Below, one piece after another: positions 1 to 64,000 of a DNA stretch of 64,000 nucleotides (its first letter is position 1; the number at the start of each line of letters is the position of its first letter). Where the stretch lies: assembly GCA_029964075.1 (NCBI GenBank), contig CM057130.1, forward strand, positions 1,550,001-1,614,000, given 5' to 3'. The notes under the pieces are model-generated. The model was not told where the DNA came from. It saw only the letters and a program-made list of their open reading frames with translations, and did no database searches. A program made the position numbers and the translations under genes. Source of the stretch: Patiria pectinifera. Lineage: Eukaryota > Echinodermata > Asteroidea > Valvatida > Asterinidae.

Positions 1-35
1 GGAAAAAAAAATACTCAGGCAACATTAGTATGTAC

Positions 36-140
36 TTCTGTCAGTATTTGGATTTCGTCTTCCAAGCGGGCTATTCTCTCTTCAGACTCATGTAGTCTCC
101 GGGTCAGCCGTCGATTCTCCCGATGTTCACGTTCGTACAT
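36..140 (-). CDS. Coiled-coil exon of MYPT-tail-like gene
   Basis: A 105-nt exon, 35 codons, phase 0, acceptor AATAAACAG and donor GTACAT. It encodes MYEREHRENRRLTRR, then LHESEERIARLEDEIQILTE. Heptad spacing of Leu/Ile and abundant Glu/Arg show a coiled coil. It resembles the vertebrate MYPT coil (LYEQILAENEKLKAQLHD) more than by chance: aromatic Tyr-Glu start, ENRRL/ENEKL, then LH. If the donor is not used, the frame runs on for six residues to a stop at 15-17 and this would be the last exon. Continuation to the left of base 1 cannot be seen. Confidence 0.75.
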
Positions 141-734
141 CTGTTTATTCACACAGCATACAGCAGGGTGGTTCACACACCATGCAATACATGCAAGAGA
201 GGGAAGGGGAAACAATGTGACAGAAACCGGTTAGTGAATTGAGGGAAGACTACAGAACATTCATGTAACAAAGTCCATATGCAACATATATGTACAAACA
301 TACACAATGTACTGTACATGAGGTTGGAAATTCACTAATTCTTACAAAAACAAATCCATATTCACAACCATTCATTTGCTAGTTCAATATTTTTACTTCT
401 GAGCACAAACACAGTCCTGATGAGCTGGAATATTGTTCATTTAGTTGTCAATATAATCATTCACTGTAATTAATCGCTAACGATAGAAAGCACATAACCT
501 GTGAAAAAAAAATTAATAAAATGTGTGTTTTCCAGCAAAGTATTTGTTTAATCCTGTTTGAGTGATTGTACAATTAATATTCATAGAATTCTCTGTCTAA
601 AATCATTATTCAATTAACATACATGTACATGTAAGATAACTCCTTAAAACCAAAACTTTACAAAACTGCATTCACCCTAACTCACTAAATATTTTTTAAC
701 CTTTTCTCATAACCATCATTAGTATTGGTACAAA

Positions 735-840
735 ATTATTTTCTTGAAAATTACAGCATACGAGGCACAACGATTTCACAGGATGCTTGATATACCATTA
801 ACTCAAAATCAAGTATGCTTACTGGGAAAATGTTAAATCT
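735..840 (+). mobile_element. TTAA MITE fragment
   Basis: About 100 bp containing TTCTTGAAAATTACAGC and CGATTTCACAGGATGCTTGA, matching the right half of the family. No ends preserved. Confidence 0.6.
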
Positions 841-1544
841 ACATGCTTTCTGTAGCATCCTGGGCAATTATTCAAGAGAACTTTAGGAAAATAACAGGGA
901 TTTTTTGTCTTGGGGGGGGGCTGCCCTTTTTTGGGATGCCTTTAGAACCTTTTCTTTCCTTCATCTTACCCTCTTCCATTCCTCTGCTGACCTACCATCC
1001 ACCTCTCTCCGTAGTATTGACCTAGGGGATGAGGGGCTGTTTGTGCTGCTTCCTTCCTCTCGCTCCCTGGCATGTCTCCTGAGTCAAACAAAAGAAGATG
1101 CCGATAAATAATACTGGTTTGCTTCCAAAAGCTACTTGGTCTAATCACAAAACATCAATATTGTGCTTTACCATATTTTTCTCTCCCAATTCAGGCATGC
1201 AACTGGGAAATCACAAAAAAAGAGGAAATTCAAATTTTTCCCAGACTTTGTACAGTGTTTTTCTATTTTCAATGGTACACATGGGAAGTAAAAAAAGAGG
1301 AAATCAGCTGATCCGAGGAAAAGTTGCATGCCTGCCAATTAGACTGACGGTTTGAGCTACACGTATGTCGGCACACAGCACACCAGACCACATGCAAGCG
1401 GCCATGTGCAGAGATGCATGGCCATCCTTCACTTCTTTTTCCCTCCCTTTGCCCCCCCCCTTTTTTGTTCCCCCCCCCCCCCCCACCACATCAACATGAT
1501 CAAGAAAAGCGAATTTAGTTTGTACACTGTGCATCAATTTTAGG

Positions 1545-1625
1545 TTTACCAACGTTAAGCAGGAGTCAAACCTTCAACCTTGGGAAGTGTACTTAAGCTT
1601 TACCTGCTGAGCTCTCTGGCCCTAC
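1545..1625 (-). mobile_element. tRNA-like SINE fragment
   Basis: Minus strand: GAGCTCAGCAGGTAAAGC as A box and GGTTGAAGGTTTGACTCCTG as B box. The body beyond is not recognisable. Confidence 0.5.
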
Positions 1626-3806
1626 AGTAGGCCAACTCTTTCAATGGGTTCTAGTCAGACGCTTTGAAACCCTATGGTGGGGATCACTTCTAATTATGTC
1701 ATGATGCGAGGGTAACATTTGGATTGCAAATCCATGTACATACACCTCCAAAGTCCTCCAGTATCAATGTACATATATTGTACACGTATAAAGATATTTA
1801 GTGACTGCTAAAATACACTGAGGAGAATTGCTCAATTTCCAACCTTTGCAATTTCCAGACTCGCAGTCAACTTGTTTTAAGAAAATCTTTGTCAAGTCTG
1901 CAAACACAAAGGCAGACTATGAAAAAGTGTTTTCTACACTATTAAGTGTTGCATGTAATTTCAGGATCACTTCAAGTATTTCCATCAGTATGAGGAGAAA
2001 CTAGTTAATGGACGTTTTAATACATTTATACAGGATGCATATTTTGGGCATTCAAAAAATATTTGTATGTAAAAAATAATAATAATTTTTTTTTTTTTAA
2101 ACATACGAATTTGAGATATAAAGTTTTGGTGACAGCTGACTTAAAAAAACTCTGATTGTCATTTTGACAGCTACAGTATGCTTGTAGAGAAATAAACCTG
2201 TTGAAATCGGACTGCATTGTACAATGTAGCTGTTCCAATACAAAGACAGCGACTACAGTCCAAAGTGTATGAACCACTGGCTGGGTTTATGTAAACAGCA
2301 GAGTCCAATCCAATGTCTACATCCTAAGCAAATATTTAAACAGCGAGATTATCAAGAACTGACAATCATACAGAAGGACTTCAATGTTTGCTGATATTTG
2401 TCTTCTCAAAATTAAAAAAAAAAGTTTTAGTTTTTTAGTATTATTACCTTTGAATGCCTGAAAATGTCACAGTTTGAGGGTCAGTGGTAGACTAACGTGT
2501 AAATGTTGCCTTAAGTGCATGTGAAACATATAGGCCTACAATACAAGAGTGTCTGAAAATGTGCACAATAAATAATCAACACTCTCAAAAAATGGCTCCA
2601 CATATAATACGTAAACTTAGTTACAAATGTACAGGTATGTACAGTCTACATTATTGCATAATTTCCCTTTCTGTAGACCCTTATTATGCTGCCACCATTT
2701 CAGTCATGTTCCCTGAATCCAATAATAGTACTGAATGATAATGTTTTTGTGCAAAAAGGCACCAGACTATTTTTCCTTCCAGCCTCGCTTTGATTAAGTT
2801 GATTTGAATGGGGAAAAATCAAGATGGCCGCAACATGATAATGGTCAATTTCATGTTGATAAACAGAAAGTTACAATACCTTAAACCATTAGTCTCTGTA
2901 CTGCCCGAAAGCGCCCTGCCTGTTACTCCTTATACTGCCCCAAACAGCCCCAGCCCTCTATGCTTTTATGGCTTCATCAAAAATTAAACAGTGTAGTACA
3001 GTGTAATACTAATGGGGTAAAGTGCTAAAATCTTATTTGATTAGGTTGGACTGAGATTTAAAAGATCATCTAATCTAGACAAATGAACCCCTACCGGGAC
3101 CTCCATTTCCCTTCCCCCTTTTACTGTGCCATAAGATAAAACCTTTGATTACACAAGTACATGTCAGTTTTTGATTTATGACATAAAACTATTTTATCTG
3201 TACGGACTGTATAGGGCCTTAAGTAGAACTACTCAAGCCTGGGATGTGTACAACAGTACATGTGTACATGCCTGGCCTACATGTAAATTTTTAAAGAGGC
3301 ACACATTTGATTGACACGGGGAAAAGCTGACAAAATGAAACGTATAGTGCCGCACACTGATGGACGTTCACTTTAAAAGCCATAACACTTGAACATTCTG
3401 AACATAACTTAAGAGCTTTCATTTGCCTGCTGTAGATTTTATCATCAGCTAATAGAACTACGAGGTCTGTGCAGAAATCGTACAGCGCACTTTGTTGCTT
3501 ACAAAGGAGCCGAATAAAAGGGGGATTTGTGATCTTGCAAAAATTAGTTTCACGTCAAATGTTGTAAATTCAAGGCTATTTTGGATGAAAATAAGCTGAA
3601 ATAGGGCAAAAATTAATGTGAATTAGGGTTTTTCGTTTTTATTTTACAAAAGTATTTTCAGTTCATGTGTGTTCTGTTTTACTGTGAAAATCATGCAAAA
3701 TTCAAATATTGCTTGAAATGAATATTATAATGAAGAAATGTTTGGCATGTATTATGACTCTGTTTACAAACTGCATTTGTGTGAGTGCTACGTGTAATTT
3801 TGAGGC

Positions 3807-3918
3807 TGTGTCCTAATTACTTGGCTACAGCTTGATATTACACATGTTCCTATGGAAGTGGCTAAATCCACTTCCCATATTGTGTGTAGCTGTGAGCCGT
3901 AGCCAATAATTCGGACGC
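3807..3918. mobile_element. Foldback element, TCCGAATTAC family
   Basis: About 110 bp with inverted halves: GTCCTAATTACTTGGCTACAG on one side and CTGTGAGCCGTAGCCAATAATTCGGAC on the other, and a central GAAGTGG/CCACTTC pair. Matches the copies at 16.0 and 52.8 kb. Confidence 0.7.
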
Positions 3919-4078
3919 GACTTGAAGCCAACCTTCGTGAGCGTATCCTGGAGACTTCGCTACTACTGCCATTGGCTGACTCATCATCCCTGATGGGCGT
4001 GGCTTGCCGCCTGTGAGTGGGGGTCTGCAAAAATAAAGTTCAAAAAGAGAATGGTGAATTCTTGCAAGAGGTACAGTG

Positions 4079-4440
4079 TTAACCCTAACTGCCCTGAATC
4101 ATTCAAAATCCTCTTAGCCAAAGTGGAGGAATTTGGAGGATTGAGGTTACATGGCAAAATACTGATTTCGTAGTGATACACTTTGTCAAGGCCTTGGGGC
4201 CGGACCTTGTGTTGTTTTTGCTCAGCCATGCATAAATATAGGCCTGGATTATGCTTGAAATCCTTCGTACTGCTCCAGAATGTCACTGGCCAAGCCACAA
4301 CATATTGACAGTCACTGCCGCAGGATTTTGCAGGATTCAGGCAGTGGTCACCCCTCCATGGACCATATTCAAGAAATAATGGAGGAATTTGCAGGATTGA
4401 GGCTACATCCTAGCAAAAATGCCTAGGGAGTTAGGGTTAA
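4079..4440. mobile_element. piggyBac-like MITE, CCCTAACT termini
   Basis: A 362-bp element flanked by TTAA, starting TTAA|CCCTAACT and ending AGTTAGGG|TTAA, so perfect inverted termini. The interior repeats the word GGAGGATT(T/G)GCAGGATTGAGGC. TTAA duplications and CCCT ends resemble piggyBac (family knowledge). A diverged copy lies at 63.4 kb. No coding capacity. Confidence 0.85.
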
Positions 4441-7400
4441 TAAATATATAACATCGGTGAAAAAATGTATTTAGAAATGTTGTATACTGTGCATATTCTA
4501 TAAGTTTTCAAAACCGTACAATTTTTCACTTTTTTTCAAATGGATATATCACGTTTTTGAAATAAACACTTCATGTGAAGGAAAAAGTCCACGCTTCAGA
4601 AAGCCGTTGCAAGGCTTGCTGTTGCAAAAATGTAGCGATGTTCTAAGAGTTGGGTTGGTGAAACCACCAGACAGCCAAAGGGCAGCCTGTCAGCTCCAGT
4701 TGGCAAATGACCGCTCAGGTCCGCAGAAAAAAACACACATCCTTGAAAGCCAATGATAAGTTATCACAGTAAGCAGCCAGACCAATTAATTTTTTTTTAC
4801 ACAAATAAAGAAGAGCCTAGAGGGCATTTCAAATGAATTTCAAATTCCAGGAAGGATTTGAATGCTGATGTTTGATAACCATCTTTTATTATATTACGAA
4901 GGCTAGTGGACATTGATTTGTTGTGTGTTTGTGTAATAAACTTGCAGTTCTAAGGTCAATGGCCAGATGGTCAAACAGACTGACGTTAACTCTTACTGAC
5001 GTTAATTCTTCTGGCATTAATACGACTTGACAAGTTCCTTTGGTTAAAAAAATGGCTTTCAATCAGTTTAGAAATAATTCTATTCATGTGTTACTGTCGC
5101 TATGGGCCCATACCGGTACACGTATGAAGTTTAGTTATAGGGTGCAATGAAAGTCTAACACAAGCTTCAGTCTCATAGTTCAAGAATCACGCTTGAATTA
5201 AGTATATGAACAGTTTGACGTTTGACACATGCAGTCAGGAGAAATGTGTGTATTGAAAAATCAACTGTTGCATTCATTTTGCCCCGGCCCACATTTTTCT
5301 TTTGCCCCCCCCCCTCCCACACGCACACGTTCTCTACATTACAGATGTACCTAACATGGTGTAGGTACACCTATACGAACATTCAAGACAACACAAACAG
5401 ATGCTCAACTACACTTGTAATATTAATTACATGTAGTCTCAGCTAAGACCGACTGACCTGGCATTTACAACCGTAATTACATGTGCCTGGTCAAGGAAAG
5501 GTTATCCCAGGAAAAGTTAACCAAAGGTAAAGCAATACATCTTCATGAGTGTTAAAGTTGGTTGAGTGCAAACTCAGTTTGTAGCCAACCATCTTCAGAT
5601 TTTGTAGTGATGCAGTTGGTATTATCATGAACTTTTGTATGCTCAATGTAATCCTATTCATCATGGCGAAAACATTCTCAGCCCAATTCTTGGAAAACTA
5701 CTTATGCAAAATGTTACATGCATTTTGCAAACAGATGTCATGGTTTTTGTAGTACTCATACCCCTGAAATATTAGTATTCATACAATGTACCAATGGTAA
5801 AATACTCAAAAACTCATGGCAAAAAGTACTCAACAAGACTTGGCTTGCCTACTCAAGCTTGACCCAATAGTCTCAGTTTAAGAAATAATTAATACCCAGC
5901 GACTCAGTCAGTTATTCAGTGACTCACTCAGTCAGATCAGTCAGTGGCCGTGTCACACACAGAGCCCTGTTTGACCTCAGTTTCTTGTCCTGAGGTCACG
6001 CACGCATGGCCCAAAAGCCTACGCGAAATTTTACGAGACTGTATTCGAGACTACAGAAAAACACGAAAAGTACTTAGATACGTATAAGAGCTAGCTCGAC
6101 CAATCAGTGGGCGTATGGGGTCACAAGGTCATACCATGTCTGGGTTCCTTGCTCTATGCAATGGCGACGATCTTTTCGCGTTGTGAAAAATGGAAGTTGT
6201 TGGAAACATTAGGTGTACATCGAATTCTTAAAATATTAACGACATCACGTTCACAAGATTTTTTGTAGATGAAGGTTCATTCTTTCCTTTGATTTGGGAG
6301 ACTTTCGTCATCGGAAAAAAACGGAAATTTCATCATGTAATTTTAGTCGATTTGTTCCTGGAATAATATTGTCAAAATGCATTGAAATCCTTTTTTTTTT
6401 TTTTTTTTTAGAGTAAAGTACCTTGATAGATGTACATGTATGTAGTAGGTCTTTAACTACCTAAAACAGCTTTGTTTGTGTGGATCGGTTGTGGTTTGCC
6501 ATGAAAATTGTGAATTTTCTGAAGCCCTTTTTATGGCCATCGTTCGCTGGCCACGCGTTGCTGTCAGTTGTGTGGACGAGAAAATAGAACAGCTAGGTGT
6601 GACACAGCAACTGACTGAGATGATAATGTTGTGCTGAATGTGCTCAACTACAAAAACTGACACTAAGTAAACAGGTGCAGAGAATGTCAAACTATCAAGC
6701 AACTGGTGAAGTTGGTTTTTATTCTTCAAATTCTAGTTCCACAAAAAATCTGAAGCGGAGGCCAGATCTCTTTAAGGCACTTGACTCATGATTGTGCAAT
6801 GCTCGCTCGTTGACCCTGATTGACCTCTGCCATTATCCTCTGTGCCACAATGAAAGAGTTAAGGTTTAATCAATATCATTTACATGTGTGTGCCTACCAA
6901 GGAGCAGGGCGGCTGCATGTCTGGGCACCGGGTTAGACTTGACGCAAACTGTCAGTGGGATCATGCATGGTTCTAAGATCTTGCAGACATGTACCTTTTG
7001 AGTTCCCCGTGCACTTAAGAAAATATCCAACTTTTCTTAACGAAAAGTGCAACTCCCCATTATCAATATCAATGGACAATTTCACTTTGGTATGAGTTGT
7101 TGTAAAGAAGAGTACATTCTAAAGGACGCAACTGGAAAAAGAAATTGGTGGAACGGGGCAAGATTTCCTTCTCCTTGACAAACTATTGTCAAAAACCCAG
7201 GTACTGGACAGGCTTTGGAATTGTCATAAAAATTAATGAAAATAAACATTTAACTCAAATTTTTTTATAATTACATACGTGTATGACTAACTCTACACGT
7301 ATTTGTAATTAAAAGTTCTCCAACTTGTCAAATCCCAGTAGTCCTTTTTTCAGGCCATTTATTAGGAACATAAGTGTCAGCAAACATGCAATGTGGGTGG

Positions 7401-8179
7401 GCATGATTTACAGCACCATGCAGGCCCTCTAACATCCCTGTTTGTTGTGTCAATGTTGTAGGGCATATTCTGTCATTTTTCAGGACTTCCAACAGGATCG
7501 ACCAGCACGTACTTCTGTGACTAACCTCTGGTAGTTGATGAAGAGACATTTATTTATTGACTTTGGCCAGGCCCCTGGCTGACATTAAAAGAAAAGGCCC
7601 CGAGGCCATCTCAAGATCAGACACCTAAGCTATCACTTACAGCCAGTCAAATTACCAGCCAATATTACCAGGTCTTCATGGCTAATCTACACTTAAACCT
7701 GTCTAACTGCTTGACCTTTACCTGACCCCAGTTGACCTCTGGTGACACATTTGATATAAAGAAGGGGGTTGGGGTCATGACCTGGCGGCAATAGCTAATG
7801 GAGGGATCCCTTCATTTTGCAGAGCAAAATCGATTCAGGGACAGCTCCTAATATGGGAAACTTGGCTTTACTGCACCAAGCGAACTGTGCACAGTGTTAC
7901 ATGTACATTGTACCAGTACATGTGTACATGTACATGTAGGCATTGCTGAGTCCTACAGTGCACATGCACATGTACAGTATATGTACACATAACAGTAGAC
8001 GCCAAGTTTCAATATCAGTTGGTACTACGTACAGCAATGCTAGGTATGCAGTGGTCATTGCAGGATTACCGATGACAGAGTGGTCGGGAATTAAAGGTGC
8101 AAAGTGACCTGACAAAAAACATAACCCTTATTTATTTTTTTTACATTGCATGCTTCAGGCAATGTACGGTACCATGACC

Positions 8180-8660
8180 AGGGGCATCGGAAGGGGGGGG
8201 GACCTTGCCCCCAGATTTTCCCAGGCCAACAAAATTGCCTGCTCGCGGTCATAACGTGCCTCTTCGAGATGAAAACAAAACTGCCCCTGAAACGTAAACA
8301 GTCATGAAAGCATTATGATCGCGCTTAAAAATTCTCTCCTCTCTTGTAATGCAAAAGTGCCCTTCAAAAACACAAATTATACCCCTCTCGCATTAACAAG
8401 ATTGTGAACCTTCTCAAGATGGTAAACTTTCCACAAAAGCTCAAATACCCCTCTCGCAACATTAAACTGTGCCCCTCTCAAGATGGAAAACTGGCCTTTA
8501 AAACAATAATAGTGCTCCTCACTTCAATAAAATGGTCACTGAACTGGCCATCAAAAGCAACAGTACCCCTCTAACGAAAAAAAGATGGTCCCTTTGCATA
8601 GGCCTAACTAGGCAACTTTAAGGGCAGACCCAGAGAGGTTACTGGGAGGGGGGGGGGTGC
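8180..8660. repeat. Diverged repeat with G-run borders
   Basis: Begins CAGGGGCATCGGAAGGGGG and ends near ACTGGGAGGGGGGGGGTGCC. In between, TACCCCTCTCG or TGCCCCTCTCAAGATGG recurs about every 60 bp. The left edge resembles hAT-type termini, but no matching right end or duplication is seen. Confidence 0.45.
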
Positions 8661-11351
8661 CAGGAGCAAAAGGGCTCTCTCTAACTTACCGGTACATGTA
8701 TACTGAGAGTGATAGGTTATCCTATTTCAGCAAAGCAGCGAACCTTGTAAACCAGACATCTTTGTAAAAAAATAATGCCATGGTATGCATGTAACAAAAA
8801 ACAATTGTCTGTTATGATGTGGGGTGGGGGTGGGGAAGGAGGGGGAGGTAAAGGCATGCGTGGCTTGCTGCACCATTTATCCCTCGTGCAAAAGGCTTTA
8901 TGGACCACGTCACTGCACACTACATGTATGACTGGGTTTGACTGATGCATGTCAGAGGCAGTGATTTGTGAAATTTGAAGTAGTGAACCATGCACCGGTA
9001 CTTGGCCATAGGATTGTGGTGGTCATCTCTGACCATATTCTGCAGGCAGAACAATATGTAGTGCCGGACATTCCATGTGCCGCAGACTAAATATCAACAT
9101 ACTGAACACTGTGCAAACATACAGTCAATGTACAAACATGTTAAGTGACACCCCATTCAATAATTTCTCTCGGTCGGCATGTCGGCCAAACCGTTGCCCT
9201 GTTGGTAAAATCATGGGACTGCATGACCGCATACATCAATGCCTTATGAGTAGCACCACCCATTGTCCGATTGTGTTCAAGATTATCTGCTTTGAACAGC
9301 GCCCCTCCCCTCATTTTTTGATATCAGGCTACCTTCCAGCATGGATAGCCTATTGGAAAGTAGTTGTTGCCCCCCCCCCCCCACCAACCTGCTTCATATT
9401 AGTCTGGAGAATCAGAGTTTGTTATAAATAATAATAATAGGTTGCAGGGCGCTTCAATATTACCCTGGCTTTAGCACGGCTGCCATTGTGGCCCATAGGC
9501 CCATAAGGACCAGGCATCTTTATTCTCCAGAATACTTTACCTGGTTTCCTCCTGTACTGCCCAATACAGTAATAAAACCAAAGCTTTTTTTAATATACTG
9601 TACATATTTAATGCATACTTGTTATTTGCTGTACTCAGATGGAAGTCAAAGTGCAGCGATCCCAATATCTGATAACCTATTTCTGAACTCGTTCTGCTCA
9701 GGGAGTTGTGCTCCAATGACGCTGTGAAATGACCTGCCTGGATTGCTCTTTTTAACGGACAGGTGACGTTGCCATGGCACAGGACAGCTGTTTGGTGTCA
9801 TTTATAGCTGAGATTCAATCAGCTAGAAAAAAAACACCATCCCTATATGAGGATGTAGAGGATGGGCAACATTAACACATCATCGTTAATGCGTACGCTG
9901 CAGGCATGGTGGGGATAGTACGAACCTTTCACACAACAGGCTAACCAAAACCATTCGAAATGTTTGCAGCATTTCGAAGGTGGTCTACTTGCGTAATGTA
10001 TTTAAAGTTCTGATTTCATATGAACAATTTGTCCAAATTTAAAGCCAACTGCAAAGGTCTCTTGAAACCTCTTAAAAGCAAGATGGGCAATTCCACACTA
10101 GGCCCAAAAGAGTGACATTTGAGAAGACCTTCAAGTTTTGACGATAAAACTATGATCTTGGTCTCTCAATTTTTGCTGTAAACATTGCAAGCTTCGAACA
10201 AATGTCCTCATAGCACCTGCAAATGATAACTGGTTTCGTATTTTAAAAAATATAGTGGATAATGTTTTAAAAAGTGTTACGTACTAAACCACAAAGAACA
10301 GACATTTTAGATAAAGTCACAAAGTAAGCATAAAGTTGAATGATACCCTAATGTTGACTTATTTAAGAAGATGTACCCTGGAGGAATGCTTATCAGTCAA
10401 AACCTAGAAAACTCAGAGTCAGTGTGAAGAATTATTTGATATTTTATAATCAGGATTTAACCGTACGAACAGACTGGACATTTGCCACAGAATGTCTGAC
10501 CCTGTTCATACGTAACTCTAATCACATCATTAATTAATTTGAAGCCAGTGTGAAAACTGTTATACATTGTATTTTCGCTTGATAATAATGTAAAATGGCT
10601 TAATAATGTCACTGGAAGTGCCTATTAGAAACTGAATTTGTCCTAAGCACCCTTTTCCTAGCAGAGTGTCTGTCCACGTTACATCACACAGAAAAGATGC
10701 CTGTTTTTCCTCAAACAAAACAAGGTATCAAATACATGTAGCAAGGTATAGGAAAAACTTAAGAAAATACTAGCTCATCTATTACCCTTTATACGCAACA
10801 TCCATTAACTTATCTAATTGGCCCATTAGTGTGGAAATGAACAGATACCTGGTACATGTCTGAGTACCTGACCCAGTTTAAATGTACTGGTATGAAGTGT
10901 TTAATCTTTGCTGGCTCTAGACATCATTGCGAACCAGCTTGTTTACCTTTAAACTGGGGCATACTGCATAATTATAAGTGGGGGGGCATTTGGTTTCAGG
11001 GCGTCCCCAATGATTTCCTTATTTTTTTCTTTTCTTTTTTTTTGGGGGAGGGGGGTGTTTGGTACTACCAAAACTTTCTGAGCTCAATGTAGGGAGGGCT
11101 GTCCATTTTCGAATAATTTAGTATCCCATTACCATCAACAAAAAAGTGGCATCTAACAATACAAAAACACAACTTTACGATTAGAACAACATCACAGTCG
11201 TGTGTGCACGTGCATAGTTTTTTCTTTTTGAATATTCAAACTGACAAAAAGCTATTTGAATGTTCAGTTGATGATCAAATATTTTCGAATGTTTGGTACA
11301 TGTATATATATTCGGGGCAGCCCTACATGTACCGGTAGCTCAATGATTGTT

Positions 11352-12125
11352 GGCTTTTTCGCAATTTTGCGAAAAAGCCTTTGTTTTTGTTCTGATTTTG
11401 GGGAGGGGGGGGTTTCTTCTTTTTGTTCCATGCAAAATCCCATAGACTTTGTACACGATTTTAGTACCCGCCACTTTTACATGTAGCATTTAACTTTGTC
11501 GTACATCATTCAAATTAATTTACTTATGGAAAAGTTGTGTCCCGAAGAGTGACGTCAAGATTATCATCATGGGTCACGTGACGTCATCACAAATTTGCAT
11601 ATTTTGAAGCGCTATAAACAGAACTGTAAGTCCGACTGGGTTGAAACTCGGTGCAGACCGGGATGTGTTATAGGTGAAAATTGAGTTGACGTCATGATGA
11701 CGTCATCGTGCAATTTTATATGAATTTTTTAACCTTTAAGCCATATCTCACGAACGCAGCATGCAAAATTAAAAATTCTTTTTGTATTTGGTTTGTTGTA
11801 GGTATATGCACAAAATTTTGAAAAATGTGTGATGTCATCATGACGTCATCAAAAATGATTTTTTTTTTTTTAAAACAGAGATAAGGGAAGGTCTGATTGT
11901 CATGAAACTTGGTGGGCAGGTAGATAATGGTACTAGTATGCAAAGTCAGAAGTGACGTCATGATGATGTCATCGTTTGATTTTTTATGATCTTGTTTAAT
12001 ATTTACAATTTTATTTCGCTCCCAAAATTCACTTTCTTACATCGGATTGACTTCAAACTTGGTACAAACCAAGACCACAATGCAAAAATGTCAATTGACA
12101 AGTGTTATCAAGATGACATCATCGT
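11352..12125 (+). repeat. Hairpin plus TGACGTCA-rich tandem array
   Basis: Begins with a perfect 28-bp hairpin (11352-11379, GGCTTTTTCGCAA with its complement). From 11545 come at least six TGACGTCA-type sites, often paired as GACGTCATGATGACGTCATC, spaced about 110-160 bp apart. Between them a diverged segment recurs (GATTGACTTCAAACTTGGTA and variants), so this is an old tandem repeat. The word TCCCATAGACTTTGTACAC here is also in the 47.6-49.1 kb element. Confidence 0.75.
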
Positions 12126-14840
12126 AGGGCATGTGGCGTTATGTGATAAAATTATATTTGAGGAATTATTCTAAGCATTTTAAACAAGCTGTAACTGCAT
12201 GAAGCACTCAAAAAAGTGACTGCAAAAGAATCAACAAAACATACACATTTGTAAAATGCGAACAAGTCCTGTGTTCTGTTTTCAAACAGACATACAGCTC
12301 TAGTTTTCATTTAGAGTTTACTTAGAAAAATGAAGAAAGCAATGACAGTTCAGTGATGCACTCAACTAAGTGCGTGTGGAGCTGCTTCTGTACATCAGAC
12401 CAAGTTTCGACCAACAAGCCTCCCCCCCCCCACCTCAGGGCTTTCAAGACATCTTGACACATGAGCCGCGATCTAACAGATGATGAAAATCGCATGACAG
12501 TTATGACGTCACGGGGATGTTCTGCGGTATGACATGTTCCATTTGGGCCAATGTGGCATTAATAAACTAAAGCAGGGGTCTACAGATCTAGGGATGCCTC
12601 TGAAAATACGACACTCTTACATTGTTAGCAGGGAACCCTCTCTGTGCTGCACAAGGACAACATCTTGAATATCGAGGAGGGTGATTGAACGGAAATTAGT
12701 TTAGTCGGTTGGGCTTTCAACAAAAAATTGCCGACTGGTTGATGGCAATTAGTCATTCCTGTGTCCGCCCGGCGTGTGCAGGGCAACTGCCCAGAACAAA
12801 CTTTGTGGGGTTTCTGAATGGTACATCAATGGAACCAATATTCAAATCAGGAATTCATACATACTTTTCATGTTTAATTAAACTTTTAAAGAGCTGACTG
12901 CAAACTGCTCAAGGACTGGGGCAATTTTACAAATTAAAATCAAGAGGGGACTGCGGTTTAGGTTCTACACTGCAGATTCTTAAAGATGTGTGACCCATGC
13001 TCTTCACAAAATAGATTTTTGTTCTCCTAACAAATTTTTCAATTTTGTATGTTTTGTTTTAACGAAAAGAAAACGATTTTTTTCCCTCCCAATTTTGGGC
13101 ATTTGCAACACTCTGAAAAAAGGCTTTCATATTGCGCACAAATGAGCCAAACCTGGGAGAGCCGAATCACTATCTGGCAGCTAATAATTTAAATTTTTAC
13201 GAGGAAATAATTCAACAACTAAACATTCGTGGATTTTTTCTTTCGGTGTCTTATTCAAAAGTGAACAACATTTAGCCCATATTGCCAGAAAACTAGCAAG
13301 TGATTAAACCAATCTATTGCATTAATTAACCCTCCTACATGTATGCAAAGATACCGGTACATTCTGTGCAAAGTTGTCCTTTTAGTCAAAATCAATCAAG
13401 TGACTGTTTTTAACAGTTATAAGAGCTCCCAGCCTACGGTACATAAAGCAGGATTGACTGGCTGTGACTGTTTATATAACTTGATAAAGCTATGCTTTGA
13501 CTGTAGGTGATTGATAAGCCAGCTGTGCCTACCACTTGCCTGAATTTGATTAGTCACAGTGCTTGTTTAAAATATGAGCTGACTGTTGGTGACTAGCCTG
13601 TGTTAAAGGCATGGCAGGGAAAAGGATTGATTTTTTTGACTGTCTGTGACTGTTCAGACAGCAGGAGGGTTTAACCCTTACTCCTGACTCCCGAGAACAT
13701 TTGCCACACAGAATCCTTCCTGAATCCACCCAAAATTCTAAAAAAAAAAACCATCTAAAAGGACTGTATACATTTGTACCTTGACCCCAACTCCTCCAAG
13801 CAGCTACATGTAGTTTGTAAAAAGCTGTGTCCATGAAGAATAAAGTACATTGTATGTCCTTGCTTTTGGCAAATGTGGGAAAGCAATGTACCCTTTTGCG
13901 GACCTTGCAAAGTTTTCCGGTTTGTAAAACAGGACCTTACAGCAGGATGCTACGAGTCTGGAAGTTTACATCCCTGTGCAGTTTTTGCACGATCCAATCT
14001 GTCAAATTAATACAATTTCTTTATTGAGTGATTCAAGTTCTAAGAAAATCATAACGTCCAATCACAGATCATGTGCACCTTTACAGATCAAGTGACCACG
14101 AATGCACAATGAAAGCCATACATCTGCATGTGAGGCTAGACTTTCCAGCCTGCAGCAAATCTCCAAATGTCACGACCAGTTGAATATCACCTTCCCACTC
14201 CTGACAATTCTGAACACATTGTAAAAACATTCTGTAGTCGATCAGCTTTAATAAATCACCATGATAATTCGGCTTTGCTGCTCTCCAACACGAACGTTAT
14301 ACAAGAACATGTACCGGTACATGCAGTTGTGTGTATGTACATGTATGCATGTACCGGTAATTGATATATCATGCACAGAATTTATCTTAATGAACTTTCC
14401 AGGTCCAAATTTTATTTCTCTGCAATGTTGGTCAACATCATCATTGAAGTCAGTAAATTTCCCCTCAAGTATTGTCCCTGTACCTATTTCCGAGGCATCA
14501 AGTTTTCGAGGTTTGACCTTGTAGCTACACACACACACCTATTCGTACCACACAATTTGTTGCGTGTGTGGTAGGTGTTCCAAGGCCAGCCCAAAAAATT
14601 TGGAAACCCAAGGCTATGTCGGTGTATTTTTCCCTCTTGAAATAAATCCTTACACCCTCAAAAACCGGTACATCGCAGATACATATTCTTTTTTTTCTAC
14701 TGGAAACGGTTAAAATGTCCAGTATTGTTTTGCCAAGTTGAAAACCAGTTTAAACATTTATGAATGAACGGCTGAGCACTGATTCAATGGATTTTCCGCT
14801 TTGAAGTTAGCCATTTTCCGTATGAGTTGATAACTCAAAT

Positions 14841-14900
14841 CTTTTTCAACCGCAAAATCTTTTTCAACCGCAAAATCTTTTTCAACCGCAAAATCTTTTT
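14841..14900 (+). repeat. 18-bp tandem repeat, 3.3 copies
   Basis: Perfect repeats of CTTTTTCAACCGCAAAAT, followed by a partial unit and a poly(A) run. Confidence 0.95.
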
Positions 14901-15111
14901 ACAAAAAAAAAAACTGTTTCCTGTTCAACTATATGTGTGACATGCAGTCGATAAAAAGTGAACATGGCCCAAAATAAAAAAAATTCACAATCTTGTCCGA
15001 AAATGTCTATTAAATTATAGACAAAAGCTCTAACGGTACATTAGAGCAACAAGTTAAATCAGTGACTTTAATGAGCCCAACTTAAAAGTGATGTTTTGAC
15101 TCCAATCATAC

Positions 15112-15222
15112 CTCATAGGAATTAGTTGTTCCATTGTGATCGTCTTTCTTTGTACCGGTAATTTCCTCATTGTAGTCTGTGTTGGCTTTGACATTCGCTG
15201 TAGCGTTAGTAGTATCTTCATC
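15112..15222 (-). CDS. Second exon, acidic Asn/Thr-rich linker
   Basis: A 111-nt open segment of 37 codons, phase 0 at both ends, with acceptor ATATCCAG and donor GTATGA. It encodes DEDTTNATANVKAN, then TDYNEEITGTKKDDHNG and ends TTNSYE. Gene 1 has a comparable acidic exon directly after its TGV motif (NEDESEDS), so order and character match although identity is low. It is not independently recognisable; the case rests on splice sites, phase, and fit between its neighbours. The donor is a good GTATGA and the exon stands out from the AT-rich intron by balanced codon-like composition. Confidence 0.7.
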
Positions 15223-16016
15223 CTGGATATAAGAGGGAAACAAAACAACAGAAATCATTGTTTGTTTTTTTTTTTACCCTACTTTTTTTCATCAAATGTC
15301 GGCTGATGTTACAGATGACGCTTCGATTCCCTTAAAACTCTCAAAAATATCCTTAAGAGTGGAGCTTGAGGTGACCTCATTCAGGCCATAAGGCTTGAGA
15401 AGTCTGCACCCTATACGATCTCGACCGACACGAACATTCTTCAAGAAATTTTGATAGTCAAGACGAAAATCAGGAAAAACAGTAATGTCAGACCTGCAGC
15501 GACATCGACATCTTGCATATATGAGCTACCAGGCTGGTCATTAGTCAGCACTTATCGCGCTTATTAAAAGGGCTTTAAAGGTTCCAGATGCACGACCATC
15601 GCTCCCTCAGTCTGGCTTCCAGATGCACAAATACAAAATTACAACACCGTGTGCAAATGGTGCCCGACTAAATTTAGTGCAAAATATATGGGGGCCTATG
15701 CAGAGAGGCCACATAAAGCTTAAATACTTAATCGTAACCCCATCTAAAAACATGTTAAAATTGTGCAGCAGCAGGATTTCAGTCAAACCAGTGAGTTTGG
15801 CGGTTTTGAGACATCATCTTACATTGAAAAAAAAACTTTTTAATTTTGCCGACGCGCATGGCTACCACGACGCGCGCACATACCAGAAACCGGAACCTTT
15901 TTTTGCCTTAGTTTCTACATGGTGGAGACCAGGTCTGGTTTTAGGAATGTTCCAAACAAAAAAGTTTTCTTGTCCTTCAACAATGAAACAAAATGTATGT
16001 ATGTTTTCACTGATGG

Positions 16017-16142
16017 CCGTGTCCGAATTACAATGTACTTGGCTACGGCTTGAAGTTACACACGAGTCTATGTGAAGTGGCTGCAGCCCCTTCCATAGAC
16101 ACGTGCGTAATATCAAGCCGTGGCTTAGTAATTCGGACACTG
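16017..16142. mobile_element. Foldback element, TCCGAATTAC family
   Basis: The best copy: GTGTCCGAATTAC at 16019 and GTAATTCGGACAC ending at 16140, with TGGCTACGGCTTGA and TCAAGCCGTGGC further in and TCTATG/CATAGA nearer the middle. Almost the whole element can fold on itself. Confidence 0.82.
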
Positions 16143-16648
16143 CCTATGATGCTTTAGAGAGAGTTCAACATTTCCAATAAGAAGATAATTTACAATTTAC
16201 ATTTTGAAATGTGAACATGTTGTACTACAGGTTATGGTAGCCACTAAATTTCTTTTCAGATTTGAACTGAAATTGAAAACCCATTAAATGAGTTCAAACT
16301 TTTACAGTGCAGCCTGTACATACCGGTATGTGCCACCTCTGGACTCTAGCAATGTATTTGTATGAATATTTGTTTGAATATTTTCAAAACAATTACTCTT
16401 CAACGTGTACACAATTTGATGCATGTCTAAAGGTACACAATGTACATGTACCGGTACGGTACCAGTATGTATACATGTACCTAGCATTTAGTATAAGTTT
16501 TGAAGTTTGTATAATTACTCATTGTATGTACAGCGCCATGAGCGTCACTGAGTGATGGACCTGTTGCGCTTAATAAGATGCCGCTATTATTATTATTACC
16601 TCTACATGTAACTATTTTGAAGTGTTGTACCGGTAACACAATCCGTTC

Positions 16649-17014
16649 AATTCGGGCGATTCACAATGCAGTGCACCACCAAGAGTTTGCCACGGAGAGT
16701 TCATTTTTCCCAGTGCATTATGGGAGATGGTCGACAAATTCGCAGCGCGGGACATTTGAAATTGTTCGTTTGTCCAGTCAGGAGTTTTGTAAGCTTATGA
16801 TTTGAGTATCTGTTTGCCTTTTCTTTTCTCTTTATCAATATGGTGTTTTTGTAAGTTGGCAGAATGCTATATACTCCAATCTAAAAAAAAAAATTGCTCA
16901 AATTGTCTGCAGACGCTAATTCATATGGGCCATGTTATGTCGACCGTAAACTTGAAAAATTGACTATCCATGGCAAACTCTTCGTGGCGCACTGCATTGT
17001 GAATCGCCCGAATT
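16649..17014. mobile_element. MITE with long terminal inverted repeats
   Basis: A 366-bp element. The first and last 26 bp are perfect inverted copies (AATTCGGGCGATTCACAATG and on), and similarity continues inward for some 60 bp (AAGAGTTTGCCA on both sides). No coding capacity. The target duplication is not clear. Confidence 0.85.
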
Positions 17015-19258
17015 AATAAAGGTTTCCCAATATCCATATTTCAGACATTTTGAAAAATCATTAGCTTGAAAGCTTTGTACACAAAAAGCGTGTGCAGATT
17101 TTTCGGTGAGGATATTCACTTTTCTCTCTCCTCAACAATCGCATCCTGAAAACGCACTGGTATTTATATTTGAACGTATTCATTATGTACCAGTACCCTT
17201 CTGTTATTTCACTAATCCCGGAACTGTTTGGGCGCCTCAGTACAAGGTTTCCCCAGAACCCTCCTAGAGCACTAGGGCACATACTTTGCACCAGTGTCAC
17301 TACAGGATTTTACTTCCAAGGACATTTTCCTTTGTCAAACCAGTCAGCATATATTTACTCAAAAGCCTCTGGCTGGCTACTGAATGTATTCATGGTCTGC
17401 AAGCAGTGGACATTTCAGAAGGGGAAAAAAACGGGGAAAGAGAGATTTAATGGATGGGTTGCACATGTTATGAGTTTTCATTTGTTCAGTTCAGGAACAA
17501 GGAAATTCTGGACGGTATGAATTATTGTGATTTGTTCGTGACGCAATTTTTTTTTTCTGTGGGTGTGTGTCGAACTTTGGCAGATGATTTGGCCAATAAA
17601 TGCTTTTGTGTCTACACGTGCAGTCAATCAATCAGTGATGAGTGATGGCAAACGTATGCATACATGTGGTGGAAGACAAAAGACAAGGAGTTTTGAAAAG
17701 TTGTGTAGGGCTTGTGAAACTCAAAAATATAACCTGGTCAGACAGATTTTTTTTATTTTAAATTGCCTGGCAAGTAACTTTTTGTCCCGATCTAATAAAA
17801 TGCATGTGTTCGAAACCTCCAAACAACTTGCTTAAGTTTTCAAAACATTTGTTAACTTATTGCACTATAGCATCGGTAAGCTGATGGAAGGCATTGAACA
17901 TGATTATGTCTTTAACTTTTACCTGTATTTTTTTTAAATTGATGAATATCCGATTCAAAAGCAATTCATTGCTAAAGATGCATATACATTGGTTTATATG
18001 TACTGTCAAGTATGATGCACACTAGAGTTCACTGCAACAACATACAAACTTAACATTGACATTTTCTTAAATCATACAACAATTAGAGACGTCAATACAT
18101 GTACACGTATCATGACAATGTGCATGCTGAAAGTTTAAACTATCCCAGATATTCATTTTACAACATTTGTTTTATGCTAAAACTGAAACGTTTTGTACAA
18201 TTTTTTGTCCACTTGTTATACAGTTTTATTTTTCAATTTTTTTATGTGAATAAGTTCTTGAACATAGTGCATCAATAACTAATAGTGTATTTTATGAAGC
18301 TAACTTTCTTTGCAACTATGACTAAACATTTTGTTTGTAAATGATACATTTTTTAAAGGGAGTATGAGGAAATTGCTTAGTTTCATAATTGTGTACCAAC
18401 TCGAAGCATTTTACAACCAATAAAAAAAAAGAGTGTTTTGTTCGACATTCCACTTGAAAAAAAGAGCAGGATCTTTGGAATTTGCTCTTTCAACTAAATG
18501 GCTACAATGTCCCTGACTGAGCCTGTAGCTTTTGTTCTCCAACTATGCAGACCTTTTGTCAGGGATAAATTTGCCTTCTATTGTGAAGGTCTTCTTTTGA
18601 GGTGTTTTTTTTGGAGTGAAATCAAGCTGCACATTACCAGCAAAGTTGTTCACTGTGCGCTTGTTACTTCTTTTCTGTGGTTGCATTCACATTTGACTGA
18701 CGCGTACTAAAGATTCATATAAACATGAGTAGTGCCGGCGGGGTTTGTGGTGTTTGCACACATGAACTATCGGGCTTTTTGCCTTTGCAATCATGCAAAA
18801 TTCTGCGTTATTCACATTCAACCAACCTTAAAGGCATAATAGGATCATTTGCATTTATCCCAAAAGTAACCTACCGAGTTTTTATCAAAAAGCATGATTG
18901 GATTAAAAGATCTAGTTGGTATTATACATCCTGTGAAATTATTCTGTCCGGCTTGCTGTCATTTTAAATCAAGGAATGTAGACCTTGAGTTCCAGTTCCA
19001 ATGATATGTGAATTGACTGGGTTTTTTTTTAAACGAAGAGTGCTACAGTGTATGTACACAAAATCGTGTTTTGTGATCAAATTCAAAGGTTGTGCGTGGT
19101 TTTTCCCTTTTCTCAAAAGTGTAATATCCACTGAGCTGAAACTTCAAACGGTGAGGTTTTGAACATTCTTCTTTGGATTTTGAGTGGTCTTGTTATTGTT
19201 GGAAATAAATGCATGAAAGGCAAAATTATCCTACATGTACGCCTTTCATTTTCTAGTC

Positions 19259-19830
19259 TTAAAGGGAAAATACAACATTTGCAAACATCACAAAATAAAA
19301 CTATCGTATTTATATAGATCATATTTATTATGAAATACCTTGCTGGACTGTTGGTGAACGACAGTCTAAAGCATCCTGTAAAATTGAGGCACCTCGTGTA
19401 CTGTCATTTTCAAGAAAAGTGGTATTTTTGTATCAATTTCCAATGCTGGTTGGCCGACCAGCATTGGAAAAAACTGGCTTTTTTTCAAATACTGGGTACT
19501 GGCCCAAATTTACCATATTTAGTTGGTCCGCATTTGTTTTCAGTCGATTACACACCTGTGAACGGGTACAATTAAGCCAGCTAGACTGGTTGCCTGACCG
19601 TACAATTCCCAACGTCTATAAATTGCTCCGTTTCATCTTAAATGGGGTCAGGGAACCAGACTATACGAAAATGATTGTTTTTCTCGGTTTTTATAGCATC
19701 TACGAACCCAAAACGTCAAAAAGTCATTGTAAGAAGATTTGCTATCATATATTAGCAACCCCCCAAATCCATCCATTTTCGAATTACAGCAAAAGCAACT
19801 GATGTATACACATGTATATATTCACTTTAA
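19259..19830 (-). mobile_element. TTAA MITE with palindromic core, full copy
   Basis: A 572-bp element bounded by TTAA at both ends, starting TTAAAGGGAAAATACAAC and ending TATTCACTTTAA. Its middle (19440-19467) is a near-perfect palindrome, CCAATGCTGG then TTGGCCGA then CCAGCATTGG. Inside lies a second inverted pair around GTCTGGTTCCCTGACC-like sequence. No ORF encodes a transposase, so it is non-autonomous. TTAA target duplications suggest the piggyBac superfamily, which is inference. Strand is set relative to the copy at 42122, called plus. Confidence 0.85.
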
Positions 19831-21445
19831 AGTTTAATGTCTGCGGCTAGGGACTATGACTATCATGCAAATAGTTCGAGGACAAAGCAAATATCTTCAC
19901 TCAAATCCACACCACATTTTGTACAATACACAGGGATTTTAGAATCCCCTTGGGAGCCCTTAGAACCCCCCCCCCCCCTTCCGCTGCAAATGCAATCCTA
20001 AGATTTTTCTAAACTAGCTACCCGGTAATCCTTGAAAGCTTTGGTCACAGAGTTAAAACTCTCCAATTGAAAAATCGGGCAAACCCAATCACAACACCAG
20101 GAAATGTTACTAAAGACCTTGTTGCATTCATTGGGATTCACTTCAGCTTTTTTCCAATCATAATTCTCTTCCAATTAAGTATTTAAAGCGGTCCTTTTAA
20201 TACAGTCTGTGAGGGGTTGGTTCACAAGTGTACAACGGCTCAATCTGGAGCAGTGATTACTCTTTTGATGTTACAGATTCTCTGCCAAACCTACAATTCA
20301 TCCACTTCCAAAAATCTACAAATTATCTGAAAGCCAACTTATCCCATGAGTCTGGGGAGAAAAAGCTGGACATCTTGTGCAACCATGGAGGTAGTGCAAC
20401 TAAAGAGAAAAAGTAACAAATTCCCCTCTAATATACATACTCTAGTACATCATGGAGTTATGTAACTGACCTCCTTGTTAATGGATGCAACCTCTAACTG
20501 TAAGCAATAAGCCTAACCCTTCCAGATCCTTCTATCCATCAGTGGGGTTGGGGGATTTTGTAGGATTGAGGAAGGTACAAATGTACATGTTTTAAAGCTG
20601 AGGTCATCTACCATTACTTTACATTGGTCTGATGCCCCTAGAATGCCTACAGACTTTACAAAGTGCAATGCACAATGAATTTATTGCTTTGGTTTCCTGC
20701 AAAGTGAAAATTTGGGAGGATTTAAGAAAAATGTCAAGGTAGGGTTATCATGACAGACAAAATCTAGAGAAAAACATGCAGCATACATGTATATAAACAG
20801 TAGAAACTACTGTAGCTGTTGCAGAAATTTTAAATGTGGATAGCGTGGCATACATTTAATGTAACAATAACAAACAAATATCCCTTAGAAACAAGCAAGC
20901 ACTTTGAATCAGTTAAAACATATATTTCAATACGACTTTTATGTTATGAGAAGAATGCAGGTAAACAGTACGTGTAAGTTTACCAAGGCCTCCGTCACAC
21001 TCACTTGCACTGCCTACCTCTACCTATGGCAAATGGCAGGATTGGATTTGAAAACCACAAAAATGTTGATGCCAGAAAGCCTTAAATGCTCTCTCCTCCA
21101 TGTACATGTTTACTCCTACAGGAAGAGTCCCCTGTCACATCTTGTCCCCAGTGATGATCCCACATACTGAGTGACTCACAATCAGGAAGTCACATGGAAG
21201 AGGAATGGGCCGGGGCTAGACCTGACGCAGACGCTTTGGTTTAGAAAACTATTTCTGGAATATGGCTGCCATGTTGGAAATGTGTGTGGCAAACTAGAAT
21301 TTCAGACCAAACAGTTTCAATTGCAAGTAATGGGGGGAGGGGGCTAACCTACCATTTTACATTGTGACACTTCACATTCAAAGATGAGTATTTTCTAATT
21401 TTTTGTTCACAGCTGATATTTTTTGCACCTTTTCTGTTTTTCAAA

Positions 21446-21497
21446 AAGGGAAGGGAAGGGAAAGTGGAAGGGAAGGGAAAGTGGAAAGGAAGGAAGT
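21446..21497 (+). repeat. Purine tandem tract GGGAAGGGAAAGTGGAA
   Basis: An all-purine run except for two T bases, built on AAGGGAAGGGAAAGTGG units, about two and a half copies. Confidence 0.9.
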
Positions 21498-22833
21498 GCC
21501 CCAAGCTGTTTTATCTTCAACCCACATTGCTAACAAACTTGACTTTGGGCTTGACCAAAAAGTTTGACTGCAGTTTAGATGATTATATAACTCAGTGTCT
21601 CACACTTTGTCGGTCAGTCATTCAGTTAGACAGTGACCAGTCAGTCTGAGGACATTGGAATGACGCCTCAGATCCAGCAAATATCATTTGAGGGGGTGCT
21701 TTAAGCTCTTGGGTGCTTCGAAGGAGCAAACCCTGCACAGGAACCAAGGATAGTATCCTTTTGCAGGACAAACAAGACGGGAGGGCTTTGAGCTAAACCA
21801 GTTTATAACTTTAATCCAATAGACCGGTAGAATGGGATCTCTAATGTTATTGGCAGCACTCTCCTGAACTCCTCCTGAGGTCTATTAGAAGTCTCAAACC
21901 AAATATATATTTGGCTGGTTTTGTGTGCCAGGATACCATCTTTACATATCCCGCACTTGGCACCACATGGGCATCAATTAAAGGGGGACTGCATGAACTG
22001 CAAGTATGTGAGTGGGTGGGTGTGAACATTAATTTTTCCACAAATATATACTTTTTACATGTGGAACGTTATTGTACCTATGACATGAGGTAACGGTGGA
22101 GAGAATCAATGCTGGTCAATGGTCACAATTTTCTCCAGAAAAATTTAGCAAGGGCCACTCTGAAGTTATCCAGAATGTACAGTGAGCACTACAGGAGCAA
22201 TACTTTTCCGGTACCCACTAGCTAGCGTCTGTTCACAATTGCTCCCCCCCCCTTCACCACCATCCGCCCCCCCCTTTTCACAAGCGCATGCCCTCAACGT
22301 ACAGATACATCTCAGCATGAAACCCAATGCATGAAGTCACATCTGAGGTCACATGGTCATATTACAGTCTAATCTGACTGATTGCTGTCAAGTTGCTGTA
22401 AAAATAGAAAAGGGTAAAAGGGTACACGCAATTTGAATTTTCAGTCAATGGATGGCTCAACCAAATTTAAATCACCAGTCACTGTAATAACTAATATTTT
22501 GTTAAATTAAAAAAAATGATTTTTTTTTTTTTACTTGGAGAGATGTACACATACCCGGCCCTAAGTACAGGCACGCAGGAAATATTTATCCAATTTATAC
22601 TTCCATATATTCATGAATATATTACTAATTAGTAATTAGCAATGACTGGTCATCAATGAGGTTTAATACAATGAGGTGAGATAAACTTTGTTAGGATATT
22701 ACATTTTACACAAACATTAATTACTTTGGCAGTTGCCCCCCCCCCCCCCCCCCTCCCGTGTGACGTTACTGCCCAGCTGCCCAGCACAACATCGGTTTAC
22801 ACAAAAACGCTTGATTTCTAATTCAATACCCAC

Positions 22834-23172
22834 CTGTAGCACAACAACACCCGTGCCCCGTCTCTTTTCCCGGGTTTTCCTCTGAGCAAACCTTCCGGCT
22901 TTGGACGTTTCCGTGCCTTTCTTGTCCTTCAATCTCCGGCCTCCGCCACCAGCGGCCCCGCCGGCCGCACCGCGGCTGTCTGCATCGGCTTCCCCGGGCG
23001 ACCCGGCGTCTGCACCGGTGGCTGCCGCTCGCTCCCTGCGCCGGGCAGCTACCCGGCTCTCGCCGGCTACTTCCAACTTTGATGAAGACCCAGGCGATGC
23101 GTCCAGATTATCTGCTTCCCCGTTGTTCTCGGGACTGAGCCTGCCACGCCTTCTGGCTCTGTAATCCGCCAT
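22834..23172 (-). CDS. First exon, MYPT-tail-like small protein
   Basis: A 339-nt, 113-codon exon starting at ATG in context CAAGATGGCG, with an in-frame TGA seven codons upstream (23194-23196), so this is the real start. It begins MADYRARRRGRLSPENNG, then has an Ala/Gly/Arg/Glu-rich low-complexity middle (residues about 40-80), and ends AGRFAQRKTREKRRGTGVVVLQ before a GTGGGT donor. The REKRRGTGV motif matches vertebrate MYPT1 REKRRSTGV around Thr853, with Gly replacing the Ser before Thr. GC and CpG content is far above the surrounding DNA, consistent with a promoter-proximal exon. Function is inferred: a PP1 regulatory or dimerising small subunit. A proline-rich open frame on the opposite strand is a shadow. 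Confidence 0.85.
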
Positions 23173-26100
23173 CTTGTCGTCAAAGTTTTCCTCTCAGCTC
23201 AGTCGAGTGGTGGTTTATTGGCGAGTTTGTTGTGCCTCAAGATTCCAAAGTTCACCGCTTGCATTGAATGAACGTGTACACAGAAAAAACACGCCCGCTA
23301 ATAAACGCATGCATGCAGTCTATGCATTACATTTAGGTAGTCGCATGTTACCGAACTCCTTCACATTTTGTTCGCAGAAAAACCAATATTTTGCCCATCC
23401 AAGTCCTCCGAGTTATCGCTAGTTTGTTACCACAGTTCAACTTCAAGGTAACCCTGATGTCGTAACAGGAAATTTCCAACTGTTTTGCGGTGGGAAAAAA
23501 TGTCTTCGGATGGGCTTGTAGGCTTTGCACGCACGTCTTTTCTAGACGTCTCTATTTTGAATACCGATCGAACTCGATTATGTGTCGTCAAAAGAAACAA
23601 GAAGTTAACTGTGTACTAGCGCCATGTGATACACTGTGTTACACTTCATTGCGTTTGATGTGAAGTTGTGCACTGTTCGCTGGGTCTGTAATCTGTTGGT
23701 TGTCCCCCAAAATTTGCAGTTCCTCAGATAAATCTGTAATCAACAACTTAAAACGAAAAAATAATAATCTGATTTATTATGATTAATATTATTTTATTTG
23801 CAAACGGCGACATGCCCAAAAACCTGCCTGGAATGTTGGTCTTTTGTCGTTACTGTTTACACAAACCTACCACCAAGGTTTTCTGGAATTTTGTTGTGAT
23901 GTCTGTCGTCTGTGGAAATACCAAGAGACCTACGTGGGCTTCAGGAAAATGTGAACCTTTTCATGCATGACATTGCTCTTTTGTTACAGCCGGTACATAT
24001 TTAGCATCAGTTCTTTGTTATAATAATTAATTTTCAACTAAGAAGTGTCGGAAAAAAACTAACTATATTATGCGTACTATGCGACCAGAATAAACGAAAG
24101 ACCGGGGTCTCGTTTTTATAAATAAATAAAAAGTGAAGTAATTTGTTTATTAAAAAAATGCACCTCTCGCATAATACATGAACAATCTTTGTTCCTCTTC
24201 TTTTTTTAAAATGAAAACCTTGTTCATTGTCAAATTTTCACAGGTTAGTAAAATGGCAAAGAGTACAGAATTTGGTAGGCTACGTGTAGTGTTCAGCTTT
24301 TGTAAATCACGTTTTGATTTGTTATGTCATTCAATTAAGGAGCCAGCTTGTGTGCGGCGGTGAGGGAATGACTACAGGCGTTTGCTTAACCAAAATACAA
24401 TTGGTTTTTTTCTGCTTCCAAATTGAACATGGCCCATTTTCAAAGACAAGCGACCAATCAAGTGCGCTTTAAAAATAGATTTTCGTAAATTCAGTGTCTA
24501 TGATTTCGTTTTGAGTGTTCGTTATTCTAAGTTGTGTTAAACACATTGTCATCAGGCTAACATTAATGTGCTACCATTGTAACTGCCATGTGCTTGGGTT
24601 ATGGAACATTTCCTTGCGCCTGAACAATTTGATGTCGTTGCATTGCTGAACAACATTCACTGAATTTGTTAATGCCTTTTCAATGAGTCACTATTAATAG
24701 CAAGTTTCTCGTGTTTAGTACAACACATACGTAGTGCATTACAAATCAAGTTAACCTGAGGATTCTTTCCGTCTGAATTAAGGACACCGATACAAAAAAA
24801 TAAATGCTGTGGTGTAGTCTCCCGAATACTGCCAATGATATAGATGTCACAGTGGGAGTTCAATAGACAGCAGCGCGGCATTAATCATGGCCGTCAACTT
24901 GGTGACGTCACAGGGCTTGGATCCCCTACCGGGTTGGACAACTTTTTTCTTTTCCATCTTTCCGTACCGAAGCGTTGTCCAAATTAAGAATTCATTTCGT
25001 ATATCTTATACGGGACATTTCGGGGAATGATGTGGGAATGTATTCGATGATGTGACGTGACGGCATCGTCATTTTTCCCGAGTTATTGTTCAGTGCATCA
25101 ACAAGATGGTTCATTACTAGTGTAGATGTAATATTTTCCATGCTTTCTGTTCTAGAAAAATATTACGAAGCGAACTAGATCGTTTGAATTCACAATTTTA
25201 AACTTAATTCGTTCTACACTTATCAATGGCCTATTTGTATTTCCCATGTCTCTTTGGACAGCTTACTAAATTCAAGTTGTCCCCACTCGCGCGCTCTCTC
25301 TCTCAACAATTTTTTTCTATTTGGTTCATTTCTATTTTGGCTTGCTTTCAAAATTTGTAAAGTACTCATTCTATGACTAAACGTTGGCGGATAAATCTTG
25401 AAATGCTCTAAAACAACAAATCAAAAGAAGCAAGTTTAAAAGAAACGCCGTAGGCCTACTTCGGAAGAGAAAGTTGGTGTAGGCCTAGGCCCTACATGTG
25501 CTTTTTTTGGTGTGGCACATTAAAAAATAGATTTTCAAATTGAATTGATAATTTTCTTGCATTACATTAGTTATGTGCTTTCCAATGAGACAATCGCACG
25601 AAAACAATCGGCCCATGACAAGTAATCAATTAATTAAAATCAACTTTTGATATAGCGGGACGCTCCTAATATAATTCGTTCTGAATAGTGTGCGCAATTT
25701 CTGAACTGGAGCGCGCAATATAAAACCAAGTTTTAAAACTGTATAAAGACCTACAAAAACAAAAACAAAAAAAAGTTATTTGTTATTCAGGACATAATAT
25801 TCCTTACAATTTCGCTCGGAAAAGAAATCGCAATTGTAAAAAAAGCACGTATAGGCCTATACCAAATTTACTGCTACCGCGGTAACCATTTTCCTCCAGC
25901 AAAAGGGCTCTTGAGTGACCCAATTCCTCACTTCCCCGTGCCTTTATCTCTACGGAGCCTCTTTACAATCTGCACTGTCGATCGAAGTTCAAGGAGACAT
26001 TCAAGACGGCGATCTAAGTCGATAGCGCCTGCGTCCTGCCTGGAATGTTGGCCTACAGATGGCCGGCTTCTGGCGCAAGGGACAAGCCTGTCAGTTTTAC

Positions 26101-26683
26101 CGAACGTCGTCGGTGGATTTCAAAAACAATTCACAAACCGCATTACAATCTGCACAAGTGATACAACCGACAAAAAGGCAGACAAGACACGAACACACAA
26201 GAGCATTGGAGCAAATTATTTGTCGCATCCGTCCGACAAAATGCCTGATGAGATTACCAGTAAAACCTTTTTTTTTTATTACTCCACTTGAACTTTAGTC
26301 GAGTTCAGCCTATGTGTGTCCGAAAGGCGCTATACCAATATCAACACTGTCTATTTATTTGATCAGAAAAAGGCCTTCTTATACAAGAAACGCTTCAAAC
26401 CTATAGACATAGCAAGCTTCAACCCATTCTATTCGTAAGATGGATTTGCGTCAAAATGATGTAAATTCAATTTTGGGTTTTGTCCTTCACCGACGTATTT
26501 TTGTATACACCTCCGGTTGTAGGTATCCCCTGCAGAGAGTGTTCTTTGTTTTGTTTGTAAATTGAGTAACAAAATGCTCATACGTTTACTCAGCTTCCTA
26601 TCCCAGTGAAACAAAACCGTTGCCTTTTTAAAGTTGTCCGAGGGCTTGTGAGAAAAAAATAAAATAATCACAAACTACTCGGC

Positions 26684-26753
26684 GGGGACTCGAACCCACG
26701 ACCTCCTGTTTACCACTAGTGCAGACGTTTTAATACCACTCCACCAGGCAGGC
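26684..26753 (-). mobile_element. tRNA-like SINE head
   Basis: On the minus strand an A-box-like GCCTGGTGGAGTGGTATTA and a B box GTGGGTTCGAGTCCCC, separated by the usual distance. Acceptor and T stems do not pair well, so it is not a working tRNA gene. Confidence 0.6.
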
Positions 26754-26772
26754 TGGTTCCAAGCTTCAGCCC

Positions 26773-26931
26773 TATCCGGTTCGTAAGTGACTTCGTCATA
26801 CACGCGCACGCACCACTGATTACGAGCGCCCATTGGATAAACACTCAAGTTGCGTTAACTTCCGGTTCCATTGGTGCCATGCTACACCATGTACAGTAAG
26901 TTGAGATGACGTCGCACTTACGAACCGGATA
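26773..26931. mobile_element. Short TIR element, TATCCGGTTCGTAAGTG ends
   Basis: A 159-bp element: left TATCCGGTTCGTAAGTG, right CACTTACGAACCGGATA, inverted copies of 17 bp with partial match inward to a GACGTCAT-like word. TA at both edges would fit a Tc1/mariner-type duplication. A related but decayed end is visible near 26427. Confidence 0.75.
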
Positions 26932-27959
26932 CTACGTGTACAACCACCTAAAATGTTGGTTCTTTCTTAAATTAGAACCATCGACGGGCCCTGCAGGTTC
27001 TGCGTTGGCAGCCGCTACAAGATACAACTGAGTTGGTGTTAGAATTATTGGGTTGTTTCGTCCAGGTTGGACTGAGATAAAATCATTCGTAACATCTGTG
27101 CATTCCAGCCATGCACTGTACTGTCTTCTTTAGACAGTGCATTTCATCTGAAAGTGCGTGCTTTTTTTAATTTGTCCCCCCCCCACACTTTTTAACAAGG
27201 AAAATTCTCACATGACAGAGACCTGTACCTGCTAATAAGCTTCAACTCTACCTCTCCAGAGAGGGCGCTCGTGCAATAATATTGTACTAGAAAAAAAGTA
27301 CTCGAGCTCAGTCTTGTTGCACTTGCAGTTTTACTTTCACAGTTGGTCGGCCCCATAAAATAGTTATTCGCAAAAAACATTCTAATGTCGTTATGCTATG
27401 CGAAATGGTGGAGTGTCGTGCGGAGGTATCAACAGATAATAAATCACGGCTACAAATTGGCGCTTCTTTCAAGCCATAAACATCATACAGTAGTATTTCA
27501 ATTTACTGAAACACGGGCCAACGGGCCAGCCCCTGACGTCAAGAGCATAAATCAAAGTTTTGATTGTTTTCTTCCGACACATATATTGAAAGGCGTCCAG
27601 AAATGGTGTGCAGTGTGGTCAATGAACGTGTATACATGAACAATGTGTACAGTACACGTAGTGTGGACTGCACTGCGCAGCCTTTTCCCAAGGGGGGGGG
27701 GGGGGGGGCGCACAAGAGGCCTCTGAAGGGAAAGAATGTTGCAATCGGACGCCACTTTTTTCTTCAAATATCTCAAGAAGGGTCAGTTAGTGCAAAAATG
27801 CTGTAAAGACATGAATCTGGGACTAAGAAACATTTCCAATTTTGTTAGGAAAATACTAAGAAAATTTTCGTGACTCTCCATAGTAGTCTAAAATAGCAGT
27901 CTAAAATTAAGTACATTTGTATGGAAATTTTTGAAGTGAGGGAGATAGCACTCCTACTT

Positions 27960-28285
27960 CAGTAGCGTATCCAGCTTTTGATGTCAGGGGGGCAAACGCA
28001 CATCCGCGCCGAAATGTAAACAACTTTTTTTTTCTCCGGACACTTGGCCTCCGTAACATCAAAAGGGGGAGGGCTGGCTGGTACCCATCTTCCAAATGGG
28101 AGGGCGGGCTCGTCAAAGATGACCATTATTAGGCATACTGGGAAAATTACGCCCTTTTCATGGCGCATTGTAATGGTTTTTGAGCTGGTTTTCTTTTTAG
28201 AGGTTGATGTCAGAACTCTCTAACCATTTATGTAAATACTATATGAAAAAAACATGTGCCCCTGCCCCCTCCGGATATGCCACTA
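27960..28285. mobile_element. hAT-like MITE with perfect 8-bp target duplication
   Basis: A 326-bp element starting CAGTAGCGTATCCAG and ending GGATATGCCACTA, inverted termini with a G-rich stretch just inside. It is flanked on each side by TCCTACTT (27952-27959 and 28286-28293), an exact 8-bp duplication, the hallmark of hAT insertions. No transposase ORF. Confidence 0.85.
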
Positions 28286-31200
28286 TCCTACTTACAGGTA
28301 CACATGCATCTCTCAAAGTTTCTATACGTTTTGATTTGCAGTGTAACTGTTTCATGTTTGAGTGGTCGGGTGGGGTAAATGGACTTAAACCTGTCTCACC
28401 CACGAAATATAATGAAAAGTGGACCATCTGGGTTTAAAAAAAATACTTTTCATTTTTCATTTCAAAAATAGGCCTTCAACTTCTCCGTACATGGGAACTC
28501 CTATAGCGCACACAAGTGGTCACTCAAAAAAAAGTATGAACAGTGAATCTTTTCTCATATTACAAACATTTTATTTTTAAGCTGCAAATTTCCATGTCTT
28601 CTCTACCTAAAATGTTATTTATATTTTTGTTTCCTCTACAAGGAAAACCAACATACATGATTGAGAAAAAACAGTTCATATAAATTTGGTATGTAGAAAC
28701 AAACATTATTTTAGTTTTAGTAGTAACAATCAACGGGTGTGTGTATGCTGATGTAACCCCTGCATGAAGCCACTTGTCAAAGAAAATTAGAAATTAAAGG
28801 TATAATAAGAAGCGAGCTAAGGGTTTAAGGTCAAAGGTCACGCAAGAATACTAAGCGCACTGGATCAGCCATGAATGTTTTTTTTCTGCAATAACTAATT
28901 ATATTCTTCAAAGTTGGTACCTTTTTCTCACTTTTGAAACCACTTTATTTTTTGTGTGGAAAACTGTGGATTCATTTTCGCATTCAATTACAGGCAAGAA
29001 TTGAAGTTGAAACAGTTCATGTACTGATCACAGCCCCGATTTTATGAGTGACTTTTCCAAAGATAATTATTAAATAAATTAATACACATTATTAATAATC
29101 TTAATTAACATTTCTTTGAATACTTCAAGATCAATTTACAATATTCAAGTTTTTTTTCTCAACAAGTCGACTCGAGAAATTACACTAAGGCACGCAAGTG
29201 TTCAGAGTTCCTTGTTAATTGTTAAAAGAAATAGCTTTTTTCACACTTTGTGGCCATGTCTGGCTAGTTTTCTCGCTTGTTATATTTTTTTGCATTCAAA
29301 TAATATATAATGTGGTGATGCACTGAAGAAGTTGTCTACTCCTCAGCAGAATACATCCAAATCAATGCACATAAAATTATTCCGAAGTGACACTTCGGTG
29401 TCTTCCCAACATTAGCATGAAACTCATAATGCTATTATTTGTTCACTCTAGCATTGGTTAGAATGATTTCACAAGGGCCAATCAAAATGCAGTAAAACCT
29501 CAGCAGATACCAGTCAGAAACATAGTAACATTACGAAACGCATCATTGGGTAGTTTTGTCCAATGCAACAACATAGCAAACTAGACTCTGCATACTGTAG
29601 ACTATTCTTTTCTGTTTAGATTGACAACTGATGAGAAGTTGAGTTCTTTTGCAGCAATTCTTGAAGCTTATGTGGGCTTCCCATCACACAGATGCAACAA
29701 GCATTTGATGAAGTGATGTGAAATGTTCATGGCAATGTCAATTTCACTTTGAATTGTTTCATATGGATTAACCATAAACATGTTGCATAACAATTCCAAA
29801 TAAGGCACAGGAAACCAACCTATGTTTTTTCTGCAGCTTCCACGTGAAATACTAACACGGAGCTTTTCAATTTTTTGCTTAGTCTATGTGCCGCTATCAG
29901 GTCACACATTTAATCATTAAAAAGTGACGTGTTCAAATATTTGAACCCACCAGACATTTACCGGATTACAACGTTTAACCTTCCTTTTCTTTTATGTAAC
30001 GGTTAACAGTTTATGAACACTACATGCTGGTAAAACCTGCAATGAAAATGAAACTGGTTTGATCACACCGGTTTGAGAAAGAACTGGAATGGCTAAATTT
30101 AACCAATTTTAGATTTACAGTAAACGCTCAAACAGTGGAAGCTAATTTTTTTGTTTGTCAACAACACTCTACCTCAGTATTTTTATTTTTTTAACATCAA
30201 TCCTTTATATTATTAGCTCACACCACAGCAGGAATATTTTGTGTAAGTTTACTCAAAAAGCACTACTGAATAATACCCAAGGAAGTGACTTCAAACAACC
30301 CACAAGGTATAAATTGGAAACTGAACTACTCCCAGAAACAAAGGCGCCTCAAACAGCGGTCTGCTAATTCGGATTCCAGGGTTAGCAGACAACTGTTTCA
30401 TGCATTCTACAAAAACATCAGCCCAATTCCAAGTTATTGTTTAATACATTTTTTTTTTTCAGAACTCAACTATTGGTAATCAACACTCTGATATGGCAAT
30501 CCAAAGTTTTTGTATTAAGGAAAAAAATCCAGCTGGTATTCTATTATAGTATTCACAATATTACAACACATCCTCTCAATATTTTAACCAAAAAACACCC
30601 AATGAAAGGACTAGCATAAGTCTAATCACTCAACCAACGTATTTAAAACTTTGTTGTTGCTTGTACAATAGAGTTGTTCCTCTCAATCAATATTTATCTG
30701 CAATCGCAAAGTTGTTACTGATGTCCTGTCTACAATAAATAAATATGGTAAAAAATACAGACTTAAATTACAATGGTAACTGTTAAAATTAAATAAGTAA
30801 TTTTGTGTGTGCATGCAAATAATAATTACTACAGGTTTCGGTTGTTGGAAGACATGAAGCATGGACACAGAATGAGAGAAATTAAAGTATTTTACGTCTT
30901 TCTGCTTGTTAATGTCTACAGAAGTTTTGGTGCATGTTTCAAGATTCCTCTCTTTAGGAAAAAAAGTTTCGGAGTGTTAACTTTCCAGTGTATATAAACG
31001 CGTTAAAAGCCAAGTGTGTTGTAACACCACCCAAGCAGCAAGTCTAACAACGGACATTTATATGAAATGAAAGACGTGTACCTTCAGCAATGTCAACAAC
31101 TACACGAGAAAAACAAACAATGAATTTTATTTTGAAAAGGTTTCACAAAATTTGCCCCTTTACTTTTTTAGCGTGGGGGTAAAAAGCTAGCCAACGGACG

Positions 31201-34200
31201 AGCTTAAATAGTTGCGAAAGATGGTTGCTACCATCTCGAATGCTGCATCAATTCCCTTAACATTCTTTGTATGTTGTTTTCCCAAAAGGTTAAATAATCA
31301 GTAGCATTTGAGCAGTGTCTACATCTTAGTGCAAAGTTGATGAGATGCAGACAGAGCAAAACACCATGCTATCACCATATTGAAAATCTTGTCATCTTTC
31401 GGTGTCCGTGGCCAGCAAAAGCCTGGAGATCTGGGGGCGTAAAATCTCCCAGGCAGAAAGCTGGACAATCGACAGAATGGAGAAACGAGCAAGGTGTTAT
31501 ACTTACACCGTGGTGTTAGAAAAATGACTTGACACCATCATTGCATTATAACACCCTAATTCTTGCAGCGGTGACAAATGTTTGCTTGCTCAGGTGAGAA
31601 ATATAAAATTCAAAGGTTTTCTTTATAGTGACCAGCCGAAAATATTTGAGTTTTTTTTCCTCAACTTTTCAGAAGTTTTTTTTCCAGAGTTTTCAACTTA
31701 TTTTTAAGTGAGGAACATGCAGATAAGAAGGCAATCAACATGAATTAAAAAAAAATCAACATTTCCAACAATTAACTTGAACAGTCCCGAATCCTCTAAT
31801 GTTCATATGATTTTTTTTTCACACACCCAAGGGAGTTAGAATTAAGCTGAAGATACATTTTGAAATTTCCGTCAATTTCCGTTGACAACAGAGAATGTTT
31901 CCAGACAGCGTGCTCCTTTAAATCAGGGAATACAAATACTACACAGCTTGCGAAAGCAGATTAAAGGTGCTAGTATAAAGTAAAAACTATAAAATAATAA
32001 AGCCAGTAGTAAGCTAGCAAGGGGCCGAAGTATTAATCCTATTAAAATACAATCTATTGGTTTTTTTTTTTATACAAATATACAAAAGTACAAAAAGGCA
32101 AGGACTAATGCCATACAGCATAAGCTCGGGATGAATCTATTATGCGTAAGTTTTTATAACAGAAAGAAACAAAGACAAATTTTATGATGGCCTTTTGGCT
32201 CACTGGAAAAAAGTTGAAGTCTGTCTGTCGAAAACAAATTTCCTTTTTTTCCCTTTTTTTTGTTTTTTTTAACAGTAATCTGAGGTACATGTGACCTAAT
32301 AAAAAGTGAATCACCAAAAATTCTCTTAAAAAATTCTCTACACCAAAGATTCTCTTGAAAGGCATTTCCCTTGACAATCTGTGGATCCCTTGGCCACAGT
32401 ATTCTTTAAAACTATAATTTTGGAAAATGGTGTTTTTTTTAAAAGTTTGTTGCTGATACACTGAAACTGTTCAGTTGACTTATTTTTGAATTGTAAAGTG
32501 ATACAGGATGGGAGAGCATTTCTCCCCATGCTACTCCTAGGAGTGGCTGCCTAAATTTGAAAGTTCCATTCATCAAACCTTCAACTACAAAAACTGTCAG
32601 CAGAAAAAAAATTCTATTGAAAAAAATTGAACATGGAGAAACCAATTAATATGGATCTACCGAGGTTAACTCATCCAAAACTCCTATCTAACTTCGCTAG
32701 AGAAAAAAAATATGAAAACTTACTGTATGATTGCGGCATGTGGATTAACAACTACAATAAATAGAATCTATGTTTTGTTAACGAAGATCCAGATGCCATA
32801 TATTGCACACAAGCTAAATACGGTATGTCCCTTACCAAAACAAAATGATTTATCGCCCACTGCAACAAAATACGCAATGCAAACTCCTTTGAGATGAAGA
32901 AAAGAAGTGAGGATTGGGAGAAGCCGGAAGGCGTCAAAGGCACAATTGTACTTCAGAACCACAGGTCTCTCATTCGTGGTAGACTTGGCTTGGATGCACT
33001 GTATTGCCAGCACTTTCCTGCAGGACTCGCTGATCCCACTTCTGCCACCAATTCTCTTTTTCCATATCAAAGGTCAAAGTTCACGTAGACCGGTGTGCAG
33101 CAGATTCTTTAATAAGGGATGACTTTCTACACAATGACAAACAATGCCATGGCACCGACAAGCTGTTTCAGTACACATTCTCAACCTGTGGCCGATAAAA
33201 GTCTTCTGCTACAATTATGCCTTGTTAGGACTTCAATAGGTTCTTCCCAAAACCCCTTCAACTTCTCAAATTCTCTCTCCAAAAAACAACCCCTAACAGT
33301 ATTAGTCTACTTGCAATATGGCGTCACCTGAGGTCTCAACACGTTACTCTCCCCTGCCTACAAAAAAAGGCTAAACATTATTTTTTTTCTGTACACTTTA
33401 CAAATAAACAGTTGAAAGTTCTTCTGTTAAAGTTTCCGTCGAACTTTTTTTCTTCTTTTTTTTGAATTTTTATAGATTTTTTCCCCATTGCATTTTAAAT
33501 GATTTTGGTTCACTCAGACATGATTCAGGGGGTTAAGGGGTTATGTACAAGTTACACTGCTACCGAAAAACTCTGCTCTAATTGAAAAGTTGGAAAACAC
33601 AACAGTCAGATAAGAGGCTTTTAGAAATCATTGGGGAGTGGTTGGGGTGGTTGATCCGGCAGTGAAGCAAAGCTCTGTGATGCTAGGAATGGTAGCTTCT
33701 GCAAGTGTCGCTAACTGATAGTTTCAGGCTAAGCATTACTGCACAACTGAAACCGGGTGTCTCAAATACCATTCTGCATTCAGCGTATTTGAAGTTCCAT
33801 CGATACTGCTATGTGTCCATTTGATGGGGACACAGGGCATTGTTAATGTTGACAAGTGTTACGTTCAAAATATTTTTTAGAAGAGCTTATCCTGTCCACT
33901 GTCACGCTACGGAGTAACTCTTCAAACTCTTACTCTTCTAATTTGCTAATCTTAAGGTCCCATTTGTGCCAGTCGGGCCTAGCCAACTTTGTACTCTGGA
34001 CTACTGAAACATGTCAAGATAAATCCACCCGAGAAATACCCAGGGCTTGCCGATTCTTAGGTTCAGTTCCTTTTCAGAGAGTTCTAGAGAGATGCTGTAC
34101 GGTGCAGATCTGCATCTCATGCATTTTCTGAGATGTGCCTTGATGATGAGAGTGACTAACTTATTATCCAACTTCCTGCAGGAAGGAGCCCGGGGAGGAA

Positions 34201-35414
34201 AGTCCCCTTAAGTCTCAAGGGCTATGCCGTTTCCTCAAAGTCCAAGTTTGCTTCACTGCCGTAGTGGAGAAGGAAGGGGGTGGGGGGAGGGGGCAAGCTA
34301 GGGTAGCTGTCAATGTCGCATCATCAATTATGATGTAGACATCCTTTGGACAGTACAGCTTAAAGGAGGCTGCCATTTTTAAGGTGATTTCATTGAAGTG
34401 AATTTGTGTAGACTGTTTGTACACCGACTGTTTGTAAACTGTTGTCAGTGACATGCATGTCCTCTCACTAACATTTCCAGAAACTTTTTTCCCATAAAGT
34501 TTTGAGTAGAATTGGTACGTAAGTCATGAATTTGCATAATGCCGAAGGAAAAGACTGCGCCACTTGCTGAGAATGCTGTCAGTTAATAATGCTGTTCCTC
34601 ATACATCCAATTGTTAAAATGAAGGGTCATATGCAAGATTTGCATGCTTTTTGTTTTAGAAGAGATTCATGTCAAAAGTGAATCTGTAAAACCTGATGCC
34701 GTTCAAAGTATATATAAAAGTTGTTTAAACAAATGGCAGCCTCCACACCGTGCTCCTGTACGTTACATACAATTTGTTTTTAAACACAATCCAGCTAACG
34801 CTCAATCCGAGTTTACTATTTCATTTCCAAAAAGGCTTGAGATGATGCTTCATATACTTGAATTCTCCCAAACTGCCTAATCTGTCTGACGTTTTTCCCC
34901 CTTGAGTTGTTTACACACAATTTTCGAGCAATAGCACCAACAAATTATAAAATGCTAACTGTCATGACAATAATTAGGGCTTCAGTTTGTTCACATTCAA
35001 CATGGCGGATAAAGTAGCGAATGATAGGCCAGCACTAGTACTGTAGTACCTAAAACTTGCATGGTAAAACCACAGTGAAAAAGGTCCCAAAAGGGGGCAT
35101 TTTGCAGTGAAATCTTTAGAACATCTGGTACAAAGTTCAATGTACGATAGGCAACAGTGCACACCGTAAAAGATTTGTGTTCAAGTCTTATACCAGAAAG
35201 AGTGACTGTTTTTCCCCCCAGTGACAATATTCATTTTCATTTACCAAATGCCAATAGTGGCAGAATGCCTGAAGGTCCTTTTTTGATTTTTTTCCCAGGC
35301 ATCATCTCAAACCCTTTTCTACTCTTTCCCCATTTCCCTTGGCAACAAACAAATGAAGACGTCAAACGGTAAAATGAAAACACTACAGGACGCTAAGCGA
35401 GAGGGGTGTCGTCA

Positions 35415-35501
35415 TCATTTGGACAGCTTGCTTATGACTCGTACTAAAGCGCCGTTCTCGTCCTTGAGACGCTGGTTGTCTGACTTCAGTTGCTCCATCG
35501 C
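35415..35501 (-). CDS. PPP1R12A: MYPT terminal exon, leucine zipper and stop
   Basis: The final coding exon: acceptor TTCTAG, then 28 codons and TGA at 35415-35417. The protein starts AMEQLKSDNQRLKDENGALV and ends RVISKLSK. Vertebrate MYPT1 ends ENGALIRVISKLSK, so this is the true C-terminus. Leucines at exon residues 5, 12, 19 and 26 are spaced exactly seven apart, giving a four-repeat leucine zipper. Known: in vertebrates the zipper-positive isoform responds to cGMP-dependent kinase, and a 31-nt alternative exon shifts frame to remove it. I see no equivalent switch exon in the 486-bp intron before this exon, but a short one could be missed. Confidence 0.97.
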   Translation of the reverse strand, partial: AMEQLKSDNQRLKDENGALVRVISKLSK

Positions 35502-35987
35502 CTAGAACAAACAAAATAAGAAATTGGACCAATAAGAATTGTTTTATGATTTCGTCACTTCAGGTTATGCAACTGCTCAACGGACAAATTTCAAATGACT
35601 ACTGTTATGCCATTTCTGTACTGTGCCAATTCTTGACAGCGTTCCGTCAAACTTCAGCCGTGTCTGAGACTGACTCCCAGAGCTATGGCTATGTCGTTTG
35701 TCAGCCTGCTCCGAGGTAGCTGCGATTGTTGAAGACCAAGACAATATCCCTAGACAAGAGGTACGGACGCTGCCTTAAATGCCACAGGTTTGTGTACATT
35801 CAGATGGCCTTTTTGGACATGGTCTGAGATATTTTAGCTTAATCAGGTGACAAACATCTACATCATGAAAATTTAAGGCAATGTAACCCTCCTCGCAGTG
35901 TCCCGCAATGTCCAAGGGTTTTGGAAATTAATTTCTGTTTTGCAAAGACCATTGAAGACAACTTCATTTTAAATATTTTTTTTTTAC

Positions 35988-36038
35988 CTTGAGTTCCTCT
36001 TCCAATTCTGATAGCCTTCTTTCTAATGCCCTTCTCTC
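35988..36038 (-). CDS. PPP1R12A: MYPT coiled-coil mini-exon
   Basis: A 51-nt exon, 17 codons, phase 0 both sides, acceptor TTTCAG and donor GTAAAA. The protein is ERRALERRLSELEEELK, nearly identical to the vertebrate ERRALERRISEMEEELK, so identification is certain despite the small size. It extends the helix between the preceding coiled-coil exon and the terminal zipper exon. A symmetric exon of this sort could be skipped without a frameshift, which would shorten the coiled coil by 17 residues. Confidence 0.96.
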
Positions 36039-36841
36039 CTGAAATGAAACCAAAACAACAGCTGATTAGATGATTTCAACTCAGGACATTGACGGCCCGG
36101 ACTGCTCTCACTTTAAACTGCAATACACACAAAACTGCACCAGCAGTGTGCCAGAGGATTGTGGAAACTGGTCAATTAAAATACAAAAAGGTACCATTCT
36201 TTAAGTCATTTTTATTCGTGGACAATTCTGAAAATGAGGAAATTGATTTCTTTCATTTCTCACTGTAATTTCTAATCACAAACGATGGTACTTTGTGTAA
36301 GAGCAGGCTAGAGATTGGAATATGACATAAAACCTGACAAAAACTAGCAAACTTTTTGAACAAACTATTTTGCTCAATTTGTCACTGACAACACGAACTG
36401 ACTCTCGGTTGCGCGCGCGTGAAAGCCCGGCACACGCGCGTACTTCACAGAACCGCGTTATTTTGGTTTACACAAACTGACACCCGGTACTCCATACATT
36501 TTTGTTTTCATGAACAGAAACTAGTCTTCATTTCACCAGTAAAAAGGTTTTTAATTAAATTTTTTTGTAAGCCTACCAGTGTACGGATGAGGTAAATTTG
36601 TGTCAAACCAAATTTGTGTTAAGCGCTTTTTCTCCGAATTGTATTTTCGCCACATGCTTGCGTTTCAGTTCATGAAAACCGAAATTGTTCTATAACGCGT
36701 CAGTGTCCAACTGTAAGCGTCAAACCGAAATTATTGATAACGTGGTTTTCAAAAACTGACAGTACACAGCGCGTGCGTGGCAATTCGTGAAAACAGTAAC
36801 GAATTAGTATTGAACAATTCAACAAAAAGGATCGTCCTTAC

Positions 36842-36991
36842 CCTCTTTTCGTTATCAACTGATTTTGTGTCGAATCGATCAGACTTCTGCTGGGATTTTT
36901 CCACCTGCATCTTCAGCTCGGCGACCTCCAGGTCACGCTCTTTGACCTGGTCCTGGAGCTTTGTGACCAGCGACTTTTGTTCGTCGAATAG
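36842..36991 (-). CDS. PPP1R12A: MYPT coiled-coil exon
   Basis: A 150-nt exon of 50 codons, phase 0 at both ends, acceptor TTTAG and donor GTAAGG. It reads LFDEQKSLVTKLQDQVK, then ERDLEVAELKMQVEK, ending DTKSVDNEKR. It aligns with vertebrate LYEQILAENEKLKAQL and LTDLKLQLEKATQ, the C-terminal coiled coil that mediates dimerisation and contacts with partners such as PKG and RhoA (family knowledge). Regular hydrophobic spacing is visible: Leu at 1, 8 and 12, and Leu/Val through residues 21-30. Confidence 0.95.
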
Positions 36992-37150
36992 CTAAAGACA
37001 AACAAAAAGGCCATGGCTTGATTAAAATAATGTGCAATGGAAATATCTTAACTGTTTCCAGGACACAGTACGTATCACAAGACTGATGTTACTGTATGAT
37101 GTGTCATATGAAGAGTGAATTCAGAAAAAAAAATCAGAACAACAAACAAT

Positions 37151-37546
37151 GTCGGGTGCTGTGGTCCAATGGTTACAGTGTTCGACTCGTGTGCCGTGGT
37201 ATAGGTTCGAATCCTGACCGTGGGAACATGGTGCTTGTGCTCTTGAGCAAGGCACTTTACCATTATTGCTTCGTCCTTCGGATGGGACGTGAAGCCGTAG
37301 GTTCTGTGTGTTGTGTAATGCACTTTAAAGAACCCAGTAACACTTATCGCTAAGAGAAGGGGTTTGCCCCGGTGTTTCTGGCAGTGGCTGCAATATGCAC
37401 CGCAGCACCTTGGAAACCCTTATAAGGTGCTACATAATGGGTCTCATATTTCTCATAAACTTTATTTTCCTTTCTTTAATAATTGACATAATTTCCAGCG
37501 CCTTGAGTACCTAATTGTTGGTAGCTACGTGCGCTATATAAGACTC

Positions 37547-37579
<33 letters not shown>
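37151..37579 (+). mobile_element. tRNA-derived SINE with (ATT)n tail
   Basis: Starts with a tRNA-like A box (GTGGTCCAATGGTTACAG) and B box (GGTTCGAATCC, 37204-37214), runs through a conserved-looking body (GAGCAAGGCACTTTACCATT, GGATGGGACGTGAAGCCGT) and ends GCGCTATATAAGACTCC plus ten or so ATT repeats. Pol III boxes, a body unrelated to tRNA and a short tail are the SINE pattern. It sits in the intron between two gene 1 exons, on the strand opposite the gene. Confidence 0.85.
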
Positions 37580-37632
37580 AAAGGCTTTTCTGCAACTAGC
37601 CAGAAAGCCAACAAAGGCCACAACAGTGCCAC

Positions 37633-37783
37633 CTTTTTGCAGTTCACGCAGGGTGTTCCCGAGGATGTCTTCTCATTGTCCCGGTCTCGTTCCCTGTCTC
37701 TGTCCCGGGTGTAAGAGGACCCTGACCCGGTGCGGCTTGCATAGCGATCCGATGAAGATGGCGTTGATGAACTGTCACCATAT
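37633..37783 (-). CDS. PPP1R12A: MYPT linker exon leading into the coiled coil
   Basis: A 151-nt exon: one base completing Arg, then 50 codons starting YGDSSSTPSSSDRYASR and continuing with an alternating Arg/Asp tract (RDRDRERDRDNEK) to VNCKK. The acceptor is CCCTAG. The donor is AAAAAG|GTGGCA, weaker than the others but chosen because it keeps phase 0 and joins KK to LFDEQ, exactly paralleling vertebrate FKKLYEQ. The Ser/Tyr-rich part is probably disordered and the last residues begin the coiled coil. A SINE-like repeat with an (ATT)n tail ends only about 55 bp below this exon's donor. Confidence 0.9.
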
Positions 37784-37904
37784 CTAGGGGAAAAAAAAGT
37801 TGTTTCATTTTTTTTGGGTGTAAATTGGACGAGGAAGAACTAGAGGACAGAATATGGTAGGAGGAGCCCAATTACCTTTCAGGAAAGGAGTATTGCTAAT
37901 TTTA

Positions 37905-38180
37905 TGGTGCTGCCATGAGTCGTGTTGGCACAGTTTTTTTTTCCTCGCCTTCCACCGCTATGGCCCGGGTTCGATTCCTGTCCAGACCACATGTGGATCG
38001 GGTTTTCAGTCCCTACCTGAGTCAGTGGGTTTCCCCCAAAATATTCTTCTGGGGTTTTCCTTCCAACTCTAAGACTGTCGTTTCTGCATTGTCTTCTCTC
38101 TACAGGTTTCTTACGGCTTGCAAGCTACAGTGCCTGGGGCACTTTTGCAGAATCCTTGGTGTCACTCCCAGAAAGGAATA
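37905..38180 (+). mobile_element. SINE-like repeat with B box
   Basis: B box GGGTTCGATTCCTG at 37967-37980, then GTGGATCGGGTTTTCAGTCC and a TGGGTTTCCCC segment typical of tRNA-derived SINE bodies. A diverged relative follows at about 38330-38580 (GGTTCAAATCCC, then GCTTGCGAGCTACAG matching GCTTGCAAGCTACAG here). Confidence 0.6.
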
Positions 38181-38703
38181 ATTTCACAGGGAGTTAAGTG
38201 TCATTACTATCTTTAAACCAAGTAAGATTTTTAACAATAATTTGGTCGGTGACTTTTTGGATGGAGATAGAAATAGTCTACTCTACCGTTAACCAACAAA
38301 GAAAGCAATGAATTTTTTTTCTTCAGGAAGCAAAGTAGGGTAGGTACTTCAGGTTCAAATCCCCCTTGGTCTGATGCAGGGATTGTTTTGGTTTTATTTT
38401 TCCAGAATAGATCTCAAGGGAGTTTCTCACAACTTTGGTAATGGTTTTACCCTCCACCCTCTATAACTGACCCATTTTTGTTTTCAAAACTAACTACCTT
38501 CAGGCTTGCGAGCTACAGCGATCTGAGTGCTCTGAAGGAAATCCTTGTGGTATTTCTCCCAATTTTCCCAAATGATGATTCTGTTTTGCAAGTTTGAACA
38601 AGTACAATTTCTCCCTTCTCTGTGATTTGAAAGGGCTGGTTTAAAGGGCCAGGATCATGTGGGTGGAACATAAAAGCAAAGCAATGATTGGCTACCATCC
38701 TAC

Positions 38704-38756
38704 CTGCTTGGTATTGAGCTTGTTGAGAGCGGTCTGCTGCCGTATCGATCTGCAGT
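38704..38756 (-). CDS. PPP1R12A: MYPT exon shared by long and small isoforms
   Basis: A 53-nt exon with acceptor TTTGCAG and donor GTAGGA. It encodes TADRYGSRPLSTSSIPS plus two bases (AG) of an Arg codon finished by the next exon. Vertebrate MYPT1 has AGDRYDSLLGRS at this place, so the GDRY/ADRY core is recognisable. Entry phase is 0, which fits both the acidic exon at 50.7 kb and the candidate first exon at 45.8 kb. This makes it the acceptor exon where the two proposed isoforms converge. Confidence 0.9.
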
Positions 38757-38944
38757 CTGCAAAATACAAACAAAGATTGAACAAATGACTTTAAGTGAAA
38801 TGTTTTGACCCTCCTTCAGACAGATAAAACCGAGAAATTTATAGACGACGGGGAATTATCAGGTCACCAAGCTGGCTTGCACTCGTTCACGGATGGGTAA
38901 CTGATTGCAAACAAAATATGGACTAACTTAATTTGATACATTGG

Positions 38945-39188
38945 GGGCAGTATTAAAAAAAAGGAGGTTTTTTTTTCCAACGGTGGTCGCAACCATCATT
39001 GAAAATTGATGCAAAAATTCTACTTTTCTTGAAAATGACAGCACACTAGATGCAATGATTTCACAGGATGCTTGAGACAATTATTTTAATACTTACAGTC
39101 AAGAAAGGTATTTCATAAAAATTGTGTAGTTCTATTTTTTGTTTTGTTTGCAAATGTTGTATACGTGTACATGACATTGTACCTTTAA
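38945..39188 (+). mobile_element. TTAA MITE, 3' part
   Basis: A truncated copy: a decayed core (CCAACGGTGGTCGCAACCATC) followed by the conserved CTTGAAAATGACAGC and TTTCACAGGATGCTTGAGAC segments and the TACCT|TTAA end. The other half is missing or unrecognisable. Confidence 0.75.
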
Positions 39189-42121
39189 AGACATAAGATT
39201 ATCATTTCACATTCATGACTTTCAGAAAGTACATGTACACACTGTATTTTCCATGGCCTTGCCATAAATCCTGCTGAACCATGCAAAATTTATTGCCAAC
39301 AACTGGTCATGAATATTTGCCCTCCTGAATCATGGTTTCTTGTTGTTGGAGCCAATCATCTCTAGGGTGACCACTGCAACACATCCGTACACTCCCCCTG
39401 TGACCAACCCGACTCTACAGACCAAACTCAAAATGTTTTTTCTTTTTAATGTTATGTGATGTCTTAATACAGAATGTGGATTCGAGTATCATGTCTTACA
39501 CAATGAGAATAAATTAATTGACTTAATTGAATTGGATTGAATTTTTAAAAGGCCACAAAGCTCCATTTACCCAGCGGACTTGCGGAAATTGATCTTCTGA
39601 ACAACTAAAAACATGGTTTTTCCATGTTTTTTGGGAGTGGCGTCCTCAAAATAATATTTGAATGTGAATGGCTAATGTTCTAACATTAGCTAAGTTTCTA
39701 GCTTCCAAATGACCAATAACGAGTGCAAGAAACATTAGGTTTCAATGTTTGTGTTAGGAGCGTCCCATTCAAAAAGGAAAGACACACACTACAATCGTCG
39801 TGTGTAGTGCATAATGAAAGCAATTTTTTTTTCAAGAAAAACAAAACACATAGGGTGCAGAATGTAGTAGGTTCTTTTCTCATTCTAAAACACAGCTTCC
39901 CTCATGAATTCCTCAGAAGGAACAAATTCATGAAAATGAAATTTCTTTTTAGAGAAAGCATGGACATACTGGCTTTTATAAGAACAGTAGGCAAATTCCA
40001 GTATATTCCTAATTTAGAAATTCTCGAGTCCACATGTACAAAGTATCTACACAGCAAACCATGATCATACATGTACATGTACATGTGCCTCTAGTAGCAA
40101 ATCACAGCACACTGGATTTATTTACCCTTCCGTACATGACCGACTGCGCCCGTTGACGTCAGGCTTTTTTTTCCTCCTATTTTAACAGTGACTCAGTGAT
40201 TCGGCACGGATCCCCTAGGGTATAAATCTTGGCAAGAACCCCTATTGATCCAGGGTTAACGTCAGCTGGCCCAGGTTCTCCGATAAAAAAAAAATCCAAT
40301 CCCAAAAGTGACGGCAGAAAAACTTATATCATCAAGGTTGAGCTCGTGAACTGTACACATACGTAATTTTCATCATGTCGGGAGGAAAGGTTAAAAAAAT
40401 GCATCGTGAAAGCATTCCTTGAATGCCTTCAAGAAGGAATTCTTAAACGGTCGGGTTTCGGACCCGTTCTAACCCATGGCGGTGTCTGGATCCCTCCGTG
40501 AACCAGACAGTTGTTGGGTAAAAATTAATCAACGTTTCTCAAATTCATCTTTTACAATTTAAACAATTGCTTTTTATTTCTCTGTTTTGAGTGAGTGAGC
40601 CTTGTTATACAAGTGTTTTACCCCTTCTCATCAAAACAAAAATTCATCAATGTTTTGATGAATAAATAATCCAAGTCATATTTTGGTTGATGACACAACC
40701 ATGACACAAAACCATTATTCCATAGCAGACTGCTTCTAAAAAAAATGGAATAAAAATATTTTCATTTCCAGTGTCGATGCGAAGAGAAACACAAATTGTT
40801 TTTTTAGCTGGACGGAGACAAGATACTGAGGAGGATGACACCCTGAATGCCTTGTATGGTATGTGGAATGCTACACGCTCTGCAATAACAAGGACTTTGG
40901 TCCAGGCTCGGCACAGCAAAAGAGACAAGCGAACACACAAAGGACCTTTTAATGATTCATTTTGGGGGTAATGTCATAAATATGGGTCAGAAATTGTCTA
41001 AAAACTGCATTCAGTCAATGTTTCAAAGTTTCATCGTGATAAAAAGAGGATTTTGTGTAACATCACATTTAAGCAAACCCCGTGAAGACTTTTGAATACA
41101 TGTACAGGATTTTTCTCTCAAATAAGGAGTCCTTTGAACAAAGTACGTCAAACAGTAAAACTCAAGCGAAATCCTGGAAACTGTGAAGTTGGGAAACTGA
41201 ATTTGGAAATTTTGTTTTTAACAGATATGATTGACATGATTATGACTGGTGCAATTTACTGTGAACATTTCTCACGGAAGCATGAAATCTGAAATATTTT
41301 TTTTTTTTCATTTTAATGATAACTTTGACCCTAAACTAAATCCAGCAGAATTCACTCACAGATTCTACAGTATTTCCATTTAGGAAAATACAGTCCAACC
41401 CATGGCTTTACATGGGCTTCATATCCAATGTTTACGTAGGAAACGATTGGGCTACCCACCAACAGTGTTGGAGTTTTGGGCATTCACATAGGGAAAGCTT
41501 GAAGAAAATATTTAAACGACCAGGGCATTTGGGTTTAAATTGGAGGAATTGGGGGCGGGGGAGGGCCGAATTAAGGTCTTGCGATTGGTATGGAAGATTT
41601 CATGAGTTTGTGTCTTCTGGGCCTTGGGTATGTGCATGTACATACAAAAATTGGTAACTCCACTTTGCCAGATTTAGGGATTCAGGAAAGCTCATAGCAA
41701 AATTCCTGGGGAAAGGGGAAGGCTTACAAAGATACAATGAAGATTTCCATGAGTTACTGCGTCATTATATAATTTACAAATACATGTACATAACTTTCAG
41801 TTAGTACAATTTGTACCCAAAAAAGTCAACCTTGCTGTACGCTTTGTCCAGGCTGTAACACAGCTACATCAATCAAGGTAACAGCAAAAGGAACAGTGCT
41901 TGCTGGGTTTTATTAGAATAAGCCTTTCACAATGAACGTTTTCATCATTTTAATGGGTGCAACTGAAAACTAATGGAGCATGCTCGCCGTTTGATTGTAT
42001 AAGGCCAGACTTCCAACAATAAAATAACAAAAATATGGCAAGGTCATTAGAAGGAAAGAATAGAAAGCTGTTTTCTTTTCTTTTCAACTTGTGCTTTGTG
42101 TTTTTTCTTTAGGACAAACTC

Positions 42122-42633
42122 TTAAAGGGAATGTACAACATTTGCTTTTCCTGCAATTTTCAGAAATAAATGGATTTGGAGGATTAGTATGTTATAGCAA
42201 ATATTGTTAAACTGACTTGTTTCACGTTTTGGGCTTGTAGATGCTGGAAAAACCAAGAAAACCAATCAAGTTCTTGTAGTCTGGTTCCCTGACCCCACTT
42301 AAGATTCAATGTAACAATTTGTAGACTTTGGGGAATTGTAAGGTCAATTGCAGGTTTGTACCCCTTCTAGGTGTGTAGTCAATTGCAAAGAAAATGCAGA
42401 ACTACTGAATATGAAAAATTAAAAGCAGTTTTTGAAAAAAAAGCCAGTTTTCTCCAACGCTGGTCGGCCGACCAGCGTTGGAAAAATACAATTTATCTTG
42501 AAAATGTCAGCACACCAGGAGCCACGATTTTACAGGATGCTTTAGACTGTCACTCCCCAACAATCCAATAAGGTATTTCGTGATAATTTTATCATTTTGT
42601 TTTTCGATGCTTGCAAATGTATCTTCCCTTTAA
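42122..42633 (+). mobile_element. TTAA MITE with palindromic core, full copy
   Basis: A 512-bp copy with the cleanest ends: TTAA|AGGGAATGTACAACATTTGC on the left and GCAAATGTATCTTCCCT|TTAA on the right, giving inverted termini and a TTAA duplication. The core at 42454-42481 is a perfect 28-bp palindrome (CCAACGCTGG, TCGGCCGA, CCAGCGTTGG). It shares the diagnostic segment CACAGGATGCTT-like and CTTGAAAATGxCAGC with the other copies, and lies in opposite orientation to the copy 1 kb away. Confidence 0.88.
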
Positions 42634-43673
42634 TATATGGACCTACATAAAATAACAGTGATGCTCAAGTTACCAAGCATAAATACATTTGTAACCAGGA
42701 AATAGACATATATTCCATTCCTAAAGGAGACTAAATTAAAAAAAAATAGAAAGTAAACGCGAATTTCTAGCAATTGAAATAAATTCAAGCAATTACAGGG
42801 GTGGTTGACCATGTACTGAAAATTATGTTCAAAACAAAATTCCACACAAGTTCATCCAACTCAAGCTGAAAAACAACATAGCATTGCAAAGAGAGTTGAC
42901 TACTACAGGCATTCAAATTGAAGGCGGATGTCCGTGCCTCGGCCAGAATTCTTGGCGTTTTCTTCCCCCCGTGTTCCGGGCCATGGGGCCTCATATGGAG
43001 ATGCTAAATGTACCCATTATTCAGGGCCGGGGTTCCATGTGGGGTTTCAATCAAAAAGTTTAATACAATTCATTACTCCTCCATGATTGTACAGATTGAC
43101 TGAACGTGATTTCAACTTTGTTGTGCTTTATGATTGAAAACACTTCTAAATATGGGCGTGGACAAGGGTTTGTGTGCTTACTGCTAAATATGAAGAACAC
43201 TTTATGGGGGTACAGGATGTACATGTCTTAGGACAGAAAAAAAGGTTTTATCATCGTAATTTGAAAGCATAAACAACATTATCTGAAATTGAAATATTTC
43301 AGCGTTTTCAGGGGTCGATGTCTGCAATGTTGCGTTACAAATCAGGTTAGTGAATGAACATTCAACACTTAGTAATGGTTGGAAAAAACTGTTATATGTG
43401 GCCTTAAGTAAAAAATAATGGATTTTTATCAATTGATTAGTACTTTTCAACCTACACAATTATTTTAATCTTTCATGGGATGTTTACAAAATATGCGTCA
43501 GTTTTTCTATTTCTGAGAAATTATCTAATAAATGTATAAATAAATTCTCAATTTTGTTTATTTTCAAAAACATGTCATGTATTTCCTTAAAAAACATTTT
43601 TTGTTATTTGTGATTGAAATCCGCTATTATTTTTGTAAACTGAATTTTAACTGATAAAAGCATTACATGTATA

Positions 43674-44217
43674 TGTAAAGGTACATGTAATATGTACACC
43701 ATTTGCAAACATCAAAAACAAAACTACCCAATTATTATGAAATACCTTACTTTGATGTAAGTGAATTATAGTCACAAGCATCCTGTGAAACCATGGCACC
43801 TGGTGTGCTGTCATTTTCAAGAAAAGTGGAATTTTTGTACCAATTTCCAAAGATGGTTGGCCGACCATCGTTGGGAAAAAACTGACAGTTTTCAAATACT
43901 GTCCCCAAAGTAACAAATTTAGTTGTCCAAATTTTATTGCAATCAGTTACACATCAGTGAACACGTGCAAGCCAGCTACAATATAGTCTGGTTCCCTGAC
44001 CGTACAATTCCCAGACGTCTATAAATTGCTGTTTCATCTGAAGTAAATGTAGGGTCCAGGAACCAGACTACAAGAATAACATTTTTTCCTTGTTTTTTTT
44101 TGCATCTATGAACACAAAACTTGAAACAGTGTAACAATACCTGCTATAAAATACTAACCCCAAATCTATCCTTTTCTGAAAATTACAGCAAAAGCAACTG
44201 TTGCATATTACCTTTAA
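43674..44217 (-). mobile_element. TTAA MITE with palindromic core, full copy
   Basis: About 544 bp; right end TATTACCT|TTAA is clear, left end is degraded near 43674 (GTAAAGGTACATG). The core at 43847-43874 keeps the palindrome with mismatches. Internal text such as CTGTCATTTTCAAGAAAAGT and GGTTCCCTGACCGTAC is nearly the same as in the copy at 19.3 kb. Confidence 0.85.
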
Positions 44218-45843
44218 AAAAATATGGGGATTTGGGTACCAATTTTCTCATCAAAGTCGTGATCAACCTGACGAAATCAAGCCCCCTTTGAGGAATTTGT
44301 TGTTGATAAACCGATCCAACTCTAAGAAACTTGACCTGCCCAATGTTTATTCCAGGGATGAGAATTAGGACCTCTTGCTGCGGGTCTATCACCTGGACTC
44401 CCACAATGGCGTATGTGATCAATCTCTACCCTATGATCAAAGGTACCTGACTCTGTATACAATTTCCCAGGCTAATTATTGCAGTTGGAAATTATTTGTG
44501 CTTGAAAAAGGTTTGTGAATCATCATCTTTAGGGACACTTTTTCCTGAATTCATTAAAAAAAAAATGTTTTAAGTTCAACAATTACAGCTGGTAATTGTA
44601 ACAAAAAATAAGAAAACTTTCAATTGATTAGGAAAAAAAAAATTTAAATTCCATTTCAAGCAAATCTTGTCAAAAATGTAACCATAAGATGTAGACTGGT
44701 GCTCGGCAAGTGCAGCCAGTACATTCTCACAACACCATGAGGAAACAGGTTCTACTCTTATCCAGGATGCTTTATCCGTGTAGTCGTTATGCTGTCAAAT
44801 ATTCATTTTGACCAAATCAATGATTGGCATTTTTATCAAATCCTGGCCAAAAAAAAATGCGATGAAAGAACGAAGAAGCAATGACAGTTTTGGCAGGGTC
44901 TGAAGTACAAATGACACATTTATGGAATTCAAAAATATGTGAGGACATAAACACTAAAAATATTTTGAATGTCACAGGGGCCATGAGAAAAATAAATGAT
45001 CGCATCCATTGAAATTCTGAAATCCTGAACACAAGGACCAATGGCTGAGTAAATATAAATGGCTCGTATCTCCGTCGTTTGTGCACCCAATGAATAGATC
45101 TGGTTCCGCGATACGCTTCTCCTGATCAATACTATCTGATCCCTAACGACCCGCTTTGAAGTGCCGGGGTCATTATTGAGGCAAAACATTTTTTTTCAAA
45201 GGTAAACAAAGATGGCTGACTACAATTGAATGTTGCTGTGGCAACCATGCATTTCAAAGCCGGCTGTTCCTAAAATTGGTCTGATGGAATTTGGCTGACA
45301 AAAAAATGATCAATCAATAAAAAAATCATCATCGATGATTTGATTCTTCATCAGCAGTGTCACATTGGAAGGTGTATCATCTCCAGCCACGTGGTTGTGA
45401 TAAATAAACACTGAAAAAATAAAAACTTTGAGAACTCTCAAAGCCTAATTCTCACAATGTAAGATTTTGCTTGTAATGCTTAATGTAAGACATTTTGAAC
45501 TCCAAAAATCTATTTTTAACTTTTGTCTGCACTGATATTTGTAGCTTGCCAAGGTGCTGGCAACCTACACAAAATATCTAATTCAGATAGTATTCCCTCC
45601 TCAAACACACACCCCCCCAAAAAAAAAATCACCAAAAAACCCCGCAAAATTCTACATATTAAATGCTGCCAAGTAAAAAAAACATAAATCCAATTCATCT
45701 TAAACTTAAAAAATTTACTCAGATTGATAAAAATAAAATGGATACTATCTTTGTCTCATTTATCATGCAATGATGCTGACACTGAGGATAAATGTAGCAA
45801 AAGAAAGAAAAAAAGAACAAGCACATGTGCTGTTCTCCCTTAC

Positions 45844-45996
45844 ACTGCTGTAGCCCCCTGTTCCTGATCCCGTTGATCCTAATCGTGAGCTTCCTGAACC
45901 CCCATACCGAGAACTCGAATAGGGACTCGACGAAGACGAGGACGAGTATGGACTTCCACTGCCGCTTCCGTAGCGTCCGTAAGAGCCGTAAGACAT
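45844..45996 (-). CDS. PPP1R12A: Alternative first exon of small MYPT isoform (M20-like)
   Basis: A 51-codon open segment inside the large intron between 50.7 and 38.8 kb. It starts at the first in-frame ATG (context AAAAAAATGT) after an in-frame TAA at 46105-46107 and ends at a GTAAGG donor in phase 0. It encodes MSYGSYGRYGSGSGSPY, a poly-Ser tract, then SRYGGSGSSRLGS and GGYSS. Composition matches the Ser/Tyr/Gly/Arg-rich style of the next exon (TADRYGSRP). Spliced to the last five exons it gives about 214 residues. Known: vertebrate PPP1R12B makes a small M20/M21 subunit of similar size from an internal promoter. Inference: this is the invertebrate equivalent. It could instead be an internal exon using an upstream acceptor, but no strong one is visible. 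Confidence 0.75.
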
Positions 45997-46505
45997 TTTT
46001 TTAGAGTCCTTCAAGTTTTTTCCCTCTTCACAGAAGAGAAATATCTTCAGCACTTGCTTGGCAAGCTGGAGGAGGATGGCTAAGTTGAGCCGGTTTAAAC
46101 TGGATTATCCCAAGTTGTTAATCCAAGGTTAGTGCACAGTAGATGTAGCGATCCAGATCAGGCAGTTATCCAATCCGGGTTATAGGTCATTGTTTTTTTT
46201 TTCTTAGACGGTTCCTTCATTTACGCCTTAATGTCAAGGAGCTTCGTCAAGGAGTCTTCTTATATTTTTCACTTCTCATCCCTTCGCCTAGTCTTGTCCA
46301 TCTCTACTGTCGCTGTGATGCTGCAGCTAAGCAGCCGGCATTCCACGCATTCCTGTGATGCTTGCACTCTGCGTCCTCTATCACAACAGATATCGTGTAA
46401 TCCTCAACACAGAAGATAACAAGAACAGCCCATGCACAGCACAGTTGCTTAGTTCTGACATGTACTCAAAATCTCCCAATATATATTTTTTTTTTCTTGA
46501 CGAGA

Positions 46506-46512
46506 TTTTATA
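46506..46512 (-). promoter_or_regulatory. TATA-like box for small-isoform promoter
   Basis: On the minus strand the sequence reads ATATAAAATC, a good TATA match, about 510 bp upstream of the ATG of the 46-kb first exon. A start site would be expected near 46475-46482, giving a leader of roughly 480 nt. TATA-like words are common in AT-rich DNA, so only the position relative to the candidate exon makes this worth recording. Confidence 0.3.
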
Positions 46513-47599
46513 TTCGGACGGCGTTCCACCAATACATTATTAACTGCGTGCAATCCACACTATCAGAAATTTCTTCTTAACTCCAAAAAAAAAAAAAAGT
46601 TCACAAAAGATTTTTGTAGGGCACGATTTCACAAAATGACGGTGATAAACTCCCCGAGTTGTTATTGGTTGTGGGAGACAGATATAAAGCTACATATCAT
46701 CAACACTCTCAAAAACGTCGGTGAACAAACACACACACCACAAGAGATGGGGTGCTTTTCTGTGCCCGGGAATAAACATCAAATACAGCTGAGCCGACAT
46801 CCACTTAGGAACAGAAAACCAGGTCCAATAATTGGGTTAATGAGTACCGACAAGAGATCTATTATGAGTAACACGGTAGCTGACAGCTGTTGGTGTTATT
46901 GTCGCATGACACAGACGTGAGACACAAGCTTGGAACACACAAGCATGCCAACGCATATCTTCCTAAGCAACGCGAACAGTGTACAGGTAACATCCATGTA
47001 CATGTACAAGTACACATGAATACAGATATAGCCTCATCTCGTTCAATGTTGCTATGCTTTCTTGAACCCCCACAGCCATACAATGTCCCAGCACAATTCA
47101 CAGCAACGCCGGTTAAATTCGTTCCCTGACGTCATTATACCGATGTCTATAACCCTCGGGTCTCTAAACACCTGGCCGGCAGTGAAGTATGCATTAGCAT
47201 ATGAATTCCCATACACAGTCGGAGTTATCCAGGGGGGTCATGTGTGTGTTATGTGAGAACAATGTCTTGTATTGCAGTATTGTGTGTATTCAGTCATCAG
47301 GAAAAATCACAGACTGGGAAAAGGCCAGGTGTGTTTGATAAATTGTTGTTCGGTTCAATTGAATTCCAAAAGCAGCATGTGAATGAAAATACTCCAAACC
47401 AAGATATATCAATAAAATATAACTTGCGGGCATGGGGGACAATGCAATTGTTTCTATAAAGTCTAGGCCCACAAAATTGGTTTTCTGTTTTACTTGATGA
47501 AATTCTCCCATATTTACTTAAAACTAAAATGGCAGTATCAATTATTTTAATCTTAAACATAACAAAACAAACTAGAAATGTGTTTGTGGACAAACACTG

Positions 47600-49150
47600 A
47601 GCTGTTTCGACCGTTTTATTAATGACTGCCGTAAAGGAGTTTCATCCAGGACGAATGAACATGTACATGCGTATTCTATACAAAAAGTGTCTATGCTATG
47701 TAAAAAAAAACACATTTTTTTCATGACGTCATGATGACGGCACACATTTTTGAAATTTTCTGTATCTATCTACGACCTAACAAACCTTTTGCAAAAAAGA
47801 ATTTCGAATTTACCACGTTCCATTGATGAAATATGAGTAAAAGGTCCAAAAATTGAATAATTCATATAAAACACATGATGACATCATCGTCACATCACTG
47901 CAATTTTTGACTATGCATGAACATAAAATCTGTCAAAGTTAGCCGGAAATCGGCTAAAACGGTCACTGTGGACAGGATTTGACCTCAGCAACACGTGCGC
48001 TGCACGCGGGCTGACTGACATACGATATGTACAATGTACGTGCTTGTACATGTACATGTAAAAGTACATACACTTCCTGTGCATGTTTTAAAGCAGAGTT
48101 ATTGTCAACCTGAAGTTTTAAGCGTGCGCAGAGCATGTCCGAGTTTGCTTATTGCCTCGAAGCTTTGAAATATTTTAGACCTACCCTTAAATAAACAATT
48201 AAAGTAAAAACTAATATAAAAACTGCCATGGTTGATTTTTCAGGAATTTTCTTAGGAAAAAGGGTCTTTTTATTATAACTTCCGGTCTGATGACGTCATA
48301 AGCCTTAAACTTCGCACACGTCTTAAGTGGGTCAAGGTCATCATATACACCAATATTTAGGCGATTCCGACAAACTTCGCCACAGACATCTATTCAAAAT
48401 ACATTTTTGAAAATTTTCAACCTGTCGCTAGAGGGCGCTCGAAGATTGCATGACGTCATCGGTAGATGATTTAAAGAATACTATTAGCCAAAAGACTAAC
48501 ACCGTTAAAAGCAAGTTCATATCTATTACCACTTTTAAATAATAAGCCACTTCCGGTTTTGGCCTTTTTCGACCGGAAGCAAGGGTCACGTGATTTCACG
48601 CACACTGAATGAAATAAAGACCTCAACCTACTCTACCACTTGCCGGCAACAGAATGCTGCGGACGCGTACGGTTGATTTCTTATGCATTTTTAAATATTA
48701 AAAATGTCACAATTTAATTGCCTATAAATAAACACCGGATGACGTCATCATGACATCATCATTACACAATGTTGTTTGAATTAGGGTCATTGCTTGGACA
48801 AAGATTGGTGTAAATGAATTACTGGCAAAGTGTCGAAAATGCCCTCTGAAAATTGACATTTTTTTTTAAATTTCTGTGTACAAAGTCTATGGGATAAATT
48901 AAATATTCAAAATTCTATAATAAATCAAGTGATGACGTCAGCATGACGAAAAGTTTCGGCATACATCTTCAGATGATAGTTTAACTGTGTGCCAGGTTTG
49001 AAGTCGATCAGATTTGAAACAAGGCAAAAAGTGACTTGTAGAACGAAAACACGTGTTATCCTATGGGAAAAAAAGTGGAAAAAAAAAAAAAAGAGAAAAA
49101 AAAAAATAACAGAAACAAGAGCTGTTTCGGCGTGTACACCGAAACAGCTA
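47600..49150 (-). repeat. Second TGACGTCA-rich element with terminal hairpin
   Basis: Same family as at 11.4-12.1 kb, opposite orientation. A perfect hairpin (49120-49149, AGCTGTTTCGG, 8-nt loop, complement) marks one end and GAGCTGTTTCGACCG at 47601 the other, giving inverted ends. Inside are repeated ATGACGTCATCATGACATCA-like palindromes (near 47724, 48451, 48740, 48931) and the shared TCCCATAGACTTTGTACAC (minus strand, near 48875). Confidence 0.7.
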
Positions 49151-50724
49151 ATAAGTTAGCGCCCCCCCCCCTCTAAAATTGGCTCCCAATTCTTGGTCGA
49201 AAAATAGCACCTTACATCCTGCAGAGTGACTTTTACAGAAAATCTGTGAAATTAATAAATTTATTACAAAATGACAAACTGTGGTTTGTTTCCTTGGTTC
49301 AGGGGTTACAATCACACTATCATCAAAACTGAATTTTAGTTGAGGCTAGATGATGGCACATTTCAACATTTCTTTGACGAACAACTTAAGCAAACTCAAT
49401 TTGATCGTTCCGCCAGTGTTAGACTTGACAATAAAAAAACATTTTCAAGTAAAAGAGAATCTGTGTTGCTTTTCCACTGCAAAAGAAAATGGCCTTCAAG
49501 TGGTTTAAATCTAAAAGCTATGGGGGGAAAAAATTGCAAAATGCAATTGAACACTTCTGCAGAACCTTTTCATTGAATGTGTAAACTCCTTGTTTCCTGC
49601 AGATACCCATTTCGTCTTATTTAATGACACCTTACAAAGACGAGTTGCTAAGCAACATGAGCTCACATACTCAAATACCAGGAGGAACTGACATCATAGT
49701 TGCTACGGAAACTGGAAGCCAGGCTTTCCCAGCTGCCGTTACATGAAGTGATGTTCAAAACCAGGTGCTTTTTTATTGGGGGGGGTGTGGGAGGGGAATC
49801 ATTACAAAATCTCTCCAAATGCAGCAAATTGTCCTACAGTTTTGTTAAATTTGTTCTAGATAATTGTATGATAAATGACACTCATCATTTAGAAATGTAA
49901 CTAGTTAAACAAATTAACCAAATCCGAAGTTAAAAGGAATTCAAGCTTATATGAACCAAAACTAGGGACAACTTTCCAACCCCAAGCATTTAAAGAAAAA
50001 TTCCAAAGAGAAATTGCTTCTTAAATTTTAGTTGGATTCACTTTTGATATCATTGTCAACAGAGGGCGCCAGCACTAAATAATAGAGCAGGCAGTGGAGA
50101 AGTCAACTTAGATATAGAGTCTGAGAACGGCAAACATATTCCTGCCATCGTGACTTCTGATGTGGGACCAACTCATAAATATATCAACACACTTATGAAT
50201 AGGCAGTACATTCAGCATGTGTGCGCACTTAACCTATTTAGCGCTTGTAGTACATTAACATTACATTGTGTTTACTCAATGAAGAATCATTGAAACCATG
50301 GAGTGCTCGGGCCGTTTTGGACGCTACAGTAATAGGCAGGGCGGTTTCGCGCGCTACAGTGAGAAATAGGCAGGGCGGTTCAGTTTATCTTGTTAGTTTT
50401 CACTTAGTTGAAAGTTTGCATCAAAAACTTTACTTCTATGGTTACGGGCTCCCTGAGCTAACAAGAGAGGGCGCTGTTTGACCACTTTCAACAGCCCGGT
50501 GGACAGGACACACCGCATGCGCGTACTGGTTTGCGAAGCATACTTTAGTAATTTTTTTCTGAATGTGAAAAAAGCCAAAGCGTTTTCGCGTGAGCATCAG
50601 GCGTCACCAGCAATCCATTCAAAAGTACCTCTCAGTGGTCTCCCCCAACTCTCCCTTTCTTACCGTTGAGGGGGTACTTTGGGCACGGGGCCCATAACCT
50701 GAAATTAAAAAAACACTGACTTAC

Positions 50725-50781
50725 CCTTTCAGAAAGTTTGTCTTTATCTTCGACTTGCGAGTCCTCAGATTCATCTTCATT
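50725..50781 (-). CDS. PPP1R12A: MYPT acidic mini-exon
   Basis: A 57-nt exon of 19 codons, phase 0 at both ends, acceptor GCTCAG and donor GTAAGT-like (GTAAGTC). It encodes NEDESEDSQVEDKDKLSER, a strongly acidic segment. Vertebrate MYPT1 has a comparable acidic stretch (DSDENEQEQQSDTEEG) right after the Thr853 motif, which supports the placement. It splices on to TADRYGS. Because the downstream acceptor can also be reached from the alternative first exon at 46 kb, this exon would be present in the long isoform only. Symmetric length makes skipping frame-neutral. Confidence 0.9.
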
Positions 50782-52782
50782 CTGAGCGGAAACAAATTCC
50801 TCAAAATTAGAAATAACACAAACTTGAAAAAAAAAAAAATTAAGCCAAACATAACATAACATTTTGAGCCAAATCTCTGATTTCAAATCCCAAATATAAT
50901 CTAATTAAAGGATATCCCAGATAGATGGAATTTTTTTTCACAATTGGTCTTGACCATGAAAGACCATTGTGGAAGTTTTAATCTTGTGCAGTGGCTCCTA
51001 AATTTGTGGGAGAAAACTGTTTTTTTGGCGGACAAAAAAGTTAAAAATCTAAAACTTGATTAACGATTTGAAGGAATGCTTCCTTCAAATGAATTATATA
51101 TATTTGAAGGCACAACAGCAGTTTTTACATCTGAATATAATTTCCGTGTAGCAATTGGCTGAGTAAGGTCAAATCAAGGGTCAACAGTGACTGATTGATT
51201 CAAATCAAGGCACTACTTTCGTCAAACCAGATAGACAAATTTGGGACATTTGTCTTCGGGAAACAACATGAACATCAGAGGGAATTTGACTCACAAAAGA
51301 ACATCTGATCTTTTCTTGCAAAGATGATACCTCAGAACGATTCAACGTTGAAGCTGATCAAGAAATGCAAAATGTATCTATTTGTAGGGATATTCATGAA
51401 AGTAATCGTGGGGTGCACCACGAAGTGAGGGATTGTCTATTGACTTTGTGCACACGATACGTCACCTTGCGGTGCGACCGACAAAATGCATCATCACTCT
51501 TTTAACACAACACAAATTTACTGTGCTGAGGGATTATGCAATTCGTCCAACGATGAAAACTGTGATAATATGTGGTCTACTATGTGGCAGTAAATGATTT
51601 GCATGCAAAATTGTCTACAACTACAGCAGGTAGCACAGGAAGTGAAAGTGCAATAAATCTAATAAATTAAGACAACCTGCACTGTTTTTCTTCTGCAAAA
51701 CAGGTTTTGTTGAAAAAGAAAAGAACAAATATTAATTGCCAAAAAAGTTAAGAAAGAGCCAAGACACGGAAAAGCTTTCCTCACGTTGAAGTGTTTATTT
51801 CAAAGCAGCTAGAAATATTACAGAGATGTGTTATAAAAGAAGCACAAGCTGAAACACACAAACATTTTTTTTTATTTCCTCATATTTCCAAAGCCATTTT
51901 ATTGATCAAACTACAAACAAGAATTTCATCACCAAACTCCTTGATAGAGAGTTTTTCCCCAAATTGTTAATAAACTTTATCATTCACTAAAATTTAGTAG
52001 TGTTCCCTTTGGGACGTGCTTATGTCCAAAAGACTGTCCAGCAATAAGTGGCCATCTTGGTCAGGTAACCTATGCTGCACAGTATGCTCAGATTGCTTAC
52101 TCTTGATGTATAAAAGGTGTCAGACTATTTTCCAAATGGACTCGGGAATAACATGTAAATATTTAACTAGATGTATCCAAACTTTTTTTTTTGGGGGGGG
52201 GGGACTTTGTATCAGATTACGAGGCAATGTTTCCAATCACAACTTATAAATGCTTAGCTGATTTTCATGCCACTAGAGCACTAACGGAAAACAAAATGCT
52301 AAGCATGTTACAGTTGCTTACTAGCTTATTGCTACTGGATCTAGGTTAGTAGAAAGCAGAAGAGCTAAGCTCCAATAAGTAATGCACAATTTGGTTCACT
52401 ACACCATTCAAGTTCATGAATAAATAACTCAAGCTCAAGGGCTATGGTCTTTTCTAAGACTTTTACCAATTTCCCTGATCCATCAACGATGAGAATAACG
52501 ATTCTTTCTATACTTCCAAGTTTTCGACTGACACTGTTTGCCTAGCCATGGTCGCCTCTTCAAACCATGTGATACTGTTGTGGTACAGTGTCTTAAAAAT
52601 AAGGCAATTTTCAGCAATACTTAATTTTAATAACCTGAAGCTAAAATATCTGATACATGTCAGGGTACATCTTTGCCTTGCACTTTTTAAGAAAACTTTC
52701 TCGTGAGTTCCTGAAGTTGCTATTAATATATCCTTCAAACTGTAACCCCTTCAAGAAAGTGGGTTGTCATTGAAGCAAGTTT

Positions 52783-52903
52783 GCATCCAAACTACTTGGC
52801 TACGGTTGACAGAACACACACATCTGTGGGAAGAGAAATTCAGCTACTACGTTACCCACAGCCGAGTGTGTCGGTGATAGCCATAGCTGAGTAATTCGGA
52901 AGC
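52783..52903. mobile_element. Foldback element, TCCGAATTAC family, decayed
   Basis: ACTACTTGGCTACGG at the left and CATAGCTGAGTAATTCGGA at the right, with GTGGGAAG and a TACCCACAG partner near the middle. More mutated than the 16-kb copy. Confidence 0.6.
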
Positions 52904-53344
52904 AGGTCTTGTTAAGACCGAATCGTCAAGCCAGCTAATTTTGTTGTTTTGTACATTTTAGGTCAATCCCGTCAGTAAGCAGTTGGCAGCATTTCCATTC
53001 ATTTTCATAATTCAGATAGGGCTTAATTTCACATGCACTACCATAACTTTAAATTCCCCACTTGAAAACTGAAAAGGGAACGATGATTTGTGTTATCACC
53101 AAGTAAATGGACTTTCAGATTAAAAATCCAGTTGGTAAATAGTGTCATGTGACAACCAAATCCCGGTTTTAAAAACATTGGGTTTTGCCCTTCCTGATAT
53201 ATATTTTTTTATAAGAGCTGCAGTCTTAGTGCTATCTAGGTACCTGCAGGAACAAATTCACCGCTTTGGAGGATAACAGTTTATCATACCAAATACTGAC
53301 TGCAGTACTACATGACCTCTAGAAAGGCCAGTCAAGCCCAGCAA

Positions 53345-53395
53345 GCTCTGTGTCCCAGTGGTAAGCGGAAGGTTACGGGTTCGAGTTCTAGTAAG
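53345..53395 (+). mobile_element. tRNA-like SINE fragment
   Basis: TGTCCCAGTGGTAAGCGG (A box) followed closely by ACGGGTTCGAGTTCTAG (B box). Short, decayed. Confidence 0.5.
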
Positions 53396-53585
53396 CAAGC
53401 TTGTGGATTTTCTTTTTCTCACAAGACTGTGACAGCCCCGAGTATCCAGCGCATATAACATTAGAACAGAACGGACAGAACAGTTTTGTTTTATTGACAT
53501 CTTCCTGGCATAAAACTTCCATCATACCACATCCATCGCAGACGGTTAGTACCTGAGCTGCAAGAAGACCATAAGAACCACATAC

Positions 53586-53809
53586 CTCTTCATCAATGTA
53601 AATGACGCCCGTGGCGCGTCGCCGCTCTCGCGGACGGCGTCGCGAGATGGTGCTGTGCTTCTTGGGCGACTTGTCGTCGTCGTCTTTCTCTTTTTCCTTC
53701 TCGCGTTCCCTCTCCTTCTCCCGTTCTTTCTTCTGGCGTTCCTGCTCTTGCTGCATGCGCTCTTTCCGGGCGTTCTCTCGTCGCTCTTTCTCCTTGGCCT
53801 CGTCGGTGT
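53586..53809 (-). CDS. PPP1R12A: MYPT exon with charged helix and second Thr motif
   Basis: A 224-nt exon, entered in phase 1 and leaving in phase 0, with acceptor CTCTCAG and donor GTATGT. It begins TDEAKEKERRENARK and continues as a dense Glu/Lys/Arg run of about 40 residues likely to form a single charged helix. After DDDDKSPKK it ends RRRPRERRRATGVIYIDEE. Family knowledge: RRRPREKRRSTGV in vertebrate MYPT1 holds Thr853, the second ROCK site. The Thr and basic run are conserved here, but the residue before Thr is Ala instead of Ser, so the PKA/PKG site that normally sits beside it is absent. The motif makes the assignment certain. Confidence 0.95.
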
Positions 53810-54169
53810 CTGAGAGCGAGAGAAGCGATGAAAATGGGAGCCGGTTAAAAAAACTGGCACCCTGCTTCCTGTTCTCAATGCTTGTATCCAAGTGACGCGG
53901 CATCACAAGTATGTTGACCTTTATTTCAGCCAATGAGAGCCATGTATGTGGATTACCTATGTGCCCTGTAATCTCAACACAGGAAGTCTGTCTTTTCAAT
54001 TAGATGAACATTCTTTAAAATATTCAACTTTTTGAACTTCCAATAATCACAACTTCTAAAGATATGTCAATCTGTGGTACTGGTGGAGTCGGCAGTTCAA
54101 CATAATTTTCTTGATGAAATTACTTAGCTAGAAAAAGCAATTTTTTTAAATTTTTTTTTAAAATTGTAC

Positions 54170-54326
54170 CTTGTGAGGATGGGAGCCTGGCCGTGCGTAC
54201 TGAGGTACTGGAGGTATCGGTTGATGCGGAGCCAGTACGGCCTGGCCGGGCCGTGAAGGTTGCCGTGGTATTTGACTGGTTATCCTGACCCCTGCGGCCG
54301 GAAAACTGCTGAGCTGGTTCCGACTC
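54170..54326 (-). CDS. PPP1R12A: MYPT exon, Ser/Thr/Arg-rich linker
   Basis: A 157-nt exon (52 codons plus one base) with acceptor TTGTAG and donor GTACAA. It reads ESEPAQQFSGRRG, then a Ser/Thr-rich linker with ARPGRTGSAS, ending ARLPSSQ plus the first base of an Asp codon. That base joins the next exon, which opens with AC, to give the codon GAC. This phase-1 junction, different from its neighbours, matches exactly and supports both exons. The corresponding vertebrate region is a disordered Ser/Thr-rich stretch between the two inhibitory sites. No catalytic or binding motif is visible. It is GC-richer than the surrounding intron. Confidence 0.9.
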
Positions 54327-56050
54327 CTACAACAAAACAAAAGTCAATCCATACTGTAAGCTATCTATTTTTGTTTGCGAAGAAAGAATAAAAGATGATA
54401 ATCTTACAAGAAAAACGAAATGATCTTTAGAAAGAGGAGTCCAGCGAATAGCTTCACTGCAGAAATTAGTAAACGAGGTTGTTGGATGTGTGATCTTTTC
54501 TTTGTTTTAACCCTTCCTCTGATTAATTAGCGATGAATGGATTAAACGAAGAGAAAGAAATGAATAGTCAACGTGTTAGTCATGCACATGTATTACCTAA
54601 CAAGCTATTCGTTTTCATATGCAAAGTTATTAGCACAGCTACCAAGAGAGTTAATGAAGAATTAATTACATGTACAAGGCCATTTTTGGTGTTGTTGTTT
54701 CCCAATCCACAAGGTAGCAAAAATTGCAGTTAGAGAGAAAAAAAAACTAGTGGTGATATTGTGAACTAATTTCTTTCTGCAATGCTTACGACTCTTTCAC
54801 CATAAAATTTGAATATTTTCTACTTAATACACAAAATTCTACACAATTTTGAGGGTTCTATCATTCACAACCCTTGAGAATTACACAATTACAATGTAAA
54901 AGTAAAATTAATACAAATGTGAATTTAGTGTGTACTGACCTAGTGTCTTAGCAGGCACCGCTTCCAAGCGGAGTGGTGTTAGTAGCCACATCTATCTTGC
55001 CATAGCCGAAGCGCTTTGGTTTTGATTTTAATGCAAGAGAAACTGTGTCTGCCTACACGACTTTCAAGAAAATCCTACTTTTTCGTGCATGTCATTGTTC
55101 GGACAAGAGCCATCCAAAAAAGCATTCAATAATCAGTCTACAATCTGTTTTGACCCCAAGTTAGCCACACTTCAACTTTGTTGAAAACGCTGGACTGATG
55201 TCTCTGCTCTGGTAACAAGGCCATGTTCGCTTACACAGGGGTGTGAGTGACCACTGAAAAAAATTGCTGAAAACAGCTGAAAAAAGGTGTAAAAATGCTA
55301 AACTTTGGAAATCTCCTATACTTTTGTACACAGCAAATGAGGGAAAAAAGGTGAAATCCAAAACAAAAATAGCTGAAATCAGTTTAAAGCTGAGATTTCA
55401 CACCCCTGTTATAAAACCTGTCCACTTGCTGAAAACTTGCCGAAGTTGAAATGAAGCATACCGAGCTCAATTTAAACTGAAATATCTAAGACTTAGACGT
55501 GAAACCAAAATATAAGCAAACAATGACATCAGCCTTGAGATGTTGGACAAGGATGACTTTCACCTAGTTTTTTGTAACATGAAACAGTCACCCAAAGCAT
55601 CTTCATAAATGAAAAAAATAAGCCAGATGAGAAAAAAAATACACAAAATTTCCAGAAAACACAACGTAAAGTATTTCACCAGCAGACAACTGCATCTTCA
55701 ATTTTTTTTTTCAATCTGATGACTACGGTATGTCAACATCATCACTTTGAAATCGAGCTGGCTTTTTTCAACGCTTAGTCATTGGTACCGAAAACTGTCG
55801 GTAGATTAGTCTCCCTGAGACACGAACATCATACATCCTCACAGATGGAATGGGAAAGGAAATCCTATCAATACCAGGGTTGCGACTGGGGAAAGTGAAA
55901 AATCCAAAAGTAATCAGCAGAGGGTTTGAGGATTGCCGAAGGGCCCAGAGCAATGTAGGGTCTATGACATAATGTTTCTATTTACCTAAAGGCACCCCTT
56001 AAAATATCCATTTCTTTGGATGAGAAAAACTTTTATGGATAAAGTCACCT

Positions 56051-56222
56051 TTAAAGATGATATACAACATCAATTTCTCTTTTCTTGAAAATGACAGCTC
56101 ACCAGGTGCCATGATTTCACAGGATGCTTGAGACTATTATTCACTTACAGTCAAGTAAGGTATTTCATAAAAATTTGGTAGTTTTGTTTTTTGATTTTTG
56201 AAAATGTTGTATATCCCCTTAA
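56051..56222 (+). mobile_element. TTAA MITE, internally deleted copy
   Basis: Only 172 bp, with both TTAA ends (TTAAAGATGATATACAAC and TGTATATCCCC|TTAA) but without the palindromic core and left interior. Retains the CACCAGGTGCCATGATTTCA and GGATGCTTGAGAC segment. A short deletion derivative like this is typical of DNA-transposon families. Confidence 0.8.
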
Positions 56223-56479
56223 TAAGGTAAACCCCTTAAAAAGGGTTTCTTTAAAAATCGTGAAATCGGAAAAAAAATCTTGACTAACATCACTCCTGCA
56301 ATACATTCAGGGAGGGTGGGTTTTGGCGCTAGATGGTAGACAAGGGTTGATACCTTTCCCAGCATTATTGTAAAAAAAAATAATTATGATTTCAGGACTA
56401 TTTCAGGCATTTTATGTTCAGATAGTTGGATGCCCCATACATTGTACATATTGATTCTTTTTTCCTTGTCATGTTCATT

Positions 56480-56640
56480 ACACTCAATATCTGGTGACCG
56501 AGGTTCAGATCCCACTTGGTAGACAATTTTACTGGGCTTTCACTATGTGTGGTTTCCAAAAAACACACAGTGTATAAGTATCCCTGGTTTTCTCCAACAT
56601 ATAAATTTGAAATGGAAGTTGAACTGATCTGATCAAAATA
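56480..56640 (+). mobile_element. SINE-like repeat with B box
   Basis: GAGGTTCAGATCCCACTTGG with a downstream CCCTGGTTTTCTCC segment, similar in layout to the SINE at 37.9 kb. Ends unclear. Confidence 0.4.
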
Positions 56641-59600
56641 CTGAGGTCCCAACACAAATAACAAAAAAAGGTAATAATTTCACACACTTCTTCAATCACA
56701 AGCCATACCAGATGATAAAGTAACACTGCTTCTAGTGTTTAATTTTTTCAAGGAACCGACACACATTATGTCTGGGGGACGAGACGAGACCACATTCTTT
56801 GAGATTTTACAAGAGAATTTGACTTTGAAGTGAAGAAACTTCCGTCTGTCGGCAGAATGCCGGGAATTTGGCATGCTGGGGGGAAAAGTGGGAGACTAGA
56901 CGAGTGGCAATTAAGGCAAAGAAGATGACGGTGACAAGTATGAAGAGGATAATGAGGAGAAAACGAGGGATGCCTTGAGAGACGAGATGGTGATGGAGAC
57001 GGCATGAGGAGTGTGAGGAATCCAGGGGCCGAATTTCATCAAGTTGCTGAGCACACGTTGGAAAAACCTGCCGAACACAGAAAGTTCTGCTCAGCCGCAA
57101 ATACGGCTGTCTTATATTTTGATGAGCAATATTTTAATCATTAGCAATTCCCTGATGAAAAAAAAGGTGGGATGGCCTTGCAGGTAGAGAATTTGGAAAA
57201 TGTGGTAAGGAGGCTAAATACGGAGGTCGTTTTTTTTTCTTAAATCTTTTCTTAAATTATGCAAAATGATTACATAGCAATGGTACAAGAATGGGATGTA
57301 GATACATTTTTTTTTTTTTCATTGAATTTTTTGGACTACTTGACTTTTTCCTTGAGAAGCTCCAAGTAATTGGTTAAGCAAATCAACTTTTCAAGACCAA
57401 AAATTGTAATACTAAAAACGAGGGAAAAGGATGAGGAAAAAGCAGACAGGGTGAAAGAGAAATGAGGAAATTAATGTATTAAATGGGAAGAGAACTAGAC
57501 AGAATGCAAGGGAATTAGTGGTGTAAGGGGTAAATACTTGAAATTAAAACGAACAACACAATTGTGAATAAAATCTTCCTCTGCCGAGTACCGTGATTTT
57601 TAATTGTTATCGTTAGCCACCATGTTTGTGAGTTAGTCCCTTTAACATATTTCAAATTTCTCTGCCCATAATATCTCCGTTGCACAACGATGAGGTTTTA
57701 GTCAAAGGCAAAGAAAACAATTGCTATCTCCGGGTGCTTTTCCATGAACCCCCAAATCTCATAAGAGATAACTGTGCCAGAGTGACGATTCTTCAAGTGA
57801 TTTCCGACACAATAAAAAGAGTAATGACGCATCAGCGCCAAAGTGCCTCATTAGCATATCATTAGCATGTCATCAATTATTCGGCCAATCGGGACAGACG
57901 GCAGCACCGTGGGAAAATGCCCTGAGAGGCATGTTGGGCATGCTTGGCATGCCAGGCAGCTGGTACATCACACCGCAGGGCAAAGAGCCAAGAGATGTCT
58001 GCTGGCTAATTAAACAGGGACTGACGACAAAGACAATGAGACAGGGACACCTTAAAGGGGCAATCCTATCTGGTCTTAAAAAGGCAATCCTGCATTAGCT
58101 AAATCGGTGAGCTCTTACTGGGGCCTCGATTTATAGCTGTAATGATTTTAGCAGCTGCTAAAGGACAAAAATTGGCCCAAAAAACAAACAAAATAAACGG
58201 CAGAAAATATTGTCCAAGCAAAAATGGGTTACCAGCCAGACTGTCTAGCAATGTTTAACGATTGTGACTGGTTACCAGCTGATGTTTGGTAAGCACATGT
58301 TAATCAATATTTTCTGCTGAACAGTTCAAGGAAAATTGGGCCCTGCTCAACATTGGAGTAGAGAATAAAAGACATGGAAAGGAATATTCCAATGGGATAG
58401 GAAAACCCATCAAAAGAGGTACGAATCTGAATCAAGATCAAACTGTTTCTCTCAAGTTTGCAAAAATTGTGAGACTAAATTGTGGTAAGGAGGCAAGAGA
58501 AATGGTTGATATACTGCAAACCAAGGCAAGACACTACAAGGTTAAAAATGATGCTTCCAAAGAAGAACACCGCCTTTGGCTGTTGAAACTTTTTTTTTTC
58601 AAATTACCTACGCAAAAAGTGATATTGAACAGTCCACAGCATTTGTTTTTCAACAGACACATGATCAAGGGTTTTAAGAAGACAGTTCTTCAAGGTCAAC
58701 CAAAACAGTGCTTTAATTGTAGGGCGAAATTCACAATCAACATAATTCTTAACCATGAACAGGCCACAGGGAAACAATGTGGTAAGCTACAATCGATTTT
58801 CACAGATCAGATTATGGGAACAATTCCAGAGACCTCGCATTCAAGTAGAATGACGCATGCAGTGAGGCAATTTGTTTTCCCTGGAAGGGAAAAACCCGGA
58901 GGTGTCTACTAATTATCCAACGTGATTTCTCCATCTGCGCCACAGACCAATGTCAGGCTTTCCGCACCATTCACGGAAAGGCAAATAACATTCAGATATG
59001 CCACAGTAATTGGGAATGGGACGTTTGCGAAGTAAACAGATTTAAGTGGTCGAGTTATCGGAATTTTCCTGCCGATGCATCCAGAATTCAAGAGTTCAAC
59101 GTCCTGAGGAGGTTGAACTGCGAAGTGCATTAATCTTTTCTTTGAAGATGGGGGGGGGGGGGCAGAGAGGTAGAGTGGTCTGGCATCGTAAGGGATTAGG
59201 CTGAGTGAAAGGGTCTTTCTTTTTGTCGGCAGACATTAAAAGTGCCGAGGATGAAGCATTTGTGTGCAGAATGTCATCATCAATGTCAAGACATGGGTTG
59301 AATAACACCGCAGAGTGCATCAACTGTGAGAGCATAGTGTTACCAGCCTGGCAAAGAAGTGAGAATGGGTTCACAAAACTACTCTCTAAGTTTGCTACTA
59401 AAAGCCAGGCAGCTTCCCCCTTCCTTTTAATTCTCCACAACAATTTCGATTTTATTACTAATTTCTTTTTTTATTTCTTTGGAATTACATTTCTGTAGGT
59501 AGATTACCATACAATTCTAGGTGTAAGAGAGCTTGATGTGTGTTCTTTTATTAATGAGGCACAAATGAAAAGAAAATATGAATACAAATGAAAACAATTA

Positions 59601-60750
59601 GTACACACATGAAATTTCCGCAAACATCTACTATGTAAGGTTTTGTTATTTACTGAGAAGTTGAAGAGGAATGTTTTGTCAACGACCATCTGTGCAATTC
59701 ATATTTTGACGCCCCACAATGTCGTGGGAAAAGGTATCTGGAGGTTAAACTAATTTAATAACTTGAAATGCGGACTTCCAATTTTTAATTGCTTCAATGA
59801 CAATCTACAGCTTCTGAATGCACCAGCATTCAAAGTATCACAGCTGTTTGAAATGAGAAGGTGGTATGGTGTTAGTAGAATTAACGTCAAACAAGCCGCC
59901 TTTGCTAATTAGGGAGTCAATATGCTATGTAATGTAATCTACTCTACATGTGCTGTATGTCTGGACAGAATGGTTAGAATGTGGTTTGGCTACCGTAGCT
60001 GAGTGAAAGGCTCAAAATTGTTGTGTTTGCCCCCCTATTATATTTGAAGGAAATTGACTGTATTGCGGCTAGCTGCACGCATGTCAAGCAATGAGTTGCA
60101 CAACTTCAGATGCTTTACAATACAGAAAAGTCTAGTCTGACAAGTCAGACTAGACATATCAATGTCCACATGCAGTTTTGTGTTGAATTCTACAAAATCC
60201 TACAAAATCCTTGAAAAATTCCTGGGTAGATTCTGAAGGATCTGTGAGGATTTAGTGTGTAATTTCTTGGGCAAATGAGGTATGCTATGAAAAAATCACA
60301 CCACACAAAAGTAACGCAAAAGGAAAAAGTGGCCAATTAAAAAAAAAATAATCAGTAGAGTTTTAAAAAACATCATAGATGTTAACAAGTGCTCTGCTTT
60401 CCCAACACTAAATGTGGGTACGGGGATGCATTCAACGTCAAGGTAGAGCAGTTCACTGGGCCAAATTAACGTAGACTTGCAGGAATTAAATGACGGTAAC
60501 CATTTTTCCAAACTGTTGATATCTTGTTCAATGAAATCTGTTAACTTTTAAAATTTATTTTCTACATTACAGGATCTTTCTCCTTCAAAGAGCCTAATAC
60601 CACTTCCAAAACAGGTCTATTTGAATACCTGTGGGATAAGTTTTTTTTTTTTCAATGAACACTCAAAGTTCATATAGTGTGTTAAAACAAGCCAAGCATA
60701 GCTTATTAGCTAATCAGCACAGCAAGCAAGAAAAAAGGAGTGAAACAATA

Positions 60751-60947
60751 GGAAAGGGGTGTGGTCTGAAGCAATGGGAAGGGGTGGGGTCTGAAACAAT
60801 GGAAAATGGGGTGGGGTCAAAACAGGCGGCAGCGGTGCGACCTGAAAAAAAACGAGAAAGGGACTTTTGCCAGAAAATGGGCGTGGCCTGGAAAAGATGG
60901 GAAAGAGGGCGTGGTCTGAAACACTTGGAAAAGGGGTGTGGTCTGTA
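60751..60947 (+). repeat. G-rich minisatellite GGGGTGTGGTCTGAAAC
   Basis: About six diverged units of roughly 25-30 bp around GGGGTGTGGTCTGAAACAAT. Each holds a GGGTG(T/G)GG or GGGCGTGG core, resembling GC/GT boxes. It lies about 20 bp downstream of the donor of the 75-nt exon. Confidence 0.85.
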
Positions 60948-60964
60948 ATTGGCCAATGACATAC

Positions 60965-61039
60965 CTCCTTGTTACTTGTAAGTGATACCCTCCCGACTCT
61001 TCGTGCTGGCCTCGCTGGTTCCTCTTCTTTCTTATTGTC
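60965..61039 (-). CDS. PPP1R12A: Probable 75-nt MYPT cassette exon
   Basis: A 25-codon open segment, phase 0 on both sides, lies between a GATAG acceptor at 61040-61044 and a GTATGT donor below 60965. It encodes DNKKEEEPARPARR then VGRVSLTSNKE. It fits between the Lys/Glu-rich end of the upstream exon and the ESEPAQQ start of the downstream exon, where vertebrate MYPT1 also has a charged region followed by Ser/Arg-rich sequence. No unique family motif is present, so the call rests on splice sites, phase and composition. Its length in multiples of three makes it a possible alternatively spliced cassette. A G-rich minisatellite starts only about 20 bp downstream of its donor. Confidence 0.72.
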
Positions 61040-61793
61040 CTATCGAAGGCAGACCACAAAATACCGCTCACAAATATGAGCCTCATTTGTTTTTAAAAGA
61101 CCACTTTTTATTTATTTTAGTCCATTGTTTTGTTTTTCACTTTCTTTTATATTGGAGGGGTACATTTTGTACAAGACAAAAATTAATTTTATACTTGAGA
61201 AGATAATTAGGTACTTGTTTGTCACTGGGTGTGGGACTTCTACTACATCTTACGATGTAAAGTCAGAAAACAGCAATTGTGTTTGGAATGCAGATCTGTG
61301 AATCTTGCAAAATGTAGATCGTGTGCTCAATTTAAATGGATCAGATGCAATTCAAAACTTCAAGATTTCAACAATCACTAGGATTTTATTAACAAATTTT
61401 GATCAGTGATGCTGCCAACTCCCTAGGCATTTTTGTGAGGAACATTTCAACATTTTCCAAAAACCTTCACTGTGCAGAAATCCAAGGGCGGCGGCTTTAA
61501 ACAACCTTACAAAATGTGTACTTAAAGCCTAACAGGGGAACGTGCTATGTGACCCTGCTCAAATTTTTGTTGGTGTACGGAACATTTAGCAGAATCACAA
61601 TTTAACAGGGGTGCACTTTTACAAACAACACCATAGAAGCCCCTTTTTAAGCAGTGATTCCTTTCACCGGCAACACCCACAGCGTAGTAGCCTCTTTTCA
61701 AGCAGTAAACCCTTTTCACCAGCAACGCCCAAACACCTTGAGTTAGGCAACTCAGCAAGCTTCAACCTTGAGCCCCAAATGACAACCTCTTAC

Positions 61794-61892
61794 CTTTTGG
61801 GGTTCGTTCTTATTGTCTTTCTCTTTGTCTTCTTTCTCGGTTTTCTTCTGGATTGCAGTCTTAGCACCTTCTAAATCTTCCGCCGTCACTCC
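61794..61892 (-). CDS. PPP1R12A: MYPT exon following Thr motif
   Basis: A 99-nt exon, 33 codons, phase 0 at both ends, with acceptor TTGCAG and donor GTAAGA. It begins GVTAEDLEGAKTAIQ, completing the RRSTQ|GVT motif of the previous exon just as in vertebrate MYPT1 (STQGVTLTDLQEAEKT). It continues into a Lys/Glu-rich stretch ending NEPQK that is probably a charged helix. Because its length is a multiple of three it could be skipped without a frameshift, but skipping would remove the residues after the inhibitory Thr, so it is probably constitutive. Its identification is firm from the motif that spans the junction. Confidence 0.93.
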
Positions 61893-62298
61893 CTGCAATT
61901 TTCACGCAAAAAAAATAATAAAAGTGGGTTACTGATTAACACACTGCAGAAATGTAGGCAGTAATCTGTACACACAACTTTTACCTTAATCTGTATAAAG
62001 CCTTAATGAAATTTGAATTTTTCTTTAAATTTACTATGGCTCTACTAGAAAACAAAACGACAACTGGACTGATAGAGATGTGATGCAGGCAGCTGTTTTG
62101 TCGGGGTATAACGATCCAGAACCAGACAATTTCAGCAAATCACAACAGAAAAGTTGTGACATACGACACAAATCCTGCTTTACCGACAGTACATGATGGG
62201 AACAAGTTGAGATTCCTTCTTAGACAATGCCACATGGTAATCAATTTAAAATCAATGACGAGGACTCCTTAGTTTTTTCATGTTTCGCACAAAATCGG

Positions 62299-62394
62299 GG
62301 ATGGACTTGGGATGGACTTGGGATGGACTTGTGATGGACTTGGGATGGACTTGGGATGGACTTGTGATGGACTTGTGATGGACTTGGGATGGAC
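62299..62394 (+). repeat. 11-bp tandem repeat GATGGACTTGG
   Basis: Eight full units of GATGGACTTGG or GATGGACTTGT plus a partial one. Same word as the larger array 150 bp away, but with no inverted ends of its own. Confidence 0.95.
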
Positions 62395-62529
62395 CGCAGG
62401 TGAACAATGAACTTGCAGATAATTATCAAGATTAATACATAGCATCAAGTTAACTGTAAAGCTGAGAAGTGGTTTTTTTAAGAAAAACACTAAATAGTAC
62501 ACTATCTTTGGAATCCTTTCAATTGCGGC

Positions 62530-63355
62530 CAGTGTTGTAGTCGAGTCCATCACAAGTCCATGCGAACAAGTCCATGCACAAGTAAATCAAAAGTCCATAA
62601 TTTACAAGTCCAGTCACAAGCAACAGGAGATGAACAACGACAACGGAATGCCCTTGTCAATGTTCATCTGAATAACTTGTGACTTGACTTGAGACTGGGT
62701 GACTTGTGATGGACTTGTTAGGACTTTGAGGGACTTGTTAGGACTTTGAGGGACTTGTTAGGACTTGGAAGGACTTGTGATGGACTTGGAGGGACTTGAA
62801 GGGACTTGTGATGGACTTGTTAGGATTTCGAGGGACTTTTGATGAACTTGAAGGGACTTGTGATGGACTTGTTAGGATTTGGAGGGATTGTGATGGACTT
62901 GTGAGGGACTTGTGATGGACTTGATAGGATTTGGAGGGATTGTGATGGACTTGTGAGGGACTTGTTAAGACTTGGAGGGACTTTTGATGAACTTGAAGGG
63001 ACTTGTGATGGACTTGTTAGGATTTGGAGGGATTGTGATGGACTTGTGAGGGACTTGTGGTGGACTTGTAGGACTTGGAGGGACTTTTGATGAACTTGGA
63101 GGGACTTGCGATGGACTTGTGATGGACTTGTGAGGGACTTGTGATGGACTTGTGATGGACTTGTTAGGACTTGGAGGGACTTGTGATGAACTTGGAGGGA
63201 CTTGTGATGAACTTGTTAGGATTTGGAGGGACTTGTGATGAACTTGGAGGGACTTGTGATGAACTTGTTAGGATTTGGAGGGACTTGTGATGAACTTGGA
63301 GGGACTTGTGGTGGACTTGTTAGGACTTGTGAGGGACTTGACTACAGCGCCGATG
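62530..63355. repeat. TIR-bounded GGACTTG minisatellite
   Basis: The left edge reads GTTGTAGTCGAGTCCATCAC and the right edge, on the other strand, CTGTAGTCAAGTCCCTCAC. The left 90 bp carries the array as CAAGTCC, the rest (62680-63345) as more than fifty copies of GGACTTG(T/G)GA(T/G)-type units arranged in higher-order blocks. It is both a potential large foldback and a minisatellite. Confidence 0.8.
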
Positions 63356-63383
63356 GCATCAAAATGACTTGCTCAGGGACACT

Positions 63384-63802
63384 TTAACTCTAACCTTCCT
63401 CGATCCTGAAAAATGTTTTGGGCGTTTTTTTGAGGATTTTGGAGGATTGAGGCTGAATGGCAAAAATGTACTAGTTGTTGGCGGGGGATGCAGTGTGTAA
63501 AGCCAGTAGAGCGCATCCTACATTGTCTATGTTCAGCCGTGTATAAATCAGCCCTGCAATTTTCTCATATCATCCGCAATGCCTCTGAACGCCATTGTCA
63601 CGGCTTCTGAACGCCATTGTCACTGCCTAGCAGTACTTGGCGGAGGATTTTGAAGGATTGAGACAGTGGTCACCCCTGCACAGACTAACTTCAAGGAAAT
63701 AACGGAGGATTGAGGCCGAATCCAATTTTTTTTCAGGGTGGTAATTGGAGAATTTTGCAGGATTTAGGCATCCTAGCCAGAGGGCCTAGGGGTGAGGGTT
63801 CT
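63384..63802. mobile_element. piggyBac-like MITE, second copy
   Basis: About 419 bp, left end TTAA|CTCTAACC, right end GTGAGGG|TT with the second TTAA mutated. Shares GGAGGATTGAGGCTGAATGGC, a CAGCCGTGTATAAAT-like segment and CAGTGGTCACCCCTGCAC with the 4.1-kb copy. It ends less than 40 bp from the donor of the exon at 63840. Confidence 0.78.
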
Positions 63803-63839
63803 TGGATCGCTGAGAAAGACCTAGGTTGTCCACCCTTAC

Positions 63840-63930
63840 CTGAGTTGATCTTCGTGATGATCTTTCCCTCTTGGCTCGGACTCTACGTTGCGTTTCAGAC
63901 TCCTCGTCCTTGGCTGGTGTCATGTACGAC
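63840..63930 (-). CDS. PPP1R12A: MYPT exon with first inhibitory Thr motif
   Basis: This 91-nt exon has a polypyrimidine tract and AG acceptor just above 63930 and a GTAAGG donor just below 63840. It opens with one base completing a codon from an upstream exon outside the window, then 30 codons. The protein begins SYMTPAKDEESETQRR and ends SSRRSTQ, where the final ACT CAG precedes the splice. Family knowledge: this matches the vertebrate segment around Thr696, the main ROCK-phosphorylated site that turns the phosphatase off, with the Ser before it being the PKA/PKG site that protects against inhibition. Both Ser and Thr are kept here. It is the most upstream exon of gene 1 that I can see. Confidence 0.95.
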
Positions 63931-64000
63931 CTAAAAAAAAAAGTGCAGCCAAACATTTACTTACTGTACACCGCAGGGTAAAATAAGGGAGGAGGAAAAC

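Follow-up and report, generated by a model that had tools for sequence, protein, structure and literature searches.

The window analysed here, a stretch of 64,000 nucleotides of Patiria pectinifera contig CM057130.1, holds the tail of one gene and most of a second, both on the minus strand and in tandem. The upstream gene (gene 1) is a MYPT, complete down to a tail of its own. Its ankyrin exons lie to the right of the window, at 107.0-84.4 kb in window coordinates and before the tail, where strong matches to a human MYPT1 sequence were found among the best 25 matches listed; the best of these exons is 69% identical to that sequence. The remaining gene 1 features fall inside the window:

63840-63932, minus strand: gene 1 MYPT segment RSYMTPAKDEESETQRRVRAKRERSSRRSTQ with the Thr696-type site (coordinates give the matched stretch, not the exon limits)
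53586-53809, minus strand: gene 1 MYPT exon with RERRRATGV, the Thr853-type site (ends read by eye)
36842-36991, minus strand: gene 1 MYPT coil exon, 50 codons
35988-36038, minus strand: gene 1 MYPT coil exon, 17 codons
35415-35501, minus strand: gene 1 MYPT last exon, 28 codons plus stop, ending in RVISKLSK

The Pfam family PF15898 (MYPT PKG-interacting domain, cut-off 32.4 bits) gave eight listed matches in the genome, only one of which, the last exon of gene 1, exceeded the cut-off. A genome search with the gene 1 tail returned its three exons and one weak match; having a single MYPT is what would be expected of an invertebrate, vertebrates having three. The second-best PF15898 match (G000:C19:535415-535582, locus L003; 22.2 bits, profile positions 2-56) is below the cut-off and could be another MYPT-like coil or a chance match. 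Between the MYPT exons there is also a tandem array at 62701-63340, in which a 52-base unit (also read as 21 or 31 bases) is repeated about 12.7 times. A smaller one, at 62298-62394, has an 11-base unit. The skew of G over C is strong there.

The downstream gene (gene 2), in our reading a probable PAWR gene, is made up as follows:

22834-23172, minus strand: gene 2 exon 1, 339 nt, 113 codons, ATG at 23172, phase 0 donor CTACAG/gtgggt at 22834
within exon 1: basic REKRRGTGV site, with Thr107 as the counterpart of human Par-4 Thr163 and MYPT1 Thr853
15112-15222, minus strand: gene 2 linker exon of 37 codons, both ends in phase 0 (ag/GATGAA...TATGAG/gtatga)
3933-4024, minus strand: candidate additional linker exon, TPTHRRQATPIRDDESANGSSSEVSRIRSRR, with an acceptor in phase 0 (ends read by eye)
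36-140, minus strand: gene 2 coiled-coil exon, 35 codons, phase 0 (ag/ATGTAC...ACAGAA/gtacat)
-2733 to -2819 (G000:C2:1547181-1547267), minus strand: gene 2 last exon, 28 codons plus stop, the end of the coil

Several features of gene 2 had been recognised in the original prediction and are borne out here. An in-frame TGA precedes the ATG of exon 1, which terminates in REKRRGTGVVVLQ and contains REKRRGTGV; the linker and coiled-coil exons are open and join to it in phase 0 in silico. The gene has its own start and the same orientation as the MYPT gene, and no ankyrin exon is found among its four exons. The last exon, 2.7 kb to the left of the window, was found in flanking sequence of the same genome. 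On predicted splicing, the four exons join in silico with all introns in phase 0 and no stop to give a product of 213 residues, comprising a basic N-terminal part with an NLS2/SAC-type site (QRKTREKRRGTGVV), in which Thr107 is conserved within RRGTGVV, and a C-terminal coiled coil with a leucine zipper. A phospho-site and a zipper like those of MYPT are both present, as had been proposed. This product is a minimal model: exons may be missing, and its linker is much shorter than that of human Par-4. The candidate linker exon at 4.0 kb was left out of the model as unproven, its likeliest donor (by our judgement) not being in phase 0, and a match at 6.1 kb (DPIRPLIGRASSYTYL) was dropped because its frame holds only 25 residues between stops.

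The 5′ end of gene 2 is CpG-rich, again as predicted: the 400-bp window at 22801 contains 35 CpG with an observed/expected ratio of 1.02, where the respective medians are 8 and 0.57; 35 CpG is reached in four of 1018 such windows (400 bp, step 200), that one included. Across 204 kb read in six frames, the pattern R[ED][KR]RRxTGV has two occurrences, one per gene. Searching the genome with gene 2 returned its four exons and one weak match (E 5.6), with no second copy seen. For the 113-residue exon 1, 43 pattern matches were obtained in the Viral_contigs set, none of them related.

Sequence comparison indicates that gene 2 is very probably the PAWR (Par-4) orthologue of P. pectinifera and not an undescribed gene. 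With three exons only, the best hint in the PDB was PAWR at E 0.61, and these exons alone matched no Pfam family. When the fourth exon was included, the joined C-terminal part (123 residues) found the rat PAWR coiled coil (5fiy) as its best match among 177,635 distinct PDB sequences at E 1.5e-7, the next being at E 0.62. The alignment to 5fiy covers 59 residues free of gaps and stops two residues short of both C-terminal ends. This gain on adding an exon, together with four exons whose splice sites share one phase and which contain no stop, makes it extremely unlikely that we are dealing with chance open reading frames or a pseudogene.

Because the PDB is uneven between the two families (the human MYPT1 tail found a single MYPT chain in it, 5huz, 48 residues of coil), we also compared the 63-residue gene 2 coil with human PAWR and MYPT1 by local alignment with 2000 shuffles. 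The two human sequences used were checked in part against solved structures: over 99 residues PAWR matches 5fiy with an E of 4.2e-45, and MYPT1 is identical to 5huz at 48 of 48 residues. The coil scored 129 with human PAWR (z 13.7; no shuffle as good), 68 with human MYPT1 (z 4.7; two shuffles as good) and 63 with the tail of its own MYPT neighbour (z 3.7; five shuffles as good). The PF15898 profile points the same way. It gave 92.7 bits for gene 1, 131.3 for human MYPT1, 17.5 for human PAWR and 12.2 for gene 2, so that gene 2 falls short of MYPT membership just as human PAWR does. The description of gene 2 as a MYPT-tail-type gene is not supported: by the 5fiy match, the coil scores and PF15898 alike it is closer to PAWR/Par-4.

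The same results bear on the relationship between the two genes in this genome. On the original prediction, gene 2 would be a free-standing competitor that arose in this lineage by partial duplication of the MYPT tail and has no relation to PAWR. The two genes do have in common an REKRR-x-TGV-type site, a tandem position and a last exon of 28 codons in phase 0. A recent local copy should, however, most resemble its own MYPT, and the gene 2 coil resembles mammalian PAWR far more than it does that MYPT (129 versus 63). A separate PAWR elsewhere would favour such a duplicate, but the genome search with gene 2 found none, and the PAWR-MYPT neighbourhood is present in vertebrates too. We consider this reading highly improbable. 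It is still harder to credit that gene 2 represents MYPT transcripts from an alternative promoter, as M20/M21 does for vertebrate MYPT2: although the strand is the same, the position downstream and the site and zipper similar, gene 1 runs into a stop of its own at 35415, 12 kb short of gene 2 exon 1, and it is the gene 1 tail that scores 92.7 bits with PF15898, the tail of gene 2 being separate.

The assignment to PAWR rests mainly on the coil, because the REKRR site scores similarly for both families. Taken alone, this site of gene 2 scores 60 to human PAWR (GRFAQRKTREKRRGTGVV versus GQIEKRKLREKRRSTGVV, with none of 2000 shuffles as good), 49 to human MYPT1 and 58 to its own MYPT. Searched exon by exon, human PAWR found three gene 2 exons at E 0.002 to 0.05, and the joint best match (0.002) was the Thr853-type exon of gene 1. 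Beyond the coil and the REKRR site, no alignment of gene 2 to PAWR was seen. A Pfam search of human PAWR gave no PAWR model among its matches; the matches of gene 2 are of coil type and all below cut-off, the best being CCDC22_CC at 20.6 bits (cut-off 39.2). By inspection, the 213-residue product has neither the ELNNN motif, the VASA motif of mammalian Par-4, nor EEPD. According to PMC7790818, EEPD is the caspase-3 site of Par-4 and the human protein has 340 residues. We treat both motifs as features of mammalian Par-4 that do not define the PAWR family.

The position of gene 2 agrees with this assignment. It adjoins the MYPT gene as its 3′ neighbour, in tandem and on the same strand, and in human PAWR and PPP1R12A are both on the minus strand. 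PMC3040176 describes a human SNP as intergenic, lying between PAWR and PPP1R12A and belonging to a linkage block that holds PAWR and its upstream region, and PMC11727018 gives the tilapia gene order as RPS16, PPP1R12A, PAWR and SYT1A, beside MRF4. Order and orientation in P. pectinifera thus agree with the vertebrate arrangement, an adjacency that we regard as supportive of PAWR but not defining. The original statement that no described gene of this layout was known to its author is likewise not supported, since PAWR has been described and lies beside PPP1R12A in both human and tilapia. The 12-kb gap between the two genes contains 63 open reading frames of at least 60 residues, of which the six longest matched no Pfam family, a search that could miss shorter exons.

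Synteny beyond the PAWR-MYPT pair is weak. Part of a SYT1 sequence gave 41 matches in the genome, 18 of them on C2, the contig of both genes and one with many synaptotagmins. Five exons at 58 to 90% identity form the set closest to SYT1, on C2 at a distance of 7 Mb, whereas the single match with the highest score (57%) lies at C2:1885241, about 0.3 Mb to the right of the window. For myogenic bHLH (PF01586) just two matches are listed in the genome, G000:C2:23165884-23166102 and 23229510-23229569, both also on C2 and 21.6 Mb away; in vertebrates, myogenic bHLH genes are neighbours of PPP1R12A/PAWR (PMC11727018). LIN7 was not identified by an L27 search, whose three matches are on C20, C16 and C2 (at 14.5 Mb). 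The left flank holds plus-strand open frames between about -66.1 and -52.0 kb whose appearance, judged by eye, is that of a Q/P-rich gene of BRO1 type (HD-PTP-like), among them a 1097-residue frame at -55308 to -52018, and on the minus strand at -14409 to -15392 a frame of about 328 residues resembling, by eye, a rhodopsin-type G-protein-coupled receptor.

Gene 2 is a real gene that the earlier reader saw correctly and very probably named wrongly, so that a named orthologue takes the place of an undescribed gene class. The idea of a duplicated MYPT tail remains plausible, with the difference that it would explain the origin of PAWR itself and not an event in this lineage. On balance, and with the odds only slightly in its favour, the sequences lead us to suggest that PAWR originated in a pre-vertebrate animal ancestor by partial tandem duplication of the MYPT tail, and that the pair stayed adjacent in the same strand and order. 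The 'padlock' would then be an interaction between paralogues, in which a detached phospho-site and zipper still pair with their parent. The shared REKRR-x-TGV-type site, the 28-codon phase 0 last exon and the adjacency fit such an origin. The last exons of both genes have exactly 28 codons and are entered in phase 0; the exons with the RRxTGV site both end in phase 0 after it, within two codons of each other; and the PF15898 match of human PAWR falls at profile positions 73-101, the stretch of the MYPT last exon. Against this, that match is weak (17.5 bits) and the weak match of gene 2 lies elsewhere, at positions 4-68. Scores between the coils of the two families are modest (human MYPT1 versus human PAWR z 4.7; the sea star MYPT versus human PAWR z 3.6), and the other coil introns of gene 1 and gene 2 do not coincide. 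Across the two lineages compared, the similarity of the MYPT and PAWR coils is weak, and coils converge easily. No statement of this origin was found in the literature searched, to which Vetterkind 2010 did not belong, and priority is not established. The suggestion offers a testable idea of how the tumour suppressor Par-4 originated and what underlies its binding to myosin phosphatase.

The role of MYPT partner or competitor that had been put forward for gene 2 already exists as a published proposal for Par-4. Par-4 regulates cell death as well as myosin phosphatase: it induces apoptosis and binds MYPT1, WT1 and atypical PKC. PMC4819215 presents the 'padlock' model of Par-4 on MYPT1. According to PMC6910671, when human cells phosphorylate Par-4 at Thr163 the interaction with MYPT1 is disrupted and MYPT1 sites are exposed; the same source notes that operation of the padlock in vascular tissue has been questioned. 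By analogy with mammalian Par-4, the gene 2 zipper would homo- or hetero-dimerise and bind MYPT, its product might shield the inhibitory Thr sites of MYPT as a padlock, and ROCK-type kinases could phosphorylate the conserved threonine (Thr107 here, Thr163 in human) to release it. Expression of gene 2, MYPT binding and phosphorylation are what we infer here; the gene structure, the sequence relationship, the threonine and the adjacency are in silico results.

Among known systems, M20/M21, the small subunit of myosin phosphatase and a product of the vertebrate MYPT2 gene, resembles gene 2 in being an ankyrin-less MYPT-tail-like protein. It differs in coming from the MYPT2 gene itself, whereas gene 2 is predicted to be a separate gene with its own tail. 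With the tail of MYPT1/PPP1R12A (PF15898) gene 2 shares the REKRR-x-TGV-type site, the zipper and, in this genome, the 28-codon phase 0 last exon, but it scores 12.2 bits against a cut-off of 32.4, lacks ankyrin repeats and does not end in RVISKLSK. Relative to PAWR/Par-4, the linker of the gene 2 model is shorter, the EEPD caspase site and ELNNN motif are absent, and Gly replaces the Ser before the conserved Thr. Gene 2 nevertheless has in common with PAWR/Par-4 the basic NLS2/SAC-type site with REKRR-x-TGVV, the want of ankyrin repeats, the place as 3′ neighbour of a MYPT gene, and both the register and the C-terminal end of the coil.
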